From Halorussus rarus (GTDB taxonomy: Archaea; Halobacteriota; Halobacteria; Halobacteriales; Haladaptataceae), in assembly GCF_003369835.1 (NCBI RefSeq), contig NZ_QPMJ01000002.1:682001-746000 (forward strand): a stretch of 64,000 nt of DNA. Direction: 5' to 3'. The number at the start of each line of letters is the position of its first letter. Within the stretch, counting starts at the first letter, position 1. Under the pieces are notes generated by a model. The model was given only the letters and a program-made list of their open reading frames with translations. It did not search any database and was not told the DNA's origin. A program made the position numbers and the translations under genes. Positions 1 through 64,000 of this stretch are shown here, piece by piece.

Positions 1-20
1 AAACTGTAACTCGTGCGCGC

Positions 21-194
21 CGACGAGTTTCGAATCGTCGGCGCGGCGATGCAGACCGTCGGTCGGGGCTTTCAAGACCCCGCGTAGCGATTGCGTACAT
101 GGCTTCCGTACCTCAGTTACGGAGGCTCACGCGGACCCGATGGCCCAAACATCGGGGTCCGCTTTCTGAGGACCCATCGGCGAGCGACGGGTCC
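21..194. other. hairpin-rich non-coding segment
   Basis: No convincing reading frame is seen in 1-335. Five stem-loops follow one another: arms at 21-26/35-40, 64-68/78-82, 105-110/118-123, 131-141/151-162 (11 bp, one bulge) and 170-175/189-194. The last two stems share the core GGACCC. This could be a structured RNA, several terminators of an upstream gene outside the window, or a decayed repeat. I compared it by eye with archaeal SRP RNA, RNase P RNA and 5S rRNA signatures and found none. The strand is unknown. Confidence 0.4.
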
Positions 195-243
195 GCGATT
201 TTGTCTCCGTGATTAGCGGATGTTCATGCCACCGTAATAAAAC

Positions 244-270
244 TTGAGCATTTTATGGCTCAATTGAGCC
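244..270. promoter_or_regulatory. palindromic operator before the island operon
   Basis: GGCTCAATTGAGCC at 257-270 is a perfect 14-bp palindrome, and a third half-site TTGAGC lies at 244-249, separated by a TATA-like run (TTTTAT). It lies about 65 bases before the start of the winged-helix gene. By inference it is an operator for that regulator or for the operon behind it. Nothing else in 1-335 looks like a promoter except the A/T-rich run at 300-315. Confidence 0.5.
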
Positions 271-335
271 TAATAATGTCGCACAGATAGACATATCGTC
301 AAAGGTAATAAACAGTGGTCTGAGTTTCTTTTACG

Positions 336-614
336 ATGTCGAGAGGGCCGGAGTGGAAGAATAGCGCCACTGAACCAACTCTAAAATTTCTGGAAGAGCA
401 TGATCTTGCCCTCTCCGCTACGGCGATTCACTATAATTTAGAGCAACTACTACAGCGTCCTCCGTCTCGGTCAACGATTACACGGGCACTCAAAGGATTA
501 CGAGATACTGGCTTAGTAGAACAACCTCATGGTTCGCTCTATCAAATTACCAACAAAGGTCGGAAATATCTTGCTGGTGACCTTGACGAGAGCGAGTTAG
601 AAAGTGACAGATGA
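336..614 (+). CDS. winged-helix DNA-binding protein
   Basis: This 92-residue protein has a winged-helix layout. Helices around residues 15-60 include a recognition-helix-like stretch near SRSTITRALKGL, followed by a short wing with GLVEQPHG and YQIT. This is typical of small haloarchaeal MarR/PhiH1-repressor-like regulators. It probably binds the palindrome at 257-270 and controls itself and the four genes that start 29 bases downstream. Codons are A/T-rich (ACT, TTA, AGA), unlike the core genome in this window, which points to transfer. The fold class is fairly secure; the role as operon repressor is inference. Confidence 0.75.
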   Translation: MSRGPEWKNSATEPTLKFLEEHDLALSATAIHYNLEQLLQRPPSRSTITRALKGLRDTGLVEQPHGSLYQITNKGRKYLAGDLDESELESDR

Positions 615-643
615 TTAATTAGATATATGCGAGTGAGGATAGA

Positions 644-1399
644 ATGCGTATAAGGGATTATTTTACCTTCGGTCGGCCAGAAGGTACTGCTGTTGCAATC
701 TTCTTGCAATCTGTTCCGATCTTTTTCGCCTTACTACCCGGAAGTCCACCAATTATTAAGTGGCCTTTTGGTCAGAAAATTGCTGTTTTAGTGTCCTCGT
801 CAGTAGCTCTTCTCTTAGCCTATGCCCTATATCGGACTATTGACCAAATTTCCCAATCCCTTCTCTCCATTGAGATGCAGAAAAGGAGTAACAAACTGAT
901 CTCGGTCGGACTTTATTCTATCGTTGGTTTGTGCTCGGCTATTATTGCGTATCTCTTGTTCATTTTCCCCACGAATGTTCATGTACCGGTTGGCCTTGAT
1001 GATTACACAACTGGAGCTGCAATGGGCCTTCTCTATTCGGAGTATATTGCACTACCACAGGCAGTACGGATAAAGGCGTCAGTAAACGGTGAACAACGAA
1101 ATCAAATGATTAGTAAATTTCTCTCAGATATAGAGAAGCTCCAAGTAGAATCTGGGAGCGAATTAGATGGCGTTTCTGAATCAATTAGTGAGTTAGGAGA
1201 CGAAATCATAACTGAAATTGAAGAGGAGCCGATATCCGGGAAAGGTTCCTTGCATACCTATTTGAAAGATTGGCTTGCCGATTTCGATGAGGCACGGAAT
1301 CTTCCCCAAGAGAGGAAATTGGTGGACCCAGACGAAGATAATCGTATCGAGTATATTACGAATAATTTAAGTGCGTTGGCACAGATTTCCGGTCCATGA
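644..1399 (+). CDS. membrane protein with cytoplasmic tail (island gene 2)
   Basis: This 251-residue protein has hydrophobic segments at about residues 15-33, 45-64 and 85-108, possibly a fourth near 120-135, then a soluble acidic tail of about 110 residues. I recognise no family. Its stop overlaps the next start by 4 bases (ATGA), so it is translationally coupled to the 193-residue gene and belongs to the same operon as the SMC-like ATPase. In known three-component ABC-type defence systems a membrane or nuclease subunit is the toxic effector. By analogy this protein could be a membrane-damaging effector, but nothing in the sequence proves that. Codon use is A/T-rich. Confidence 0.75.
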   Translation: MRIRDYFTFGRPEGTAVAIFLQSVPIFFALLPGSPPIIKWPFGQKIAVLVSSSVALLLAYALYRTIDQISQSLLSIEMQKRSNKLISVGLYSIVGLCSAIIAYLLFIFPTNVHVPVGLDDYTTGAAMGLLYSEYIALPQAVRIKASVNGEQRNQMISKFLSDIEKLQVESGSELDGVSESISELGDEIITEIEEEPISGKGSLHTYLKDWLADFDEARNLPQERKLVDPDEDNRIEYITNNLSALAQISGP

Positions 1400-1977
1400 C
1401 TGGGGGAGCATACATTGATCCGTATCCCCGCGACAAAACTCTCACTAATCACAAAGAGAATATTGCTGTAATCTGTGATCCCAGTGCGACTTGTTTTGGG
1501 GAACCACTTGAGGATTTCTTAAATAATGTGTGCTCTCAGATAACCGATTATGGGAATACAATAGATACGGCAGATAATTATAATGCAATTGAATTAGTTG
1601 AACGATCCTGTCCTACGGGGAGTTCTACCCCAGATGAACAGCGAGATGCAGAAAAATCGCTCATCACCCATAGTTTGTGGGTTATTCGGTATGAGACCTT
1701 GCTCCGAGATGACCTCTATACCGCACTCTGTTACCAAGTCCGCGGGCTTCCTGACGAGACTGCGGTCTTCTCGTGGGTTGATTCAGAAGGAGATCGGGAA
1801 AGTATCGAAACTGAGATTTCCTCACAGTTTACTAGTGTACAAGTAGCTACGAGTAAATCAGAATTGGAAGACAACATAAAGGGATATCTCGGATTTCAAG
1901 TGAATCCAAATGGGGCGGAGCAAAACGTAATTGCGTGGAGCCACAATGCTGCTAATAAGATAGACAAGATCGATTGA
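1396..1977 (+). CDS. unrecognised island protein (193 aa)
   Basis: I do not recognise this protein. It is soluble, acidic and 193 residues long, without a signal peptide or membrane segment. The first 45 residues carry two cysteines (near VICDPSATC), and the central part (LWVIRYETLL, about 95-105) looks helical. It starts inside the stop of the membrane protein gene and ends 1 base before the next start, so it is co-translated with both neighbours. In size and position it could be a small accessory subunit bridging the membrane protein and the ATPase. That is inference from operon structure only. Confidence 0.7.
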   Translation: MTGGAYIDPYPRDKTLTNHKENIAVICDPSATCFGEPLEDFLNNVCSQITDYGNTIDTADNYNAIELVERSCPTGSSTPDEQRDAEKSLITHSLWVIRYETLLRDDLYTALCYQVRGLPDETAVFSWVDSEGDRESIETEISSQFTSVQVATSKSELEDNIKGYLGFQVNPNGAEQNVIAWSHNAANKIDKID

Positions 1978-1978
1978 T

Positions 1979-2890
1979 ATGGTTAATGAATGGCTGGCTA
2001 TCCAACGGGTTGGCGAATGGGCCGGGCTGAAAGGCCAAGAGTTAGATGACTACCTTAAAACAGCTCGCGAAATCCACGAAGATGCCCTCGAAGATCGCGG
2101 AGGCGAATTTGATTTGGATAGTCAGTACTTCGAGTTCCTTAACCAAGAAGTATTTTCTAAGGATGAAATCCAGGTTCTACTCAAGGAGTTTGAGGTCAGT
2201 GAAATTACAGTATCTCACTTTGAAGAAAGCTCGGTTCCAATTGAGGAAGCTTTCCAAGCGCACACGGTAGTTGATTATGGAATTGATGAGATTGCAGACT
2301 TCGTTATGCTTCTCAAACTCATTGACAAACACCAACAATTAACGGGGAAGGAACACATTAAACCATTAGAGAAATTCCATAGTTTAGTTTACATGGTGAA
2401 CAACCGCCTATCTCAGGAGGACAATCCCCAAATTAGTAATAGCGATTTGGAGTTTGGTATGTTAGAAAGAACGGGATACCGTTATTCATTCAGGAAAAAA
2501 CAGTCTTACCCTTGGTCCTCTAGCTTACAGCGTGATCGAGACCGTCTCTTTGCATGGAATTTGCTTGATTCAAGCCCTCTTGAAGAAAGTCAAGAAAGTT
2601 GGGACATCTCCTACTCCGTTTCACTTGGAGATGCAGCTCAAATGTTTCTGACAAGGTTCGAATCAAAGCTGGAAAACTTCGATAGTGTGTTACTAAAGGA
2701 ATGGGATTTGAAGCAGCGCAAAGTCTTGGAGGACTTCGCAGATAGCTCGATGACTGGAATTGAGGACCAGTTAGAATCGCAAGACCGGTATAATGAACAT
2801 GATGCTGGAGAGACCATCTTGAATGGACGGCCAAAACGTTTTGAATCAACCAATCAAATAACAGAAAGAGTGACTGCCATTAATGTCTGA
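1979..2890 (+). CDS. putative middle component with winged-helix-like core
   Basis: This soluble 303-residue protein has no signal peptide. Residues about 135-200 show the order seen in Panacea/YwgA-type domains: a helix like KFHSLVYMVNN, then an aromatic stretch (GYRYSF) and a PWSSSLQRDRDRLFAW-like helix after a Pro. That layout usually gives a winged-helix fold. The gene overlaps the SMC-like gene by 8 bases. Small winged-helix proteins encoded just before a coiled-coil ABC ATPase are typical middle components of ABC three-component (ABC-3C/Lamassu-like) systems. The domain resemblance is a by-eye pattern and weak; the operon link is strong. Confidence 0.65.
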   Translation: MVNEWLAIQRVGEWAGLKGQELDDYLKTAREIHEDALEDRGGEFDLDSQYFEFLNQEVFSKDEIQVLLKEFEVSEITVSHFEESSVPIEEAFQAHTVVDYGIDEIADFVMLLKLIDKHQQLTGKEHIKPLEKFHSLVYMVNNRLSQEDNPQISNSDLEFGMLERTGYRYSFRKKQSYPWSSSLQRDRDRLFAWNLLDSSPLEESQESWDISYSVSLGDAAQMFLTRFESKLENFDSVLLKEWDLKQRKVLEDFADSSMTGIEDQLESQDRYNEHDAGETILNGRPKRFESTNQITERVTAINV

Positions 2891-4946
2891 AGAACCACCC
2901 GTTTTCGACCAAGTAGCGGAGAAAGTCGATAGAGAAAGTGAATTCTCGGACAGTCAACGGGAAGAGCTCAAGGATTTCTTCCTAAAGCATTATGATGAGA
3001 TAGATTTCCAATCGTCAGACATTCGTTTGGACCGAATGGCTGTTGAACACTTTCGGACAATCAATAAACGCGAAGTAGATTTCGACAAAAGAAGTACCAT
3101 CCTGTACGGAGAGAATTCTCAAGGGAAAACCAGCTTAGTGAAGTCAGTCCTTTTCAATATTGCAGGACTTCCTGAGAACAACGATTTTGAGATGACTAAT
3201 CTCATTCAGTTTGGATATTCTGGTCTCTCTACCACAGGATATTGGACAATAAATGACGAACCATATACGTTAGAACGATCTCTTCGACAATCTGGACAAG
3301 GAAGTGCACTTTCAATGGCTGATAAGCCATACCTTTCTGAAGGACATACTACTGATGCCTCAATAACTTCAAAGTACACAGATCCTTCTGAGGTCAGAGA
3401 ACGGTTTGGGCTTCAGGACCTTCGGACCCGTGGGCACGACCCATATGAAGTTCTCACTATCTTCTTCTTAATGTCCGAAGATTTCACCCGGTTCTTAGGA
3501 AGTAGCCATTCTGAGCTGATGGATTTACTATTTGGAATCAATATCACGACGGTCATATCAGTCATAGAAGACAAAATTGATGAAATTGATACCCAGATCA
3601 AAAATTACGAACTAAATGAATCTGGAGAGTCTCTCCTCCAAGAATCACTAGGTTATGGTTCTAAACAAGATGATTTGGAACACCACTTAGAAATCAAAAA
3701 AGATTTGCGACAGAGTATAGTTGACACTTTGAAAGCTAAACGGGGTCAGTTAGAGTCCCTAAATGCTACGCTTGCCGGAGAAGAAATCCCTCACGGCTTG
3801 AAATCTCGCAGAGACGAGCTTCGCGCAGAGATTGCTGATCTAAGATACGATCGAAAGGAGGTCTATGAAAAGCTTACTAGCGTGAAACGTGTAATCGAAC
3901 GCTATGAGGATACAGAAATGTTGGATGATTTGGAGGGAATTGGTGATGAACTCCGGAATTTCATGACCATTCCAAATCGTTGCCCAATTTGTACTAATAG
4001 CGTCGATAAGGAACAACGACAGAGGTTATTGGATGAGAAAGACTGTCCTCTCTGTGCAAAAGATATGCCAGAGGACCGATATCGGAAAGAGGCTGAGCAT
4101 GTGGAGACTGAATCAATTACAGATACCAGTGCACAAAAGCACCAAGAGGAGTTAGAGGAACTTCAGGAGGAAAAACAGGAATTAGAAAGAGAAAAAAGAA
4201 GTATTGAAACGCGTTTAGAGGAGGCAGAAGCTGAATTCGAGACAGTTAAACAGCGAATTGAGGAGAATGAGATCACCGACGTTGTAGAGGAACAAGAGGA
4301 GTTACAGCGTGAAGTAAGGAATCTCCAAGATCGAGTTGTGGATGTCGATGTTGAAATTGACTCCTTAGAAACAGAGCTACGAAGAGTTAAGAAAGAGAAG
4401 TTGGGGGTTAGACACATTAGAGATATTGTTGCTTCAAAAGAAGATAAACGGGATGCATACAAGCGGTTTAGAGATATTGTTGAAAAATCACGAAAAGCTC
4501 AACGAGAAGATTTGAAACAAGACTTAGCCGAGACTATGGAGAGCTTCTTGAAGGACTTCAATCATGGAACGCTAGAAAGTGCTTATGAAATCAGGTTCAA
4601 GTCTGGCGGGTCCTATCACTTTGATATCCACACAGAGGAACGAATCTTAGATTCATCAGTAGCTGACGAGAGTACTGCAGAAATCAATCTCCATGCACTG
4701 TTATTCCACACAGCCGTTCTGAAGCAACTGAGCAAGTCGTTCAATAGCCCTCCAATTCGCTTGTTCACTATCGATTCACCATTTGCAAATGAAGTGGATG
4801 AGAACAATGCGAAGGCAATCTCTAATTTCCTAATTCGCCTCCCTGATATCCTGCCCGAATATCAAATCATCTTAGCCTCCGCAGAAACGGACTCCTTTGA
4901 ACCAGACGAGTATCAAGATTCATACCAGATGCTTCAGTTCCATTAG
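2883..4946 (+). CDS. SMC/Rad50-like coiled-coil ATPase with zinc ribbon
   Basis: This 687-residue protein has the split ABC-ATPase layout of SMC, Rad50 and DndD. Walker A is GENSQGKTS at residues 76-84. Long charged coiled coils (about 240-360 and 410-530) surround a central zinc ribbon, with CPIC at 367-370 and CPLC at 388-391. The C-terminal lobe carries a signature-like ADESTAEINLH and a Walker B ending in DSP (D631-S632-P633) instead of the usual DE. Rad50 has only one CxxC per chain; two per chain means a self-contained ribbon. A DSP Walker B is common in defence ATPases such as DndD and ABC-3C members. It is the last gene of the A/T-rich operon and probably acts on DNA with the preceding gene products. 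Confidence 0.85.
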   Translation: MSEEPPVFDQVAEKVDRESEFSDSQREELKDFFLKHYDEIDFQSSDIRLDRMAVEHFRTINKREVDFDKRSTILYGENSQGKTSLVKSVLFNIAGLPENNDFEMTNLIQFGYSGLSTTGYWTINDEPYTLERSLRQSGQGSALSMADKPYLSEGHTTDASITSKYTDPSEVRERFGLQDLRTRGHDPYEVLTIFFLMSEDFTRFLGSSHSELMDLLFGINITTVISVIEDKIDEIDTQIKNYELNESGESLLQESLGYGSKQDDLEHHLEIKKDLRQSIVDTLKAKRGQLESLNATLAGEEIPHGLKSRRDELRAEIADLRYDRKEVYEKLTSVKRVIERYEDTEMLDDLEGIGDELRNFMTIPNRCPICTNSVDKEQRQRLLDEKDCPLCAKDMPEDRYRKEAEHVETESITDTSAQKHQEELEELQEEKQELEREKRSIETRLEEAEAEFETVKQRIEENEITDVVEEQEELQREVRNLQDRVVDVDVEIDSLETELRRVKKEKLGVRHIRDIVASKEDKRDAYKRFRDIVEKSRKAQREDLKQDLAETMESFLKDFNHGTLESAYEIRFKSGGSYHFDIHTEERILDSSVADESTAEINLHALLFHTAVLKQLSKSFNSPPIRLFTIDSPFANEVDENNAKAISNFLIRLPDILPEYQIILASAETDSFEPDEYQDSYQMLQFH

Positions 4947-5147
4947 ATATAGACAAATAAACTATTCTCCTGTCCCACTACCGACTCTACTGATAGCTCT
5001 CTGGGAAACCAATCCACCTGTCTGGCACGAACTTTTCTCCCAATAATATGCGAATAAGAACATCAATTCTACAGAAATTGAGCGAGAGCCCTAGGTCGCC
5101 GCCGAGGCCGACCCCAACGAACTGGTTGAGACCACGAATACAACACC

Positions 5148-5354
5148 ATGCCCGACGCGGTGAAAGCGAAGCTCCAAGAAATCGAGCAGGGCGAACTCGA
5201 AGAGGGTGCATTCGACAAGGGCAAAATCGCGGAGACGATCTGCGACCGGATAACGAGTGGAGAGTATAAGGCGGACGACCTCGGCGAGGAGACGGTAGAA
5301 TCGATGAGGTCGTTGGTAGAGAGACTAAGTGGTGTTCTCGAAGAGTCTGAGTGA
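5148..5354 (+). CDS. small acidic protein; tail of a repeated gene (copy 1)
   Basis: The open frame codes for 68 residues beginning MPDAVKAKLQEIEQ and ending in an acidic helical tail. Two shorter copies of the first 25-30 codons occur at 8960 and 11730. In copy 2 the frame stays open upstream of the ATG, so the ATG is probably internal to a longer ancestral gene and this is its C-terminal end. Here a TGA lies six codons before the ATG. It may still be translated as a short protein, but I think it is a remnant. I do not recognise the parent family. The 200 bases before it hold nothing else I can identify. Confidence 0.4.
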   Translation: MPDAVKAKLQEIEQGELEEGAFDKGKIAETICDRITSGEYKADDLGEETVESMRSLVERLSGVLEESE

Positions 5355-5393
5355 GTTGCTCTCCCCTGTCAGATAATTCTCTCCTACGGCAAT

Positions 5394-5690
5394 CTAGAGC
5401 AGGTCCGCATCCTCAGACGACTCGATCTCCCCATCCCAGTCCTGGGCCGCTTGCCGAATCCCGTACTTCCGGTCGGCGATACTCAACATCCGACTTTCGA
5501 GGCTGTCGATGTACTCCTTCAGCTCGTCCTCGGTCTCGATCACGAAGTAGCCGTTCCCGCCGGAAGTGATTGGGATGTTCTCCTCGAGGATGAGTTCCCG
5601 GATGACAGCTCGCGTGTTCGGGAATGAACCGATATCGTTGACGCCGATCTACTCGGTGATTTCTCGGGCCGAAATCGAGCGGGCAAACAT
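5394..5690 (-). pseudogene. small helical protein gene broken by a stop codon
   Basis: Read on the minus strand, a frame starting at the ATG at 5690 (MFARSISAREITE) hits a TAG at 5649-5651 and then continues open for 84 codons to the TAG at 5394. The downstream part (NTRAVIRELILEENIPITSG, then GNGYFVIETEDELKEYI) is typical of small haloarchaeal HTH-like accessory proteins and ends in an acidic tail. No usable start codon follows the internal stop. I take it as a decayed gene. Confidence 0.55.
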
Positions 5691-5813
5691 CACGCATTTC
5701 AAAGGAATGGTTTTCTGCATCTACTGTATTTTGAGCGACCCTTGCACGATGTGCACGGAATAAACTGAATATACTCTGAATTGCCACTTTGGGTGTGCGT
5801 GGGGTGATAACGC

Positions 5814-5975
5814 ATGGCAAAAAAGTTCGGACACTGTAAAGAGTGTGGACAGAATTTCAAGCGAGCACGGATTAGCGGACGCCGCAAAGGGTACAAAGTG
5901 CTGAATAAGGGCAAGCATAGTACCCGCATTCGTTGCAAGGGGTGTGGCCGTACTGTTACTGTCAACGATAGATAA
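5814..5975 (+). CDS. 53-residue basic zinc-ribbon protein
   Basis: A short intact frame encodes 53 residues with two cysteine pairs, C8-x2-C11 and C41-x2-C44, which is the spacing of a small zinc ribbon. It is unusually rich in Lys and Arg for a haloarchaeon, whose proteins are nearly always acidic, which suggests RNA or DNA binding. The ATG at 5814 follows an A/T-rich stretch. Codon use (AAA, AAG, CGT mixed) differs from the core genes. Neighbours are pseudogenes, so it may be a survivor of a mobile element. The family is not recognised. Confidence 0.6.
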   Translation: MAKKFGHCKECGQNFKRARISGRRKGYKVLNKGKHSTRIRCKGCGRTVTVNDR

Positions 5976-6035
5976 GCGACGACGTTCCATTTTTTGTAGA
6001 GTTCGATATTCACGACTCATCGGTTCCGGACCGGA

Positions 6036-6236
6036 TTCGTCCCCCGCGAAGTCGAGCATCGCAACGCCGAAGTCACCCATTTCACCGAAATCTTCGCCCC
6101 ACTCACCGACGGTAACCCCGCCGACACCACTCTCCTCCTCGGTCCCTCGGGAGTCAGGAAGACCTGCCTTGCGAAGTACACCGCCGAGCAGCTCCGCCAG
6201 GAGGTCCTCGACGTCGAGTACCAGTACGTCAACTGA
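6036..6236 (+). pseudogene. orc1/cdc6 fragment with damaged Walker A
   Basis: The frame reads FVPREVEHRNAEV, then FAPLTDGNPADTTLLLGPSG, then TCLAKYT and a segment ending YQYVN before a TGA. This is the conserved N-terminal part of haloarchaeal Orc1/Cdc6 replication initiators, which have about 350-400 residues. Only about 66 codons remain. The Walker A that should read GPSGAGKT reads GPSGVRKT, so the P-loop glycine is lost. Upstream the likely N-terminus lies in another frame. This is a remnant of a plasmid or secondary replicon. Confidence 0.8.
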
Positions 6237-6254
6237 GAATTGATTAGCAGATTC

Positions 6255-6626
6255 TCAGGGTTCCCCAGCTTCCCCCAACTCCGCAATCCGCCTGGCCATA
6301 TCCTCAGTTGCTCGCGCTGCTGAATTACAACTGTATGTACGGATTCTCTGAGTCTCGCAGATACTCCCTCGCGGGGTTCGTCGCACCGTTCGCCCGCTCT
6401 TTTCGGAACTGTTGGGCCTCTGCGACGTGCGCGAGTCTACGAGGCTTCCCGAAGGTCTTCCGGTACTGAGGAGAGGTACCGAACTTCTCCTTAACATTAG
6501 ACCCAGATGGGTCGTACGTCGGCGGAACTGACGGGAGCCCTTCCACGTCGGGGGATTCCCGTTCGCTTCAAGGTACTCCTCGAGGTCGTCGTCGTCGACG
6601 GCTCGAAGACGAAGTACATGGCCCAA
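6255..6626 (-). pseudogene. frameshifted gene and HicB-like tail
   Basis: Two minus-strand frames share this stretch. The start (LEEYLEANGNPPTWKG) is in one frame. A more protein-like continuation (GLPSVPPTYDPSGSNVKEK, then YRKTFGKPRRLAHVAEAQQF) is in another and ends at about 6325. Closest to 6255 the first frame reads SAARATEDMARRIAEL, which matches the C-terminal half of the intact 66-residue protein at 13393-13593. At least two broken genes are therefore present. I do not know the first family. Confidence 0.5.
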
Positions 6627-6697
6627 TTCCTCGACGCTGAGGCTACGACAAGGCCGACGTCAAGAAAGAGAGATTACGCGATGACCCCGAAATTACG

Positions 6698-7315
6698 ATG
6701 TCGATGGTACAACAATCTACCAGAGCCATAAATGTTAACGAAAAGCACTTCCTATCCACTGTAATGGACGATATCAACCAACACGCCCTTGAGGAGATTA
6801 GCCACACTGGTGGTTCCATCTCGACTGAAAGAATCCTGTTCTTAATCGAGTACTACGATTCCGACGGTGAGCCAGGAATCCCCCGCGATCGATACGACAG
6901 GTACGCGGAGGCTATCGAGGCGAACGACCGGGTCCCGTACACCGCCGAAGAAATGCGCGCAGTCATCGACTCACGGCTGACGGACTCTCGGACGTGGGTC
7001 CCGCATGCGTTCTATCAGATCGCACCGAATCGAATCAGCCTCTTTCCGGCGCGCTGGCACGATAAACTCGATGGAGAAACCGACGTGCGAGAACACGTGC
7101 GTTACATCCAAAGCGCCGACTCGGGCTTTCATGGCGACGATGGGAACCTACATACAGCTGGAGTACCCAAACAGTTGCTGATTCGAGCAGTATCCGTGTT
7201 CGGAGGTGAAGACCCGGAGACTGTCAAGGAGCAACTCGATAATCACATACGGAACGGAGACCTACGCGCGCTTCCCGACCAAAATCCAAACGCCGACATT
7301 CAACTTCAGGAATGA
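6698..7315 (+). CDS. unrecognised haloarchaeal protein (205 aa)
   Basis: I do not recognise this family. The protein is soluble, acidic, without signal peptide or membrane segments. An N-terminal helix (ERILFLIEYY, about residues 45-55), a central Trp/Pro-rich part (TWVPHAFYQI, about 98-107) and a C-terminal Glu/Asp-rich part are visible. The ATG at 6698 is given here; ATGs at 6704 and 6764 are possible, and the latter drops an ill-fitting leader. Codon use is closer to the core genes than to the island at 0.3-5 kb. It stands alone between pseudogenes. Confidence 0.6.
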   Translation: MSMVQQSTRAINVNEKHFLSTVMDDINQHALEEISHTGGSISTERILFLIEYYDSDGEPGIPRDRYDRYAEAIEANDRVPYTAEEMRAVIDSRLTDSRTWVPHAFYQIAPNRISLFPARWHDKLDGETDVREHVRYIQSADSGFHGDDGNLHTAGVPKQLLIRAVSVFGGEDPETVKEQLDNHIRNGDLRALPDQNPNADIQLQE

Positions 7316-7663
7316 AGCGGTGCTCTTGTGTAGTAAATTGTTGATTCCAGATAGCTTGCTTCAGGACTACTACTTTGAGAGGCAATCGTAGGAAGAGCAC
7401 TCAAAGTAATACTTTCACTTCCGGTGTGGCGAGATTACGGTTTTGAAGGAAAGAGCCCACTTCCAGATTGGGGAGTAAGAATAGAAGATACGATTCCGTA
7501 ATCCTCACTGACAATTCGTACTTGTAACGCTTCCAGACCAATGTTAGAAATCCGCCTCGGGTCCCGTACTGTTGCTCAACCTTCCCACTGAGCCAAATCG
7601 TGTAGCCCCTCGGCAGGAGGATGAACAAAACCATTAACTTACGACATGAAAAGGAGGCGGTAA
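7316..7663. other. intergenic stretch with little content
   Basis: No convincing gene is present. The 16-base string TACTTTCACTTCCGGT at 7410-7425 recurs exactly at 13331-13346, also in a gap within this accessory region. The last 40 bases (AAAACCATTAACTT and following) are A/T-rich and probably hold the promoter of the gene starting at 7664. Confidence 0.4.
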
Positions 7664-8857
7664 ATGGGCGAATGCTCGCACTGTGGCACAACAGATGCCC
7701 TGACCCGCAACTGCAACCACTGCGGGAAAGAGGTCTGCAGTAACTGTACTCTTCCCGAGAAACACAACTGCGCTGCAGTCGATTTCTTCGGAAAGAACTC
7801 GAAACACCTGCAGAACGACCTCGACGCTCGTCGCGATCCCGACAACGAGTCCAGCGACTCAGACACGTTCGAGTGTAGCGATTGTGGCGAGTCGTACGAG
7901 TACTTCGCCGACGCCCAGCACTGCTGTCAGGAGTCTCCCGAGCCGGTCGACAATCCACGGACTCACGGCGGGTCTGGACGAGATCGAGAGAAGGCCGATT
8001 TTTCGTCCAGTCCTGACGTCAACCCGGACGGCTCGATCAACGACGAGGACCTAAACGCCGAACTTGACCGAATCCGCGAATCGGCGACCACTGAGCAGGG
8101 ACTTTTCGATGGTTTCTCGCAGAAACTCGGACGTCTCTGGCTCAAGATCAAGCTCGGGACTCCTCGTCTGCGCACACTCGTCCTCGTTCTCGCTATCGGG
8201 ATGCTCACTGCCGGCCAGCTCGGCTTCGCGCCCGTCCCAGGCTTCCCGGTCGATACCTCTCCAGCGGAGTCCCTCGTCGATGATGCGATGAGTCCAGCAG
8301 CAAACGGTACTCACGAAACAACACGAGCGTCAGGGGGTTCTACCAACGGCGGAAGTTCTGGCTTCTTCGATCAAGATCTCAATCGAACGCGAGTCGAGTA
8401 TCTGATTCACAAAGGGATAAACGAACGGCGGCAGGAACACGGCCTCCAGCCCATTGCATTCGATACGGACCTCCGAACTATCGCTCGGTATCACAGTCGC
8501 GATATGGGCGAGGAACAGTATTTCTCTCACACGTCACCGGATGGTGAATCGATGGAGGACAGATACGAGAAGTACGATTACTCCTGTCGAGTCTCTACTG
8601 GCGGAAACCAATATGCGACAGGTGCGGAGAACATTGCATACACGTATTTCGACGAGGATGTAGTCCGCGATAACGGTGAAGTGGTTCACTACTCCAACGA
8701 AGAGGAGCTCGCGCAAGGCCTCATCAATCAGTGGATGAACTCTACGGGGCATCGGAAGAACATCCTCAAAGAGTACTGGAAGAACGAGGGTATCGGGATC
8801 TACGTGGTTGAGGTAGACGACAAGACGAGGGTGTACGCGACGCAGAATTTCTGCTAA
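7664..8857 (+). CDS. AN1-type zinc finger / CAP (SCP) domain membrane protein
   Basis: This 397-residue protein has three parts. Residues 4-36 form an AN1-like zinc finger: C4-x2-C7, C17-x2-C20, C25-x2-C28, H34-x-C36, with Cys where AN1 usually has His at position 28. A second C-x2-C pair follows near FECSDCGESY. A membrane segment lies at about 167-187 (VLVLAIGMLTAG). The C-terminal 150 residues are a CAP/SCP/PR-1 domain with ARYHSRDM, YFSHTSPDG, GAENIAY and WMNSTGHRKNIL. The likely topology is a cytoplasmic zinc finger and an outside CAP domain. CAP domains bind lipids or peptides at cell surfaces; the exact role is unknown. Confidence 0.85.
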   Translation: MGECSHCGTTDALTRNCNHCGKEVCSNCTLPEKHNCAAVDFFGKNSKHLQNDLDARRDPDNESSDSDTFECSDCGESYEYFADAQHCCQESPEPVDNPRTHGGSGRDREKADFSSSPDVNPDGSINDEDLNAELDRIRESATTEQGLFDGFSQKLGRLWLKIKLGTPRLRTLVLVLAIGMLTAGQLGFAPVPGFPVDTSPAESLVDDAMSPAANGTHETTRASGGSTNGGSSGFFDQDLNRTRVEYLIHKGINERRQEHGLQPIAFDTDLRTIARYHSRDMGEEQYFSHTSPDGESMEDRYEKYDYSCRVSTGGNQYATGAENIAYTYFDEDVVRDNGEVVHYSNEEELAQGLINQWMNSTGHRKNILKEYWKNEGIGIYVVEVDDKTRVYATQNFC

Positions 8858-8887
8858 CGCTCGCCCGTCCGCTAGAGGTTCGGTGCT

Positions 8888-9118
8888 GACATCTCCGGCT
8901 CGCTGTTCGGCAACACCAAGAACGTCCTAGTCGAGGCCGCCGGCCGCGAGCACAACACCATGCCCGACGCGGTGGAAGCAAAGCTCAACGGAATCGAGCA
9001 AGGCAAGCTCGTAGAGGGTCAATCAGACGAAGAAGAGCGTATCTCTGCCTGGCTCGGTTCTCCGGAACTCACTCGTCGGTCCACTCGCGCAGGTCAGACT
9101 TTTAACGACCGACGGTGA
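8888..9118 (+). pseudogene. gene-tail remnant (copy 2 of the MPDAV repeat)
   Basis: From 8888 the frame is open and reads DISGSLFGNTKNVLVEAAGR, then EHNTMPDAVEAKLNGIEQG, and stops at the TGA at 9116. The part from 8950 to 9020 is closely similar in DNA to 5138-5208 and 11720-11790. The reading continuous with the MPDAV segment shows that these copies come from the C-terminal end of a longer protein. The last 30 codons differ from copy 1, so copy 2 is truncated and fused to unrelated sequence. Confidence 0.55.
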
Positions 9119-9128
9119 CCCTCCGTTC

Positions 9129-9926
9129 ATGCAGGATGACGCCCGGTTCCTCGCCGACTCCCCGGACCGGCTCGCCCTCCTCACCCGACTCCGCGAGGGT
9201 GTCGCCGGCCCCGCGACCCTCGCCGATGACCTCGACTGTACGCGTCGAAGCGTCCAGCGCAACCTCGCCGCCTTCGCCGATCGGGGCTGGGTCGAACGCA
9301 GCGACGGCGGCTACCGGCTGACCACCGCCGGAGACCTCGTCGCGACGACCCACGCGGACTACCTCGACCGACTGGAGCGCCTCGACCGCTTCGCTCCGCT
9401 ATTGCGCCACCTCGACGCCGACCACGCCCCGCCGCTCTCGATGCTCGGGGACGCCGACCTTGTCGTCGCGACGCCGGAGAACCCGCAGGCACCGGTCCAC
9501 ACCTACGTCGACCGCCTCAAGCGGTTCGAGGGTGACACTGTCCGGATGTGTTCGCCCGTCCTCTCGCGCATCTTCCACGAGGCCCACGCCTCGCTGGCAA
9601 TGCGAGGGGTCCACACCGAGCTCGTGCTCTCGGAAGCGACGGCCGAGAAGGCCCGCGAACTCAATCCCCTGGAGTTCGAGACCGTTCTCCGCGTCGGCGT
9701 CCTCGACCTGTATGCCCACTCCGACCCAGTTCCGTTCGGCCTGACCGTCGGCGAGGACCGCCTATTGCTCGCGGCCTATAACGAGGAGGGACGTCTGGAA
9801 GCTTGCCTCACCTCGGACGACCCCGACCTTCTCGCATGGGCCGGTGATCTCTTCGAGCGCTACCGCGAGCGCTCGGTGAAGGTCGAACTGTCGGGTGGCT
9901 TCCCCCTCGGTCTCGGTTCGCAGTAG
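9129..9926 (+). CDS. winged-helix regulator with FilR1-type sensor domain
   Basis: This 265-residue regulator has an N-terminal winged helix (about 10-75; TLADDLDCTRRSVQRNLAAF is the DNA-binding helix pair and GYRLT the wing) and a C-terminal FilR1/middle domain (about 125-250; VLSRIFHE, LVLSEATAEKA, GLTVGEDRLLLAAY). This architecture is abundant in haloarchaea. The C-terminal domain is thought to sense a small molecule, and FilR1 in methanogens controls methanogenesis. Start ATG 9129 is 10 bases after the preceding remnant. It is monocistronic; the next gene starts 101 bases on. The regulated genes are unknown. Confidence 0.85.
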   Translation: MQDDARFLADSPDRLALLTRLREGVAGPATLADDLDCTRRSVQRNLAAFADRGWVERSDGGYRLTTAGDLVATTHADYLDRLERLDRFAPLLRHLDADHAPPLSMLGDADLVVATPENPQAPVHTYVDRLKRFEGDTVRMCSPVLSRIFHEAHASLAMRGVHTELVLSEATAEKARELNPLEFETVLRVGVLDLYAHSDPVPFGLTVGEDRLLLAAYNEEGRLEACLTSDDPDLLAWAGDLFERYRERSVKVELSGGFPLGLGSQ

Positions 9927-10027
9927 GCCGGTCCTCGACGCCAATGGTGACCCGGCCACTGAGGTGACAGCCCCTGTCACGTAGGCCCGGAGGTGACGTA
10001 AAGCCCCGACAGCGTGTTCCTCCGAGT

Positions 10028-11302
10028 ATGAAGGTCCTCGTCGCCGGCGGCACCGGCTTCGTCGGTACCGCCCTCGTTCAGGAACTGACTGCCCGCAATC
10101 ACGATGTGACCGTCCTTGCGCGCTCGCCCGAGGACGCGGACCTGCCCGCGGGGGTCGACCGCGTTACCCTCGACCTGACGAGCGCCGACGCCACCGCGGT
10201 CCGGGAGTCCCTCGCCGACCACGACGCCGTTGTCAATCTCATCGCACTCTCGCCGCTGTTCACCCCTAGCGGCGGGAACGAGATGCACGAGACGGTCCAC
10301 CTCGGCGCGACCGAAGCCCTTATCGCCGCCGCCGAGACTGCCGGTATCTCCCGGTTCGTCCAGATAAGCGCCCTCGGCGCCGACACCGACGGTGACACCC
10401 ACTACATACGGGCGAAGGGTCGGGCCGAGACGGTCGTCCGCGACTCGGCCCTCGACTGGGTCATCGTTCGCCCTTCCGTGGTCTTCGGAGACGGCGGGGA
10501 GTTCGTTGACTTCACCCGACTGCTAACGACGCCGTACGTCTCCGGCCTCCCCAGCGGCGGGAGCACCCGGTTCCAGCCCATCTGGGTCGGCGACCTGGCC
10601 CCGATGCTCGCCGACTGCGTCGACGAAGAAGACCGCGGGGGCGAGACCTACGAGCTCGGTGGGCCCGAGGTGTTAACCCTCGCGGACGTAGCTCGCCAGA
10701 TATACGCCGCCGAGGGGAAGTCACTCCGGGTACTCCCGATTCCGATGCCGCTGGCGGAACTCGGACTCACCGTCGGCGGGGCCGTCCCGGGCTTCCCCAT
10801 GGGGCCCGACCAGTACCGATCACTCCGGTTCGACAACACCGTCGGCGGGGGCGACTCCGACGCGAACGACGTACACGCCTTCGGCGTCGGCCCGGCGGAA
10901 CTCCGGACGTTCGATGACTACCTCGCCGGCGGCGACGGTGACGGGGGTTCCGAGACCGACTCCGAGTCGGTCCTCGTCGGCGTGGAGACGCTCGGTCTGT
11001 TTACGTTCCTTTCGATAGCGTGGTTCCTCCCCGAAGTCGTCGACATCTACTCGATTCCGGGACTAGTCCTGTTGATCATCCCCTCGTACTTGGTGAACAT
11101 GGTGTTCTACGACGGCTTCTTCGGCCTCGAAGCCGTCGTCTACGCGCTCGAAAGTATTGTCGGCGAGTCGCCCTCTTTGTGGGACGCTGGCCTACTGGTC
11201 ACCTACTACCTGTTCTCGGTCGCCACCGTCGCCCTCGGTCGGGCGCTGAAGCGCAGGTTCAGATTAGTCTCTGCTGACGAACAGCCCTCCAATGCCCAAT
11301 GA
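10028..11302 (+). CDS. NDUFA9-like SDR protein with C-terminal membrane anchor
   Basis: This 424-residue protein begins with a Rossmann NAD(P)-binding motif (GGTGFVG, residues 7-13) and follows the atypical short-chain dehydrogenase pattern of complex I NDUFA9-like and NmrA-type proteins (VVNLIALSP, FVQISALGA, then an IRAKGRAE segment). An Asp/Gly-rich linker (about 305-318) leads to three hydrophobic segments (about 325-345, 348-368 and 385-408) that tether it to the membrane. Many such proteins bind NADPH without a clear catalytic turnover. The stop overlaps the next start by 4 bases, so the two genes are coupled. The substrate is unknown. Confidence 0.8.
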   Translation: MKVLVAGGTGFVGTALVQELTARNHDVTVLARSPEDADLPAGVDRVTLDLTSADATAVRESLADHDAVVNLIALSPLFTPSGGNEMHETVHLGATEALIAAAETAGISRFVQISALGADTDGDTHYIRAKGRAETVVRDSALDWVIVRPSVVFGDGGEFVDFTRLLTTPYVSGLPSGGSTRFQPIWVGDLAPMLADCVDEEDRGGETYELGGPEVLTLADVARQIYAAEGKSLRVLPIPMPLAELGLTVGGAVPGFPMGPDQYRSLRFDNTVGGGDSDANDVHAFGVGPAELRTFDDYLAGGDGDGGSETDSESVLVGVETLGLFTFLSIAWFLPEVVDIYSIPGLVLLIIPSYLVNMVFYDGFFGLEAVVYALESIVGESPSLWDAGLLVTYYLFSVATVALGRALKRRFRLVSADEQPSNAQ

Positions 11303-11583
11303 CGCTTCGCTACACCGTCGCCGCTGGCTGTCTGCTCGTCGGCCTCTTGCTCGTCGTGCAGAGCCTCGTCGTCTCCCCGGAGATCACCTCCGTCGAGTGC
11401 ACCTCGTCGTCCTCGGTGAACACCACCGTGCCGAACCCGACACCCGACTGCGTCCGGACGACTGAACCTGCGACCGGCCAGCGGCTCTATACCCTCGGGC
11501 TCGGCGCTGGAATCGCTGGCCTCGGGGTCGCAATCGTCGCCCTCGACCGTCGAATTGTTCGTCGGGAGCGCAGAGCGTGTTGA
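11299..11583 (+). CDS. small membrane protein (94 aa)
   Basis: The ATG overlaps the stop of the NDUFA9-like gene (ATGA), so it is co-translated with it. Two hydrophobic segments (about residues 6-28 and 56-78) flank a short Thr/Ser- and Cys-bearing loop that probably faces outside, giving a two-pass hairpin protein. No known family is recognised. A role with the upstream membrane-anchored SDR protein is inferred only from the overlap. Confidence 0.7.
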   Translation: MTLRYTVAAGCLLVGLLLVVQSLVVSPEITSVECTSSSSVNTTVPNPTPDCVRTTEPATGQRLYTLGLGAGIAGLGVAIVALDRRIVRRERRAC

Positions 11584-11705
11584 GTGATCCTGTCGCCTTA
11601 CAGTGGAAGAAGGTAGCAGCAGTGTACGGTTTGCTCGCTGTTTTGACCTGAGCTCCGACTGATGCCGGGAGCGCGATATACGGTGTGCCACTGCCGATTC
11701 AAGCG

Positions 11706-11810
11706 GTGAGGGGTCTCGAGCACAAGACCATGTCCGACGCGGTGACGGCGAAACTCCAGGAGATCGAGCAGGGCGAGCTCGAGGATGGTGCGTTCGACAA
11801 AGGCGAGGAT
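11706..11810 (+). pseudogene. gene-tail remnant (copy 3 of the MPDAV repeat)
   Basis: The DNA around the ATG at 11730 encodes MSDAVTAKLQEIEQGELEDG and matches copies 1 and 2. After FDKGED similarity ends. The frame happens to run in-frame into the next gene, which would give a false 61-residue extension of that gene; the signal peptide at 11868 argues against using it. Confidence 0.55.
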
Positions 11811-11867
11811 ACCCCTTTGAGACCATCCACAGAAGGCTTTTGTGACAGTCGTCTGAATCGCCGGACG

Positions 11868-13082
11868 ATGCCCTCCACACGCCTCGTCTATCGAGTGGTA
11901 TCCCTCAGCGTCCTCGTTTGCGTCTGTTCGAGCACCGCTATTGCCTCGTTCGGAGTTGTCCACGGAACGACCAACAACGCCGCGACGGGATGTTTCCCCG
12001 GCGTGGACTCGATAGAGCGTGGGGAAGCCGTCGGTGACGTAGTCGAAATGAAGATGCTACTCTGTTTCACCGGATCAGTCACCATCGAAGGTCCGGGGTA
12101 TAGCGGCAAAGCGACGCTCGGGGATGGAAACAATTCCGGACACGTCACCCTACACCTGGACACCGGCGTCAACGGTTCAGCCGTCTTCGACGTCACCTCC
12201 GACCGACTTGACTCGGTACCGATGAACGCGACCGGCGACGGGTCGTTCGAGCCCGGAAACTACACCGTCACGATCCGCGACGGGAGCGGAGACGTTGCCG
12301 ATACGATCACCTTCGAGCTCGACGAACCGCAGTCCCGAACGAACGTGACAGGTGACGGCCCGACCGTGTATCGGGCGGCGAACGCCAGCTTCGAGAGCGT
12401 CGCGTCTATCGAAGACGCGATTTCCACGGGTAGGGCCGAGCCTGCCGACGCCGTCGCTGTCGGGGATACCCTCATCGTTGCCATCGAATCCGAACAACTC
12501 GCCGACGCGATGAATACCACGAACGGTTCGACCACAGAGCAGTTCTTCACCGCGTTGAATGGCAAAGCGGAGTTCCGCATCATCCAGACAAACCCCACCC
12601 CAGAGGCAAACAGAAAGTTCGCGGCGATGGGTCAGGAGAACGTGACAGCTCACCGCGTCGGGACGACCGTGTACGCTGTCGTCGAGACGGAGAACCTTAC
12701 GGTCAAATACCGCCGCGTCCTTCGAGAGACGCAGTTCGACAGCGGGGATCGATTCGCCGTTCAGTTCGGATACGACCTCCCCGACACCTGGTCACGGGCG
12801 ACCGTTCCGTCGAGTCCGATCATCGAATTCCAACCACGGTCTCAGCTGACGACCACACAGTCCCAGACGACAACACGGCCAGAAACACCGATTCCGTCAA
12901 CACACCCGGAATCGGAGACTTCCACGCTCAGGGGTTCGACGACATCTGAGCAAGTGACGTCGAAGGGAACCAGTGACGATCAGGCCGAGACTTCCGGTGT
13001 TCCGGGATTCACCGCACCGACGACGCTCCTCGCACTGCTCGGATTTGTAGTTCTGTGGATTCAGCGGTCATATAATCGATAG
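11868..13082 (+). CDS. secreted surface protein with PGF-CTERM anchor
   Basis: I start at ATG 11868 because a signal peptide begins there (LVYRVVSLSVLVCVC, then SSTAIA). An upstream in-frame ATG would include the MPDAV remnant. The mature part is beta-rich with several N-x-S/T sequons (NNS, NGS, NYT, NVT, NTT, NGST, NLT). A Thr/Ser-rich linker (about 325-370) precedes GVPGF, a hydrophobic segment and a basic end, which is the PGF-CTERM signal processed by archaeosortase ArtA, with lipid attachment. It has 404 residues. It looks like a small relative of S-layer-type BGTF-domain surface proteins; its binding partner is unknown. Confidence 0.8.
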   Translation: MPSTRLVYRVVSLSVLVCVCSSTAIASFGVVHGTTNNAATGCFPGVDSIERGEAVGDVVEMKMLLCFTGSVTIEGPGYSGKATLGDGNNSGHVTLHLDTGVNGSAVFDVTSDRLDSVPMNATGDGSFEPGNYTVTIRDGSGDVADTITFELDEPQSRTNVTGDGPTVYRAANASFESVASIEDAISTGRAEPADAVAVGDTLIVAIESEQLADAMNTTNGSTTEQFFTALNGKAEFRIIQTNPTPEANRKFAAMGQENVTAHRVGTTVYAVVETENLTVKYRRVLRETQFDSGDRFAVQFGYDLPDTWSRATVPSSPIIEFQPRSQLTTTQSQTTTRPETPIPSTHPESETSTLRGSTTSEQVTSKGTSDDQAETSGVPGFTAPTTLLALLGFVVLWIQRSYNR

Positions 13083-13392
13083 ACTCGTCTTGGTCACGTC
13101 TGTACTGGAATAGTGTCGGGAAGCCACTTGACTGCTTGCTGCCAAGCCAGATGGTGATTCCTTCGGACCAAAAGTTCCTTTCAGTTGCCTTCTCTGCGTC
13201 GTAATGCCGAACATTCATACTAGTGGTCTGATATGGTCTAACTGCGCGTAGTACGGGGATTTCGATACCGGGCGGGGAGGAGACCGACCCCGCCGCGCAG
13301 ATCACGTCCAGACCTTGGACGCACCCATCTTACTTTCACTTCCGGTCCGGGTATGGCTCACCTCTTAGTCACACTCCCGTGCATAGCCAGAT
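13083..13392. other. intergenic stretch
   Basis: No gene is supported. The 16-base string TACTTTCACTTCCGGT at 13331-13346 repeats the one at 7410-7425. A minus-strand frame across 13009-13305 overlaps the end of the secreted protein gene and has no recognisable features. The promoter of the 66-residue gene is expected in the last 50 bases. Confidence 0.35.
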
Positions 13393-13593
13393 ATGTCGCA
13401 GCAAACGCAGAAACCGCAGAGTGAGAGGACCGACTACGGCGCGACCATGGTCGAGCTCGCCAAGCGCCCCGACGGCACGTGGGAGGCGACCCAGCCCGGC
13501 CTCGACGTCGTCGGGACCGGGCCGTCCGCCGCGCGAGCGACAGAGGACATGGCCGCCACAATCGCCGACCAGTTCGACACTACGGATGCCTAG
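13393..13593 (+). CDS. small HicB-like protein
   Basis: This 66-residue protein has the core YGATMVELAKRPDGTWEATQ, then GVGPSAARATEDMA-type residues (here VVGTGPSAARATEDMAATIA). The strand-turn-strand followed by a helix is the pattern of the HicB partial RNase-H fold found in antitoxins, though no DNA-binding tail is present. Its end overlaps the start of a frameshifted gene (13587-13854), giving a two-gene module like a toxin-antitoxin pair. A broken relative of its second half lies at 6255-6330 on the other strand. The HicB assignment is by pattern only. Confidence 0.5.
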   Translation: MSQQTQKPQSERTDYGATMVELAKRPDGTWEATQPGLDVVGTGPSAARATEDMAATIADQFDTTDA

Positions 13594-13854
13594 GTCGCGA
13601 CTTGCAGCGCTCGCGCCAAAGGGAAAGGCCGACCTACTCGGTGAGATTGCGAACGAGCTCGTCGACCTCCGCCCGGACCTCACCCGATTCTCGCCGCCCG
13701 CCACCTGGTCCTTCGGTCGGCGCCCCATTTCGTCGGACTCCAGCCCGACGGCCACGCCGTCTACAACTGGCAATACACTAGATTCGCGTCAGCGGTTCCG
13801 TTCGATGACGAGGATGTCTACGGTGGCGAGTCGGAGATGGTCGCGCGCGGATAA
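13587..13854 (+). pseudogene. frameshifted partner gene of the HicB-like protein
   Basis: Starting at ATG 13587, inside the previous stop, the frame reads MPRSRLAALAPKGKADLLGE and LVDLRPDLTR. Near 13690 the protein-like reading moves to another frame: ILAARHLVLRSAPHFVG, then AVYNWQYTRFASAVPFDDED, ending at the TAA at 13852. A single indel separates the halves. The original product would have about 88 residues. Family unknown; the coupling suggests it was the partner, possibly the toxin, of the small protein before it. Confidence 0.55.
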
Positions 13855-14117
13855 CATCCATCAACGAGACGTCCCGGAATCAAGAGTATGTCTGGGTGCA
13901 TCCCGACTTCTGTGACCGGATACCCTAACTGATTCACAGTGTCGACTGGCAGTCTAATCGCTATCGAGTTGTAGTCTGTCGTTGAAAACCATGGCTTCAC
14001 GCCGTCGCACCGGCGCGAAGTCCCTACCCATGGCAGGCATGTGGTCACCGATCGAGGTGACCAACCAAACCTATGCAGTCAGTACTGACGTGCATCTTAC
14101 TTGTTTGAACGACAACG

Positions 14118-14190
14118 TTTAAAAGTTATGTATTCTGATACTATGCGGGTAGTTGTCGAAGTAAAAATTGAAACACAAAACACTTAATGG
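14118..14190 (+). promoter_or_regulatory. promoter region of the S-layer gene
   Basis: Two TATA-like boxes are visible, TTTAAAAG at 14118-14125 and ACTTAATGG at 14182-14190, within an A/T-rich stretch (14100-14200). Transcription from the second would begin near 14212 and give a leader of about 90 bases, as is usual for haloarchaeal S-layer genes, whereas most genes here look leaderless. The rest of 13855-14305 holds no gene I can support; a 43-codon frame at 13991 has no features. Confidence 0.5.
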
Positions 14191-14305
14191 TAGGATTACA
14201 TTTCTCCGACTGTACCCCTACCCGACAGGTGTTAAGTAACGTTGCTCGCCTCCCCAGAGGATTGCGCAACCGAAAGACTCCTGTCAACGAAGACAACCCC
14301 CAACC

Positions 14306-16813
14306 ATGACAAACACAACCGAGAAGGTTCGCAGCGTATTCCTCGCTGCACTCCTCGTCATGTCGGTGTTTGCCGTCGTCCCCATGTCTGCGAGTGCAGA
14401 CCTGGACGGCGACGCCTACGCAAACACCAGCAACGGCGAGATCGAAATCGGAAGTACCGAAACCCAAATAATCAACGTCGCTGGCGTGACTGACGCTGGT
14501 AACAGCGACACAGTCACCATCGACATCAGCGAAGCCACCGACGCTGGTCTCGACGTTAGCGTCGACTCCCTCGGTGCTAACGTTCTGGACAACGAAGAGA
14601 CTGGTCTGTCCGGCGATACACTGACGCTTGACCTGGCGGACGATACCGACAACGAAACGGTGTCGGTTACACTGTCCCTCGACGCGACGGGCGACGATGT
14701 CGAGGAAGACAGTCGGATCCGCTACGGCATCAGCTCCGACGGTGATTCGCTGAGCAGCAGTGCAACTGCTTCGTTCAAGGTCATCGACTCGGCGTCCGCC
14801 GACCGCACGTTCGGTGGCGGCGACTCGGCGACCATCTACGCCGGTGAGACGATCACCTTCAACACCGAAGGTGAGCCGACCAACGTTGTCACCATCTACG
14901 AGAACACTGCTGACGACGGCACCGACTGGGAGCAGGTCGACCGATTCTCGACCGCGCCCGGTAACCTGGTGAACTACGACACGTCCGACCTCGAAGGTGA
15001 GTTCGTCGTCACCTACGACGACGAGGAGCCGGACTCGGACGATTCGTCGAACTCGCAGACTGTGCTCGAGGTCAACCCACTGGACCTCGAAGCGACCGCG
15101 CAGGACGTCAACATCACGACCGAAGAGGACATCGTGGTTGACGCTTCCTCTGCGGACTTCGGCGGTGACTTCTCCGCGGAGCTCTACGAGGAAGGCACGG
15201 ACTTCGAGGACAACGACGCGCTCACTAGCGAGGACGAGACCTTCGACGGCACGGGTGAGGCGACCGTCAACCTCGGGAACATCTCCGAGATCGAAGACCA
15301 GGGCGCTGGCGAGTACGTCGTCCGTGTCGTCCACGACGCCACTGGTGTTGAGGTGACCACCGACACGCTCAACGTCACTGAAGCTGGTGATGCCTCGGTG
15401 AGTGTCCCCCAGGACACCATCTACCAGGAGCGCGGTGACGTAGCGAACGTCTCGATCGAACTCGAGAACCGTGACGACGCCTACGTCCAACTGGGTGGCG
15501 ACTCCAGCAACTTCATGGCGAACTTCACGGTGGTTGACGAGGACGGTAACGGCTACGTCAACCTCTCGATCAACACCTACGACTCGATGGGTGCGACCGC
15601 CATCACCGGTGACAACGGCTTCGTCAGCGTCACCAGTGATGATGACTTCATCTCGACCTCCGGCGCGAACGCCATGAGCGACGACCACGGCATCTACGTC
15701 GGTAATCCGCTCGAGCCCGTCGGTGACGGCGAGGACGAGGTCGACGCGCTGGACAACCCGATGGCGGCGGGTAACTACGACCTCGTTGTTGCGCAGGCCA
15801 ACGACGACCGCGACTCGAAGACCATCCTGAGCGTGAGCGACCCGTCGGTCGACGAGGTCAACACGTGGGTCCACGAGGGCGTCAGTGCAACCAACCTGCC
15901 TGACAGCGGTGAACTCGACGAGTTGCTCAACGGTGTCGCGGAGACCGACACCATCGCCAACGGCGACTACGTCGTTGTCGAAACCCAGGTCTCGGGTATC
16001 TACGGCTACATCGGTGACGCTGGCTTCGCGGACGACGAGACCACCCCCGGTGACGACACGGTCTACCTGAACCTGACCCAGACCAACGCCGGCCCGAACA
16101 CGAACGGCAACACGCTGTACGGCGGCGACGCTGAGAAGATGTACTTCGACGCGGGGAACAACACCGTCTACGCGGTCTTCCCCGACGAGAGCGGTGACTT
16201 CTCCGACGGTCAGGAGTACAAGGCCGACTTCCACGTCCCCGAGGAGAACGCGGCGTACAAGAACGACCAGAACGCGTCTGCGGAGTTCGAGGTCGCCGAG
16301 CGTTCGATCGAGTTCAGCAACCTGAACTCGAGCGACATCCTCGAGGTCGAAGCGAGTGAGAACGCGTCCGTCGAGGGCACGACCAACCTCGCGCCCGGTA
16401 CGGCGGTCGACGTCGAACTCGAGTCGTCGGGCCAGCTGTTCACCAAGACCGTCGAGGTCGGTGACAATGGCACGATCAGCGCCACGTTCGACCTGAGCGG
16501 TCAGGACGTCGGCACCGAGCTCTCGGCGCTGCTGTCGGCCGACTCCGACACCGAGGCGACGGCTGACGCCGTTGTGGTCGAGCAGGTCGACGATGGCACG
16601 GACGAGACCACCACCAGTGACGGTGGCGAGGACACGTCCACGACCACGACGACCACCACGACGACCACGACCGAGGAGACCACGACCGAGGAGACCACGA
16701 CCGAGGAGACCACCACCACGTCGAGTGACGGTGGCATCCCCGGCTTCGGCGTGGCCGTCTCGCTGGTCGCCCTCGTCGCGGCTGCGCTGCTGGCACTCCG
16801 CCGCAGCAACTGA
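14306..16813 (+). CDS. csg: S-layer glycoprotein
   Basis: This 835-residue protein has every mark of the haloarchaeal major cell-surface glycoprotein. A signal peptide (about 1-32) ends SASA before D33. The long, strongly acidic beta-rich ectodomain carries many N-x-S/T sequons (NVT, NLS, NAT, NTS types). A Thr-rich linker of TTEE units (about 780-808) is expected to be O-glycosylated. The end is the PGF-CTERM signal (IPGFGVAVSLVALVAAALLA, then basic RRSN), for ArtA cleavage and lipid attachment. It forms the two-dimensional crystalline cell envelope. It is single-copy and monocistronic, with a long leader and a hairpin terminator, fitting very high expression. Confidence 0.95.
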   Translation: MTNTTEKVRSVFLAALLVMSVFAVVPMSASADLDGDAYANTSNGEIEIGSTETQIINVAGVTDAGNSDTVTIDISEATDAGLDVSVDSLGANVLDNEETGLSGDTLTLDLADDTDNETVSVTLSLDATGDDVEEDSRIRYGISSDGDSLSSSATASFKVIDSASADRTFGGGDSATIYAGETITFNTEGEPTNVVTIYENTADDGTDWEQVDRFSTAPGNLVNYDTSDLEGEFVVTYDDEEPDSDDSSNSQTVLEVNPLDLEATAQDVNITTEEDIVVDASSADFGGDFSAELYEEGTDFEDNDALTSEDETFDGTGEATVNLGNISEIEDQGAGEYVVRVVHDATGVEVTTDTLNVTEAGDASVSVPQDTIYQERGDVANVSIELENRDDAYVQLGGDSSNFMANFTVVDEDGNGYVNLSINTYDSMGATAITGDNGFVSVTSDDDFISTSGANAMSDDHGIYVGNPLEPVGDGEDEVDALDNPMAAGNYDLVVAQANDDRDSKTILSVSDPSVDEVNTWVHEGVSATNLPDSGELDELLNGVAETDTIANGDYVVVETQVSGIYGYIGDAGFADDETTPGDDTVYLNLTQTNAGPNTNGNTLYGGDAEKMYFDAGNNTVYAVFPDESGDFSDGQEYKADFHVPEENAAYKNDQNASAEFEVAERSIEFSNLNSSDILEVEASENASVEGTTNLAPGTAVDVELESSGQLFTKTVEVGDNGTISATFDLSGQDVGTELSALLSADSDTEATADAVVVEQVDDGTDETTTSDGGEDTSTTTTTTTTTTTEETTTEETTTEETTTTSSDGGIPGFGVAVSLVALVAAALLALRRSN
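16639..16720 (+). repeat. Thr-codon tandem repeat in the S-layer gene
   Basis: ACC/ACG runs followed by three units of an 18-base repeat (GACCACGACCGAGGAGAC-like) encode the Thr/Glu linker. The repeat is coding and is prone to slippage, so linker length may vary between strains. Confidence 0.8.
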
Positions 16814-16829
16814 ATAGCTGACTAACCAC

Positions 16830-16847
16830 CGAACCCTTCCGGGTTCG
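16830..16847 (+). terminator. hairpin terminator of the S-layer gene
   Basis: CGAACCC (16830-16836) and GGGTTCG (16841-16847) form a 7-bp stem with a TTCC loop 17 bases after the stop codon. A T-run (ATTTTT) follows at about 16865-16870. Confidence 0.6.
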
Positions 16848-16944
16848 ATTCGATTGCAGCCCCCATTTTTCGGACGCTACCCTGGTAGTGACAGCAATCG
16901 AAGCGATAGCTTCAACGTAGAAGTCCTCTGGTGAACTGCTCGAA

Positions 16945-17022
16945 CTGTACCAAGGGATTTGAAAGGGACTGTACGAGAACCCTGGTTCCCGTACAGACCG
17001 TACGCAATTGTGTCTGTTTAAA
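16945..17022 (+). promoter_or_regulatory. recombinase promoter with CTGTAC operator sites
   Basis: CTGTAC occurs at 16945-16950 and 16969-16974 and inverted (GTACAG) at 16991-16996; a further GTAC is at 17000-17003. A TATA-like TTTAAA at 17017-17022 lies 25 bases before the recombinase start, fitting a leaderless transcript. The same hexamer surrounds the promoter of the AbrB-type gene at 17940-17993. By inference these are binding sites of that regulator. Confidence 0.5.
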
Positions 17023-17046
17023 TGAGCGCCCAGGGTGTACGAGAGC

Positions 17047-17703
17047 ATGGGCAACATCGCCTGCTACTGTCGCGTGTCCACCGCCGACCAGAGCCTTGAG
17101 CGCCAACTGACCTCCACCCAGGAGTTCGCCGAGCGAGAGTTCGGCGCGGAGCTGGCCGACCTCGAGATCTATCGCGACAAGAGCACCGGGACCAACACCG
17201 ACCGCTCGGGCTACCAGAAGATGATCGACGATGCGGACGCCGGCGACCTCCAGGCCGTGGTCGTCCACAGCGTTTCGCGCATCTGCCGGTCAATCTCCGA
17301 CCTGGAGCGAACGGCCGCCCGCCTCGAGGCCGCCGACGTGGAGCTCCACATCGTCAGCGAAGGGCTGACGCTCCGCCCCGGTGACGAAGACCCGTTCCAG
17401 CGGGCGCTGTTCCAACTGCTCGGCGTCTTCGCGGAACTGGAGGCGAACATGGCCCAGCAGCGGACGAAAGAAGGAATCGCAGCCCGCCAAGCGAACGATG
17501 ACTACCACCACGGTCCGGCCCCGCTCGGTTTTGAGAAGGACTCGGGCCGCCTCGTAGAGGCGGAGAACTACCACGACGTGGTGGCGGTCCTGGACATGGT
17601 GGCGAAGGGAGAGCTCTCGAAACGGAAGGCCGCGGAACGATTGGATACGTCTCGGCCGACAATCAACCGGGCGCTGGACCGAGAAGAGTTGTACGCAGTC
17701 TGA
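17047..17703 (+). CDS. serine recombinase (resolvase/invertase family)
   Basis: This 218-residue protein starts MGNIACYCRVSTADQ, where S10 in the CRVS motif is the catalytic serine of serine recombinases. The resolvase domain spans about 1-140 (DKSTGTNTDRSGYQ, VVHSVSRICRS, RTKEGI). A C-terminal helix-turn-helix (KRKAAERLDTSRPTINRAL, about 190-210) reads DNA. The size is that of a small resolvase, not of a large serine integrase. I use ATG 17047 rather than the in-frame ATG at 17035, since the TATA box and the motif spacing fit it. It may resolve or invert DNA of the element to its right, or integrate it. The AbrB gene follows convergently, 4 bases from its stop. Confidence 0.85.
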   Translation: MGNIACYCRVSTADQSLERQLTSTQEFAEREFGAELADLEIYRDKSTGTNTDRSGYQKMIDDADAGDLQAVVVHSVSRICRSISDLERTAARLEAADVELHIVSEGLTLRPGDEDPFQRALFQLLGVFAELEANMAQQRTKEGIAARQANDDYHHGPAPLGFEKDSGRLVEAENYHDVVAVLDMVAKGELSKRKAAERLDTSRPTINRALDREELYAV

Positions 17704-17706
17704 GAA

Positions 17707-17937
17707 TCAGTCGTCAGCCAGGACCGCGCCGGAGGGGCGGAGTTGGAGTGTGCGCTCGCCTTCGGGGCCAGTGATCAGCACGCGGTCGCCTTTCTGAAGC
17801 CCGAGATCTTCGACAGCTCCCTTCGGGAGTGAGACGTGATACGTCCCATCATTCTGCTGGACGATCATCGATTCCATGACGTTCTTCGAGAGAAGTCCGC
17901 CGGTATTCCGCTCCGAACGCCCTTTTTCTATACTCAT
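17707..17937 (-). CDS. AbrB/SpoVT-type transcription regulator
   Basis: This 76-residue protein has a swapped-hairpin AbrB fold: NDGTYHVSLPKGAVEDLGLQ, then KGDRVLITG. Such proteins bind DNA as dimers or act as antitoxins. ATG 17937 is preferred over an upstream in-frame start at 17982, because a TATA-like sequence at about 17960-17970 would place transcription start there. CTGTAC sites lie on both sides of this promoter and in front of the neighbouring recombinase, so it probably represses both. The gene runs against the recombinase gene, and no toxin partner is adjacent. Confidence 0.75.
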   Translation of the reverse strand: MSIEKGRSERNTGGLLSKNVMESMIVQQNDGTYHVSLPKGAVEDLGLQKGDRVLITGPEGERTLQLRPSGAVLADD

Positions 17938-17939
17938 GT

Positions 17940-17993
17940 GTACAGCAGTGTACCCTCGGATAAATAAAACGTAACAACTCACGACAACTGTAC
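17940..17993. promoter_or_regulatory. promoter of the AbrB gene with CTGTAC sites
   Basis: GTACAG at 17940-17945, GTAC at 17950-17953 and CTGTAC at 17988-17993 flank an A/T-rich box (GGATAAATAAAACG, 17958-17971) that reads as a TATA box on the minus strand. The arrangement mirrors the sites before the recombinase, supporting a common regulator. Confidence 0.5.
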
Positions 17994-18104
17994 CTTACCC
18001 CGCACAGGTATTGTTTTTCCGATATTTTAGGTTCGAATGAACGGAACGTGGAGAGTGACGGCCGCGGTCCGGTAGCTCCGGGCTGGCGGTCGGGGTATCA
18101 AACC

Positions 18105-18365
18105 ATGACCCGAGTACGCGGGCCTCCTGGCCCGAACACCTCCTTTTCGGAGGAAACGGGACGACGAACCGCCCAAGAGAACGGCAGAGGCTGTCAGTAC
18201 GTCACGCCGGGCGGCCGGTGTGGCGACGCTGGCGTGACCCACCAGGTCGGTGGCGTCAGCCTCAAGCTCTGCCACGGCCACCTCGAGGCCGTTCTCTACG
18301 AGAACGACCTGGCCGCGCCGCCGCGATCGCCGCGGGGCCGGCTCGCCAGGAGGGCTCGAGCTTGA
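18105..18365 (+). CDS. small Cys/His protein, first gene of the rightward operon
   Basis: This 86-residue protein is not assigned to a family. Residues about 29-57 hold CQY...GGRCGDAGVTH and LKLCHGH, which could form one zinc site (two Cys pairs plus His). The end is Arg-rich. ATG 18105 is chosen; an upstream in-frame GTG at 18048 would add 19 residues without features. Its stop overlaps the next start (TTGA). It opens the rightward operon of the mobile element, after an A/T-rich stretch near 18010-18035 that probably holds the promoter. Confidence 0.5.
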   Translation: MTRVRGPPGPNTSFSEETGRRTAQENGRGCQYVTPGGRCGDAGVTHQVGGVSLKLCHGHLEAVLYENDLAAPPRSPRGRLARRARA

Positions 18366-18559
18366 GCTGGCCGTGGTGGTTCACCCGATCCGATGCAGAG
18401 ATTCTCGTCGGGGCGTGGATGTTGACGGCAGTCGGCTTCGCACTGTTGGGCATCCTAAACGCCAATGCCGTGATTAGCCTGGCTGTCGGGGCTCTGCTGT
18501 TCGTCGGCTTCTGCTGGTACACCAACGAACCTGGAGAAGATGTGGAGGCCAGCGCGTGA
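18362..18559 (+). CDS. small two-pass membrane protein (65 aa)
   Basis: TTG at 18362 overlaps the preceding stop, and the frame gives about 65 residues: SWPWWFTRSDAEILVG followed by two hydrophobic segments (about 14-34 and 36-54) and an acidic tail. The next gene starts at GTG inside this stop. Many such short coupled membrane-protein genes follow. No family is recognised. Confidence 0.6.
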   Translation: MSWPWWFTRSDAEILVGAWMLTAVGFALLGILNANAVISLAVGALLFVGFCWYTNEPGEDVEASA

Positions 18560-18945
18560 ACCGAGAGACCTACGCCCACCTCGTGGGCTACTCGACGCTC
18601 GCGCTGATCCTCGGAACGGCCAGCTGGAGCACGTTCGGCTGGGTATTCGCCCTGCCGCTCGTGCTCGGGACGCTGGCGCTCGTCGGCCGGGCCGGCTCGA
18701 GCCTCGTGATCGAGAAGGCGCGGATCGACGATGAGCCGCTGGACCTGAGCCCCGATCAGTCGCCGAAAGCGGCGACGGATGGCGGCCGGACAACCCGGCT
18801 CTCACCCGCCGAGGTGGCGGATGCAGTTCGGGAGCACGGGGCGGAAAACGTCCAGGACGACGCGATCGCCTGGGCGATCGAACAGGGCGGATTGAACGCG
18901 GGTGGCGGCCGGAACCGCCGACACACTACTTCAGAACGGAACTAA
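18556..18945 (+). CDS. membrane protein with acidic tail (129 aa)
   Basis: GTG start inside the previous stop. Two hydrophobic segments (about residues 8-28 and 30-48) are followed by a soluble tail that contains LSPAEVADAVREHGAENVQD, a helix-rich part, and a basic end. The product is probably a bitopic or two-pass membrane protein with the tail inside the cell. The family is not recognised. The next gene, encoding the spike-like protein, begins 8 bases after the stop. Confidence 0.65.
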   Translation: MNRETYAHLVGYSTLALILGTASWSTFGWVFALPLVLGTLALVGRAGSSLVIEKARIDDEPLDLSPDQSPKAATDGGRTTRLSPAEVADAVREHGAENVQDDAIAWAIEQGGLNAGGGRNRRHTTSERN

Positions 18946-18953
18946 GCACACAG

Positions 18954-20474
18954 ATGATAGATAGAAAGCAACTGCTGGCGGTATTCGCGGTGTTCGCTGT
19001 CGTGACCAACATGACCGCTCCGGCACTCGCGGCGGCCACCGCACCGAGTAGCGGCCTCGGGATGAACCCCGACGCCGACCAGTACCCCGAAACCAGAATC
19101 GTCGAAGATCAGCTGACGATCGAGAGCCACGACCGCTCGAGCATGTCGTGGCTCCAGTACGAGAACGACAACGGCAAGATCGAGACCATCGACGCCCACG
19201 TGAACGGTACCGAGTCGGGCGCGAAGGTCTCGTACCGCGCCGACCAGCTTGAGCTCGCCGAGTTCGGCAAGTACCCGCGCCAGGGTGACGAAGAGAACAA
19301 CAGCGTCACCTGGCTGAACGCCGGCAACTGGACGAGCTCCGGCGGCGTCACCGTCTCGGATAGCGCCGGGTCGACCGCCTCCGGCGTGGAGTCGGTCGAG
19401 ATCGCCACGGACGGCTCGTTCACCTCGGGAAGTAGCGGCCACGTCGCCTACGGCGAGCAGTCAATCACCGACGACGCCGAGAAGCGGTACCTCCAGCTCG
19501 TCATGAACGTCGACAGGCTTGAGAGCAGCGCGGTCCTCGAGGTCCAGGTCCGCGACGGCGGCGGCGACTACGTGGCGGCGACCGTGGATAGCTCGGCGAA
19601 CGCTTCGAAGGCGAACGTAATCGCCAACCAGACTGCCTCCGGCGTGATCTTCCAGGAGCAGCTCGGCCAGCTCGAAGTTCAGGGCTCGGGTGACGGTAGC
19701 CTGGACGGTGTGGAGGAGGTCCGCGTGGTCGCCACTGATGGCGACGTGACGGCCACGGTGGTCGGGCTGAACGTCCAGAAGAAGAGCCAGTGGGACTTCG
19801 GTGACGAGAAGGTCCCGGACACGAGCACGGACGACAGCGGCGACTACACAACTGAGCGAGTGATCGACCGGCCCCAGGGCGGGGCAATCATGCTGGCGGA
19901 CTTGGCGAGTCTCGGGAGCTTCGCGTCTGACGCGGTGGTCCACAAGCTGACCTACTACGACGTGGAGTACCGGATGCAGGACAAGCCGAGCGCGGTCTCG
20001 GCGGAGTTCCGGGACGCCGACAACCGGTACCCGAACTTCAACGTGTTCGACTTCACGTACCGGCGGACGATTCCCGCGGCGTACGACATCACGCACGGGA
20101 ATTTGACGCTCGAGACCAACCAGACGTTCCTTAGCGAGCGGTACGTCCAGCTCCGGGTCGCCGAAGGCGTCGGCGACACCGAGACCTCGGAGATCTCCGA
20201 CAGCTCCTGGATCGACCTCACCGGCTCGCTCGGCGAGGCTGGGACGTGGCTGACCGCCGACAGCACCGTGAGCGCCGACAAGACGTACGTGATCGACGCC
20301 GAAATCAAGGTCACCGACGACCAGCAGAGCGCGCTCGAGCAGGCCGCCGGAGGTGGTGGCTTCTGGGGCGGCGGCGGTGGCGGCAACCCGTTCATGAGCC
20401 TCTACAACTGGGTCGCGGGCGGGTTCGTCGGCCTGCTGACCGCGCTGGGCCTGAAGAGCAAGGCCGGGAGCTGA
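18954..20474 (+). CDS. spike-like secreted protein with C-terminal anchor
   Basis: This 506-residue protein has a signal peptide (LLAVFAVFAVVTNMTAPALA, about 7-26), a large outside domain with sequons such as NGT, NNS, NWT, NQT and NLT, a Gly-rich linker (GGGGFWGGGGGG, about 463-475) and a last hydrophobic stretch with a short basic tail (LKSKAGS). Size and layout resemble the spike protein of pleolipoviruses (signal peptide, ectodomain, C-terminal anchor). No sequence motif proves the homology. Its position, among small membrane proteins and before an NTPase gene, also fits that comparison. An alternative is a cell adhesin. Confidence 0.65.
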   Translation: MIDRKQLLAVFAVFAVVTNMTAPALAAATAPSSGLGMNPDADQYPETRIVEDQLTIESHDRSSMSWLQYENDNGKIETIDAHVNGTESGAKVSYRADQLELAEFGKYPRQGDEENNSVTWLNAGNWTSSGGVTVSDSAGSTASGVESVEIATDGSFTSGSSGHVAYGEQSITDDAEKRYLQLVMNVDRLESSAVLEVQVRDGGGDYVAATVDSSANASKANVIANQTASGVIFQEQLGQLEVQGSGDGSLDGVEEVRVVATDGDVTATVVGLNVQKKSQWDFGDEKVPDTSTDDSGDYTTERVIDRPQGGAIMLADLASLGSFASDAVVHKLTYYDVEYRMQDKPSAVSAEFRDADNRYPNFNVFDFTYRRTIPAAYDITHGNLTLETNQTFLSERYVQLRVAEGVGDTETSEISDSSWIDLTGSLGEAGTWLTADSTVSADKTYVIDAEIKVTDDQQSALEQAAGGGGFWGGGGGGNPFMSLYNWVAGGFVGLLTALGLKSKAGS

Positions 20475-20480
20475 TCGTCG

Positions 20481-20936
20481 ATGCCTGACGAAGGACCGCG
20501 GCTGACGAAGGCCATGACGTACATCAGTACGTCCAGGCAGTACGGCGGCTTCGCCGAGTCGTTCGTGTACGGTGCCGGCGGGCTCGTCATGGCGTTGTTC
20601 ACCATCATCATCGGTATCGGAGAGGCGTTCGCGGGCCTAATCATTCGGCCAACGGACGCCTTCAGCAGCGTGACGGCGCTGCTGATCGACGCCGGGTTCG
20701 GAGCGCCGGCGAGGTTTCTCCAGTCGGCCTGGAACACCGCGGCGGTCGCGCTCGGGATGGACCCGTGGTTGCAACTTGGGCCGTTTCTGGCGACTGTCGC
20801 AATGGTGGCGTTCGTCGCCACCCTCTGGGTTCTGATCCAGTTCCTGGACGCGATCGACGCGGACACGCCGACCGGGATCAACCTCCCGTTCATCAATCTG
20901 GACACCGGCGGCGACATGGAAGACGAGAACGACTGA
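20481..20936 (+). CDS. multi-pass membrane protein (151 aa)
   Basis: Hydrophobic segments at about residues 27-56 (long, Gly-rich), 72-92 and 98-122, with an acidic tail (DMEDEND). It starts 6 bases after the spike-like gene. Pleolipoviruses encode a small matrix-like membrane protein (VP3-like, 3-4 segments) next to the spike, and this gene is the positional candidate. No specific family motif is visible. Confidence 0.6.
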   Translation: MPDEGPRLTKAMTYISTSRQYGGFAESFVYGAGGLVMALFTIIIGIGEAFAGLIIRPTDAFSSVTALLIDAGFGAPARFLQSAWNTAAVALGMDPWLQLGPFLATVAMVAFVATLWVLIQFLDAIDADTPTGINLPFINLDTGGDMEDEND

Positions 20937-21002
20937 CCATGACTGGCTACCGCCGCCTTCGACCGAGTGCTACTCACCGGCCCCCCGGAGGTGCTGGCTC
21001 CT

Positions 21003-21389
21003 GTGAGTAAGTCGTCCCGAACCACCCTGAACGAGGGCGGGAGCATGAACCTCTGGGCGACCACGTACATCAAGGACGGCGAAATCCTCGTCGGGAAGCT
21101 GGTCAGCTCGCTGCTCGGCGGCCTGTGGTTGGCCGTCGCAGGGGGCTGGATCACCGTCATGCAGTCGATCAATCGGGTCCACATCCAGATCCTGGACGCG
21201 GCGGCGGGAATGGTAGTCAGAATTGTCGAGGCGGCTGGTGGTGGCGGGGCCGAGACCATCCGGGTCGCCTGGGCCGAGGCGTACAGGGCGGCGGTGGCCG
21301 CGAACCCGCTGCTTGCGCCGGCGCTGATGACGCTCGAGATTATCCTGGTCTCGGCGCTGCTACTGTACGCTCGCCGGAGGTGGACGTAG
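21003..21389 (+). CDS. membrane protein (128 aa)
   Basis: The start is uncertain. GTG 21003 (VSKSSRTTLNEGGSMNLW) is taken; ATG 21045 is the alternative. A 23-codon frame at 20939-21011 ends over the GTG and could couple translation. Segments at about residues 30-52 and 105-123 are hydrophobic; the middle is an amphipathic, Gly/Ala-rich helix. The stop TAG is followed directly by the next ATG. Confidence 0.55.
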   Translation: MSKSSRTTLNEGGSMNLWATTYIKDGEILVGKLVSSLLGGLWLAVAGGWITVMQSINRVHIQILDAAAGMVVRIVEAAGGGGAETIRVAWAEAYRAAVAANPLLAPALMTLEIILVSALLLYARRRWT

Positions 21390-21887
21390 ATGGGAGACAA
21401 GTCTGTCTCCTGGTCCAGCCTCACAGGTGTCCCGGACTGGGTTGGTGATCTAAAAACGCTGACGACAGCGGGAAGCGGCGGTATCGTGGGAACCCTCGTG
21501 ACGATAGCGACAGACCCACGGGATTGGCTTCGAGAGAACGTCTTTGCGCTGATCGCCGAATGGATTGTGAACCAGATCCTGGATGGGGCGACGTACATAA
21601 TCGGCTGGGTCGTCTTCGCGTTCGACCGTATCGCGTCGATTATCTTGGATGCGCTCGGCCCGGTCGCCACGCCGTTCGAGATCATCGGGGACGCCGTAGT
21701 CGGCGCTGTCGAGACGGTGTACGGCGTGGCGCTCGCCGCCGCCCATGCAGCAGGGTTCACAGGCCCGCCAGCAGCGGCGTTCGCTGTCGCGCTGGTCTCG
21801 GCGGCGCTGGCGGCCGTGGTGTTCGCGGTCTGGAAGGCGCTCCCGGTCACGGAGGCACTCGGCGGCGGCATGGAGGCACTACGGTAA
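21390..21887 (+). CDS. multi-pass membrane protein (165 aa)
   Basis: It begins on the base after the preceding stop. An N-terminal soluble part is followed by hydrophobic or amphipathic segments at about 48-85, 90-118 and 125-150 (AAAFAVALVSAALAAVVFAV). The order resembles the 151- and 128-residue products upstream, so the three may be distant paralogues. No family recognised. Its stop overlaps the next start (TAATG). Confidence 0.6.
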   Translation: MGDKSVSWSSLTGVPDWVGDLKTLTTAGSGGIVGTLVTIATDPRDWLRENVFALIAEWIVNQILDGATYIIGWVVFAFDRIASIILDALGPVATPFEIIGDAVVGAVETVYGVALAAAHAAGFTGPPAAAFAVALVSAALAAVVFAVWKALPVTEALGGGMEALR

Positions 21888-22123
21888 TGGCGCGCAGAGA
21901 CCTCGCCGCGGGCGTTCTCGCCGTCCTCGGCCACGGCTTCGCATGGGTATCGCACACCGAACAGATCTGGATGCCGATGGCGGGCGCATACGTCCGGTAC
22001 GTTGCTCCCGCCACCGGCCTCCCCGACCTCCGAGGCCCGTTCCTGTTCATCACGCTGGTGTACATCGGCCTCCGGATCGGGGACCTGTGGGACAGACGAG
22101 ACGACTTGGAGGACACGATATGA
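21887..22123 (+). CDS. small membrane protein (78 aa)
   Basis: ATG 21887 overlaps the TAA of the previous gene. The 78-residue product has hydrophobic segments at about 6-24 and 48-66 (FLFITLVYIGLRIG) and an acidic end (DRRDDLEDTI). The stop overlaps the next short frame (ATGA). Confidence 0.6.
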   Translation: MARRDLAAGVLAVLGHGFAWVSHTEQIWMPMAGAYVRYVAPATGLPDLRGPFLFITLVYIGLRIGDLWDRRDDLEDTI

Positions 22124-22197
22124 AACCCGAAACCAACCGGTACAGACACGGAAGCGGCGTATCGAGCGGAAAGAAGGAGGTGAGAGCATGGCGGTGA
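22120..22197 (+). CDS. possible 25-codon leader frame
   Basis: An ATG inside the previous stop opens a 25-codon basic frame (MKPETNRYRHGSGVSSGKKE, then a short end) that overlaps the start of the next gene. Its last codons contain the GGAGGTGA ribosome-binding sequence of that gene. It may serve only to keep ribosomes on the message. Confidence 0.3.
   Translation: MKPETNRYRHGSGVSSGKKEVRAWR
22176..22183 (+). promoter_or_regulatory. strong Shine-Dalgarno sequence
   Basis: GGAGGTGA lies 4 bases before ATG 22188. It is one of the strongest such sites in this operon and fixes the start of the 145-residue membrane protein. Confidence 0.7.
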
Positions 22198-22625
22198 GCC
22201 CGGTCCACTGGGCGCTGTCGCACCCGGCGCTGGTGCTGACCGCGGCGCTCGGCCTAATCGCGGTGGTCTGGGCGTACGACGCCTACGAGGACGCCGACGA
22301 CGGCAAGGAGGCGCTGGGCGGCTTCGCCGAGAACGCGAAGAGCGGGACGGGCGGCGCGCTGAACGTCGTCTTGGCGTCCCTGGTAGCGTTCGTGGGCTGG
22401 GCGGCGACGTGGTTCGGTACCGCGGGCGAGTTCGTCCAGTTCCTGATCGGGGTCGCGCCGCAGTTCCCGCTACTGAGCTCGACGATCTTCACGATCGGAC
22501 TCGGAGCGCTCGGCCTCGGCGGCGTGATCGAGCTGAAGGCGATCCACTTCATCGGGTTCAGCGCGCTGGCGGTCCTGATCGCACTGGCGTTCCGGACGGA
22601 CTTCGGGGAGGTTAGCCTCCAGTGA
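22188..22625 (+). CDS. multi-pass membrane protein (145 aa)
   Basis: Start ATG 22188, set by the GGAGGTGA site. Hydrophobic segments lie at about residues 9-25, 52-72, 78-100 and 108-138, separated by a charged loop (DAYEDADDGKEALGG). The stop TGA (22623-22625) overlaps a GTG that would start the next gene's signal peptide. No known family. Confidence 0.6.
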   Translation: MAVSPVHWALSHPALVLTAALGLIAVVWAYDAYEDADDGKEALGGFAENAKSGTGGALNVVLASLVAFVGWAATWFGTAGEFVQFLIGVAPQFPLLSSTIFTIGLGALGLGGVIELKAIHFIGFSALAVLIALAFRTDFGEVSLQ

Positions 22626-22662
22626 GACGGACCGCCGCGCTCGTGGCGCTCGTCGGCTTGTC

Positions 22663-24372
22663 GTGAGTGGAGCCGCCGCGCCGATCGTGCTCGCCCAAGA
22701 CGGCGACACGGGCGCGGCGGCCCGTGATCTCACCCTGGAGGAGCTGACCCCCGGAGGCACGAAACCGACGAACGCACCGGACAGTATCCGCGCGAACGGC
22801 CGCTACGGCGAGTTCGCCGTGAAACAGCTCCCGACCGGCCTCATGGTCAACGAGGGCGAGCGGTCGCCGAGCTGGCGGTACATGAGGTCGGGTCAGACGA
22901 TCTCCCGGAACTACCTCCAGCTGTGGAGCAAGCGCCCCTACGGGGCGGACGGCGAGGATTACGTAGTGGAGATCGCCCACTACCGGGTCGGCCCCGAGCG
23001 GTACCAGACCGAAGACGGCGGGACCGCCACCCGGAAGGCGGCGCTGAACGTTACGACCTACGAACGAACCGTGACGTTCTCGGGCGGCTACGACTTCGCC
23101 CGAATCGACCTCCGGGAGCACTACGACCAAAAGGTCCGGACAGTCATGTGCGTCCGGTCGCCGGGCGAGGCCAGCTGCCTCGAGAACCCCGGCGATACCC
23201 GCTGGACGTTCTACCACAAGTCCAGCAAGGCGACGCTCCCGATCGAGACCAACAGCGCCGGCGCGCGGCTGGCGTGGGGCATCCTTTCGCTGTTGCTCCC
23301 GTTCTTCGGCGCGACGGTGACGACGCTGTACGCCGGCAAGAAGTTCGTGGAGAAGGCGAAGGCCGGCCCGCAGGTCTCGGCGCTGTGGTGGGTGCTGGCG
23401 GCGATCGGCGGGATCCTGTTTATCGTCGTGGGCTGGAACTGGATCTCGGCCAGACTGATCCGGGCGCCGTGGCTCGTGGCAGCAGCCGGCGGAATCCTGC
23501 TCGGCGTAATCGCCGTGGAGTGGTTCGGTCGCCGGACGTACGGCGCCGGATTCCTCCAGTTCAAGCTCGCCGAAGGGTTCGACCCGACGGATCCGAACGA
23601 CGTGCAGGAGGCCCAGCAGCAGGCCAAGAAGGCAGAGGACCCCGAGAACGACACCGACGCGCCGGGCGTCCTCAAGGCGTCGTTCAACATCGCGCGGTTC
23701 GCCCGCGGCGATCAGGGCGAGCGGTCGGTGATTCGGAAGGGCATCCGGAAGTTCTGGGCTCGAGCGCGCGGGGCGACCGCGGACTTCGAGACCGACGGCA
23801 ACATGCAGACGAAAATCGAGGTGGACGGCCCGATCGACGAGCTGTACCTCCTTGACCCCGAGGACCCGGACCCGATGGAGTACCAACCCGAGCACCACGC
23901 AATCGAGTTCCCGGACCTCGTGACCTACGACGACGAGGGGAACGCGACGTACCACCCGGTCCCGTACCTGATGGGGATCGGGGCGCTCGGGTTCTCGTGG
24001 GTCGCCGGCCAGCTGGCGGCGGGCTCGGGACTGCTCGGCCTGTTCGTCGGCGGCGTGATCCTGTTTGCTACCCGAATCGCCAAACCCCGCAAGGGCCGGT
24101 TCTTCGCCAACCTCGCGCCGGTTCACTACCATCACGCGGTCGGGACGATGCTGACCCACGCTCGAGGGCTGGCCGACGCGAAGAGCTGGGAGGACTGGTT
24201 CAAGAACTACGCGGAGAGCGAGGCCGAGAGCCACGCCGACCGGAAGGAACTGCTGGACGACCGGAGCGAGAGCCAGCTGGAACAGCTGTACGACCGGTAC
24301 GTGGGCGAAGGCTCGTCTGACGCGCCGGTCCGGAACGGCAACGCCGGCCAGGAGGTGACGAGTGACGACTAA
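22663..24372 (+). CDS. large membrane protein with out-of-frame signal peptide
   Basis: The open frame from GTG 22663 gives 569 residues. It begins SGAAAPIVLAQDG, the end of a signal peptide. The missing start is visible 41 bases upstream in another frame: GTG 22622, coupled to the previous stop, reads VRRTAALVALVGLS and stops at 22664. One extra base near 22660 would restore a normal signal peptide. The mature part has an outside domain of about 190 residues, three hydrophobic segments (about 200-220, 243-262 and 270-288), a cytoplasmic domain and another membrane region (about 440-470), then a charged helical end. Family unknown. Confidence 0.65.
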   Translation: MSGAAAPIVLAQDGDTGAAARDLTLEELTPGGTKPTNAPDSIRANGRYGEFAVKQLPTGLMVNEGERSPSWRYMRSGQTISRNYLQLWSKRPYGADGEDYVVEIAHYRVGPERYQTEDGGTATRKAALNVTTYERTVTFSGGYDFARIDLREHYDQKVRTVMCVRSPGEASCLENPGDTRWTFYHKSSKATLPIETNSAGARLAWGILSLLLPFFGATVTTLYAGKKFVEKAKAGPQVSALWWVLAAIGGILFIVVGWNWISARLIRAPWLVAAAGGILLGVIAVEWFGRRTYGAGFLQFKLAEGFDPTDPNDVQEAQQQAKKAEDPENDTDAPGVLKASFNIARFARGDQGERSVIRKGIRKFWARARGATADFETDGNMQTKIEVDGPIDELYLLDPEDPDPMEYQPEHHAIEFPDLVTYDDEGNATYHPVPYLMGIGALGFSWVAGQLAAGSGLLGLFVGGVILFATRIAKPRKGRFFANLAPVHYHHAVGTMLTHARGLADAKSWEDWFKNYAESEAESHADRKELLDDRSESQLEQLYDRYVGEGSSDAPVRNGNAGQEVTSDD

Positions 24373-25336
24373 CGCCGAGAGCGAGGCTCAGGACGTGCTG
24401 GCCGAGGGCGCGTTCCCGGACGAGCCCCGCGGCGAGGTCACGATTACCGACGGGCTCCGGACGGTCTTGGGGGTGGCCCAGGAGGCCGCCAACGGCGCGG
24501 GCGCGTCCGGCCTTGAGGTCGACCCGGAGGATCTCCGGGACGAGTTCCACGACGCGCTGGAGACGGCGGGCGTGGAGACGCACACCCGCCCGGCCACGGC
24601 GAAGCTGACCCACGACCAGGCCGACCTGCTGGTGGACCTCTTGGCGGGGTTCGACAGTCGGCGGGCGATTCTCGAGTGGGAACAGGAGCTCGTGATCCAG
24701 ACGGTCGGTCAGCTCAAGGACGAGTGGTACACCCGGACAGCCTCGGACGCTCCGACCGTGGCGGCGCTGCTCGGCGAGCCCTGGGGGCCATGCGAGACCA
24801 TGCCGCCGGAGCTCGCCGTGGAGATCCGGCGTGGAATGGTCGCCAAAGACCTGCTGCCGGCGTTCCACGCGGCCCACGAGGTCGCCAGGTGGGCGGCGGT
24901 GGAGCGGGTCGACCACCTGGACGACGACGCCGAGGGTGACGGCCCGGACGAGATCGACCCGCAGGCCCAGAAGTACCCGCTGATGCGACCGGCGTTCGGC
25001 GAGGTGGCGGGCCAGCAGGCGGCGGCGCTCGAGGCGCTCTTGGAGGGATTCAGATCGGCCGAGGAGCTGCTCGGGTGGACGCTCCGAGTGGTCGGCGCGT
25101 CGTACGCCCAAATCGACCGAGAGACGGTCACGACGCCGTACTTCGAGCAGCCGCTTCGGCGGCGGCTCGTCGGCCAGGACCCGGACGGCCGCGACCGGTT
25201 CATCCGCGAGAGCTGGGCGGCCGAGTTCCTGCTGCCGGCGTTCAACCGGGCCGCTGACCAGCTGGGTCAGCGGGCCTCGGAGGTCACGGCCGGTCAGAAG
25301 TACCACGCTGACACGGGGAGCGGATCTATCACATGA
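24362..25336 (+). CDS. soluble helical protein with internal duplication
   Basis: GTG start overlapping the previous gene by 11 bases; 324 residues, acidic, no signal peptide. Two similar halves are visible: DLLVDLLAGFDSRRAILEW (about 89-107) resembles ALEALLEGFRSAEELLGW (about 223-240), and AKDLLPAFHAAHEVARW (about 161-177) resembles AAEFLLPAFNRAADQLG (about 290-306). Each unit is about 130 residues. It overlaps the NTPase gene by 4 bases (ATGA) and probably works with it. No family recognised. Confidence 0.65.
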   Translation: MTTNAESEAQDVLAEGAFPDEPRGEVTITDGLRTVLGVAQEAANGAGASGLEVDPEDLRDEFHDALETAGVETHTRPATAKLTHDQADLLVDLLAGFDSRRAILEWEQELVIQTVGQLKDEWYTRTASDAPTVAALLGEPWGPCETMPPELAVEIRRGMVAKDLLPAFHAAHEVARWAAVERVDHLDDDAEGDGPDEIDPQAQKYPLMRPAFGEVAGQQAAALEALLEGFRSAEELLGWTLRVVGASYAQIDRETVTTPYFEQPLRRRLVGQDPDGRDRFIRESWAAEFLLPAFNRAADQLGQRASEVTAGQKYHADTGSGSIT

Positions 25337-26736
25337 GCAAGTCAGACCGAGACGCGCGGCCCGCTGGGGTCGCACAGAAGGACGAACAGGCCCACAATCT
25401 CCTGGAGGTCGTCCAGGACCGCCAACTCCTGAAGGCACGGCTGGAAGGTCTCGAGGCGCCGAACTTGGACCAGACGCGGGAGGTAACGGGAGAGGGCGAC
25501 CACCACACGGTCGGCGAGAACCTCCGGCGCGCCTTCGGCTTCCGGCGCTGGGCGGCGGTCCTCGAGGACCTTGAGGACGAGCCTCACCCGGCGATCGAGG
25601 GCGCGCCCCATCCGATTGTCCACCATCCGCGGGCGTTCCTGGATCACCTGATCCACCTGGACGACATGGACAAGCTCCGAATCGAGCACGACGAGTTGGG
25701 CGGGCTCTCGAGGGAGCGCCGCGAGGTGTTCCGCTGGCTCCAGGACCACCCCGAGATCGTCCGCGACCTCCGCAACGGCGGGACCGACTGGCTCGCCTAC
25801 GGGCCGAAAGGGAGCGGCAAGTCGACCATGACGATCGCGCTCCCGGTGATCCGGAACCTCGGAATCAACCCGGACGCGGTGGTCTGGCGGGGCTCGCCAG
25901 CGCGGGCCGAGTGGCTCCCGCTCCGGGCCTGGACGCGGCTGTGCCTCCCGAAGGGACTGGAGGTCGAAGCGGTGCTGGACCCGCCAGCGGACGACATGGA
26001 GCCCATCCCTGTCGACCTCGAGAAGATGGTGTACGAGGTCGTCCGGTACAAGAACATCCGGGACCTGAACCACGAGGTCCTCCAGGAGGGAATGCTCCAC
26101 GTCGTCTACCCGGATCCGAAGTTCCGAGGGGCGACACAGGCGTACCGGGAGGCTGACGAGATCCAGGAGATCCGGCACTACGACGCCTGGGGCGTGCTGA
26201 ACGGTCGGTACCCCGAGATCGCCGAGCCGGACCCGTCGGAGGTGACGCCGACGAAGATGTGGTGGTTCGCCTGGGCGATCGACAAGATCGACCACGGGCC
26301 GCCGATCTGGACGAGCTGGGTGTGTGACGAGATCGGGAACGTCATGCCGGAGCACGCGAGCAACGACTTCCACCGGCTCCACGACCGGATCAGCGCCTAC
26401 CGTGACAAGTACGTGGACGCTCGCCGCAACAAGTTCAGTCAGTACGGGATCGGCCACGACGTGGACGACGTTCACAACCTGATGCGGAAGAAAAAGCGGT
26501 GGCAAATCACGATGGCGGGGGTCGACAACCCGACGGGGAAGACCGTCGGGATGGGCGAGGCTCCGATGGACGAGAACCTGACCCAGCGGATGAAGCTCGG
26601 GGAGGCTTTAAGTTGGAATAGTCAGGACTACGCGGAGTTCTCGTGGGACGACATTCCGGCCTGGGCGAAGGTTCCGGGCCAGCTGCATATCCGGTTTCCG
26701 GAGCTCCAGGAGGCGATCAAACAATGCTCGCGGTGA
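25333..26736 (+). CDS. P-loop NTPase of the mobile element
   Basis: This 467-residue protein has a clear Walker A (GPKGSGKST, about residues 157-165) and a Walker B-like WTSWVCDEIGNV (about 324-335) ending in DE. The rest is helical and charged, and no membrane segment is seen. Pleolipoviruses carry a conserved NTPase (VP8-like) after the spike and membrane-protein genes, and plasmid-vesicle elements have one too. The order here is the same. It could power DNA loading, assembly or membrane remodelling. The NTPase call is firm; the role is inference. Confidence 0.75.
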   Translation: MSKSDRDARPAGVAQKDEQAHNLLEVVQDRQLLKARLEGLEAPNLDQTREVTGEGDHHTVGENLRRAFGFRRWAAVLEDLEDEPHPAIEGAPHPIVHHPRAFLDHLIHLDDMDKLRIEHDELGGLSRERREVFRWLQDHPEIVRDLRNGGTDWLAYGPKGSGKSTMTIALPVIRNLGINPDAVVWRGSPARAEWLPLRAWTRLCLPKGLEVEAVLDPPADDMEPIPVDLEKMVYEVVRYKNIRDLNHEVLQEGMLHVVYPDPKFRGATQAYREADEIQEIRHYDAWGVLNGRYPEIAEPDPSEVTPTKMWWFAWAIDKIDHGPPIWTSWVCDEIGNVMPEHASNDFHRLHDRISAYRDKYVDARRNKFSQYGIGHDVDDVHNLMRKKKRWQITMAGVDNPTGKTVGMGEAPMDENLTQRMKLGEALSWNSQDYAEFSWDDIPAWAKVPGQLHIRFPELQEAIKQCSR

Positions 26737-26914
26737 TTTCCGCCGATTTCGGCGTCGAGACGGTTCGAGGCGTCGGTTCGCAAACGATTCGGCGATATTC
26801 CGCGCGGCCGGCGCTGGCTGGCAGTACGCGCCCGCGCGTAGTTACGTTACGGGAGTCAACCCCCCTCCCCCCTACCATGGTTCCAGAAATTAAGAGCGAG
26901 AGAGTCTATAACGC

Positions 26915-26923
26915 AAATATAAG
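26915..26923 (+). promoter_or_regulatory. possible promoter before the large surface protein
   Basis: AAATATAAG lies 52 bases before ATG 26975 in an otherwise G/C-rich 238-base gap, and GGGAGGCG sits just before the ATG as a ribosome-binding site. An 84-codon frame (26724-26978) spans the gap with ATGA-type overlaps at its right end, but its composition is uneven and it has no recognisable features, so I do not call it a gene. Confidence 0.35.
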
Positions 26924-26974
26924 CAGTACAGTGCCGCTAACGGTGTCGCTGCCGGAAACGAACGGGAGGCGAGT

Positions 26975-29900
26975 ATGACCAGGACGACCTCGGGGGCAGC
27001 GACCATGCTGGCAGTGCTGCTGCTCGTGGCGGCGCCGATCGTCGGCGCGGCGTCGGTCAGCGCCCAGCAGGTGACGGCACCGGACGGGTACGTCGGTGTG
27101 CCGGACACGAACATCGTCGAGGACGTTCCGGTCGGCGCCGACGTGGGCCTCGAGGCGCACGATCTGGAGGGCTCGGTGATGGCGTCGGACTACGCCAGCT
27201 CGCTCCAGGTGATCGTGACGACGCCGGAGCGCGCGGGGCAGTACGTCGGAACGAAGATTTCGGGTGCGGGCAACGTGGCGCTGGTGGTGAAAGACGACAC
27301 GAATCACGACGGCAGGAAGGTGGCGCTGCCGGCCGACGCGGTTCGGACGGCGCTGGGCTACAAGCCGCGCGTGGTGTACGGCCGTCACGAGGATGGCGAG
27401 CGGTGGGCGTCCAACGTCACCGGTCGGAATGGGCTGCTGATCTTCGAGGTACCAAAGTTCTCGAGCAACGCGGTGACGTTCTCGGGGCGCGTGGAACAGA
27501 CGTTCTCGCCGGCGACGGACGGAACGGAATCGACGTACGAGCTCGGGAGCTACGACGCGGCGAGCGATCCAAACGTGACATTTGAGGGCTGGACGGCGAC
27601 CGAGTGGGATAACGTCAGCGGAACCTCTCTGGGCGACGGTGACACGCTGGCGGTGAACCCCGCAGGGAACACCGACCTGCGCGGGCCGAACGGCTCGAAG
27701 CCGGAGATCGTGTTCACCGGCGATGGGTTCATGCGATGGGATAACAAGAGTGTGTCGGATGTCTCGGCGTCGAGCAGTCAGTCAATTAGCGTCGAAGGGA
27801 ACCTCGATCCGACCGGGCTGAGCGCGAACGGGAAACCGACACTACAGGTAACTGCCCCGTCGAATTTCTCACATTTCGGTTCTAAGACGCAGGGCTGGGC
27901 GATGATTGGAGACGATGGCGGCACAGAGATTGAAAGCGAGATCAGGATGGATAGCGGACCGGCAACTATCGACGAAATTTACTTCGAGGATTTGTCTCCG
28001 AGTGGCGCGTCGGGGACGATAGACGTGTACATCGAGGAGGACAGCCCTGACGGGTATTATGGAGAAGGGACGTTAGTTAAGCAGAACTGGGACATGAGCG
28101 GGAGTGTAATTGATATTCAGGATTATAGTCCCTCGTCCTATCCGATAACGGTAGAGTTGGTGTCAAAGAACTTTGACACTGACGAGTCCTATACCGTGTG
28201 GAATGATGGAAATGACGAGTCAGGAACAGTTTATACAACTTCCCTCGGAGAAAGCGGTTCGGCGCACGTCGAGCTTGGACTCTCCCCTCCGAAGGCGAAG
28301 AATATCTACGCGAGCGCAGACGGCGCGTCGGCGTCGTTCGGAACTCTCGACTATGGTGAAACTGTAACCAAAGAGTTCGGACTGTCGTCCTCCGCCTCAA
28401 GTATCGACTGGTCGGGGTCCGGAATAATCCAAGACTGGACGCTGAAAATGAAGGAACGGAAGGCCACCGAGGACCCCGCCGTAGACTTGGACGGGGACGG
28501 CGTGGACGACATAACCTACTCCGGGCTACTTTCGGATGGCGAGACCGTGGCGTATCAAGCGTCGGAACTATCGCTGTCGGACGATTCGCTGACGGTTTCG
28601 ACAGCAAGCAGTTCGACCGTGGACGTGGGGGTTCGCCTCCAGGAGGTCACGCAGACTCGGAACCCGACGCTGACGCTGAACAATCAGACGGTAGCCAGCT
28701 ACTCCGGCGTGCTGGCGGACGGCGCGACGGTCGAGCGGACCGTGGACAAAACCCACCTCCGGGAGGGACAGAACAACCTCTCGGTCTCGGTCGGTGACGG
28801 CTCGCTGACGGCGGACGCACCCACGCCCTCGGTGGGGCTGAACGTCACCCACGACGCGGATGTAAAGGTCACGAGCTCGTACGCGGCGGACGGCTGGAAG
28901 GAATCGTACAACGTCAGCCACCAGTACGCCGGCGATCGCTCCGAGGCGACCGTGACGGTCCCGTTCTCGAGGCACGTGTACGATGTACAGAACCTCGAGT
29001 ACCGGGTGAACGGTGGGGAGTGGACGACAGTCTCGGAGGCGAACTGGAACCTCGTGGAACACACGACGCTGAAGATTTCGCCACCCGACCCGGACGGAAC
29101 GCCGGGCTACGAGGCTGGCGACGAGCTGGCGGTCCGGACGAGTGGGTTCAAGGTGAAAGTCGTGGACGGAGAGATAACCGTCACGGACCCGACGGACCCC
29201 GGTGACGACGGCCTGAACACCGAGTTCCGAGTGGACAATCGGAGCGTCGGGTTCCACCTGGGGGTCGGGACCTCAGCGAACGGCGACCGCGTTCACTACC
29301 TGAAAGAGGAGACGTGGGAGAACCCAGACGAGAAGGCGGTCCTTACTGCCGACGGGAGCCAGGAGATCTACCTGCCGAACGCGAAGGCGGGCGGATCTGC
29401 GCGGGTTTCGACGATTCCCGTGGAGGTCGGCCTCTCGAGCGGGGATGTAGGGTTCAAGGTCCAGGCGCCGGAGAAACCGCGGTTCGAGGTGACGCCGGGC
29501 CGGACCGGCTCGGGAACCGACGTGACGTACAAGTGGTTCGGCGGGTCGGTCGGCGAGACGTACGGAATCTACTCGGTCGACCAGAGCCGGTTCCTGGACA
29601 AAGCCGAGTTCAGCGGGTCGTACGTCGAACTCTATGATGACGATAGCTCGGACGTACTGGCGATCAAGACGGCGACCGAAGACTCAGGGAGTTCGTCGGA
29701 CAACTCCGGCGATAGCGAGGTTGCGGGCGGCTCGTGGGACGAGAGCACGCCGGATGGAACGCTTCAGCAGCTCGCCGTGCTGGGCGCGTGGGTGGCGCTG
29801 GTGATCGTTCTGATCGGAGCAACCGGGCGGTCCAACCTCGAGGGCCGGCGGCGCTGGGCCGTGGTCGGCGCGGTCGGCCTCGGCTCGGGACTTGGCGCGC

Positions 29901-30094
29901 TCGAGATCCTCCGGCCAGGCTCGGTCTCGGGCGCGATCAACGTCGGCCTCCAGGAGGTCGTCCCGCTGGCGGGGCTGGCCGCGATCGGCGTGGTCGTGTA
30001 CTCAGTCGTCACGTGGTGGCAGTCACGGAAGGCTGAGGCGTCCACGCCCGAGACGAAAGTGACGCTGGACCTCGGGAAGGGTGGTGGCGACTGA
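26975..30094 (+). CDS. 1039-residue surface protein with three C-terminal membrane segments
   Basis: Signal peptide at about 1-31 (MLAVLLLVAAPIVGAASVSA). The ectodomain is beta-rich with many sequons and repeated YSG.L.DGETV / YSGVLADGATV units (near residues 512 and 573), then three hydrophobic segments (about 930-948, 963-982 and 990-1010) and a short cytoplasmic tail. From about 27,750 to 28,450 the DNA becomes clearly A/T-richer (AAT, TTA, ATA codons), then returns to normal, so the middle domain may have been exchanged. It is the largest protein of the element and probably a second receptor-binding or adhesion protein. No known family motif. Confidence 0.7.
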   Translation: MTRTTSGAATMLAVLLLVAAPIVGAASVSAQQVTAPDGYVGVPDTNIVEDVPVGADVGLEAHDLEGSVMASDYASSLQVIVTTPERAGQYVGTKISGAGNVALVVKDDTNHDGRKVALPADAVRTALGYKPRVVYGRHEDGERWASNVTGRNGLLIFEVPKFSSNAVTFSGRVEQTFSPATDGTESTYELGSYDAASDPNVTFEGWTATEWDNVSGTSLGDGDTLAVNPAGNTDLRGPNGSKPEIVFTGDGFMRWDNKSVSDVSASSSQSISVEGNLDPTGLSANGKPTLQVTAPSNFSHFGSKTQGWAMIGDDGGTEIESEIRMDSGPATIDEIYFEDLSPSGASGTIDVYIEEDSPDGYYGEGTLVKQNWDMSGSVIDIQDYSPSSYPITVELVSKNFDTDESYTVWNDGNDESGTVYTTSLGESGSAHVELGLSPPKAKNIYASADGASASFGTLDYGETVTKEFGLSSSASSIDWSGSGIIQDWTLKMKERKATEDPAVDLDGDGVDDITYSGLLSDGETVAYQASELSLSDDSLTVSTASSSTVDVGVRLQEVTQTRNPTLTLNNQTVASYSGVLADGATVERTVDKTHLREGQNNLSVSVGDGSLTADAPTPSVGLNVTHDADVKVTSSYAADGWKESYNVSHQYAGDRSEATVTVPFSRHVYDVQNLEYRVNGGEWTTVSEANWNLVEHTTLKISPPDPDGTPGYEAGDELAVRTSGFKVKVVDGEITVTDPTDPGDDGLNTEFRVDNRSVGFHLGVGTSANGDRVHYLKEETWENPDEKAVLTADGSQEIYLPNAKAGGSARVSTIPVEVGLSSGDVGFKVQAPEKPRFEVTPGRTGSGTDVTYKWFGGSVGETYGIYSVDQSRFLDKAEFSGSYVELYDDDSSDVLAIKTATEDSGSSSDNSGDSEVAGGSWDESTPDGTLQQLAVLGAWVALVIVLIGATGRSNLEGRRRWAVVGAVGLGSGLGALEILRPGSVSGAINVGLQEVVPLAGLAAIGVVVYSVVTWWQSRKAEASTPETKVTLDLGKGGGD

Positions 30095-30097
30095 GCC

Positions 30098-30403
30098 ATG
30101 CTGGCCGAGATCGTCCGGGAGGCGGTCCGCGCGTTTGGCGTCCAGGGCGTCAGCGCGGGCGTGCTGGCGCTGCTCGTTGCAGTGGCGCTCTACGCCCACA
30201 AGCTGGGGAGCGCCGGCTCGAAAGCGGTCCACGCGGGCTCCACAGTCCGCCACGACCTTCAAGTGGTGGCGCTGGTCCTGGCTGGGCTGCTCGTCCTCGG
30301 CGTGGCGACTCTGGACGTGGCTCGAGCGCGGGAGCTGGCCGGCGTGATCGGGCGGCGGCTCGCCCAGCTCCCCGTGGAGCAGTGGGTGGCCGGGCTGGTC
30401 TGA
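30098..30403 (+). CDS. small membrane protein (101 aa), last gene of the rightward operon
   Basis: It starts 3 bases after the preceding stop. Hydrophobic segments at about residues 15-33 and 52-70 (VVALVLAGLLVLGVATLDV), with a further hydrophobic end. It closes the rightward operon. Behind it, ATG 30406 opens a 15-codon frame (MPTYEEFEDPRERS) that in another frame would continue HLKRLHPKDRK, possibly a broken tiny gene. Confidence 0.6.
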   Translation: MLAEIVREAVRAFGVQGVSAGVLALLVAVALYAHKLGSAGSKAVHAGSTVRHDLQVVALVLAGLLVLGVATLDVARARELAGVIGRRLAQLPVEQWVAGLV

Positions 30404-31056
30404 CCATGCCGACGTACGAAGAGTTCGAGGACCCACGAGAGCGTTCCACCTGAAACGCCTCCACCCGAAAGACCGCAAGACGGACCGCCGTCCGGTGGTC
30501 TGACACCCCTTTTCGCTATTTGCCTCAAATCGCCGGAGGGGAGTCGCGTGCGACCGGCCGCGCGTCGGCCTAAGCGGTCCCGGAACGGGTCCCTTCCGAA
30601 GTACCACCTGCTGGGGCTCCCGCTGGCTTTCCACCGTGAGCGCCTCGCTCGTCCGTCCACGGCGGTTGCGGTCGGGGCGAGCGGTTGCGGTAGGCCGGAG
30701 CCGCTATGGCTCCGGCCGTTTTCTCCCTTCCCCCCAGGGGCACTCTCACTAAGGGGTCCCGGAGAGGTACCCCGCACTGCCACCCTTCTCTGTAAGGGTG
30801 CTGGCGGCCTCGAGCGGAGCGAGAGAGCCTAATCGGGGCCGGCCGTAGGCAGGATTCATTTATACTTGCACAAGAAAACTGGCTGAACTCAACACGGGCG
30901 GCCTCGGTAACATCCCAGCGGAAGTGAAAGGTGGCGAATTCTGACCCTCTTAACCAACGCTCGGAGGGAGGTGGTCGGAGAAAAGTTGGTTAAGACCGCA
31001 AAAGCGACAGCGCCGCCGCTGGCGACCAGCGGGCTCGTGGCCCCTACGGGGCCCAT
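30404..31056. other. 650-base non-coding junction between convergent operons
   Basis: This lies between the end of the rightward operon and the end of the leftward operon. It contains several G/C-rich inverted repeats (for example GCCGGAGC / GCTCCGGC near 30,692-30,717), a TATA-like TTTATAC at about 30,860, a protein-like but start-less frame (ELNTGGLGNIPAEVKGG, 30,890-30,943) and the inverted repeat at 30949-30994. It could hold the element's replication origin, a regulatory RNA or simply two terminators. I see no intact gene. Confidence 0.5.
30949..30994. repeat. 10-bp perfect inverted repeat
   Basis: CTTAACCAAC (30949-30958) and GTTGGTTAAG (30985-30994) are exact inverted copies separated by 26 bases. 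Possible uses are an iteron or initiator site, a transcription terminator or a recombination site. The spacing is too long for a tight terminator hairpin. Confidence 0.6.
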
Positions 31057-32934
31057 TCAGTCCCGCAACGTCGGGTACGGATCAGTCCGGACTTCCACGT
31101 ACTCGTCGGCGATTGCGCCGACCTCGAGGGCGGTCCCGAGCTGCTCACCGGTCAGCGGGAGCTCTCGGAACGCCTTCCACAGCGCCTCGTCGCTCTCGCT
31201 GCTGGACGAACTCACCGCGTCAGCATCGTCCTGGTCCTCGTCGACAGTCTCGCCCTGATCGACGCGGCCGTCCTGGTCGCCGGCCCGATCGTCGCGGTCA
31301 CCCTGGCCGGCGTCGGCGATCGCCTCCAGGAGCGCGTCGCGCTCGCCGCGGTCGGCGTCCTGGTCGCCCTCGAGGGTCCGCTTCAGGAAACGCTTCTCCC
31401 GGCGCTGCTGGGCGCGGTCGTGGCGGTCCTCGGCGCTGTCTTCGGGGTACACCTCGTCCAGGGCCTCGTGGGCGTCTTCCTCCCACCACTGGGCGCTGAA
31501 GGTGACGAACGTACAGGCGTCGGGAATCGTCTTCAGGATTCCCGGCTCGCTGTCGGTCCCGCACAGGCGTTTGACGTGGCCGCGGACGGTCCGTTTCACG
31601 AGGCCCACGTCTTGGGCAATCTCGTCGTACGTGGCGACGCCGCGGCGCTTAATCGAGTGGAGAATGTCGTAGACGGCCGTGGTCTGGGCCTTCCGGGCCT
31701 CGGCGTACAGCTGGGGCCGGAGGCTCTCGTAGTGGTCGCGGAGCCACGCACGGCGGCCCTCCGGGTGTTCCCACTGGAGCAGCTCGGCGGCCGGGCCGAG
31801 GCTCTGCTCGTCCTGGAGGATGTGCTCGGTGCCCACGTCGGCCCACTTGAGGTGGGACAGTAGGATCTGCTCGAGGATGTGGGTGATCTGCTCCCACCGG
31901 TCGGCGCTGTAGGCGTCACCGCCCTTCGGGCGGCCCTCCAGCGAGACCTCCACCTTCGGCTGGTCATACGGATACTCCAGGTACTCGGCCGGCGCGTCGG
32001 GAAGGTACAGCTTAATCTGGATCTCCTGGCCGTGGAGAATCGGAAACCCCAGCTGCTCCCATCCGTCCGTCCGGAGCTTCACGATCTGCCACTTTCCGTC
32101 ACTGTACACGGACTCCTCTTTCAGTTCCGCCTCGTGGCGAGCCAGCAGCTCGCTGGACTGCCGGATCACGTGGACCACTTCGTCGGCGACGCCCTCCGAA
32201 ATCCGGTGGTGGACCTCGCTCTTCCAGAAGGTCCGGCTCTCCTGGTTCACGTCCAGGTCGTCCACGTCGTACTCGAGGGCGTCGTACAGCAGCGTGACGG
32301 CGCGGTCCTCGATCTCGGCGCTATCCTCGGCCCACGTAGTCTGGACGGTGAGCTCGGTCCCGTCACCGTACGGCGGCGTCCAGTTCTCTGAGATCCCTTG
32401 CTGAGTTTTCTTCAGCAGCGAGGCGTACTGGGGCCGGAGCGTCACGTTCAGCGAGGTCGTAGGGGTCTTGAACCACTGGATTTCGCCGTCCTCCACGGGC
32501 TGGAGTGTCAGATTGTACTTGAACCACTGACGGAAGGCGCCGCCTCTGGTCTCGCGGCCGAGCTCGCAGCGGGAGCTGTTCAGCGAAACGGCGACCGTCT
32601 CGCCGAACAGCTCGTACTCGTCCAGGAGGACGACGTACTCCCGCTCCCGGCCGCGGCTGTCCTCAACGGTGACGATCTCGCCGTCGTCCTGCGCCTCGTA
32701 CCACCGAGCGCGGGCGTACTGGTAGGCCGAGCCGTCCCGGATTCGGCGGTCGCCGAAGTCGTGGGGAATCTCGGTCTCGGGCCGGTACACGTCGTTCAGC
32801 ACGAGGTGGAGGTTCCCGCCGTGGCGGGTCGGCCGCGGGAGCAGCTCGGTGGAGGTCTCGATTCCCTCCACGCGGACCAGGCCGTTATCCGGGTCCGTCG
32901 GCGGCTCGGCCGGACTCGGAGCGTCCAGGCTCAC
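31057..32934 (-). CDS. winged-helix protein of the mobile element (625 aa), possible replication protein
   Basis: Acidic soluble protein, 625 residues. The first 350 residues are a beta/alpha domain with no motif known to me. A winged helix follows at about 430-475 (YDILHSIKRRGVATYDEIAQ, then VKRTVRGHVKRL). After that comes a long Asp/Glu/Arg-rich tail with a Ser run. It is the last and largest gene of the leftward operon and overlaps the gene before it by 4 bases. Large winged-helix proteins in haloarchaeal plasmids and pleolipoviruses often start replication, and the non-coding region behind the gene could be the origin. This role is inference. Confidence 0.6.
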   Translation of the reverse strand: MSLDAPSPAEPPTDPDNGLVRVEGIETSTELLPRPTRHGGNLHLVLNDVYRPETEIPHDFGDRRIRDGSAYQYARARWYEAQDDGEIVTVEDSRGREREYVVLLDEYELFGETVAVSLNSSRCELGRETRGGAFRQWFKYNLTLQPVEDGEIQWFKTPTTSLNVTLRPQYASLLKKTQQGISENWTPPYGDGTELTVQTTWAEDSAEIEDRAVTLLYDALEYDVDDLDVNQESRTFWKSEVHHRISEGVADEVVHVIRQSSELLARHEAELKEESVYSDGKWQIVKLRTDGWEQLGFPILHGQEIQIKLYLPDAPAEYLEYPYDQPKVEVSLEGRPKGGDAYSADRWEQITHILEQILLSHLKWADVGTEHILQDEQSLGPAAELLQWEHPEGRRAWLRDHYESLRPQLYAEARKAQTTAVYDILHSIKRRGVATYDEIAQDVGLVKRTVRGHVKRLCGTDSEPGILKTIPDACTFVTFSAQWWEEDAHEALDEVYPEDSAEDRHDRAQQRREKRFLKRTLEGDQDADRGERDALLEAIADAGQGDRDDRAGDQDGRVDQGETVDEDQDDADAVSSSSSESDEALWKAFRELPLTGEQLGTALEVGAIADEYVEVRTDPYPTLRD

Positions 32935-33401
32935 GGCTCCACCTCGCTGGGGTTGAAGACATTGGTCCAGGTCAGTTGGGCGTAGTCGGGGCGCTCGTCG
33001 GGCGAGATCCAGGAGTGGATCAGCTCGTCGACGATCGTCGCGGGGACGACCTTCAGCGCGATCACGTCGCGGTCGGGGGTCGGTTCACAGACACCGAACA
33101 GGTACACGCCTTCGGCGTCCAGCAGCGCCTCGTGCTGGCCTTTCCGGAGGTAGTACCGGCCGTGCTTCTGGTTCTCGCCGTAGACCGCCATGACGGTCTT
33201 GATCTCCACGACGGTCCCGGCCTCAAGGACACAGATGCCGGCGAACGGGACCGTCTCGTCGGGCGTCACGAGGGTCGTGGCTCGGGCGTCGTAGTGGAGG
33301 GCCTCCTCGTCCGGGACGTACTCGAGCTCGGCGACGACCTGGAGGACGGCGCTCTCGGCGTTATCTCCCGCTTCGCGGGACGAGAGCGTAGTCTGGCTCA
33401 T
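32931..33401 (-). CDS. PD-(D/E)xK nuclease-like protein
   Basis: 156 residues from ATG 33401. The segment PFAGICVLEAGTVVEIKT (about 70-87) has the strand-turn-strand and E-x-K shape of the PD-(D/E)xK core, preceded by an acidic region (TPDE) that could give the first metal ligand. Later GVYLFGVCEP fits the third strand. Such small nucleases include Holliday-junction resolvases and restriction-like enzymes. It overlaps both neighbours by 4 bases. The fold call is by pattern; activity is untested. Confidence 0.5.
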   Translation of the reverse strand: MSQTTLSSREAGDNAESAVLQVVAELEYVPDEEALHYDARATTLVTPDETVPFAGICVLEAGTVVEIKTVMAVYGENQKHGRYYLRKGQHEALLDAEGVYLFGVCEPTPDRDVIALKVVPATIVDELIHSWISPDERPDYAQLTWTNVFNPSEVEP

Positions 33402-33673
33402 TCGGACCGACCTCCGAAGTGGTGGACCGCGCGGCGGACGGTCAGCTTCGCGGTCGGCGCGTGAATCACAGTGACGAGCTGGGTGTTCTTCCGGACGAGC
33501 ACGGTCTCGGAGAGCTCGTGGTACCGAACCTCGTCGCCCTCGAGGCCGTGGCCGTAGATAGGGGTGGCGGCACCCCAGGCGTTCAGGACGGCCATGCACG
33601 GCGCTTCTGACCGCTCGAGCCACCGGCGCTCGGCGTGGTCGCTAACCTGGAGGCAGCTGGCCTGTTCAGGCAT
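33398..33673 (-). CDS. DUF4258/RelE-like small protein
   Basis: 91 residues from ATG 33673. VSDHAERRWLERS at the start and ETVLVRKNTQLVTVI near the end match the DUF4258 pattern (an HA..R..R motif, then a strand with VVTV), a branch of RelE/ParE-like folds. A ribonuclease toxin is possible, but the operon setting suggests an ordinary element gene. I use ATG 33673, as the longer frame overlaps the upstream gene too far. It overlaps its neighbours by 8 and 4 bases. Confidence 0.55.
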   Translation of the reverse strand: MPEQASCLQVSDHAERRWLERSEAPCMAVLNAWGAATPIYGHGLEGDEVRYHELSETVLVRKNTQLVTVIHAPTAKLTVRRAVHHFGGRSE

Positions 33674-33890
33674 CGGAATCACCGCCCTGCTGGGTGGCCG
33701 TGCTCGACTGCCCAATTTCAGCATTCACTTGTTTAGTGAATACCTTAGGAATCCTACAGACTATTACGTCTGGTCCACCATTCCCTATCAGGGGGGAACG
33801 TGCCTCAAAAGGCACAGTCCAGTGTCCCAACCACTGTAGCCCTCCGGTGTTTTTACGACGCTCAATTCTGTCCGCGGACTGCTCAGTCAT
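33666..33890 (-). CDS. unrecognised small protein (74 aa)
   Basis: The 74-residue frame starts MTEQSADRIERRKNTGG and includes GPDVIVCRIPKVFTKQV, a strand-helix unit. No known family. The codons are more A/T-rich than in the neighbouring genes (ATA, TTC, AAT around 33,720-33,780). Overlaps of 8 bases with the genes on both sides place it in the leftward operon. Confidence 0.5.
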   Translation of the reverse strand: MTEQSADRIERRKNTGGLQWLGHWTVPFEARSPLIGNGGPDVIVCRIPKVFTKQVNAEIGQSSTATQQGGDSDA

Positions 33891-34206
33891 CGCTCTCTCC
33901 CTCCAGAAGGGTCCGCTGGTAGCCGTCCAGCCGTGGGGGCGTCGTGCCTCTCGGGACCGTCTGGCCGGTCGGGTACTCGGTAAGGTCCGGGTGGTAGCCG
34001 GTCTCTTGACACCACTGAGCGACGACCCACTGGGCGCGCTCCTTGTCGCTCTCGAAATCTCGGTGGTACTTGATGGCCTCGCCGATCAGCCCGAGCAGGT
34101 ATTCGAGGTCGTTGGAGGCATCGAGGTCGTCGGACTCGGCGAGCAGTGAGCGCACGAAGGCGTCCCCCTTGCTGCGCTCAGTCTCGTTCGCGGACTGCCC
34201 GGTCAC
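33883..34206 (-). CDS. unrecognised acidic protein (107 aa)
   Basis: A helical N-terminal half (DAFVRSLLAESDDL, LEYLLGLIGEAIKYHRDF) is followed by WVVAQWCQETGYHPDLTEYP, a Trp-rich turn, and a charged end. The family is not known to me. It begins like the next gene product (MT.QSA.....ER), which suggests that the two N-termini derive from one another. Overlaps of 4 and 8 bases with neighbours. Confidence 0.5.
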   Translation of the reverse strand: MTGQSANETERSKGDAFVRSLLAESDDLDASNDLEYLLGLIGEAIKYHRDFESDKERAQWVVAQWCQETGYHPDLTEYPTGQTVPRGTTPPRLDGYQRTLLEGESDD

Positions 34207-35186
34207 ACCTGATCACCGCCCTGGTCGCCCTCCGGGCGACGTTTCAGCACGCGGTCGGCCACCCGAGCTATCACGTCGGCGTGACACACCGGATGGTCCT
34301 CGCCAGTGTCCTCGAGGCGATGGCACCAGCAGCCGAGGACGTTCCCGCGGAGCTGGTACACGGCGTCCACGAACTCGGGGCGCTGCTCGAGCGCCAGGAA
34401 CAGCGAGCTCGTGAACATGGCGACGGACTGCTCGCGGCCGAAGTCGTCCGCGGGGTACGGGTTCCCGAGCCACCCAGCTTCGCCGGGCTCGTCGACAGTC
34501 ACGAGATTTTGGCTCCCCTCGTCGCCGTGGCGACCGGCGTACACGTCCACGTCGTCCTCCTGGCAGTGACCGACGTACGTGAACCGCGGGTGGCCGTCCT
34601 CGTACTCGGTCGGGAGGCCCAGCTCGTCCACCACGTCGGGGCGCTCGAAGACGCCGACGGGTGGCTCGGCTTCGCCGAGGCGCTCGGAAATCGTGGCCTC
34701 GTTTCCCGTCTCGACCTCAGTGGGCTCGCTGGTGGCCTCAGGAGTCCGAGCCGGCCCAGTACCGTCACGGGTCGTGCTCCCGCCGTCAGCGGAAGCCGTG
34801 GGGTCGTGGGCGACCTCGTGGGCTCTGTCGGCGGCCTCGAGGTCGTCTGACCGGACTGGAATCCACGCGGTGCCTTCGGTCAGCTGGGCGCGGACGCCGA
34901 CCATGCGACTCGAGTAGCCGTGGGCGTCGGGACCGCCGACCTGCTCGGGGAACAGGAGATCTTCGTCCGGGCTCTCGTAGCCGCGGGAGCGAACGTATTC
35001 CACGTCGGCGTCCTCGAGTGCCTCGCGGAGATCGTCGTCAGCGAGCCGGACGACCGGAACGCTGATCTCGCCGCGGGAGTAGGTGATCGGAATCTCGCTG
35101 ACGGGACAGACGACCTCGCCAGCGTCGTCCCGCTGGATCTCCCGGAGGGAGGCCCACGTCCTCGCGCCCCAGTCCTCGAGGCTCAT
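34203..35186 (-). CDS. DUF4326-containing protein
   Basis: 327 residues from ATG 35186. The N-terminal 130 residues carry no motif I know. A Thr/Glu/Ala-rich linker (about 130-190) leads to a C-terminal DUF4326 domain (about 205-310): YVGHCQEDDVDVYAGR, WLGNPYPADDFGREQSV, GNVLGCWCHRL and CHADVI. DUF4326 is common in phages and plasmids, where a C-x-C-H cluster suggests metal binding; its function is not established. It overlaps the neighbours by 4 bases on each side. Confidence 0.7.
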   Translation of the reverse strand: MSLEDWGARTWASLREIQRDDAGEVVCPVSEIPITYSRGEISVPVVRLADDDLREALEDADVEYVRSRGYESPDEDLLFPEQVGGPDAHGYSSRMVGVRAQLTEGTAWIPVRSDDLEAADRAHEVAHDPTASADGGSTTRDGTGPARTPEATSEPTEVETGNEATISERLGEAEPPVGVFERPDVVDELGLPTEYEDGHPRFTYVGHCQEDDVDVYAGRHGDEGSQNLVTVDEPGEAGWLGNPYPADDFGREQSVAMFTSSLFLALEQRPEFVDAVYQLRGNVLGCWCHRLEDTGEDHPVCHADVIARVADRVLKRRPEGDQGGDQV

Positions 35187-35713
35187 CGGTCCACCTCCTG
35201 TCCGATGTGGGCACAGCTGACGCGCTCTCGCTGGCACTCGGGGCACCAGGTCGTGTCGGCGGTCGTGATCCAGCCACCGTCGGTGGCGGGCGTGAACTGG
35301 TCCTCGCTCGGGTGCTTCGGCTGGCATTCGAGACAGAGGTCCAGGTACTCGATTTCGTCGCGGTCGCGAATCAGAATCTTGTGGTTCTCGGGGTCGACCT
35401 GTCCGCCACAGTCGTCGCAGGTGAGGGAGCCACCGTCAGCGAGAACCGGAGGCTCGGTTTCAGGGTCGTCCTCGTGGTGCTTGATGATGGCCCGGACGCG
35501 ATCGGGGTCGGGGCCGCCTTCTTGGAGCGCGCCGAGCTCGGCGTAGAGGTCGCGAACTGGACAGTGGGGGAGATGGTCCGCCATGCCCTGGCGAGGCCGG
35601 AGCGAGGTTCCGCAGAGGCCGCAGGCGGTCGTGACGACGAGGTGTTTCCCGTTGGGCTTCTTGCGGTACTCCAGCGTCACGGCGAACACCTCCCCTCGTC
35701 GAGTGCCAGACAC
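35183..35713 (-). CDS. zinc-finger protein with three Cys clusters (176 aa)
   Basis: GTG start at 35713. Three metal clusters are visible: CGLC with HLPHC (about 31-51), CDDC with CLEC (about 98-130), and CPEC with a later SCAH (about 155-170). Helices between them are charged. The protein probably binds nucleic acid or partner proteins of the element. It overlaps the 40-residue gene before it by 37 bases and the DUF4326 gene by 4. Confidence 0.6.
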   Translation of the reverse strand: MSGTRRGEVFAVTLEYRKKPNGKHLVVTTACGLCGTSLRPRQGMADHLPHCPVRDLYAELGALQEGGPDPDRVRAIIKHHEDDPETEPPVLADGGSLTCDDCGGQVDPENHKILIRDRDEIEYLDLCLECQPKHPSEDQFTPATDGGWITTADTTWCPECQRERVSCAHIGQEVDR

Positions 35714-35799
35714 TGCTGGCCTGGCTTGTCGATGAAGCCGCCACAGTAGTTACAGATCGGACGACTGATGGCGTCGGCGGACTCCGCACGACCCGCCAT
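35677..35799 (-). CDS. 40-residue zinc-finger protein, first gene of the leftward operon
   Basis: ATG 35799 follows a strong GGAGGTG site (35807-35813) by 7 bases. The 40 residues include C16-x2-C19 and later C30 and C38, a small four-Cys zinc site. The frame overlaps the next start. The strong ribosome-binding site in front of such a short frame supports real translation. Confidence 0.6.
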   Translation of the reverse strand: MAGRAESADAISRPICNYCGGFIDKPGQQCLALDEGRCSP

Positions 35800-35806
35800 C
35801 AGGCGA

Positions 35807-35850
35807 CACCTCCATTACAGTCCCCTATCTCTAAATCTAACGTTTTAGAG
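35807..35850 (-). promoter_or_regulatory. promoter/operator of the leftward operon
   Basis: CTCTAAA (35829-35835) and TTTAGAG (35844-35850) form an inverted repeat around AACGTT. The A/T-rich arms read as a TATA-like box on the minus strand 30-50 bases before the first gene, so a repressor bound here would block transcription. GGAGGTG at 35807-35813 is the ribosome-binding site. Confidence 0.45.
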
Positions 35851-35869
35851 AGCGTATTTTGAGTTGCTG

Positions 35870-35899
35870 AAGGCTCTCGCTCCGGAGTATGAGAGCCTT
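35870..35899. repeat. 9-bp inverted repeat beside the tRNA gene
   Basis: AAGGCTCTC (35870-35878) and GAGAGCCTT (35891-35899) are perfect inverted copies with a 12-base spacer, 13 bases from the 3' end of the tRNA gene. It may be the tRNA terminator or an end of the mobile element. Confidence 0.5.
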
Positions 35900-35912
35900 G
35901 GTGAAAGGTTAG

Positions 35913-35983
35913 TGGGACCGCCGAGATTCGAACTCAGGTCCTACCGACCCCATCGGCAGAGGATACCACTACCCTACGGTCCC
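35913..35983 (-). tRNA. tRNA-Pro (GGG anticodon)
   Basis: The minus strand folds as a complete cloverleaf. The acceptor stem is GGGACCG (35977-35983) with CGGTCCC (35914-35920) and discriminator A at 35913. The anticodon loop ATGGGGT gives anticodon GGG for proline, and the T-arm is CTGAG-TTCGAAT-CTCGG. CCA is not encoded and no intron is seen. It lies beyond the right side of the mobile element. tRNA genes are common attachment sites for tyrosine integrases, but I found no second copy of its 3' half in the window. Confidence 0.9.
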
Positions 35984-36083
35984 GCTCACGCGCAATAGCG
36001 CGCAACTGGACGAAAGGCCGTCCCCGAGTTAAGCGCTTCGTTTCGCCCTCGGGCGTACCGGTCGCTTCGACTCCGCTCCGCCG

Positions 36084-37163
36084 TCACTCCGACTCGTCTT
36101 CGCCCGCGTCCCACGGGACCACCAGATCCCCGTCGTCGCGGACCGCCATGCTCGCCAGCGCGTCGTTCTCGTAGACCGCGACGCCGGCCATTCGTCCGAG
36201 CACGTAGCCGTCGTGGTCGGATTCCACCGTCGCCTTCCGGTCGCCGTGGGGCGTGCAGACCTCGGCAACGACATCGCCTTCGGCCACCACGTCGCCCGCG
36301 TCGACGCGGTGACGTGCGATACCCGCCGTGTCTGTGTGGGGGTGGACTGCGCGCTTGACCGGGTAGTCGACCGGCGCCTCGGGGCCGACGGCGTCGGGGT
36401 CGGGGTCGCCCGGAAGTACGCCGAGTTCGCGCATGACGTTCCGGACGCCCGCGACGCCCGCCTCGCGGACGTCCTCCTCGACCACTTCGTGGCCGCCGAG
36501 CTCCGCCGTGAACGCGGGGATGCCGGCGTTGTTCAGGGCCGCGCCTGCGGTCGAGCGTTGGAGGTTCTGCTCGGTGTACTCCGCGGCGGCGTACTCGTTG
36601 ACCACCGGCATCCCGAAGGCGTCGACGAGCGATTCGAGGTCCGTCGCGAGCTCGCGGGCCTCGTCCTCGGTGCGGTGGTCGCCGTACAGCACCCGGTCCC
36701 GAATCAGGAACGGCATCGACCCGACGTGGGCGGTGTGGAGGTCGACGAGCGCGTCGGCCGAATCCTCGAACGCCTCGTAGACGCGCTCGTCGATGAGCTG
36801 CTGGACGCTCGGCGGGCGCGCGCTCTCGGCGTCGGGGTCCGGGAAGTAGCGGTTGGGGTCCTCGTCGTCGTAGTAGGACGTCCGGGAGTTCCGCCGGAGA
36901 CCGGCGGGGTTCAGCGTCGGGACGCAGACGACAGTGCCCCGGATCTCCTCCGCCAATTTGTCGGTCATCACGTCCTGTGCGACCGCGAGGCCGGTCACCT
37001 CGTTGCCGTGGATGGCGGCCGTTATCCAGAGCGTCGGGCCGTCCTCCTCGCCCTCCGCGATGACGATGGGGAGTCGTTCGGCCGTTCCGGTCGGGAGGTC
37101 GGTGACGTCAAGCCACCCGGTGGCGAGCTCGCCGGGCGCGGATTCGGCGGTGCCGAGTTGCAT
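36084..37163 (-). CDS. succinylglutamate desuccinylase/aspartoacylase family protein
   Basis: This 359-residue zinc carboxypeptidase-like enzyme (M14 superfamily) carries the metal motif H52-G-N-E55 and a later DLHT segment for the third ligand; NPAGLRRNSRTSYYDDEDPNRYFPD-type residues surround the substrate site. Members remove acyl groups from N-acyl amino acids such as N-acetylaspartate or succinylglutamate. A lipoyl-like tail (AGDVVAEGDVVAEV) at about 285-300 is typical of haloarchaeal members. Substrate unknown. Monocistronic. Confidence 0.85.
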   Translation of the reverse strand: MQLGTAESAPGELATGWLDVTDLPTGTAERLPIVIAEGEEDGPTLWITAAIHGNEVTGLAVAQDVMTDKLAEEIRGTVVCVPTLNPAGLRRNSRTSYYDDEDPNRYFPDPDAESARPPSVQQLIDERVYEAFEDSADALVDLHTAHVGSMPFLIRDRVLYGDHRTEDEARELATDLESLVDAFGMPVVNEYAAAEYTEQNLQRSTAGAALNNAGIPAFTAELGGHEVVEEDVREAGVAGVRNVMRELGVLPGDPDPDAVGPEAPVDYPVKRAVHPHTDTAGIARHRVDAGDVVAEGDVVAEVCTPHGDRKATVESDHDGYVLGRMAGVAVYENDALASMAVRDDGDLVVPWDAGEDESE

Positions 37164-37211
37164 GCCCGGAGGGTGGCGGGGCGCGGTGAAAAAGGTGGGT
37201 CTGGCGAGACG

Positions 37212-38081
37212 CTACACCAGCACGCGCTCTAGCTCCACGACGACGCCCGACTCGGCGTCGGGGTCGCCGACCATCGTCCCCAGACAGACCGCGGCGCCGT
37301 TCGGGGTGAAGCAAGCGACTAGTTGGCCCTCCTCGGCGTCTTCCGCGTCGATGACGCCCGGGGCGTACACCTGCGCGCCGTGGGCGACTTCCGCGGCCGC
37401 GCTCGGCGCGACGGTGACCGCCGGGAGGTGTTCGAGCGCGCGCTCGGCCGGGTGGACGACCTCCCGTAACCAGTCGTCCTTCCCGTCCTCGCGCCAGCGC
37501 GCCAGCCCGTCGGCGAGGTCCTCCATCGTCACCAGCGTCGAATCGTCGAACGGGTCGGTGCCGGTCCGGCGGAGGTCGCCCATGTGCGCGCCCGTCCCGA
37601 GCGCGAGGCCGAGGTCGTGGCAGAGCTTCCTGACGTACGTCCCGCTCTCGCACCGGATGCGGAGCAGCGCCTGGCGCTCGTTCACCTCCAGCACGTCGAG
37701 GTCGTACACCTCCCGGACCCGGAGCCGGCGGGCGACTGCGCTCTTGCGCGGGGGCTTCTGGTAGAGCGGCCCCTCGAACTCCGCGACGACGGCGTCGAGG
37801 TCGGCCGGCGGGTCGTCGTGGAGCTCCAGCACCGCGACGTACTCCTTCGCGCCCTCCAGGAAGACCTGCGAGAGCCGGGTCGCCGCACCCGTCAGCACGG
37901 GCAGACATCCGGTGACCTTCGGGTCGAGCGTGCCGGCGTGAGCTGCTTGTTCCACCTCCGCCATGTCGCGGACCCAGCCCGCGACCTGATGGGCCGAGGG
38001 ACCCGGCGGCTTGTCGAGGTCGACGACGCCGAACGCGAGCAGTTCGTCGGGCGAGCGGTCGTCGGGCGGTCCGCGGAGCAT
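37212..38081 (-). CDS. cbf5: tRNA/rRNA pseudouridine synthase Cbf5 (TruB family)
   Basis: 289 residues from ATG 38081. KPPGPSAHQVAGWVRDM and HAGTLDPKVTGCLPVL are the TruB/Cbf5 catalytic motifs, and the Asp in TLDP is the catalytic residue. ESGTYVRKLCHDLG follows, and a PUA-like domain ends the protein. In archaea this is the catalytic subunit of H/ACA guide-RNA pseudouridylation and can also modify tRNA U55. It starts 5 bases after the cmk stop, in the conserved adk-DUF106-cmk-cbf5 order. Confidence 0.92.
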   Translation of the reverse strand: MLRGPPDDRSPDELLAFGVVDLDKPPGPSAHQVAGWVRDMAEVEQAAHAGTLDPKVTGCLPVLTGAATRLSQVFLEGAKEYVAVLELHDDPPADLDAVVAEFEGPLYQKPPRKSAVARRLRVREVYDLDVLEVNERQALLRIRCESGTYVRKLCHDLGLALGTGAHMGDLRRTGTDPFDDSTLVTMEDLADGLARWREDGKDDWLREVVHPAERALEHLPAVTVAPSAAAEVAHGAQVYAPGVIDAEDAEEGQLVACFTPNGAAVCLGTMVGDPDAESGVVVELERVLV

Positions 38082-38086
38082 GGGCG

Positions 38087-38662
38087 TCAGAAGTCCGCGT
38101 CCAGTTCCACGGGGTACTTGCCCTCGTCGACGCCGGCGTCGTACTCCTCGACGGCGGTCACGAGCATGTCCAGCACCGCGTCGGCGTCCCACCGCGCCGT
38201 GTTGATCGAGAGGTCGTAGATCTTGAGGTTCGTGATGTCGATGCCGTAGTACTCGCGGTACCGATCGGTCTCGCTGCTCTCGCGGGCCGCGGTCTCCTCG
38301 CGGGCGTTCTCGACAGGCTTCTCCTCGCGCTCGGCGATGCGCTCGGCCCGCACGTCGAGCGGCGCGTCGAGCCACACCCGGAAGTCGGCGTGGTCGCCCG
38401 CGAGCCACCCGGCGAGCCGGGACTCGAGCACGAGGTCGTCCTCCTCGGCCGCGATGTCGGCGAGCCGGCGGTCGAGGTCGCGGTCGATCTGGTCGTCCTC
38501 CTCGGCGAGCTTGTTGAACTCCAGCGTCGAGTAGCCGCGCTCGGCGGCCAGCTCCCGGAAGATGTCCCCGCCGCTCTTGTGCTCGAGGCCCAGCGCCTCG
38601 GCCAGCTTGGAGGCCGTCGTGCTCTTCCCGCTCCCCGGCGGGCCGGAGACTGTGATCAACAT
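38087..38662 (-). CDS. cmk: cytidylate kinase
   Basis: 191 residues with P-loop GPPGSGKST at 7-15 and the archaeal CMP-kinase pattern ([44 protein letters not shown]). It phosphorylates CMP and dCMP to the diphosphates. It lies between DUF106 and cbf5, 171 bases after the DUF106 gene; the small gap to cbf5 suggests co-transcription. Confidence 0.95.
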
Positions 38663-38833
38663 ATCTCAACTCGGAGTGGCGGTCTCAAAGAGGTTTTGAA
38701 CTCGGCCCGGGGTTCGAGGCGACGCGCCGCGAGAGACGGTCGCACGCGGAGGTTCGCACGCGAATCGAAAGCCCGACGGTGAGCGATGAATCGCGGGAGA
38801 GGACCGAGAATCCGAGAGAGAAGCGGAGGCCGC

Positions 38834-39700
38834 CTACGTCGGCGTCGTCTGGATGTTCAGCGACTTCCGGAGGAGCTGGGTGAAGCTCATCGAGCAGAGG
38901 AAGTACCAGATGATCCAGAGCTGCATCGGGCCGAGCACCTTCGAGGTCCACCGGGCCTCGCCGATGAGCGGCGCCACGATGGTCCACTCGCCGGTGCTCA
39001 CGTGACCGTCCAGCACCATCCAGTAGATCCAGAGGAACACCGGGATGGTGACGAACATCGTCCACACCATCGGGCGGAACTGCTCCTTGAACATGCCCAT
39101 CTGGTCGCCCATCGCGTCCATCTGCTCCTCGCGGATCTCCTCGAGCGCCTCGTCGTCGCCCCGCTCCTGGGCCTGCTTGCGCTTCTCCTGGATGTCCTTC
39201 ATGCGCTGCTGGTAGGCGCTCATCTTGTCCATGTCCATCAGATTTGCCTGGAGCAGCGTGGTGAACAGCCCCGTCAGCAGCGCGACGACCAGCACGACGA
39301 CGTAGAACGGGACCACCGCGTCGACCGGGCCGAGCACGACGTCGACGGTCCCGCCGACGATGTCCCGGATCGGCCGCTGGGAGTACCCCAGGAAGAGGCC
39401 GGCGGCGCCGACCGCCGCCAGCTTGTCCCACTTCGTCCACGACGACTCGTCGTCGTCGATGTCCGCAACGTCGGCGTCGGTGTCGGTCGTCGTGACGGTT
39501 GTGGCGGGTTCGTCGTCGAGCGCCGCCTCGACCGCACCGGGGTCGGCGAGCCGGAACTCGTCGCCGACGCTCTCGAGGACGTCCTTCTCGATGAGGCGGC
39601 CCCACTGGCCGCTCGTGAGCGCGTCGTTCACGTCGGCCCACTCGATGCGCTCGGAGCCGCCGTCCGTGCGGTCGTAGACGACCGCCAGGGCGTCGGCCAT
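38834..39700 (-). CDS. DUF106 (EMC3/TMCO1, YidC-like) membrane insertase
   Basis: 288 residues. The N-terminal 85 residues look like a small acidic winged domain. Membrane segments at about 95-110, 122-148, 205-225 and 255-275 and the charged coiled coil between segments (MSAYQQRMKDIQEKRKQAQE) are the DUF106 pattern, the archaeal relative of YidC/Oxa1 and eukaryotic EMC3. It helps insert membrane proteins. Context between adk and cmk is the conserved archaeal one. Confidence 0.9.
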   Translation of the reverse strand: MADALAVVYDRTDGGSERIEWADVNDALTSGQWGRLIEKDVLESVGDEFRLADPGAVEAALDDEPATTVTTTDTDADVADIDDDESSWTKWDKLAAVGAAGLFLGYSQRPIRDIVGGTVDVVLGPVDAVVPFYVVVLVVALLTGLFTTLLQANLMDMDKMSAYQQRMKDIQEKRKQAQERGDDEALEEIREEQMDAMGDQMGMFKEQFRPMVWTMFVTIPVFLWIYWMVLDGHVSTGEWTIVAPLIGEARWTSKVLGPMQLWIIWYFLCSMSFTQLLRKSLNIQTTPT

Positions 39701-39948
39701 CGGCGATGAGCGACTCTATCTTGTCCGCGGTCCGTGCCATTGTGAGAGATTTGGAATCCCCCGGTTAATCAACTTTCGTCTTTAGTCGACCCGTCCCGAC
39801 CGCGTAATCGGGCGTTTCGGTCCGCGAGGGCGCGCTGGAACCGGTCCCTCCCGGGGGCCGGTCGGGGATCGGTCGCGGTGCTGGTCGGCAGTGCGTCCGA
39901 TTCCGGTCGGAGAAGCGACAGGCGCCCCAGCGAAAAACCGCGGACGCC

Positions 39949-40581
39949 TCAGGCGTTGCTCTCGATGGCCGACTTCACGTCGTCCCACACCTCGTCGGGG
40001 GTCTGCTCGCCGTCGATGCGGATGAGGTCGCCCTCCTCCTCGTAGAACTCGATGACCGGTTCGGTGTTCTCCTGGTAGACCCGGATGCGCTCGCGGACCG
40101 TCTCCTCGGTGTCGTCCTCGCGCTGGACGAGCCGCTCGCGGACGTCCTCGTCGTCGGGCATGTCGAACTCGACGTGGTAGATGTCGCCGGTCTCGGGGTC
40201 GAGCCGGCGGCCGGTCAGCCGCTCGACCAGCTCCTCCTCGTCGACGTCGAGGTAGAGCACGACGTCGAGGTCGGTCATCTCCGAGAGGGTCTCGGCCTGG
40301 TCGAGGTTGCGCGGGTAGCCGTCGAGGACGAATCCGTCGGCCTCGTCGAGGGCGGTGTCGACGATCTCGTTGACGACCTCGTCGGGCACGAGTTCGCCCC
40401 GGTCCATGTACTGGCCCGGCGTGTCGTACTCCACGTCGAGGTGGCTGATGTCCATCTGCTTGTTCGCCCGGAGGGCGTCGCCCGTCGTGACGTGGTCGAC
40501 GCCGAACTCCTCGACGATGTTGTCGCTCTGGGTACCCTTGCCCGCGCCCGGCGCGCCGAGTATCAGAATGTGCGGCTCCAT
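39949..40581 (-). CDS. adk: adenylate kinase
   Basis: 210 residues from ATG 40581. The P-loop GAPGAGKGT (residues 8-16), NMP-binding TTGDALRAN and [12 protein letters not shown] motifs and a lid region ([19 protein letters not shown]) without zinc cysteines identify the bacterial-type enzyme, usual in haloarchaea. It converts ATP and AMP to two ADP. It heads the leftward core cluster; secY, its usual upstream neighbour, is not next to it, and thrB lies divergently. Confidence 0.95.
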
Positions 40582-40768
40582 GGGAGAGAGTGCGCCGCCC
40601 TCGCATAAAGGCTTAAAGAAAGCGGACAGTACGACGCTCCGACCGGCTGTCGGGGCGGGCGTCGAGCGGGATGGACGCCCGCCGGGACCGGCCCGGTAGG
40701 CGCTCGACCGGGCCGCGGAGCGGGCGCGCCCCGGCAGACTTTTGATTTGGCCCTGATAATGCACGGCC

Positions 40769-41653
40769 ATGCTCACGGTGCGGGCGCCGGCGACGAGTGC
40801 GAACCTGGGGAGCGGCTTCGACGTGTTCGGGGTGGCGCTGACCCGTCCCGCCGACGTCGTGCGGGTCGAACGAGCGAGCGAGACCACCATCGAGGTGACC
40901 GGTGCGGGCGCGGAGTTCATCCCGACCGACCCCGCGGAGAACACGGCGGGCGTAGTCGCCCGCGAACTCGACGCGCCGGCCCGCATCCGGATCGACAAGG
41001 GCGTCAGGCCTTCTTCGGGGCTCGGCTCCTCGGCCGCTAGCGCCGCCGGCGCCGCGGTCGCGCTCAACGACCTCTACGACCGCGGGCTCTCCCGGAAGGA
41101 GCTGGTCCGGGTCGCGGCCGAGGGCGAGGCAGTCGTCTCGGGCGACGCTCACGCAGACAACGTCGCGCCCTCGATCCTGGGCGGATTCACGGTCGTCACC
41201 GACGACGGCATCACCTGCGTCGACGCCGACCTGCCGGTCGTGGTCTGCCTGCCCGAGACGGTGGTCTCGACCCGCGACGCCCGGGGCGTCGTCCCCGACT
41301 CGGTCGCGATGGACGACGTGGTCGAGACGGTCGGCAACGCCTCGACGCTGGTCGCCGGCATGTGCCGGTCGGACCCCGACCTCGTCGGCCGGGGGCTGAC
41401 CGACCCGGTGGTGACGCCCGCCCGCGCCGAGCTCATCGACGGCTACGAGGCGGTGGCCGAGGCCGCCGGCGAGGCCGGCGCGACCGGGGTGACCGTCTCG
41501 GGCGCGGGTCCGGGCGTGCTCGCGGTGTGTCGCCACCGGAGCCAGCGCCGGACCGTCGCCTCGGCGATGGTCGAGGCCTTCGACGACGCCGGAGTGGACG
41601 CGTGCGCCTACCAGACCGAGATCGGCGGCGGCGCGGTGCAGTATCGTTCGTAG
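40769..41653 (+). CDS. thrB: homoserine kinase
   Basis: 294 residues of the GHMP kinase family. [17 protein letters not shown] is the N-terminal motif, [20 protein letters not shown] the ATP-binding loop, and [13 protein letters not shown] the third GHMP motif. It phosphorylates L-homoserine for threonine synthesis. Divergent from adk with 187 bases between the starts. Confidence 0.92.
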
Positions 41654-41683
41654 GGCGGGGTCGGAGCGGGGCGAGAAACGAAC

Positions 41684-41755
41684 TCAGCCGAGCAGGTCGA
41701 GCTTCTCGGGGAGGTCGGCCGACGGCGCGTCGTCGACGGTGAGGTAGGCGGTCAT
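41684..41755 (-). pseudogene. 5' stub of a polysaccharide deacetylase gene
   Basis: ATG 41755 opens 23 codons, MTAYLTVDDAPSADLPEKLD and a short end, then TGA. LTVDDAPS.DLPEK is the start of haloarchaeal NodB-type polysaccharide deacetylases, where the DD pair is the metal and catalytic site. The remaining 200 or more codons are missing; sequence beyond is intergenic. The piece is probably a deletion scar. Confidence 0.5.
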
Positions 41756-41813
41756 CGTCGGGGTGAAACGTGTGAGCCGGGGGAGAACGACGGTCCGATC
41801 GCGGGCGCGTCGC

Positions 41814-42722
41814 TCAGTTCCCGCGGCCCTGGAGCTTCTCCTCGTCGGGCAGGTCGGCGTTGGCCTCGCCCTTCATGCCCGAGCCGATGTCCTTGCTGAT
41901 GGCGGCGAGTCGCTCGGGGTCGTCCCAGCTGTTGGTCGCCTCGACGATGGCGTCGGCCATCGCCTCGGGGTCCTCGGCGCCGAAGATGCCAGACCCGACG
42001 AAGATGCCGTCGCAGCCGTGGTGCATCATTAGCGCGGCGTCCGCGGGCGTGGCGATGCCGCCCGCCGCGAAGTTGACGACCGGGAGCCGGCCCTCCTCGG
42101 CGGTCTCGTGGACCAGGTGAGCCGGCGCCTCGATGTCGCGGGCGAACGCCTCGCGCTCCTCCTTGGTCATCCCCTCGATCTCGCGGATGGCGCCCTTGAT
42201 GTTGCGCTGGTGGTGGACCGCCTGGTTGACGTCGCCGGTGCCGGCCTCGCCCTTGGTCCGGATCATCGCCGCGCCCTCCTCGATGCGCCGGAGCGCCTCG
42301 CCGAGGTTGCGCGCGCCGCAGACGAACGGCGAGGTGAACTCCCGCTTGTCGATGTGGTACTTGTCGTCGGCGGGCGTCAGCACCTCCGACTCGTCGATCA
42401 TGTCCACGCCGATCGCCTCCAGAATCTGTGCCTCCTTCGTGTGACCGATGCGGGACTTGCCCATCACCGGGATCGACACCTCGTCGATGATCTCCTCGAC
42501 GTCGGCGGGGTCGGCCATCCGGGCGACGCCGCCGCGCTTGCGGATGTCGGCCGGGACCGCCTCGAGGGCCATCACCGCGACCGCGCCCGCGTCCTCGGCG
42601 ATGCGGGCCTGCTCGCGGTTCACCACGTCCATGATGACCCCGCCCTTCTGCATCCGCGCGAACCCGCGCTTGACGAGTTCGCTGCCGCGCTTGAGCTCCT
42701 CGATGTCGGTCTCTTCGGCCAT
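41814..42722 (-). CDS. pdxS: pyridoxal 5'-phosphate synthase subunit PdxS
   Basis: 302 residues, full length. [40 protein letters not shown] and VMGKSRIGH are PdxS signatures with the two catalytic lysines. It makes PLP from ribose 5-phosphate, glyceraldehyde 3-phosphate and ammonia supplied by PdxT, which is not in this window. Monocistronic. Confidence 0.96.
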
Positions 42723-42848
42723 GCGAGTCAGTTGCCACGCGAACGGTTAATGCGTACCGATTGCCCGACTCGGCTGCCGGGTCCGCCGGCCGGCGTCGCG
42801 CCGTCCGGGACCGTCAGAGCTTTGCGCCGGAGGTGAGACGACACCCGT

Positions 42849-43595
42849 ATGCTCCCCGACCGGGACGGCCGCTCGCGGCTGCCCGACCGCGCCCAGCTCC
42901 CGCGGTACCTCGCCCCGCTGCCCGAGCGGCTGGAGGACGTCGCGCTCCGGTACGCCTGGGTCATCGTCGCGGTCAACCTCCTCGGGACCGCGTTCGGCTT
43001 CTGGTACTACGGCTTCCACCCGCTCCCGCTGTCGGACCCCCTCATCGCGCTCCAGTTCGGGCTCGAACCCCCGGTGATGTGGCCGTTCGTCCCCGACAGC
43101 CCGGTGGCGACCCTGTTCATCGCCGGCAGCCTCGCGCTCTGGAAGCTCGGCCGGAACTCCGAGGTGGTGAACGCGCTCGCGTTCTTCGGCTGTCTGAAGC
43201 TCGGGCTCTGGACGCCGTTCACCCTGCTGGCGTTCATGGAGGGGTTCTCGTACAACTCGGTCTGGATGTACAACTTCCTGTTCTGGAGCCACCTCGGAAT
43301 GGTCGCCGAGGCGTTCCTCGTCCACCGGTACAGCGACTTCCCGGTCGGCGCGGTGTTCGTCGCGGTGGTCTGGTACGGCTTCAACGACGTCGTCGACTAC
43401 TTCGTGCCCATCGTCGGGTCTGCCCACCACACCCTGCTGCCGGCCCAACTGCTCGGGCCCGACGGGTTCGCGACCCACCCGTCGCCGACCCACGAGATCG
43501 CGGCCGCCGGGGCGATCGTCATCACCATCGCCGCCACGTTCCTGGCGCTCGCGACCCGGGTGAAGAAGCTGGAGGCCCGGACTCGAGAAGCGTGA
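42849..43595 (+). CDS. DUF1405 family membrane protein
   Basis: 248 residues with about six hydrophobic segments (about 36-56, 74-98, 103-120, 132-155, 160-180 and 215-238). The WYYGFHPLPLSDPL and PFVPDSPVATLF motifs mark DUF1405. Its function is not established. Convergent with valS, which ends 19 bases away on the other strand. Confidence 0.85.
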   Translation: MLPDRDGRSRLPDRAQLPRYLAPLPERLEDVALRYAWVIVAVNLLGTAFGFWYYGFHPLPLSDPLIALQFGLEPPVMWPFVPDSPVATLFIAGSLALWKLGRNSEVVNALAFFGCLKLGLWTPFTLLAFMEGFSYNSVWMYNFLFWSHLGMVAEAFLVHRYSDFPVGAVFVAVVWYGFNDVVDYFVPIVGSAHHTLLPAQLLGPDGFATHPSPTHEIAAAGAIVITIAATFLALATRVKKLEARTREA

Positions 43596-43614
43596 TTTTC
43601 GTGGACCGTCCGAC

Positions 43615-46296
43615 CTACTCCCGAACGACGACCAGCGCGGACTCCGTCTCCAGCATCTCTCCCTCCCCGGCGTAGGTGCGCTCGCGCTCGACGGCGAACT
43701 CCTCGGGCTCCAGGATCTCGCCCGCGGCCCGGAGCCGGTCGCCGTCGAGCTCGAACTCGCCGGTCTCGATGGCCGCCTCGATGTCGCCGACCGTCCCGCC
43801 GTACTTCGGGCCGACCGTCTCGTAGTCGAGGTTCACGTCGCGTATCTCGGTCGTGGTCTCGGGTTCCTCGGCGAGCACGTCGAGGTTCCGGACGTGCGCG
43901 ACCTCCCGGATGGCGTCCTCGAATCCCGCGACGTCGCCGTGGACCGCGACCTCGTCCAGTTCGGCGTTGAGCGCCAGCTGGTGCTCGGTCTTGTACTTCC
44001 GGAGCGCCGAGACGACCGCCATCGAGGTCTCGCCCGCCGCGAGGTCGGCCTCGTAGCCCGCGGGCTCGGGCCAGTCGGCGGTGTGGACGCTCTCGTCGCC
44101 GTACATCGTCCGCCACAGCTCCTCGGTGACGTGGGGCAGCAGCGGCGCGAACAGCTTCAGGAAGGTCCGGTGGGCGCTCGTCAGTGCGAAGTCCCGCGAG
44201 CGCGACGCCTCGCGCTGCTTGGCAATCTCGAGGTAGTCGTCGCAGAACGTGTTCCAGAAGAAGCTCCGGAGCCGGTCGCGGGCCTTCGAGAACTCGTAGG
44301 CGTCCATGTGGGCGGTGACGTCGGCGACGACTTCGTCGAGTTCGGCCAGCAGCCAGCGGTCAATCGCGGCGAGGTCGTCGGGGTCGCCGGAATCAGTGGT
44401 CCCGCCGGGCCCGCCGGACCCGCTGCCGGAAGCGAGGTCCGCCACGAGCTTCGAGGCGTTCCAGAGCTTCGTGAGCAGCTTGTCGCCCGTTCGAAGGTCC
44501 TTCTCGCTGTAGGGGAAGTCGTCGCCGACCGCGGTGCCGGCGGCCCAGTACCGGACCGCGTCGACGGGATAGTCGGCGAGCGCCTCCTCGGGCGCGACGA
44601 CGTTGCCCTTCGAGGAGGACATCTTCTCGCGGTTCTCGTCGAGGACGTGGCCGTTTATCATGACCGCGTCGAACGGGGCCTCGCCGGTGTGTTCGACGCA
44701 CTTCACGACGGTGTGGAACAGCCAGAACGAGATGATGTCGTGGCCCTGGGGACGGAGGTCGAACTGATAGAGTTCGGGGTTGGCCATCTCGGTCTCGCCG
44801 GTCGCCTCGTCGTAGTCCCATCCCGCGTTGATGAGCGGCGTCAGCGACGAGGTGGCCCAGGTGTCGAAGACGTCCTCCTCGGGGACGAACTCGTCGTGGC
44901 CGCACTCGGGGCAGGCGTCGACCGGCGGGTCGTCGGCGAGGGGGTCGACCGGCAGGTCGGCGCGGTCGGCCACGACCTCGGTCCCGCAGTCGCCGCAGTA
45001 CCAGACCGGGAACGGGATGCCCGAGTCGCGCTGGCGGGAGATGCACCAGTCCCACTCCAGGCCCTCGATCCAGTGCTCGTACCGGGTGAACATCTTCTCG
45101 GGGTACCAGTCCATCTCCCGGCCCGCCTCCAGGTACGCCTCCTTGCGGTCGAGCAGCTTCACGTACCACTGCTCGGTGACGAGGAACTCGACGTCGGTGC
45201 CGCAGCGCTCGTGGACGTTGACGGTGTGGGTGATGGGCCGGCGGTCGCGCAGGTGCCCCTCCGACTCCAGGTCCGCCACGATGGCCTCGCGAGCCTCCTC
45301 GGTGCTCATCCCCTCGTAGGGCCCCGCGAGGTCGGTCATCGTGCCCGACTCGTCGATGGCGACCCGGAGCGGCAGGTCGTGGGCCTGGTACCACTCGATG
45401 TCGGTCTGGTCGCCGAAGGTGCACGACATCACCGCGCCGGTCCCGGTCTCGAGGTCGACGCGCTCGTCGGCGATGACCGGCACCTCGTGGCCGAACAGCG
45501 GGACCTCGGCGGTCTCGCCCGCGAGGTGGGCGTGGTCCTCGTCGTCGGGGTGGACGAACATCGCGACGCACGCCGGGACGAGTTCGGGCCGCGTGGTCGA
45601 GATGACGAGCTCGCCGTCGGTGCTGGTCAGGGGGAACGCGATGTCGTTGAAGTGGGCGTCGCGCTCGGCGTCCTCGGTCTCGACCTGCGAGATGGCGGTC
45701 TCGCACTCGGGACACCAGATGGCGGGCGCCTCCCGGCGGTACTCCCGACCGTCCTCGTAGAGTTCGACGAACGAGAGCTGGGAGACGCGCTGGACCCGGG
45801 GCTCGATGGTCTTGTACGTCCGCGACCAGTCGATGGAGACGCCCAGCCCCTGCATCTTCTCGGTGAAGTCGGCCTCGTACTCCCGGCAGACCTCGCGGCA
45901 CTTCTCCTGGAACTTCCGCCGGGAGAAGTCCTGGTGGCGGACGCCCAGGTCGCGCTCGGTCAGGCGCTCGGAGGCGATGCCGTTGTCGTCGTAGCCGAAC
46001 GGGAAGAACACCTCCGCCCGGGACATCCGGCGGAACCGGGCGGCGAAGTCCTGGAGCGTGTGGCCGTAGAGGTGGCCCATGTGGAGGTCGCCCGAGACGG
46101 TCGGCGGCGGGGTGTCGATGGAGAAGACGGTGTTGGGGTCGGTCTCGGGGTCGCCCTCGTAGGCGTAGGTCTCGTCCTCGACCCAGTGCTGCTGCCACTT
46201 CTGTTCCACCCCTCGGGGGTCGTACTCGCCGGTCGGCTTCGAATCGGTGGCTTCGGGTCGGCTCTCTCCGGTCGTCTGGGATTGGTCGGCTGTCAT
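43615..46296 (-). CDS. valS: valyl-tRNA synthetase
   Basis: 893 residues of class I synthetase. The HIGH motif appears as HMGHLYGH, the KMSKS motif as KMSSSKGNV, and the editing domain and a zinc-like CPEC site (WCPECETAISQ; CGDCG, CPECG) are present. Acidic insertions are typical of halophiles. It charges tRNA-Val and edits mischarged threonine. Its promoter must lie in 46297-46400. Confidence 0.96.
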   Translation of the reverse strand: MTADQSQTTGESRPEATDSKPTGEYDPRGVEQKWQQHWVEDETYAYEGDPETDPNTVFSIDTPPPTVSGDLHMGHLYGHTLQDFAARFRRMSRAEVFFPFGYDDNGIASERLTERDLGVRHQDFSRRKFQEKCREVCREYEADFTEKMQGLGVSIDWSRTYKTIEPRVQRVSQLSFVELYEDGREYRREAPAIWCPECETAISQVETEDAERDAHFNDIAFPLTSTDGELVISTTRPELVPACVAMFVHPDDEDHAHLAGETAEVPLFGHEVPVIADERVDLETGTGAVMSCTFGDQTDIEWYQAHDLPLRVAIDESGTMTDLAGPYEGMSTEEAREAIVADLESEGHLRDRRPITHTVNVHERCGTDVEFLVTEQWYVKLLDRKEAYLEAGREMDWYPEKMFTRYEHWIEGLEWDWCISRQRDSGIPFPVWYCGDCGTEVVADRADLPVDPLADDPPVDACPECGHDEFVPEEDVFDTWATSSLTPLINAGWDYDEATGETEMANPELYQFDLRPQGHDIISFWLFHTVVKCVEHTGEAPFDAVMINGHVLDENREKMSSSKGNVVAPEEALADYPVDAVRYWAAGTAVGDDFPYSEKDLRTGDKLLTKLWNASKLVADLASGSGSGGPGGTTDSGDPDDLAAIDRWLLAELDEVVADVTAHMDAYEFSKARDRLRSFFWNTFCDDYLEIAKQREASRSRDFALTSAHRTFLKLFAPLLPHVTEELWRTMYGDESVHTADWPEPAGYEADLAAGETSMAVVSALRKYKTEHQLALNAELDEVAVHGDVAGFEDAIREVAHVRNLDVLAEEPETTTEIRDVNLDYETVGPKYGGTVGDIEAAIETGEFELDGDRLRAAGEILEPEEFAVERERTYAGEGEMLETESALVVVRE

Positions 46297-46619
46297 GGAT
46301 GTCGCGTAGACTGGTCGGTTGTCACGGCTGTCGCGCGGGTCGGTCGGCGGCCTGCGCGCTGAAAGGCGGTGCGTCGGGACGTGGGTGAGGAGAGAGCGGG
46401 GGCTAGCGGCCCCCTACCTTTACGGCCGGGGATACCGCGAGGGCTCGCGCCGGACGAGCGTCGGCCGCAGTCATCACTCCCGAGTTATCCGTTCGCGGTC
46501 ATAATACTTGCGCAGTCGCGCCGGCCCGGAGGTCTCGTTGCCGTCCGGTCTGCGCCTCACTCCGTTCGGGTCTCCCCGTTCGCGGGTCGTCCTTCCCCGC
46601 TCACCTCACGAGGCCTCCA
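46297..46619. other. intergenic region upstream of valS
   Basis: No gene is supported. A hairpin GGGGGC/GCCCCC lies near 46,410-46,425, and an A/T-rich patch (TCATAATACTT) near 46,497-46,507. The segment between may hold the promoter and leader of valS on the minus strand. Confidence 0.4.
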
Positions 46620-47558
46620 CTACGTTCCGGCCTCGCCGTTCGCGTGCGAGCGGACCCACAGCTCCCCGATGCGCGACAGTCGCGTCCGGTAGGACTTGCC
46701 GTGCTCCTCCTGCTCGATGTACCCCTTGCCGCCCGGCCCGAGCCGGTCGACGTTGTAGATGACCTTCGACCGGAAGCTGTCGGTGTACTCCTCGTCGAGT
46801 TCGCTGGCGAGCGCCTCCGCGAGCTCCGAGACCGACTCGAACTCGCCCTCCTCGCCGAGCTTGAACAGGATGACCTCCTCGAAGGGTTTGACGTTCGAGA
46901 ACGAGGCGACCGGGATCTCGGCGATGTGGCCGTCGCCGACCCGCTTGGCGCCGATGGTGGTGCCCCGCTCGTCGAACTCCGAGAGCAGTTCGCGGGCGCT
47001 GTCGAGGCGCTCGTCGATGCGGTCGCTACTCGCCTGCGCGGCCGGTTCGTCATCGGCGGAGTCGCCGGCTTCGGCGTCCTCCCGGAGGTCCTCGAGCAGG
47101 CCGGCCTGCCGGCGGAGCTCCTCGGCGAGTTCGGTCTCGAGGTACTTCTCCGGGGCGGTGTAGTAGGTGTGTATCTGCTCGCGGTCCTCCTCGCGCTCGA
47201 CCATCACCGAGTGGGCCGCGGTGGCGAACGCGAAGCTGACGGTCCGGGGCATCGCCGAGATGTTGACCCAGACCTCGCGGCCCGCGTCGAGTTCGTCGTT
47301 GATGAGGTGGTAGGCCTGCTCGAAGGCGGCGTCGTAGTCGTACACGTCATCGACCACGACGCGCTCGGTGGTCGCCCCTAGCAGGTTCCGGAAGTCCTGT
47401 TCGAGCTTCTGGGAGAGGTTCCGGGAGTACTCGACGTTGGCCTCGCTGCCGACCGCGCCCTCCAGCAGGATGACGCGGTCGACGTCCAGCTGGTCGCGCA
47501 CGAGGGGCGCGATGAGCCGGTCGTAGTCGAACCCGACCGGGACGATGTGGGTCTGCAT
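46620..47558 (-). CDS. HFX_2341-family transcription regulator (DUF6293)
   Basis: 312 residues from ATG 47558. The N-terminal 150 residues form a CARF-like Rossmann domain (HIVPVGFDYDRLIAPL, VWVNISAMPRTVSFA), and the C-terminal part carries a winged helix (GYIEQEEHGKSYRTRLSRIG). This family is conserved in haloarchaea. The CARF-like half may sense a nucleotide ligand. GGGGTTAAACCCC (47580-47592), 22 bases before the ATG, is a near-palindrome containing a TATA-like core and may be its own operator. Confidence 0.8.
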   Translation of the reverse strand: MQTHIVPVGFDYDRLIAPLVRDQLDVDRVILLEGAVGSEANVEYSRNLSQKLEQDFRNLLGATTERVVVDDVYDYDAAFEQAYHLINDELDAGREVWVNISAMPRTVSFAFATAAHSVMVEREEDREQIHTYYTAPEKYLETELAEELRRQAGLLEDLREDAEAGDSADDEPAAQASSDRIDERLDSARELLSEFDERGTTIGAKRVGDGHIAEIPVASFSNVKPFEEVILFKLGEEGEFESVSELAEALASELDEEYTDSFRSKVIYNVDRLGPGGKGYIEQEEHGKSYRTRLSRIGELWVRSHANGEAGT

Positions 47559-47728
47559 GTGGCTCCGTAGCGCCGAAGGGGGGTTAAACCCCAAGCTTTC
47601 GCTGTACTCCGCAAGCCATCAGGATGCGCCCTGTACCCGGCTACCGGTAGCGCCCGGTGAATCAGCCCACCGTCTGGGTGTCTGCACGAGCGAAGCGAGT
47701 GCAGGCTCGGAGGACGGGGTTGTCCTCC

Positions 47729-47859
47729 GGTGGACTGAAAGGGGCCGGCCGGCCGGTCGCGTCCGAAGGATTTGGTCGCCTCTGCAGGCCACTATTCGGC
47801 GAGCGTCAGCGAGCCGAATATCCTGCAGAGCGACCGGGACCGGCCGGGGGCTTTCGAGG
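47729..47859 (+). repeat. structured repeat element, copy A
   Basis: It begins GGTGGACTGAAAGGGG and ends GGGGGCTTTCGAGGA. Inside, CCGGCCGGTCGC pairs with GCGACCGGGACCGG, and a tip hairpin (CTCTGCAGG / CCTGCAGAG around ATTCGGC / GCCGAAT) tops the stem. Copy B at 48447-48572 has the same ends in the opposite orientation but an entirely different tip. No coding frame. GCACGAGCGAAGCGAGTGC, another hairpin, lies just upstream (47,685-47,703). Confidence 0.7.
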
Positions 47860-47958
47860 ACAACTCGGAGTCGACGCTCGCGCGATTCGGTAACGCGTTG
47901 AGAACACGCCGTCGGAGAACCGCCACCTTTACGCGCCGCTCCGTCACCCTTGGAACCG

Positions 47959-48408
47959 ATGAGTCTCCGGAGTGCGGTCGCCGCCCCGTTCCAGCAGAAG
48001 GGCACGGAGTCGATGGCCGAGAGCGAGTTCGTGGTCGCGCTGTCGCTGGACCGCGACTGGTTCTCGCCCGACCAGGCCGAGCGCCTCATCGACGTGGCCA
48101 GCGGGCAGGGGCTGCTCGTCCGCGAGGACGGCGACGTCGTGACGGCATTCGACCCGAGCGAAGTCGAGATTGCCGAGGGGTTCGTCCCCGACGAGTCCAT
48201 CCTCCAGGAGCAGTCGACCTTCGAGAAGCTGCTCGACAAGGTCGTCTCGGCCGGGACCGAGAAACAGACCGCGGTCGCCGAGATCAACGACCTCCAGAAC
48301 CGGCTCGGCGTGACCATCGAGGCCGCCGCGGTGGTGTACGCCCGGCGTCGGGGCGTCGAGGTCACCCGCGAGGCCGCCGAAGCGCGCGAGGAACTGAAGG
48401 CCGACTAG
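47959..48408 (+). CDS. DUF2240 family protein
   Basis: 149 residues from ATG 47959. SLRSAVAAPFQQKGTESMAE, then VVALSLDRDWFSPDQAERLI, is the DUF2240 pattern of archaea, a winged-helix-like fold of unknown role. The C-terminal half is a charged helical pair. It sits alone between the two inverted copies of the structured repeat. Confidence 0.8.
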   Translation: MSLRSAVAAPFQQKGTESMAESEFVVALSLDRDWFSPDQAERLIDVASGQGLLVREDGDVVTAFDPSEVEIAEGFVPDESILQEQSTFEKLLDKVVSAGTEKQTAVAEINDLQNRLGVTIEAAAVVYARRRGVEVTREAAEAREELKAD

Positions 48409-48446
48409 GCAAACAGGGAAGCGAGAAAACGAGGGGCTGTACTTTC

Positions 48447-48572
48447 TCGAAAGCCCCCGCCCGGTCGCGGTCGTTGCACGACATATCTGCGCCTCTCCGC
48501 ACCGCCCGGCGCAGATAGGGGTCGTGCAAGCGACCACGTGAACGCGACCGGGCTGCCCCTTTCAGTCCACCC
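48447..48572 (-). repeat. structured repeat element, copy B (inverted)
   Basis: Read on the minus strand it begins GGTGGACTGAAAGGGGC and ends GGGGGCTTTCGA, like copy A. The GCCCGGTCGCG / CGCGACCGGGC stem is kept, but the tip is TTGCACGAC / GTCGTGCAA with ATCTGCGCC / GGCGCAGAT. A conserved outline with different paired tips suggests a structure-dependent element. No gene lies in 48409-48689. Confidence 0.7.
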
Positions 48573-48689
48573 AAACGCCGGTTGTGTCACCGAGCGCATC
48601 CAGAGAGACTGGACAGGCAGTCCTCGATTCCGGAGATCTCCGCAACCCAAAGCCGAAGGCTGATTCGGATCCGCCGTCATTCTTGACGT

Positions 48690-49076
48690 ATGGTCGAGGA
48701 GCGAACCACCGACGGCAAGCGCATCGCTCAGTTGCTCTCCTCTGAGGTGTCGGGCCGCGAAGACTCCGGGCTCGACGCCCTCGACGTCGTCAACGCCGAC
48801 GCCGACGTAGAGCCGTCGGCCGACGGCGAGCTCGCCTACGAGATCGCCAGAAAGGACGGCGACTCAAACGAGTCAGAACTTCTCGCGGAGGTCTACGTCC
48901 AGGAGGACCGCGCCCGAATCGAGTTCCGGGAGGAAGTCGACGCTGCGGCGGAGGCCGCCGAGGAGGCAGACCTGCGCGTCCGACCGAAGGCGGTCCGTCC
49001 CCCGCGGACGCTGGTATTCGTCGAGGACGGCGCGGAGGTCAAGCGCGCGACCGACGTCCTCGTGGCGGTGCTGTAG
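48690..49076 (+). CDS. conserved-looking acidic protein (128 aa), unknown function
   Basis: I do not recognise the family. It is soluble, very acidic, with an N-terminal helical part (KRIAQLLSSEVSG) and a beta-rich middle (YEIAR, LLAEVYVQEDRARIEFRE), ending in TLVFVEDGAEVKRATDVLV. Codon use is that of the core genes. The following gene is convergent, 21 bases away. Confidence 0.7.
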   Translation: MVEERTTDGKRIAQLLSSEVSGREDSGLDALDVVNADADVEPSADGELAYEIARKDGDSNESELLAEVYVQEDRARIEFREEVDAAAEAAEEADLRVRPKAVRPPRTLVFVEDGAEVKRATDVLVAVL

Positions 49077-49097
49077 CCGTCGGCGTACGCCGCGACA

Positions 49098-49754
49098 CTA
49101 CAACTGGCGAATTACGTCCGGAAGTTCCGTCGCCAGCGCGTCGCGCTCGACGTGGGCGTCGGCGTCCGGATGCGGCTCCGGCCCGTCCGCGTAGAGGACC
49201 TGTACCGCGTGCATCCCGGCGTTCTTCGCGCCCTCGACGTCGGCCTCGGGGTCGTCGCCGACGTAGACGGCCTCGTCGGGGTCGACGCCGAGCCCGTCGA
49301 GGACCGCCCGGAACGCGCGCTCGTCGGGCTTCCCGGCTTCGAGGTGACCGGTGATCACGACTGCGTCGAACTCCTCGACCCAGTCGAACCGGTCGAGCTT
49401 GCTCTGCTGGGCGTCGGCCGGCCCGTTCGTGAGCAGTCCGAGCGCGTACTCCTCGAGGAGGTCGGCCAGCAGGCCGGCCACGCCCTCGACCGACCGGAGC
49501 GAGTCGGCGACCTTCTCCCGGTAGGCGTCGGCGAGCGCCGCCGGGTCGACGTCGCTGTCCTCGGGGAGCAACTCCGCGAAGATGGGGACGCGGCTGTCGC
49601 TGTCGAGGTGCCGCGAGTGGGCGTCTAGATACGCCTCCCGACTCATCCGGGGCGCGCCGACCGCGTCGGTGGCCTCGTCGAGCACCTCCTGGCGGGGCCG
49701 GTCGGGGACGGTCAGCGTGTAATCGAAGTCGAAGACGACGGCTGAGACGGTCAC
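49098..49754 (-). CDS. HAD-superfamily hydrolase
   Basis: 218 residues from GTG 49754. FDFDYTLT gives the two catalytic Asp residues of motif I, LLTNGPAD is motif II, KPDERAF motif III (Lys) and YVGDDPEAD motif IV. The helical cap of about 70 residues is that of phosphoglycolate phosphatase-like enzymes. It probably dephosphorylates a small metabolite; the substrate is not evident. Monocistronic. Confidence 0.88.
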   Translation of the reverse strand: MTVSAVVFDFDYTLTVPDRPRQEVLDEATDAVGAPRMSREAYLDAHSRHLDSDSRVPIFAELLPEDSDVDPAALADAYREKVADSLRSVEGVAGLLADLLEEYALGLLTNGPADAQQSKLDRFDWVEEFDAVVITGHLEAGKPDERAFRAVLDGLGVDPDEAVYVGDDPEADVEGAKNAGMHAVQVLYADGPEPHPDADAHVERDALATELPDVIRQL

Positions 49755-49898
49755 GGGTCGGTGTTGGCGGGACGACCCCTTGATACCTGCGGGAGGGCGG
49801 CCCGGAGTCTTCGGAAGGACCGAGCGAGACGGGAATCGGCTGCGCGAGCGAAATCGACGGACAGCAAGAGCCTTGACCGCCCCATCGCAATCCGTGGT

Positions 49899-50792
49899 AT
49901 GGCGTTCTTCGACCGCCTCCGCGAGCGGATCCGGACCACCGGCGGCGTCCTCGCGGTCGGCCTGAACCCCGACCTCGCCCGCCTCCCCGACGACTGCCGG
50001 GAGTACGACTACCCGCGGCGGGCGTTCAATCGCCGCGTCGTCGACGCGACCCACGACCACGCCGCGGCGTACGCGGTGAATCCCGCGTTCTACGCCGACC
50101 ATTCGGGGTGGATCGCGGTGGCCGAGACCGTCGCCTACGCCCGCGGCAGGGGCGTCCCGGTCGTCGTCGACGGGAAGTGGAGCGACCTCCCGGATCCGAA
50201 CGCAGACTTACTCGACGCCGCCGACGCCGCGACGGTGTCGCCGTACTGCGGCCGGGACGCTCTCGGGGACCTGTTCGATTCGGACCTGGGCGTCTTCGTG
50301 ACCTGCCGGACGCCGAACGCCGGCGCGGCCGACCTCCAGGACCGCGAGCTCGTCGACGGTGTCGACGCGCCTGCTACCATCGAAGCAGAGTCGACCGGGG
50401 GTCAGACGGAAGAAGACGACAGCGAGCACGACGAATCCCCGACGCTGTCCGAGGGGGTGGCGGCTATCGCGGCCTCGTGGGCCGACGACGCCGCGGCGGA
50501 CGTGGGCCTGCTCGTCGGCGGGGACGCCGCGACGGTCGAGACGCTCCGGGAGCGCGCGCCCGACCTCCCGTTCTTCGCGGTCGGCGGCGCGCGGAACGAC
50601 CCCGAGGTCGCGGCCCACGCCGCGCCCGACGGCGGGCCGGTCGAAGGGGTCGGACTGGTCGCGGCCTCGCGGGAGGTGCTCTACGCCGGCGAGACCGCCG
50701 GGCGTGGTCGGCGCCGCGGCCAGGACGACTACGCCGCGGCCGCCCGGCAGTCGGCCAAGCGGCTGAAGCAGCAACTGAATCGATACCGCTGA
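49899..50792 (+). CDS. pyrF: orotidine 5'-phosphate decarboxylase
   Basis: 297 residues from ATG 49899. LAVGLNPDLARLP opens the barrel, and VVVDGKWSDLP holds the D-x-K-x-x-D catalytic pattern; DAATVSPYCGRDAL and VGGARNDPEVAAH follow. The length places it with the longer type-2 branch (PyrF of mycobacteria and haloarchaea). An acidic insertion (EEDDSEHDES) at about 170 is species-specific. It makes UMP from OMP. Confidence 0.9.
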   Translation: MAFFDRLRERIRTTGGVLAVGLNPDLARLPDDCREYDYPRRAFNRRVVDATHDHAAAYAVNPAFYADHSGWIAVAETVAYARGRGVPVVVDGKWSDLPDPNADLLDAADAATVSPYCGRDALGDLFDSDLGVFVTCRTPNAGAADLQDRELVDGVDAPATIEAESTGGQTEEDDSEHDESPTLSEGVAAIAASWADDAAADVGLLVGGDAATVETLRERAPDLPFFAVGGARNDPEVAAHAAPDGGPVEGVGLVAASREVLYAGETAGRGRRRGQDDYAAAARQSAKRLKQQLNRYR

Positions 50793-50819
50793 CCCCGCCT
50801 CCCGTACTGACTGGCGGCC

Positions 50820-51026
50820 TCAGAACCGCATCACTTCGTCGTCGTCGAGGTCCTCGGGGCGGACCGTCCCCCCGTCGCCCCCACCGCGGTCGACGGCCGC
50901 GGCGCACTTCGCGCAGAGGCCGGTCGCCTCGTTCCAGTGCTCGTCGCAGGCCAGCGTCCCGCAGTTGGGACACGAGTGCTCGGCTTCGTGCTGTTCGCAG
51001 ATCTGGCAGAGGCCCGTGACACTCAT
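50820..51026 (-). CDS. small haloarchaeal zinc-finger protein (68 aa)
   Basis: 68 residues from ATG 51026; an in-frame ATG 9 bases upstream is an alternative. CQICEQHEAEHSCPNCGTLA, with CDEHW and LCAKC, gives a cross-brace two-zinc site like HIT/B-box fingers. The tail RPEDLDDDEVMRF is acidic. Proteins of this type probably bind proteins or RNA; the function is unknown. Its ATG is 116 bases from the end of mptA. Confidence 0.8.
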   Translation of the reverse strand: MSVTGLCQICEQHEAEHSCPNCGTLACDEHWNEATGLCAKCAAAVDRGGGDGGTVRPEDLDDDEVMRF

Positions 51027-51142
51027 GTTTTTCACTCGATTGAGGTAGGGCGTCGAGGCGTATCAGTGTGTGGGAGGCTCCGGCACGGGCGGCCGTCGAA
51101 AACGGGAGAACAGCAACCGAACGGGAGAGTTCGGTAACGTCC

Positions 51143-52072
51143 TCAGTCGTCGGCCAGTTCCTCGCGGAGCGTCCCCATCTCGGCGACGCGCTCGGCGTGG
51201 GCGTTGTGCTGGTGGATGGACTCGTCGTTGCTCTGCTTCATCGTCACCACGGCCTCGTCGGGGAGGTCGGGAAACTCCCTGAGGACGCCCTCGGCCATGT
51301 CGCGCACGCAGTCCTCGACGAACTTGGCGTTGGCGTGGGCCTCGAAGGTCATGTGGTCCTCGTCGGGGCGCTTGGCGAGGTTGTAGATGCGGGCGCTCAT
51401 CGAATCGCGGGCGACCTCGATGATGTCCCGGAGGTCGGCCTCGGGCGCGCCGTCGCTCTCGATGGTGAGCGTGGCGTGGCCGCGCTGGGAGTGGCCCGCC
51501 TGCGGGACCTCCTGGAGGAACTCCTCGACCTCCGCGTCGCCGACGCCCAGCTCTTCGAGCTTCTCGCGGGCGGTCTGGCTCATCATCCCCTGCGAGCAGG
51601 GACAGACCGTCATGCCCGTGACGCGGGCGCCGATCTCCTGGCGGACGCCGTCCTCGGTCGCGGTCGCGCTGGCGACGATGTCGGCGGTCGCCTGGGTCGG
51701 CCGGTCGCTTTCGGGGGTCCGGTCCTTGACCATGTACTCGGCCTCCATCCGGACCTCGGCCTTCGAGGTGTAGTCGTGCTTGCCGAGCAGACGGTTGGCC
51801 ACCTCGCCGCAGAGGTCCTCGACCGAGTAGGTCGGCTCGCTCACGGCGTCCTCGAGGAGTTCGTCGACGACTTCCATGTTGCGGCTCATGTCGGCGCCCT
51901 TCCGCCAGCCCGGCAGATCGACCAGCACCTCGAACTCGGCGGTCAGCACGATGGGCCGCTTGTCGGGACGCGCGAGTTTGACCAGCTTGGTGACGCCGGT
52001 GACGCCGACCCGGTTGAGCCCCACGCTCACGTCGGGTTCGGAGGCTTGAACGTCCGGCAGTTGCTCTTCCAT
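51143..52072 (-). CDS. mptA: GTP cyclohydrolase MptA (type IV, FolE2-like)
   Basis: 309 residues from ATG 52072. [28 protein letters not shown] (metal-binding Cys) and HSQRGHATL are MptA/FolE2 signatures. The archaeal Fe(II) enzyme converts GTP to 7,8-dihydroneopterin 2',3'-cyclic phosphate for tetrahydrofolate-type pterin synthesis, and this branch also feeds 7-deazaguanine (archaeosine) precursors in some species. nadK lies upstream, 50 bases away, on the same strand, so co-transcription is possible. Confidence 0.92.
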
Positions 52073-52122
52073 TACCCGAGCGTAGCGAAGCCGCGGGATT
52101 AGGACTTTCCCTTCCGGAAAGA

Positions 52123-52944
52123 CTAATCGAGTTTCCCGAGCGCCTGGAAGAAGTCGCTCGACGGCTCGGCGATGCGGGTCGGGTCCGGGTCGGGCCGGAC
52201 CGTCACCGACTCGGGCATCTCGATCCGCTCGCGCGTGCTGTCGCTGCTGACGTAGCCGTGCTCGGCGCCCTCGGCCCGGATCTCGACCTCGCTGTCTCCA
52301 GGTACGACCAGCGGCGACATCGACTCGGCGGCGCACATCTCGGTGATCACGAACGCGTCGACGTCCGGGTGCACCAGCGGGCCGCCCTCGCTGAGGTTGT
52401 AGGCGGTGCTCCCGGTCGGGGTCGACACCAGCACGCCGTCGCCGGTCCCCGAGGTGAAGATGCGGTCGTCGACCCGGACCGCGTAGTCGAACCCCTGACC
52501 GTGGCCGCGCTGGGGGCCCTGGACGACGATCTCGTTGAGCGCGGGGTGGACCGACCAGTCGCCGTCGCCGGTGGCCCGGAGCCGGGGCACCTCCCGGGAC
52601 GGGATGGTGTCGGTCTCGCGGTAGCCGGCGACGACCGCCTCGACGGTCTCGACCGCGTCGTCGGGCGCGACCCCGTTCAGGAAACCGACCTCGCCGAGGT
52701 TGACGCCCAGGATCGGCGTCGGCCCCGCGCCGCGGGCCGCGAAGAGGAACGTGCCGTCGCCCCCGATGGAGACCACCAGGTCGCAGGCGTCCATCTCGTC
52801 GACGGGGTAGCCCTCGCGGTCCAGCCGCTGGGCCGTCGCGTCGTCCAGTCGAACCTCCACCTCCTCGGGCAGGGTGTCGCGGATCCGGCCCGCCAGCACG
52901 GACGCCCGCGAGTTGCCCTTCTGGGCGACGATGCCGACTCTCAT
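52123..52944 (-). CDS. nadK: NAD kinase
   Basis: 273 residues. [15 protein letters not shown] is the family's GGDGT motif, [11 protein letters not shown] and [21 protein letters not shown] the second and third. It phosphorylates NAD to NADP using ATP. ATG 52944. Upstream of mptA in the same direction; the KaiC-like gene is divergent 121 bases away. Confidence 0.93.
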
Positions 52945-53064
52945 CGTTGGCCATTCTCGCCCGCCCGTCAAAAGTCCGCCGACGCGGCGGCGAGAAACAT
53001 TCAAATGCGGTCGGTCCGACGTGCCCGATATGTCCCGCGCTCGTCCGCCGCGGAGGTGGCCGCC

Positions 53065-54348
53065 GTGACCGAGGACGACGACTGGTTCGAGCGCGCGCTC
53101 CGCGAGGACGACGCGGACGAGGACGGCTCGGAGGAGGGCGACGCGGACGGGTCGGTCGACCGCGACGACGTGGGTTCGGAATTCGCCGACTCCAGCGCCG
53201 GCTCGACCGACGGGCCGTTCGGCGATGCGACCGAAGGGCCGGAGGAGGTCGGCGGATCCGCGGACGCCCCCGAACCCGGCGAAGGGTCGTTCGGCGACGA
53301 GGCCGAGGACTTCCCAACGGGCGACGCCGGCTCGGGATCGGCAGGTGCCGGCTTCGGATCGGTCGACGATTCGGGACGGGACGCTCCGTCGGGCGGATTC
53401 GCGGACGCCGACCCGTACGACCCCGACGAGTCGGACGGGGGCGACGACCTCTTCGACGAGGACTTCGCCACCGCGTTCGAGAACGCGCCCGGCGGCGGCC
53501 CCGGCGCCGGACCGGCCGGCGGCGAGGACGCGGGCGGCGGCTTCGGCGGCGGAGGCGGCTTCGGACCGGACGCCGACGAGGGGTTCGGCGGTGGCGGCGG
53601 CGAGCCCTTCGAGAGCGAGACGTTCGACGACGAGGAGTTCGACTCGGACATCCCCCGCATCGACCTCGGCATCGAGGGGCTCGACGACATGATCCAGGGC
53701 GGCGTCCCCGAGCGGTCGCTCATCACCACGATCGGGTCGGCCGGGACCGGGAAGACGACGTTCGGTCTCCAGTTCCTCCACGAGGCGCTCGTCGCCGGCG
53801 AGAACGCGGTGTTCATCACCCTGGAGGAGAGCCGCGACCGCATCCGCAGCACCGCCGGCGAGAAGGGCTGGGACTTCGAGACGTACGAGGACGAGGGGAG
53901 CCTCGCGGTCATCGACCTCGACCCCATCGAGATGGCCAACAGCCTCACCTCCATCCGCAACGACCTGCCCCGGCTGGTCGAGGACTTCGGCGCGACCCGG
54001 CTGGTGCTCGACTCGGTGTCGCTGCTGGAGATGATGTACGACGACCAGGCCACCCGCCGCAACGAGGTGTACGACTTCACGAGGAGCCTCAAGGAGGCCG
54101 GCGTGACCACGATGCTCACCAGCGAGGCCAGCGAGGACAACGCCTACGCCTCCCGGCACGGCATCATCGAGTACCTCGTCGACGCCGTCTTCATCCTGCG
54201 GTACATCCGGTCGACCGACGACTTCCGCGAGACCCGGCTCGCCGTGGAGATCCAGAAGATACGCGACGCGAACCACTCCCGGGAGATAAAGCCCTACGCC
54301 ATCACGAACGAGGGCATCAGCGTCTACCGGCAGGCCAACATCTTCTGA
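53065..54348 (+). CDS. KaiC-like RecA-superfamily ATPase
   Basis: 427 residues from GTG 53065; ATG 53031 is in another frame. The N-terminal 190 residues are low-complexity, Asp/Glu/Gly-rich and probably disordered. The KaiC domain (about 195-427) has Walker [24 protein letters not shown] and Walker [11 protein letters not shown]. Single-domain KaiC-like proteins are numerous in haloarchaea and often act in signalling or motility, and some are named for circadian-like roles. Partners unknown. A T-run (CTTTTTT) after the stop is a plausible terminator. Confidence 0.82.
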
Positions 54349-54587
54349 AGCGACCTTTTTTCTCGTCGGGTGTCCTCGCTCGCTTCGCTCGCTGCGGGCA
54401 CCTCTCCTCGAAAAAACGTCGATGAAAAAGAGCCGCTCGCTCACTCGCTTCGCTCGTTCGCTCGCGGTACAACTGCTGGTACTCTACGTGGATCGGTTCC
54501 CCGGCGCGATCTGCTGTTCGGCCGGTAGTGAGCTCACCGTCGTTTAACAGGTGCGACGCCGTACATACACCGAACGAATGATCGGTC

Positions 54588-54768
54588 CGCTCCCGGTCGA
54601 CAGTCAGCAGGCGGTCGTCCTCCTGGTGTCTGCCATCTTCCTCGGACTCGGCGCGCTGCTCGCGGGCTCGGTCGGCCTCCGCTGGTGGGCGGCCCTCAAG
54701 CGCGTTCGGGCGCGTATCGGGTGGGACGGAAAGCCGTGCCGGATGACGACGACGAGAACGAGGAGTAG
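54588..54768 (+). pseudogene. small membrane protein gene with a frameshift
   Basis: From ATG 54588 a 42-codon stretch encodes MIGPLPVDSQQAVVLLVSAI and a good membrane segment (FLGLGALLAGSVGL), then this frame runs on into antisense sequence of uspA. Two frames away a halophile-like end appears (GAYRVGRKAVPDDDDENEE) and stops at 54766, 1 base before the uspA stop. A one- or two-base slip near 54,710 would join them. It is either a sequencing error or a recent pseudogene. Confidence 0.45.
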
Positions 54769-54769
54769 C

Positions 54770-55198
54770 CTACCGGACCACCGTCACCGGCATCGTCGCG
54801 CGCCGAACCACCGTCTCGGCGACGCTCCCGAGCAGGATGCGCGAGACGCCCGCGCGGCCGTGGCTCCCCATCACGATGTGGTCGAACCCCTCGTCGTCGG
54901 CGAACTCCACGATGGTCCGGGACGGGCTGCCGAGTTCGGTGGCGGAGTCGAGGGCGACGCCGTACCCGTCGGCGACGGCCCGAGCCTCCGCGAACAGCGC
55001 CTCGCTCTCCTCCTGGGCGTTCTCGTACCACTCCTCGGACCCGCCGGGGATGGCGACCGGCGAACTGTACCCCGCGTCGACCGGGTCGATGACGTGGAGC
55101 ACCGTGATGTCGTGGTCGGCGAACTCTTCGAGCGCGTGTTCGAGCGCGTCGTCGGACTGGACCGACCCGTCGATGGGGACGAGGATCTTCTTGGCCAT
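54770..55198 (-). CDS. universal stress protein (UspA family)
   Basis: 142 residues with the Usp fold. KKILVPIDGSVQSDDALEHA opens it, and the ATP-binding motif GSHGRAGVSRILLGSVAETV closes it. ATP-type Usp proteins bind nucleotides and respond to stress. Monocistronic; a TATA-like sequence is expected in the A/T-rich stretch near 55,215-55,235. Confidence 0.93.
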   Translation of the reverse strand: MAKKILVPIDGSVQSDDALEHALEEFADHDITVLHVIDPVDAGYSSPVAIPGGSEEWYENAQEESEALFAEARAVADGYGVALDSATELGSPSRTIVEFADDEGFDHIVMGSHGRAGVSRILLGSVAETVVRRATMPVTVVR

Positions 55199-55360
55199 GC
55201 GCGAAGCTACGGCGGGCGGTCGTTTAAGTATTCAGGCAATTCCCGGCGAATGAGAACTCCGGGCCGCGACAGCTCGGATCGCGTCCGGCCGGCGCGCCGA
55301 GAGGGCGGTGACGGGCGAGCCCGGCGTCGGAATCTCTCGGGCGGCTCGGACCGACGCGGG

Positions 55361-57283
55361 CTACTCCCGGCCGTGCTTGGTCACGCACTTCGAGAGGCCG
55401 ACGATCTCGACCGGCTCGGAGTTGTCGGGCGAGTAGACCACCATCTGGCCCTTCTCCATGTAGGGGACCTTCCCCTCCAGTTTGCTCGGGATGTTGACGC
55501 TCTTGATGGCGTCCTCGTCGCCCAGGTTCAGCACGACCGTGGTGTTGACCTGTTTGAACACGGGTTCGGCGATGTCCTGGGGGTCCTGGGTGATGAGAAA
55601 GAGGCCGAGGCGCTCCTTGCGGCCCTGCTTGGCGGCCTCGGTGAACTTCCCGATGACCTTCCGGGCCTGGACGCTCTCGGCGTCGGTCAGGAAGTTGTGG
55701 GCCTCGTCCATCCCGACGACCAGCGGCGTCTCCTTGATGCGGGGGTAGTGCGGCGAGTTCGACAGCTTCTCGTCGACCAGCAGGCTCGACAGCGCCAGCA
55801 CGACGACCTCCGCCGCCCGGGAGTTGTTGAGGTGGTAGGTCGGGACGACGCTGAGCTGGCCGGGCTTGACGAACTGCTTTATCTGGTCGGTGATGGGCCG
55901 GGCGTCCCGGTCGAACACCTGGCGGAACGCCCAGTTGTCGGTCTTGCGCCGGACCGCGTCGAAGGTGGCCTCGTGGACCCGACCGCTCTCGTCGAGCTCC
56001 TCGCGCAGCGCCGGGTCGTCCACGAAGTCGAGGAACTGGGCGTACGTCGTCGTCTCGTGCTCCGAGAAGAACCGCCGGAGGAGGTACTCCAGGGCGTTGT
56101 ACTGGTTGTCGTTGAGGCTCGCGCCCGCGATGAGCCACGGCCGCGAGCGCACCATCGAGAACGGGATGGTGAACGCGACCTGCTCGGCCCGGTGATGGTC
56201 GGCGGCGTACCCGCCCTCGCCCACCTTCGGCACGAACGCCTTGGTCTCGTCGTGGCCGCCGTGGGCGACGCCCTCGGCGGCCCACCGGCGCTCGTCCTCG
56301 CGGGTCGCGTCGGGGTTGTCGTCGTGCATCTGGGCGTACTCGTCCTGGGGGTCGAACTGGACCACGGCGGCCCGGCGGGCCGCGCCGTCCTCCATCTCGT
56401 ACCGGCGCTCCTCCGCGAGGAACTGCCGGAGGATGTTCTTCGCGCCGTGGGTCTTCCCCGAGCCCGTCCCGCCCGCGACCAGCGTGTGCCGGAAGACGAG
56501 GGGGTCGCCGTCGGTGTAGTCGTCCTTGAGCCGGTAGTCGATGGTCGGGGGCTCCGCGGCGGTCCGGACCTTCTCGCCGCCGACCGAGAGGTGCCCGAGG
56601 AACACGCCGTCCGCGGGCATCTTGAGCCCGGTCTTGATCTCGGGCTTGTCGCTGGCCTCCCTGACGACCGACTTGGGCTTGGGCACCCGGTCGGTCATCC
56701 GGCGCTTGAGCTCGGCGTCCGGCCCCTCGCCGTCTTCGTACAGCACGGCGACCGGCTCTAAGTCGGCCATGAGCTTGTAGTCGGTCTCCTCGATGTCGTC
56801 GCGGCGCATCGCGCGCCGGGAGTGGATCTCGGTCGCGTCGTCGACCCGGTACTCCTGGCGGTACTCCAGCGCGCAGACCCGGCAGAACAGCTTCTCGCCG
56901 TCGGGGTAGCCCACGAGCAGGTACTTGCCGACCCGCACGTCCTCGCGGTTGTCGGCGGTGACGTACGCCTGGAGGTGGGTCTCGTCCTCGCCCTCGCCGA
57001 TGCGGAGACCCTCGGCCGCCGACAGGATGCCGATGCCGCGGTCCGCGCCCGCGGGGTCGGTCGCCATCGCGTCGAAGCGGTCGTCGCCGCGCGTCTTCGA
57101 GTCCGTCGTCCCGGTCTCGAAGTCGCCCACGTCGTCGAGGTCCGCCGCGGGGCCGTCGGAGGCGTCGACGCCCAAGGCGTCCGCGTCGAACTCGTCGGTC
57201 GGGGAGCCGGACCCGGAGCCGCCCGAGTCGTCGTCCCCGCCGGAGGTGCTGAAGTCGCCGAGGTCGGTCATCGTTCCGCCCAT
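55361..57283 (-). CDS. HerA-like ATP-binding protein (DUF87 family)
   Basis: The frame has 640 residues from ATG 57283; ATG 57271 is also possible. An acidic Gly/Ser tail (first 100 residues) precedes a HAS-barrel-like domain and a HerA ATPase core: Walker A AGGTGSGKTHG, a long helical insert, and Walker B LVVGMDEAHNF; FLITQDPQDI follows. HerA hexamers pump DNA and work with NurA nuclease in end resection. No nurA gene is adjacent, so this may be another HerA/FtsK-like branch. Confidence 0.85.
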   Translation of the reverse strand: MGGTMTDLGDFSTSGGDDDSGGSGSGSPTDEFDADALGVDASDGPAADLDDVGDFETGTTDSKTRGDDRFDAMATDPAGADRGIGILSAAEGLRIGEGEDETHLQAYVTADNREDVRVGKYLLVGYPDGEKLFCRVCALEYRQEYRVDDATEIHSRRAMRRDDIEETDYKLMADLEPVAVLYEDGEGPDAELKRRMTDRVPKPKSVVREASDKPEIKTGLKMPADGVFLGHLSVGGEKVRTAAEPPTIDYRLKDDYTDGDPLVFRHTLVAGGTGSGKTHGAKNILRQFLAEERRYEMEDGAARRAAVVQFDPQDEYAQMHDDNPDATREDERRWAAEGVAHGGHDETKAFVPKVGEGGYAADHHRAEQVAFTIPFSMVRSRPWLIAGASLNDNQYNALEYLLRRFFSEHETTTYAQFLDFVDDPALREELDESGRVHEATFDAVRRKTDNWAFRQVFDRDARPITDQIKQFVKPGQLSVVPTYHLNNSRAAEVVVLALSSLLVDEKLSNSPHYPRIKETPLVVGMDEAHNFLTDAESVQARKVIGKFTEAAKQGRKERLGLFLITQDPQDIAEPVFKQVNTTVVLNLGDEDAIKSVNIPSKLEGKVPYMEKGQMVVYSPDNSEPVEIVGLSKCVTKHGRE

Positions 57284-57358
57284 TGCGGCAGACCCCCTTG
57301 TCACTTTTCCTCCGGGCGCTCCGACGGATTCTTGTCACCCCGGCGAGACGACTCCCGC

Positions 57359-58138
57359 ATGTCCGACCTCGACGCGATGGAGAACGCCGCGGTCCGGGCC
57401 TGCCGCGACGGCGGCGCGTACCTCAGGGAGGCGTTCCGGGCCGGCGACCGCGACGGCGAGTTCACGGCCCACGACGTGAAGGCCGCGGCCGACCGCGAGT
57501 CCGAGCGCCGGATGCTCGACGTGCTACTCGAGGCGTTCCCCGACCACCACGTCTACGCCGAGGAGTCGGGCGACCACCCCGGCGACGACACCCCGTACCG
57601 GTGGGTCGTCGACCCGCTCGACGGGACCAACAACTTCGCCGCCGGCATGGGGTCGTTCGCCACCTCGGTCGCGGTGCTGGAGCGGGGCGACCCCGTGCTC
57701 GCGGTCGTCTACGTCCCGATGCTCGACGACTGCTACGTCGCGCGCCGGGGCGCCGGCGTCCGGTACGACGGGGAGCGCGCGACCGCCGGGAGCGACCGGG
57801 ACCTCGACAGCGCGACTATCGGGTTCGTCATCGGCCACGACGTGAAGCTGGACGACGACCTGCTGGCGACGTCGAAGGCGATCCGCGACCGCCTGGAGGC
57901 CAGGTGCAAGCGCGTCATCAACACCTGGTCGCCCTGCGTCCACTGGGGGCTGCTCGCCCGCGGCCTCGTCGACGGGATGGTGACGTTCCGCGCCGACGAG
58001 GAGGAGCAGTGGACCGGCGAACTGTTCGCCGACGAGTCGGGGGTCGCCTCCCGGTCGTGGGACGGCTGCTACGTCGGTGTCGGCGACGACGACGCGCTCG
58101 CGGACCTCTGCGGGACGGTCGACGCCGCGCTGGAGTGA
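57359..58138 (+). CDS. inositol monophosphatase-family phosphatase
   Basis: 259 residues from ATG 57359. Metal motifs EESG (near residue 64) and DPLDGTNNFAAG (about 81-92) are present. At the third site, where the family has W-D-x-A-A-G, this protein has W-T-G-E-L-F, so the third metal Asp is not in its usual place. Activity could rest on two metals, or the true substrate may differ. Likely substrates are inositol or fructose-1,6-type phosphates. Confidence 0.85.
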   Translation: MSDLDAMENAAVRACRDGGAYLREAFRAGDRDGEFTAHDVKAAADRESERRMLDVLLEAFPDHHVYAEESGDHPGDDTPYRWVVDPLDGTNNFAAGMGSFATSVAVLERGDPVLAVVYVPMLDDCYVARRGAGVRYDGERATAGSDRDLDSATIGFVIGHDVKLDDDLLATSKAIRDRLEARCKRVINTWSPCVHWGLLARGLVDGMVTFRADEEEQWTGELFADESGVASRSWDGCYVGVGDDDALADLCGTVDAALE

Positions 58139-58179
58139 CGGTCGCGCTCCTTTTACCTTCCCGCACCGTACCCCCGACC

Positions 58180-58530
58180 ATGCTACTCATTCGTGGCGAA
58201 GCCGGGGGGACGACGCTGACTGGCACGCTGTACGAGCGGGGGGAGCGGGCGCCGCGGTTCAAGGGCGCGCCCGACGAGGACGCCCCCTACGTCTGGGTCT
58301 GCGACGAGTTCTACCAGGTCGAGAGCGGCGGGACGGTCCAGCGGGTCGACGGCGAGGAGGTCAACGTCGCCTTCGAGTCGCCGATGCCCCGCGGGTTCGA
58401 CACGCGCGAGCAGGCCACCGAGGCGGCGCGCGAGCACATCCGGACCCAGTTCGCGCGCATCGGCATCGATCCCGCGGACGTCGAGATCACCGTCGAGAAG
58501 CAGGAAGCCGAGACCGCCGAACCGCGGTAG
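58180..58530 (+). CDS. conserved small haloarchaeal protein (116 aa)
   Basis: 116 residues from ATG 58180. LLIRGEAGGTTLTGTLYERG, then RFKGAPDEDAPYVWVCDEFY, gives a small beta-rich domain, followed by helix DTREQATEAAREHI and an acidic end. I know this as a conserved haloarchaeal protein of unknown function. It follows the phosphatase by 41 bases and may be co-transcribed. Confidence 0.75.
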   Translation: MLLIRGEAGGTTLTGTLYERGERAPRFKGAPDEDAPYVWVCDEFYQVESGGTVQRVDGEEVNVAFESPMPRGFDTREQATEAAREHIRTQFARIGIDPADVEITVEKQEAETAEPR

Positions 58531-58583
58531 CCGGACCGCCGTCGGATCGCGACTTCGACTGCCGGAGCGAGCCGACGACGCCC

Positions 58584-60020
58584 TTACCCGTCCAGCGAGA
58601 CCACGACGTTCTTCGTCTGCGTGTACTCCCGGATCGCCTGCGTGCCCTTCTCGCGGCCGATGCCCGACTCCTTGTAGCCGCCGAACGGCGCCTGGGGCGG
58701 CGTGACCGGGAACTCGTTGACCGAGACGCTGCCGGCCTCGAGCCGCCCGGCGACCCGGTGAGCGCGCGCGAGGTCCCGTGTCCAGACCGTCGCGTACAGC
58801 CCGTACCGCGTGTCGTTGGCGCGCCTGACGGCCTCGTCCTCGTCCGAGAACTCGTAGAGGGTGAACACCGGGCCGAACACCTCGTCGCAGGACAGCGGCG
58901 CGTCGTCGGGGACGCCCTCGACGACGGTCGGCGCGTAGAAGTTGCCCGCCTCGCGGGGGATCTCGCCGCCCGCCAGCACCCGTCCGGGGCCGTCCTCGAC
59001 CGCCTCGGTCACGTACGCCGCGACGCGGTCCCGGGCCTCCCTCGTTATGAGCGGGCCGACGTCGGGGTCCTCGGTCCCCGGCCCGGTCGTCAGTTCCTCG
59101 GTCGCGGCCGCGACGCGGTCGGCGAACTCGTCGTAGACGTCCTCGTGGACGAACACCCGCGTCGTTGCGAAGCAGACCTGGCCCGCCATCGCGAACACGC
59201 CCAGCGTGTCCTCGACCGCCGAATCGAGGTCGGCGTCCGGGAAGACGAGGCTCGGGCTCTTGCCGCCGGTCTCCAGGCCGACCGGCGTCAGGTGGTCCGC
59301 GGCGGACTTCATGACGGCCCTGGCGGTCTCGACCGACCCGGTGAACACGACCTTGTCCACGCGGTCCGAGCCGGTCAGCGCCGCGCCGGTCGTCGCGCCG
59401 TCGCCGGGGACGACGTTCCAGACGCCGTCGGGGAGGCCGGCCTCGCTGGCGATGCGTGCGATCTCGGTGGCGACCAGCGGCGCCTCCGGCGCGGGCTTGG
59501 CGACGACGGCGTTGCCGCAGGCCAGTGCCGGCGCGATGCCCCGGAGCGAGAGCAGCGCGGGCGCGTTCCACGGGATTATCTGGCCGGTGATGCCCAGCGG
59601 CTCGAGCCGGGTGTAGTCGAGGTACCCCTCGCCGACCGGGACCGACTTGCCCTCGATCTTGTCGGTCAGCCCGGCGTAGTAGTCGAGGTACTTCGCCCCG
59701 TTCCGGGCGAACAGCCGGGACTCGCGCAGCGGTCGGCCGGTCTCGGCGGTCCCCAGTTCGGCGAGGTCGTCGGCGCGCTCGCGGACGGCGTCGGCGACCT
59801 CCCGCAGCAGGCGACCGCGGTCGCTCGGGTCCATCGCCCGCCACTCGGGAAGCGCGCCCTCCGCCGCCGAGAGCGCGGCGTCGATGCCCTCGCGCCCGCC
59901 TTCGGCCGCAGTGGCGACGGGGTCGTTGGTCGACGGGTCCAGCACCGCGAACGCGTCCTCGCCCGGTCGCTCCTCCCCATCGATGTAGCACCCGTACTCG
60001 CCGTGCGTGTGCCCAGACAT
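58584..60020 (-). CDS. aldehyde dehydrogenase (NAD(P)+)
   Basis: 478 residues, full family length. GITGQIIPWNAPALL, KPAPEAPL and VFTGSVETA build the cofactor site, LETGGKSPSLVF has the general-base Glu, and MAGQVCFATTRVFV the catalytic Cys. PFGGYKESGIGREKG ends the fold. It oxidises an aldehyde to the acid; the specific substrate is not clear. It follows the regulator/binding-protein cluster in the same direction, so it might be a target of that regulator. Confidence 0.92.
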   Translation of the reverse strand: MSGHTHGEYGCYIDGEERPGEDAFAVLDPSTNDPVATAAEGGREGIDAALSAAEGALPEWRAMDPSDRGRLLREVADAVRERADDLAELGTAETGRPLRESRLFARNGAKYLDYYAGLTDKIEGKSVPVGEGYLDYTRLEPLGITGQIIPWNAPALLSLRGIAPALACGNAVVAKPAPEAPLVATEIARIASEAGLPDGVWNVVPGDGATTGAALTGSDRVDKVVFTGSVETARAVMKSAADHLTPVGLETGGKSPSLVFPDADLDSAVEDTLGVFAMAGQVCFATTRVFVHEDVYDEFADRVAAATEELTTGPGTEDPDVGPLITREARDRVAAYVTEAVEDGPGRVLAGGEIPREAGNFYAPTVVEGVPDDAPLSCDEVFGPVFTLYEFSDEDEAVRRANDTRYGLYATVWTRDLARAHRVAGRLEAGSVSVNEFPVTPPQAPFGGYKESGIGREKGTQAIREYTQTKNVVVSLDG

Positions 60021-60100
60021 GGACGTCTCGTTCGCCGGCCACGCAGATAAGTCCCCGAGCGCCTCACGAGTCGGATCGATGCCCCGAGCGCGACCGGCGC

Positions 60101-61396
60101 CTACTCGTCCGCGTCGAGGTCCGCCACGGAGAGCGCGGTCTCGAGCCGGTCCCACGTCTCGCGGTCCTGCCAGCCCCAGCCGTGCTCGCAGACCGCATCG
60201 TTGGCGCCGAACTCGCCGACCGCGCGCTCGAAGGTCCGGCGCTCGTCGTCGTCGAAGATGATCCCGCTGCCGGTCGACACCTCGTACGGGCGGCTGACGG
60301 CGGCGGCCCACCCCGCCGCGGTCGCCGCGAGGAACTCCGCGAGCGGCCCCCGTCGCCGACGGAGCGCCCCCTCGGTCGCGACCAGCGACGGGCCGCAGAT
60401 GGGGAACTGGTCGGCGACCCGGAGCGAGTCGGTCCGGACGCCGTCCTCCCGGAGCTCCCGCGGGTCCGAGAACGACCCCGTGACCGCGTCGGCCTCGCCG
60501 TCCAGGAGCGCCCGCCGCTCCTCGCCCGCGATGTCCACGAGCTCCACGTCCGCGAGGACGCCCGACTGGGCGAGGAACAGCCGGCCCAGCAGCCCCGCCT
60601 CCGACTCGACGGGCATCCCGACGCGGCGGCCCCGCAGCTGCTCGACGCTCTCCAGGCCGCCGTCGAACCGGTCGCGCTCGGCGTACAGCACCGTCATCGC
60701 CCGCTGGAACAGCAGCGCCAGCGGGACGACCGGCTCGCCCCGCCGCCGGGCCTCGACGAGCGACACCGCCCCGGCCACGCCCACGTCGGCCTCCCCCGAG
60801 GCCACCGCGGCGAGCGACGCCGACGAGCCCCGGTGCTCGGCGAAGTCGACCGACAGGCCGCGGTCGGCGTACTCGTCCCGGCCAGCGGCCGCGAACAGCG
60901 GCAGGTGGAGGCCGTTGGGCGTCCAGTTCAGGCCGACCGTGAACTCCCGGTCGGCGTCGTCGTCGCGGTCGGCGTCGTCGGAATCACTGAATTGAGCACT
61001 TTCGGCGGACTCGTCGCCGACGTCGAACGCGGTCCGCGCCCGGTCGAGCAGCCGGTCGGCGTGGCGGTCGTACACCCGACCGGGGGCGGACGCCGGACCG
61101 TACGCCACCTCCCAGGCCTGTGGCGGGCGGCCCCGGGTCTCGTCCTGCACGGTCGTCGCGGTCACGAGTCCGCGGTCTTCGAGCGACGAGAGCGCGTCGG
61201 TGACCGCGTTCCGACCCAGGCCGGTGCCGACCTGCACGGTGAGCAGCGTCGCGGGCTCGTCGCCGACGCCGTCGCGCTCGGCCCGGAGCAGGAGGTAGGC
61301 CAGCACGCGGGCCGGCCGGTCGCCGAGCCCCGCACCGAGGCGTTCGACGAACGGCTCGTCGTCGTCGGAGAGGGCCGGGAACGTGCGAACCTCCAT
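60101..61396 (-). CDS. regulator: winged helix fused to an NMT1/THI5-type binding domain
   Basis: 431 residues without signal peptide. Residues about 20-95 form a winged helix (ARVLAYLLLRAERDG, VTDALSSLEDRGLVTA, AWEVAYG). An acidic linker follows, then a periplasmic-binding-protein-like domain from about 150 (FTVGLNWTPNGLHLPLFAAA, SLAAVASGEADVGVAG, MPVESEAGLLGRLFLAQSGV). LNW.PN is the N-terminal signature of NMT1/THI5 and ThiY proteins. A DNA-binding domain on a ligand-binding domain makes it a likely sensor repressor or activator. It follows two binding-protein genes (60101 is its stop) with 91 bases between. Ligand unknown; pyrimidine- or sulfonate-like compounds are typical. Confidence 0.75.
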   Translation of the reverse strand: MEVRTFPALSDDDEPFVERLGAGLGDRPARVLAYLLLRAERDGVGDEPATLLTVQVGTGLGRNAVTDALSSLEDRGLVTATTVQDETRGRPPQAWEVAYGPASAPGRVYDRHADRLLDRARTAFDVGDESAESAQFSDSDDADRDDDADREFTVGLNWTPNGLHLPLFAAAGRDEYADRGLSVDFAEHRGSSASLAAVASGEADVGVAGAVSLVEARRRGEPVVPLALLFQRAMTVLYAERDRFDGGLESVEQLRGRRVGMPVESEAGLLGRLFLAQSGVLADVELVDIAGEERRALLDGEADAVTGSFSDPRELREDGVRTDSLRVADQFPICGPSLVATEGALRRRRGPLAEFLAATAAGWAAAVSRPYEVSTGSGIIFDDDERRTFERAVGEFGANDAVCEHGWGWQDRETWDRLETALSVADLDADE

Positions 61397-61487
61397 GGCT
61401 CGCTAGGTGCACTACCGCGACGAGCAAAAGTACTCCGGCGGTCCCGAGCTCCCCAGGACCCCACGGCCGACCCGGTCGGCGGACGCG

Positions 61488-62456
61488 TCACCGACTCGCC
61501 TGCCCCGCGTACGCCCCGATAGCGTCGGCGTCCGCGTCGAGGTACTCGTTCGTCCACGCCGCGTCGGGGTCCACTTCGCCGTCGAGCAGGTCGGTCTCCG
61601 CGAGGGTCTCGCCCAAGGTCCGCCACCGGTCGGCGTCGTGGTGGCCCCAGCCGGTCTCCCGGAGACGGTCGGTCCACTGGAGTTCGTCGGCGGCGACGCC
61701 GAACTTCCGGCGCTCGACGTCGCGGGTCCGTTCGAGGGTGGCGTTGCGCTCGACCAGCACGTCGACGGCCTCGTCGGGGTCCTCGGTCGCGGCGACCCAG
61801 CCCCGGGCGGTCGCCCGGAGGAACGACCTGACGGTCTCGGGATTCTCCGCGGCGAACTCGGGGTTCGTCACGATGGTCATCCCGTAGACGTCGAGGTAGT
61901 CGCCGATGCGCAGCTCGTCGGCGGTCCGGTCGTGCTCCGCCTGGAGCTCGTAACCGTTGGTGACGACCCCGACCGCGGCGTCGACCTCGCCGCTGACCAG
62001 CTTGTGCTGGACCCGGTGGTGGGTGTGCTCGTCGACGTCCAGCAGGTCGACATCGTCACTGATACCTTCGTTTTCGAGGAGCTGTGCCGTGAGGATGCGG
62101 GTCTTGGTCGCCGAGGGGGCGATGGTGCAGCCGGCGAGCTGGTCGGGCGATTCGAGCGCCGCGCCGAACGCGTCCCGGAAGGTGTACACCGCGGCGGGCG
62201 TCTTCTGAGTGACCGCGGCGACCGCGAGGGGTTCGACGCCCTGGCTCCGGACCGACAGCACCGCGCTCCCGCCGGCCAGGGCGAACTCGCGTCGACCCTC
62301 CCCGGCCTGCTCGGCGGCGAACGGCGAGCCGTGGCCCTCCACGAACCGGACGTCGAGCCCCTCCTCGTCGTAGAAGCCCCGCTCGCGCGCGAGGAAGTAC
62401 GGCGCCTGGAACCCGTTGGGTTCCCAGTTGAGCTGGAAGTCGACCTCGGTCGTCAT
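61488..62456 (-). CDS. NMT1/THI5-type substrate-binding protein without signal peptide
   Basis: 322 residues. VDFQLNWEPNGFQAPYFLAR begins right after the Met, so there is no signal peptide or lipobox. GEGRREFALAGGSAVLSVRS, SATKTRILTAQLLENEGI and GEVDAAVGVVTNGYEL follow the binding-protein fold. The Cys cluster of yeast THI5 (an HMP-P synthase) is absent. Without export it would act in the cytoplasm, or export uses an unusual route. It overlaps the preceding gene by 4 bases. Confidence 0.8.
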   Translation of the reverse strand: MTTEVDFQLNWEPNGFQAPYFLARERGFYDEEGLDVRFVEGHGSPFAAEQAGEGRREFALAGGSAVLSVRSQGVEPLAVAAVTQKTPAAVYTFRDAFGAALESPDQLAGCTIAPSATKTRILTAQLLENEGISDDVDLLDVDEHTHHRVQHKLVSGEVDAAVGVVTNGYELQAEHDRTADELRIGDYLDVYGMTIVTNPEFAAENPETVRSFLRATARGWVAATEDPDEAVDVLVERNATLERTRDVERRKFGVAADELQWTDRLRETGWGHHDADRWRTLGETLAETDLLDGEVDPDAAWTNEYLDADADAIGAYAGQASR

Positions 62457-63445
62457 CGGCCGGCCTCCGGGACGAACGCGCCGTCGGGGATGCGCTCGAC
62501 GCCGAGCGCGTCGGCGCCCGCGACGTCGCGGAGGTGGTCGAACAGCTGCTCCATCCCGGCGACGGTCTCGCGGTCCCAGTCGGCGACGACCATCTCGCGC
62601 CAGCCGTCCCGGATGGCCCGCCAGGCCCGCTCGTCGTCGGTGTCCATCAGCCGGTCGCCGATCTCGGCCCAGAGCTCGTCGTCCTCGCGGAGCCTGGCGA
62701 CCGCGTCGCGGTAGGCGTCCCGGAACGCGCCGACCGTCTCGGGGTGGTCGTCGAGGTACGCCTCGCTCGTGAGGAACGTCGAGACCGGGAGCCGGTCGTC
62801 GGTGCCCGAGAGCCGCTGGACCAGGTCGGCCATCGGCAGCACTTCCCGGCAGTCGCCCGCCTCGGTCAGCTCGGGCACGATCTGCCAGAACTGGAGTCCG
62901 GCGTCGACCTCGCCCTCCCGGAGCAGCCGGGAGAGCTCGACCTTCGAGCCGGCCTCGACCGCGGTGGCGGTGTCGGCGGGGTCGAAGTCGTGGTACTTGC
63001 GACAGGCCGCCCGGGTGAGAATCCAGTTCTTGTCGAGCCGCCGGACGACGCCGACGTCCACGTCGCGGAGGTCGTCGAGCCCCGCGACGTCCGAGTCGGG
63101 CGCGGCGACGAGCGACCCCACGGTCCGGCCGTAAGGGTGGAAGCCGACGATGGGCGCGCCCTCGGCGCGCTCCCGGGCGGTCGAAATGTAGTCGATGTCG
63201 ATGAGGTCGGCGTCGCCCTCCTGGAGCTTGGCCTCGACGGTCTCCAGTCCGTCCTCGGTCTCGTCGGAGACCAGTTCCACGTCGAGGTGGAAGCCGTGGT
63301 CGCGGTCGAGGCCGAGGCGCTTGATGGTGTACAGGAGGTAGCGCGGGCTCCCGTTGTGCTCGAACCGGGCGCGCATCACCGGCCGGTCGCCGGGGTCGCC
63401 GTGCTGCTCGTCGAGCGCGGCCTGCTTCTCGGCGATGGAGGTCAT
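62453..63445 (-). CDS. second binding-protein-like protein without signal peptide
   Basis: 330 residues. SPRYLLYTIKRLGLDRDHGF, KLQEGDADLIDIDYISTARE, VGVVRRLDKNWILTRAACRK and LREGEVDAGLQFWQIVPEL follow the ABC-type binding-protein (SsuA/NMT1) layout. The first 25 residues are charged and cannot be a signal. It overlaps the next gene by 4 bases, so the two are made together. Ligand unknown. Confidence 0.75.
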   Translation of the reverse strand: MTSIAEKQAALDEQHGDPGDRPVMRARFEHNGSPRYLLYTIKRLGLDRDHGFHLDVELVSDETEDGLETVEAKLQEGDADLIDIDYISTARERAEGAPIVGFHPYGRTVGSLVAAPDSDVAGLDDLRDVDVGVVRRLDKNWILTRAACRKYHDFDPADTATAVEAGSKVELSRLLREGEVDAGLQFWQIVPELTEAGDCREVLPMADLVQRLSGTDDRLPVSTFLTSEAYLDDHPETVGAFRDAYRDAVARLREDDELWAEIGDRLMDTDDERAWRAIRDGWREMVVADWDRETVAGMEQLFDHLRDVAGADALGVERIPDGAFVPEAGR

Positions 63446-63512
63446 CGCTGGCCCCCTCGCACCGCGGCGGCGTGCGGTGGGACGACGGTGTCCGGTGGGG
63501 CGACCTCGCGGG

Positions 63513-64000
63513 TCACGGCCGGCCTCCCGGCGCCACGATGGACCGGATCTCGGCGTCGGCGTCGACCAGGTCGCGCTCCTTCATCCAGTCGAGGTGCTCG
63601 CGGAGCTCGTCGTAGTCGGCGAGCTCGGGCGCCTCGTACTCGGGCACGGTGATCTGGTCGCGGACCGCGTCCACGTCGACGTCCTCGAACAGGTCGGGCG
63701 CGACCGCCTCGTCCTTGCCCAGCATGTCGAGGTAGTCGTCCCGGAACTCGGCGGGGTTCTCGTTGATGTCCTCGACGGCGCGGCGATAGCCGGCCACGAA
63801 CTTCCGGAGCGCCTCCCCCGTCAGCTGCTCGCCGCCCACGATTCCCATGTGGTTCTCGAACTCCATGACGCGCTCGAAGCCCAGCTCCTCGGCCAGCGTG
63901 CTGTGGGGTTCGAGCAGCGTCGCGGCCTCGACCTCGCCGTCGCGGAGCGCCCGCAGGCGGTCGGTGGGCATCCCCTGGTGGTCGAGGGTCACGTCCTCGG
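63513..64000 (-). CDS. third binding-protein-like protein (partial, N-terminus outside window)
   Basis: Only the C-terminal part lies in the window, and the frame is open to base 64000. MPTDRLRALRDGEVEAATLL, ELGFERVMEFENHMGIVGG and LRKFVAGYRRAVEDINENP are typical of the second lobe and hinge of SsuA/NMT1-type proteins. Whether it has a signal peptide cannot be seen. It is followed 67 bases later by the 330-residue gene in the same direction. Confidence 0.7.
   Translation of the reverse strand, partial: EDVTLDHQGMPTDRLRALRDGEVEAATLLEPHSTLAEELGFERVMEFENHMGIVGGEQLTGEALRKFVAGYRRAVEDINENPAEFRDDYLDMLGKDEAVAPDLFEDVDVDAVRDQITVPEYEAPELADYDELREHLDWMKERDLVDADAEIRSIVAPGGRP

What the first reader, a model, noticed from the sequence alone, without database searches (positions are those of the whole stretch)
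47729..48572. Structured repeats with equal ends and different tips bracket a DUF2240 gene
Two elements of about 130 bases share ends (GGTGGACTGAAAGGGG, GGGGGCTTTCGAGGA), lie in opposite orientation and keep a G/C stem, but their tip hairpins are unrelated in sequence while both are well paired. That is the signature of selection on shape. They could be MITE-like, an RNA family or a chromosome-architecture element. The first 200 bases of the window contain a faintly similar GGGGCTTTCAAGA.
Basis: seen in the sequence. Interest (0 to 1): 0.6.

Follow-up and report, generated by a model that had tools for sequence, protein, structure and literature searches.

The report
Shape-conserved repeat hairpin of haloarchaea
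The two mirror-image hairpins are copies of an apparently undescribed, non-coding repeat that is scattered through many salt-loving archaea, comes and goes in the gaps between genes, and keeps its folded shape while its letters change.

Summary
Copies A (47733-47855, +) and B (48449-48567, -) belong to a dispersed intergenic family in a Halorussus genome (44 covariance-model hits). The family occurs in 17 of 18 congeners searched, 0 to at least 92 copies each, and in 133 of 293 genomes of the order. In a 294-genome phylum draw all 20 hits lie in that order. The fold is strongly supported: 97.5% of cells paired and 30 of 39 pairs changed on both sides, against 15.1 in shuffles. G.T mismatches outnumber A.C (114 to 42; 34 to 9 without the model), so one strand probably folds as RNA or single-stranded DNA. 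Copies turn over between species, nest inside each other, and often carry an upstream array of ~26-nt units. Two candidate mobilisers, Y1/RAYT transposase and reverse transcriptase, are absent from element-rich genomes. No Rfam family matches. Best reading: a non-autonomous mobile hairpin element, like Haloquadratum's short mobile repeats, held to a strand-specific shape by an unidentified factor. A functional RNA family remains possible. The DUF2240 gene between the copies looks incidental.

The parts
47733..47855 (+). Copy A: hairpin element, type I. P1 GAAAG/CTTTC (47737-47741 with 47851-47855), GGG/GGG internal loop, long stem P2, inner stem and tip
   Evidence: covariance-model hit 89.0 bits, E 3.5e-14 in own genome; fold z -4.55
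48449..48567 (-). Copy B: same element, opposite orientation
   Evidence: covariance-model hit 116.2 bits, E 9.6e-20 in own genome; fold z -4.45 on its own strand
47681..47732 (+). Family-II double-hairpin insert (TCTGCACGAGCGAAGCGAGTGCAGG + CTCGGAGGAC..GTCCTCCGGTG) inserted between GGGTG and GACTG just upstream of copy A
   Evidence: read; the same insert at the same point in L007, L014 and L068
47650..47673 (+). Degenerate ~26-nt upstream unit of copy A (GCGCCCGGTGAATCAGCCCACCG)
   Evidence: read; unit class enriched upstream of elements on the same strand
48576..48601 (-). ~26-nt upstream unit of copy B (GGATGCGCTCGGTGACACAACCGGCG)
   Evidence: read
47959..48408 (+). DUF2240 gene lying between the two copies; not judged part of the element
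   Evidence: PF09999, E 2.6e-52; gene call; neither element seen beside it in 10 of 17 congeners

Best explanation
Shown: this is a dispersed, non-coding, almost always intergenic repeat of Halobacteriales of about 105-125 nt. It has constant ends (GGGTGG[G]ACTGAAAGGGGC ... GGGGGCTTTC), a constant architecture (P1, GGG/GGG loop, P2, 5' bulge or small hairpin, inner stem, asymmetric loop before a variable tip) and freely covarying stem letters. Inferred: it is a non-autonomous mobile element. A factor encoded elsewhere recognises the folded + strand, as single-stranded DNA or possibly as transcript, by its foot and shape, and moves it into intergenic gaps or into other hairpins. Copies are gained and lost between species, and while active they are held to the shape that the factor needs, which gives compensatory changes. 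The ~26-nt upstream units would be accessory binding sites. The mover and the chemistry are unknown; Y1/RAYT transposase and reverse transcriptase are argued against by absence in element-rich genomes.
For: Copy number 0 to at least 92 among congeners (at most 92 candidates scored per genome). Orthologous sites with gain or loss: in 800 kb of G006, 17 of 23 testable sites lack the element, 5 hold it in the same orientation and 1 in the opposite; in 360 kb of G009, 14 of 14 lack it. Nesting: 37 of 182 copies are 145 nt or longer, mostly by insertion of other hairpin families into the bulge, tip or right arm; at least 4 of the 37 are 3'-arm duplications. Fold: 30 of 39 pairs changed on both sides, 97.5% of cells paired, 0 of 500 shuffles as high; in unfitted alignment A1, 15 pairs against 7.3. 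Strand asymmetry: G.T 114 to A.C 42, 22 pairs to 8, 34 to 9 without the model, 11 to 3 in copies not picked by the left-arm pattern. No long, gene-carrying version: 183 of 199 left ends have their complementary right end within 260 nt. Co-amplification with an unrelated family IV (Spearman 0.79) fits a shared trans factor or host trait. Close pairs are inverted in 10 of 11 cases.
Against: No transposase or recombinase was identified, and no neighbour gene recurs apart from orthologous sites and broad families. No clean insertion edge or duplication was found: occupied gaps are longer than the element alone, and flank matches of 5 nt or more at a fixed offset are absent. Some sites persist in the same orientation although the surrounding intergenic sequence no longer aligns, more than a young parasite would show. 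Orientation leans towards the direction of the flanking genes (71 to 37), which also fits a transcribed function. In the 16 copies of A1 alone, G.U and A.C are about equal (6 to 5). Copies are related, so the probabilities are not literal.
Confidence: 0.5

Rival explanations
1. A functional structured RNA family (leader, trailer or processed sRNA) with many paralogues; the + strand is transcribed with neighbouring genes and binds a protein through the P1 / GGG-GGG / P2 foot.
For: Covariation; G.T over A.C on the + strand; co-orientation with flanking genes, 71 to 37; retention in the same orientation at some orthologous sites; pyrimidine-rich tail after the hairpin (T 28-32% at +10 to +30).
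Against: Complete absence in congener G009 and a single copy in G014; 17 of 23 and 14 of 14 orthologous sites empty; no TATA-like or AT-rich stretch in the 300 nt upstream; ordinary, varied neighbour genes; no Rfam match.
Confidence: 0.25
2. Classical MITE moved by a DDE transposase that recognises the inverted ends, with covariation as a by-product.
For: Inverted ends, high copy number, intergenic insertion, nesting.
Against: No target-site duplication of 5 nt or more at a fixed offset in 171 copies; no longer element with the same ends; the stems, not only the tips, vary with compensation, unlike homogeneous MITE families.
Confidence: 0.1
3. Covariation is mutational: quasi-palindrome correction (template switching) rewrites one arm from the other, without selection on shape.
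For: One Haloarcula copy (L253) has its internal loop turned into a perfect palindrome, so such correction does occur.
Against: The GGG/GGG loop, the 5' bulge and the CTAT/ATAT loop stay unpaired in nearly all copies; correction alone should erase them. It also predicts no G.T over A.C asymmetry.
Confidence: 0.08
4. REP/REPIN element of an IS200-like RAYT (Y1) transposase.
For: Short hairpin, inverted pairs, single-strand asymmetry.
Against: PF01797 absent in 8 of 18 Halorussus genomes, including element-rich G000, G001, G002, G003, G010 and G011; Spearman with copy number 0.17, p 0.50.
Confidence: 0.04
5. Chromosome-architecture or partition site.
For: Dispersal over the chromosome; tandem ~26-nt units beside a hairpin look like protein-binding arrays.
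Against: Absent in a congener (G009); both orientations are mixed along 800 kb of G006, so there is no replichore polarity there; quick turnover.
Confidence: 0.03

Closest known systems
Short mobile repeats (SMR-A) of Haloquadratum walsbyi (PMC3119063, passages read)
   Same: About 110 bp, inverted ends, no target duplication, tens of copies, preference for inserting into palindromes of other elements, unknown mobiliser
   Different: SMR types are reported as commonly >95% identical within a type; here stems covary between copies, the family spans an order, and there is an upstream ~26-nt array.
REP/REPIN elements with RAYT (recalled)
   Same: Intergenic imperfect hairpins, inverted pairs, strand-specific structure
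   Different: No Y1/RAYT gene in six element-rich genomes; stems freely covarying
PATEs / IS605-type near-terminal palindromes (PMC3119063)
   Same: Haloarchaeal, palindromic, transposase-free
   Different: PATEs lack terminal inverted repeats and derive from IS605-type transposons; here the whole element is one hairpin and no IS200/IS605 link was found
Rickettsia palindromic elements and Allomyces mitochondrial double-hairpin elements (recalled, not looked up)
   Same: Mobile hairpins whose shape outlasts their sequence
   Different: Unrelated organisms; no sequence comparison made
Integron attC sites (recalled)
   Same: Constant ends, variable but paired tip, unpaired spacer near the foot
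   Different: No integrase search was made; copies are dispersed in both orientations, not cassette arrays

Membership tests
Any Rfam 15 family | Score at or above gathering threshold | tested here: not met
   E-value scan of window 47300-48900: best hit on copy A 18.1 bits against a threshold of 100; 11 loci, 0 hits at gathering threshold
REP/REPIN-RAYT | Y1 (PF01797) transposase in the genome | tested here: not met
   0 in 8 of 18 genomes, including element-rich G000, G001, G002, G003, G010, G011
REP/REPIN-RAYT | Inverted pairs of hairpins | tested here: met
   10 of 11 pairs closer than 1 kb are inverted
MITE | Target-site duplication | tested here: not met
   No fixed-offset match of 5 nt or more in 171 copies; variable edges could hide a duplication
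MITE | Ends shared with an autonomous transposon | tested here: not met
   183 of 199 left ends close within 260 nt, 5 weak far matches, 11 none; limited to fetched loci
SMR-A (Haloquadratum) | ~110 bp, inverted ends, no target duplication | tested here: met
   Length peak 105-124 nt
SMR-A (Haloquadratum) | High sequence identity within a type (>95%) | tested here: not met
   43 distinct P2 left arms among 187 copies
SMR-A (Haloquadratum) | Sequence homology to HqIRS42/43/55 | not testable with these tools
Retro-element (SINE-like) | Reverse transcriptase available in the genome | tested here: not met
   PF00078: 0 of 18 Halorussus genomes
Structured RNA family | Covariation of the fold | tested here: met
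Structured RNA family | Transcription of the folded strand | not testable with these tools
   No RNA-seq available; only the G.T over A.C asymmetry bears on it

The most novel reading that the evidence does not exclude
Halobacteriales carry a mobile element that is selected as a folded single strand: its identity lies in shape (a G-rich GGG/GGG foot loop between two covarying stems, plus a ~26-nt unit array), not in sequence. It is propagated by an undiscovered trans-acting system that also supports a second, unrelated hairpin family and whose loss empties a genome of both, as in Halorussus G009.
Probability: 0.3. Interest if true: 0.82.

Novelty: new variant of a known kind. Interest (0 to 1): 0.62.

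Why it matters
It would put a strongly covarying, order-wide repeat family on the map of archaeal genomes, where hairpin repeats with no known mobiliser (SMRs) were left as an open puzzle in 2011. The 0-to-90 copy range inside one genus, with several genomes lacking both Y1 transposase and reverse transcriptase, makes the search for the mobiliser directly testable. It also warns that covariation alone does not prove a conserved RNA gene.

Tried and rejected
Autonomous parent: left ends with complementary right ends 0.3-6 kb away gave only 5 weak cases of 199. Recurrent neighbour gene: 342 neighbours in 259 clusters; the largest clusters are orthologous sites or broad families. Haloarcula plasmid lead: single copies lie ~480-500 nt from a 'SOSS complex subunit B' gene, but relatives of that protein do not track copy number (none at E 0.001 in the element-rich own genome, two in element-free G009). 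Y1 transposase and reverse transcriptase: see rivals. Phages and IMG/VR: no match (the IMG/VR scan used one exact degenerate pattern). Three bacterial contigs in the genome-contig scan (L175, L196, L197) gave no model match, so they were taken as chance. Papers: the motif string GACTGAAAGGGGC is in no held paper; searches found no description in their listings except the SMR/PATE paper, whose passages I read. One search used a flank by mistake (it matched an aminotransferase gene) and is not used.

Full report
OBSERVATION. Window 47729-48572 holds two hairpins in opposite orientation with the same ends. Both fold much better than dinucleotide shuffles on either strand (z -4.45 to -5.99). A 16-nt end pattern hits that genome 54 times against 20 for the reversed control.

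FAMILY. Sixteen uninterrupted own-genome copies were aligned and made into a covariance model, R1. R1 finds 44 places in the own genome at E 0.001 or better. It finds 27 of 40 relatives and 17 of 18 genus members; counts run from 0 (G009) and 1 (G014) to 92 in G002 and G016, which is the scoring limit. In the order 133 of 293 genomes match, with at most 12 scored per genome. Among 294 genomes drawn from the phylum 20 match, all of them in the window's own order. Copies occur on Haloarcula, Haladaptatus, Halorussus and Halovenus plasmids, and none in the phage collection.

ANATOMY. Reading the + strand: GGGTGG[G]ACT, P1 GAAAG/CTTTC, an unpaired GGG/GGG, P2 of 13 pairs, a 5' bulge that is either about 7-9 nt or a small hairpin, an inner stem, an asymmetric loop (CNCTAT / ATAT), and a variable paired tip. 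Other inner modules can sit between the same ends: a second type (GACGACGCAAGCACCGCAGG...) or simple hairpins. Of 169 copies, 73 have one or more degenerate ~26-nt units (CGGTGACAC core) within 200 nt upstream on the same strand, 130 units in all, against 8 on the reverse strand, 5 downstream on the same strand and 0 downstream on the reverse strand. In G006 these are clear tandem arrays directly abutting the foot. Copy A of the window carries another family's double hairpin inserted exactly between GGGTG and GACTG; the same insertion point is used in L007, L014 and L068.

SELECTION ON SHAPE. In the unfitted MAFFT alignment of 16 copies, 15 of 39 pairs have a change on both sides (shuffled mean 7.3) and 96.5% of cells pair. 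In 84 distinct copies fitted to R1, 30 pairs have such changes (shuffled mean 15.1) and 97.5% of cells pair; no shuffle or slid control comes near. The fitted set leans towards the structure. In P2, read without the model, 187 copies show 43 different left arms and 2334 of 2431 cells are Watson-Crick. The unpaired loops stay unpaired, which argues against pure arm-to-arm correction; one Haloarcula copy (L253) shows that such correction can happen.

STRAND. With no strand preference G.T and A.C mismatches should be equally common. They are 114 and 42 in 180 fitted copies (22 pairs favour G.T and 8 A.C), 34 and 9 in P2 without the model, and 11 and 3 in the 82 copies not selected by the left-arm pattern. 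In the 16 copies of A1 alone they are about equal (6 and 5). Copies are related, so I take this as moderate evidence that the + strand folds as a single strand, RNA or DNA.

TURNOVER AND PERSISTENCE. With 800 kb of G006 as reference, 23 element sites of other genomes could be placed: 17 empty, 5 with an element in the same orientation, 1 opposite; that one and one of the five come from the same locus. In 360 kb of G009, 14 of 14 were empty. Against a rough guess of 3% of gaps occupied, sharing is still more than chance. At shared sites the coding flanks align at about 66-95% while intergenic flanks often do not, and stems and tips differ between species. At the window locus, among 17 congeners, site A is occupied in 6 (one a remnant), site B in 2, both only in G016. 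Of 175 copies, 163 could be placed between called genes, 11 lay at locus edges and 1 overlapped a called gene; orientations were 71 with both neighbours, 37 against both, 23 between convergent and 32 between divergent genes.

MOBILISER. Y1 transposase is absent in six element-rich genomes and reverse transcriptase in all 18. The SOSS-like protein found beside the Haloarcula plasmid copies does not track copy number. No fixed-offset target duplication was found. The counts of an unrelated dispersed family IV (GGCTGGGGAGG) rise and fall with this family over 18 genomes (Spearman 0.79, p 8.5e-5); phylogeny is not corrected for, the counts include some background, and in the own genome the family-IV pattern is at control level (12 against 11).

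MECHANISM. Most likely a non-autonomous mobile hairpin recognised by shape on one strand by an unknown factor (0.5). Dispersal, turnover, nesting and the fold are shown; recognition of the folded strand and the existence of a common factor are inferred. A functional RNA family is the main rival (0.25).

KNOWN KINDS. It behaves like the Haloquadratum SMR-A repeats (PMC3119063, passages) but is not shown to be one: within-family identity is far lower, and the SMR sequences could not be compared. It is not a current REP/RAYT system in the element-rich genomes named above, and no Rfam family matches. The passages of PMC2841640 that hold 'repeat' or 'palindrom' describe no such repeat in Haloferax volcanii. 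Novelty: new variant of a known kind.

Noticed in passing
L293-L312, L333-L352 (G006:C1:1-800000): A second dispersed structured family (IV): GCGCGAGGGATGACTGAGCGA..GGAATCGGCTGGGGAGGCGTGTGGCC..TAGGTACCGGGAGTAGCTAGC, roughly 30 or more copies in 800 kb, often as close inverted pairs, and absent in G009.
   Followed up: partly
L263 1376-1613; L367 235-520: Neighbouring inverted copies with different inner modules share the same P2 arms, including the same G.T or T.G mismatch, as if one outer arm set had been copied.
   Followed up: no
L253 4003-4111: A Haloarcula plasmid copy in which the conserved asymmetric loop has become a perfect palindrome.
   Followed up: no
L251 6500-6606; L252 4500-4603; L254 4497-4598: A separate long hairpin (ACGGAAAGACAC..GTGTCTTTCCGT and variants) in the leader of the SOSS-B-like gene on Haloarcula plasmids.
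   Followed up: no
window 47730-47745 and element copies generally: GGGTGGG, GGGG and GGGGG tracts meet at the foot of the hairpin; in high intracellular KCl they might form G-tetrads (sequence reading only).
   Followed up: no
L019, L059, L212, L369: A third insert family (GTGGTTCGAAAGAGCGAAGCTCTTTCGTCATC..GACAAC) nested in the element.
   Followed up: no
L143, L167, L238, L247: A second copy of the 3' arm and GGGGGCTTTC lies some 60-90 nt downstream of the first.
   Followed up: no

Follow-up and report, generated by a model that had tools for sequence, protein, structure and literature searches.

PqqT is the periplasmic PQQ-binding protein of Methylobacterium. It is exported, and its bacterial homologues are encoded in operons that combine a substrate-binding protein (SBP) with a permease and an ATPase. 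The same fold is used by enzymes such as Thi5, MqnD, DszB and 4,5-dihydroxyphthalate decarboxylase, of which Thi5 (HMP-P synthase) is cytoplasmic, and by ThiY, which binds an HMP precursor. TrmB-type regulators follow a plan in which a helix-turn-helix (HTH) is joined to a ligand domain. The known PQQ enzymes work outside the cytoplasm. PqqT with bound PQQ and Gd3+ is represented by PDB entry 9B1V, and changing K142 of PqqT is reviewed as altering the metal selectivity of the bound PQQ (PMC12828617). In the open-access literature on haloarchaeal PQQ, quinoprotein and lanthanide use, we found nothing on the gene cluster described here.

The cluster lies on the minus strand of the window, by which we mean the whole 64,000-nucleotide stretch analysed (G000:C2:682001-746000, G000 being the window's genome). 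Sequences matching the window at high identity come from Halobacteria alone, in keeping with its haloarchaeal origin. From upstream to downstream it comprises genes that we call A, B, C and D, followed by an aldehyde dehydrogenase gene (ALDH). On balance, we consider it probable that A–B–C, together with D and ALDH, form a module that supplies PQQ within the cytoplasm to quinoproteins folding there. In this module A, B and C, with a divergently transcribed cupin and a VOC protein, would constitute a conserved haloarchaeal unit supplying a PQQ-type quinone cofactor.

Gene layout and export signals

Only the 3′ part of A is within the window (63513..64000). The initial annotation had pointed to a third binding protein leaving the window, and read past the edge A is indeed complete at 300 aa (G000:C2:745513-746415, equivalent to L004:6514-7416). 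B (62453..63445, 330 aa) and C (61488..62456, 322 aa) share a 4-bp overlap between the end of B and the start of C. They are followed by D (60101..61396, 431 aa) and by ALDH (58584..60020), an NAD(P)-type enzyme of 478 aa (PF00171, E = 1.4e-159) that is the final gene of the run. Pfam NMT1 (PF09084) matches A, B and C with E-values of 2.5e-10, 8.9e-8 and 2.2e-35, respectively, and residues 164–372 of D with 2.4e-31. A and C are of the NMT1/THI5 fold, and the AlphaFold model of A (pLDDT 92.5) has the binding-protein fold. Just past the window, an inverted repeat, ACTTAAAGG...CCCTAAGT, lies across the divergent A/cupin promoter (G000:C2 ~746416-746490); it is also present in L029, the nearest relative of the window's genome, and other loci have facing TATA-like boxes in this intergenic region.

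For each of the three proteins A, B and C, we compared the start site with those of ~47 distinct haloarchaeal homologues. Neither at these starts nor immediately before them is there a hydrophobic Tat or lipobox leader, and a search for alternative upstream starts encoding such signals likewise returned none for any of the three genes, which bears out the earlier observation that B and C lack an export signal. Pattern-based signal flags upstream of B and C were rejected as Arg-rich shadow frames overlapping the preceding gene. Both B and C had also been described as starting directly at the first strand. This is the case for C, and for A, but B has an N-terminal extension of ~22 residues (helix at 4–12) ahead of that strand. 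Judged from their sequences, A, B and C are predicted to be cytoplasmic proteins.

Reading the genes beyond position 64,000 completed A and revealed no homologue of an importer permease or ATPase in the 20 kb around the cluster, as had been the impression from the window itself. Elsewhere in the same genome, at G000:C1 919950-923667, a full set of ABC importer genes is present, including one for a Tat-exported NMT1-type SBP that is paralogous to C (42% identity over 316 aa); a quinoprotein gene is on the same contig, and both lie within 912–930 kb. The initial proposal of a sensing or buffering set rather than a transporter therefore stands in part. The proteins appear to be cytoplasmic, do not belong to an extracellular transporter at this site and have the look of ligand-handling or sensing components, but this genome does encode a full importer, exported C homologue included, which is syntenic with the set in relatives.

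A twin-Arg leader is present in 16 of 16 exported proteins paralogous to C, several of which have a lipobox as well. The 42% identity between C and the exported protein could be taken to mean that A, B and C are decayed transporter genes, i.e., remnants of exported SBPs whose signals have been lost. We give this explanation next to no credence and rejected it on conservation: the signal-less starts, the gene order, identities of ~60–86% and many invariant residues are kept in ~47 homologues across families.

B as a relative of PqqT

A phmmer search aligned residues 39–325 of B with PqqT (PDB entries 9b1u, 9b1v and 9ooz) at E = 1.4e-18, and at E < 0.001 no solved structures other than PqqT entries are related to B. 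The AlphaFold model of B (pLDDT 88.9) superposes on PqqT containing PQQ and Gd3+ with a TM-score of 0.90 (by target) and 26% identity over the whole fold; PqqT entries take ranks 1–3 among solved structures, with the next family at 0.71. Asp138–Lys139–Asn140–Trp141–Ile142 (DKNWI), Arg145 and Trp187 are common to B and PqqT and are invariant or nearly so among the ~47 homologues of B. The lysine of DKNW corresponds to residue 115 of the PqqT chain and may be K142, an equivalence that holds only if a leader of 27 residues is assumed; the Y161W entry is apparently chain-numbered. Homologues of B with ~30% identity also occur on bacterial plasmids (Sagittula, Qingshengfaniella, Azospirillum), and the annotated ones that were read, three of three, lie in quinoprotein loci with a permease and an ATPase.

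B thus resembles PqqT in sequence, fold, motif and quinoprotein gene context. Unlike PqqT, it is predicted to be cytoplasmic, bears the N-terminal extension and is encoded beside two more signal-less proteins of the SBP fold, the cupin and the VOC protein. Because the defining feature of export is absent, we do not file B as a PqqT; sequence and model instead indicate a cytoplasmic variant of the PqqT kind that would work like PqqT in part. Homology to PqqT together with the quinoprotein linkage described below makes a PQQ-type cofactor the likely ligand, and B is accordingly annotated as a putative cytoplasmic PQQ binder. In two Haloplanus loci (L052 and L054), B is present in two tandem copies.

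The initial annotation had assigned the binding proteins to an NMT1/SsuA type. The NMT1 half of this label is upheld by the Pfam matches of A–D, whereas membership in the SsuA-type sulfonate SBPs was rejected, the sulfonate-family profile TIGR01728 giving 20.7, 23.8, 59.6 and 32.7 bits for A, B, C and D, far under its cut-off of 163.5. The weak match to this profile nevertheless belongs to what can be said for a set that senses or buffers a small substrate, carbon or sulfonate-type, in the cytoplasm and regulates ALDH, in which case the linkage to quinoproteins would reflect a shared alcohol metabolism and not the cofactor. D fuses the binding fold to a DNA-binding domain, and the substrate or product could enter through the exported SBP and its importer. 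We find this reading unlikely. Apart from the profile scores, the B model fits SsuA with a TM-score of only about 0.68–0.78 against 0.90 for PqqT, three cytoplasmic binders have no obvious use in such a scheme, and the type of aldehyde enzyme is exchangeable among loci.

C, D and the exported paralogue

His42, Lys118, His146, His147 and His151 are invariant in C and absent from its exported paralogue, and C is therefore not merely a leaderless copy of the exported SBP. In our model C would be a cytoplasmic paralogue that has diverged from the exported SBP linked to the importer. C also differs from the exported protein at many candidate pocket positions, and neither A nor C is close to PqqT; A, B and C thus need not share one ligand.

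By sequence, the closest solved relatives of C are ThiY, as the N-formyl-aminopyrimidine binding protein, and Thi5, which are its top PDB matches. This raised the question of thiamine-pyrimidine (HMP) metabolism, with C and its exported paralogue being ThiY- or Thi5-like. In the alignment, however, C lacks the CCCFC stretch and does not conserve the positions that the Thi5 literature gives as the catalytic Lys and His, so that C was rejected as a Thi5-type HMP-P synthase. No thiamine gene was noticed across 50 neighbourhoods, in which the genes are linked instead with quinoproteins and aldehyde oxidation. A role in HMP metabolism is accordingly very improbable.

D had been described as a winged helix joined to the binding fold. 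The binding fold is well supported by the NMT1 match, and the winged helix weakly so: the N-terminal HTH matches TrmB with E = 0.0025 and 18 bits, under the gathering score of 25.6. D resembles TrmB-type regulators in its domain plan and in this weak match; it differs from them in that its ligand domain is of the NMT1/SBP type and its HTH is below the family cut-off. Leu16, His17 and Asp167 (C numbering) are common to D and the exported protein and are not found in C, which fits D as a sensor of the imported ligand. D is thus a putative ligand-responsive regulator, predicted to bind DNA and to have a ligand domain resembling the exported protein. Its homologues adjoin the importer ATPase or are located within ~10 kb of quinoproteins, and D-sized matches lie ~4–7 kb from a quinoprotein gene in G047, G050, G055, G154 and G184.

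The importer, D, A–B–C and a quinoprotein are at a single locus in L038, L040, L055, L057 and L061, and the whole set is found at one locus in three genera, Halalkalicoccus, Natronolimnohabitans and Natribaculum. This synteny ties the set to the importer, although the two are not adjacent in the window's genome. A distant, leaderless relative of A occurs in a complete ABC operon with ATPase and permease in another haloarchaeal family (L119:9095-10060 and L121:9220-10221); the L121 operon also encodes a binding protein with a Tat leader.

Conserved partners and quinoproteins

The neighbourhoods of 50 non-duplicate loci were surveyed. A–B–C occur together in fixed order at 48 of them, the divergent cupin at 49 and the VOC protein at 47. 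Within 11 kb, a quinoprotein alcohol dehydrogenase is present at 18/50, D at 15/50, and the exported SBP with permeases at 7/50. Over the same distance, 23 of the 50 loci encode an aldehyde-oxidising enzyme, in some cases several (AOR, aldehyde:ferredoxin oxidoreductase, 17; ALDH, 6; XDH, xanthine-dehydrogenase, family, 1). The aldehyde enzyme is an ALDH in Haloterrigena, as in the window, and is replaced by an XDH-family enzyme in Halococcus and by AOR in other genomes. From this exchange it seems that the enzyme serves to oxidise aldehydes after the alcohol dehydrogenase step, where ALDH, or AOR or XDH elsewhere, would act on the aldehyde product of the quinoprotein. This metabolic role suits ALDH better than the earlier idea that it is the target of the binding proteins.

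B is present in 19 of the 195 genomes of the order. Quinoproteins of the alcohol dehydrogenase type were found in 31 genomes at E 1e-60, plus G071, with a limited number of candidates scored per genome. They occur in 17 of the 19 genomes with B and in 15 of the 176 others (Fisher 7e-14, a value that ignores shared ancestry). The two genomes with B and no such quinoprotein are G081 (completeness 71%) and G051, where A–B–C is present and a GSDH-family protein occurs instead. We count the G051 exception against the PQQ-supply model, as we do the ~10 genomes that have A–B–C and a quinoprotein and no close importer SBP.

The haloarchaeal quinoproteins match PF01011 and align to quinohaemoprotein alcohol dehydrogenase. 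Their vicinal Cys pair is retained, as are the PQQ-site residues Glu, Trp, Asn, Asp and Lys, whose roles we take as established. All but one of the quinoproteins examined contain WDYD, and DYD is a motif of lanthanide-dependent enzymes (PMC7300363). The model, if true, would suggest that haloarchaea oxidise alcohols in the lanthanide-dependent manner. One quinoprotein paralogue of the window's genome (G000:C1:14499-16172, L103) lacks WDYD, unlike the others.

None of the quinoproteins examined has a signal peptide. Of 29 partner proteins encoded immediately upstream of a quinoprotein gene, 10 have a twin-Arg leader, and all three partners from the window's genome are among these; the other partners, including those at most loci linked to A–B–C, have no leader, and export by Tat hitch-hiking was therefore rejected as a general rule. 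At L051:17172-18884, L057, L055, L061, L070 and similar loci, DYD quinoproteins and their upstream partners are both signal-less, and the sequences suggest that quinoproteins of this class are cytoplasmic. In the window's genome, the quinoprotein would fold and load its cofactor in the cytoplasm and then hitch-hike out with its Tat-leader partner; in the other class, in which neither subunit has a leader, it would stay inside the cell. Since the quinoprotein is signal-less whether or not its partner has a leader, we infer that folding and cofactor uptake take place in the cytoplasm, which would give a reason for cytoplasmic cofactor-binding proteins.

No PqqE was found above cut-off in the 195 genomes, the model matching radical-SAM proteins generically below it, and no PqqC in 21 genomes, in a search run without a positive control. 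Haloarchaea with signal-less DYD quinoproteins thus pose the question of how PQQ is acquired and loaded, for which the cluster offers concrete candidate genes. The lack of a PqqE above cut-off also bears on a different explanation, in which A, B and C with the cupin and VOC protein are enzymes that make or modify PQQ or a PQQ-like quinone independently of pqqA–E, the importer serving salvage. Genomes with a quinoprotein divide into ~10 with A–B–C and no close importer SBP, ~14 with the importer and no A–B–C, and ~8 with both modules, a split typical of synthesis versus salvage, although the ~8 show that the modules are not exclusive. The same split might mean that A–B–C handles PQQ entering the cell by a different path. 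The cupin and VOC protein are near-constant partners, but the module showed neither a gene for a peptide precursor nor a radical-SAM gene. The SBP-fold enzymes named at the outset are precedents, and enzymes of this kind are among the structural matches of A and B, yet B is closest to a binder and not to an enzyme. C has invariant His residues that set it apart from its exported paralogue, and those positions of C that align to the Thi5 catalytic site are unconserved. We would be somewhat surprised if the genes formed such an undescribed archaeal route, with SBP-fold enzymes making or remodelling a PQQ-type quinone in the cytoplasm for quinoproteins that load it inside the cell, one class of them remaining there; this joint claim is doubtful as a whole. 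Handling and supply of the cofactor is the reading that we favor over biosynthesis and hold to be reasonably likely. Either would mean that binding-protein folds have been recruited to the cytoplasm, as cofactor carriers if the supply model is true, or as enzymes.

At some Halalkalicoccus and Halococcus loci, genes for sodium/calcium exchangers directly follow A–B–C (L030:11260-12276 and 12278-13471; L096:16998-18032), which may be relevant to the metal supply of the quinoproteins.
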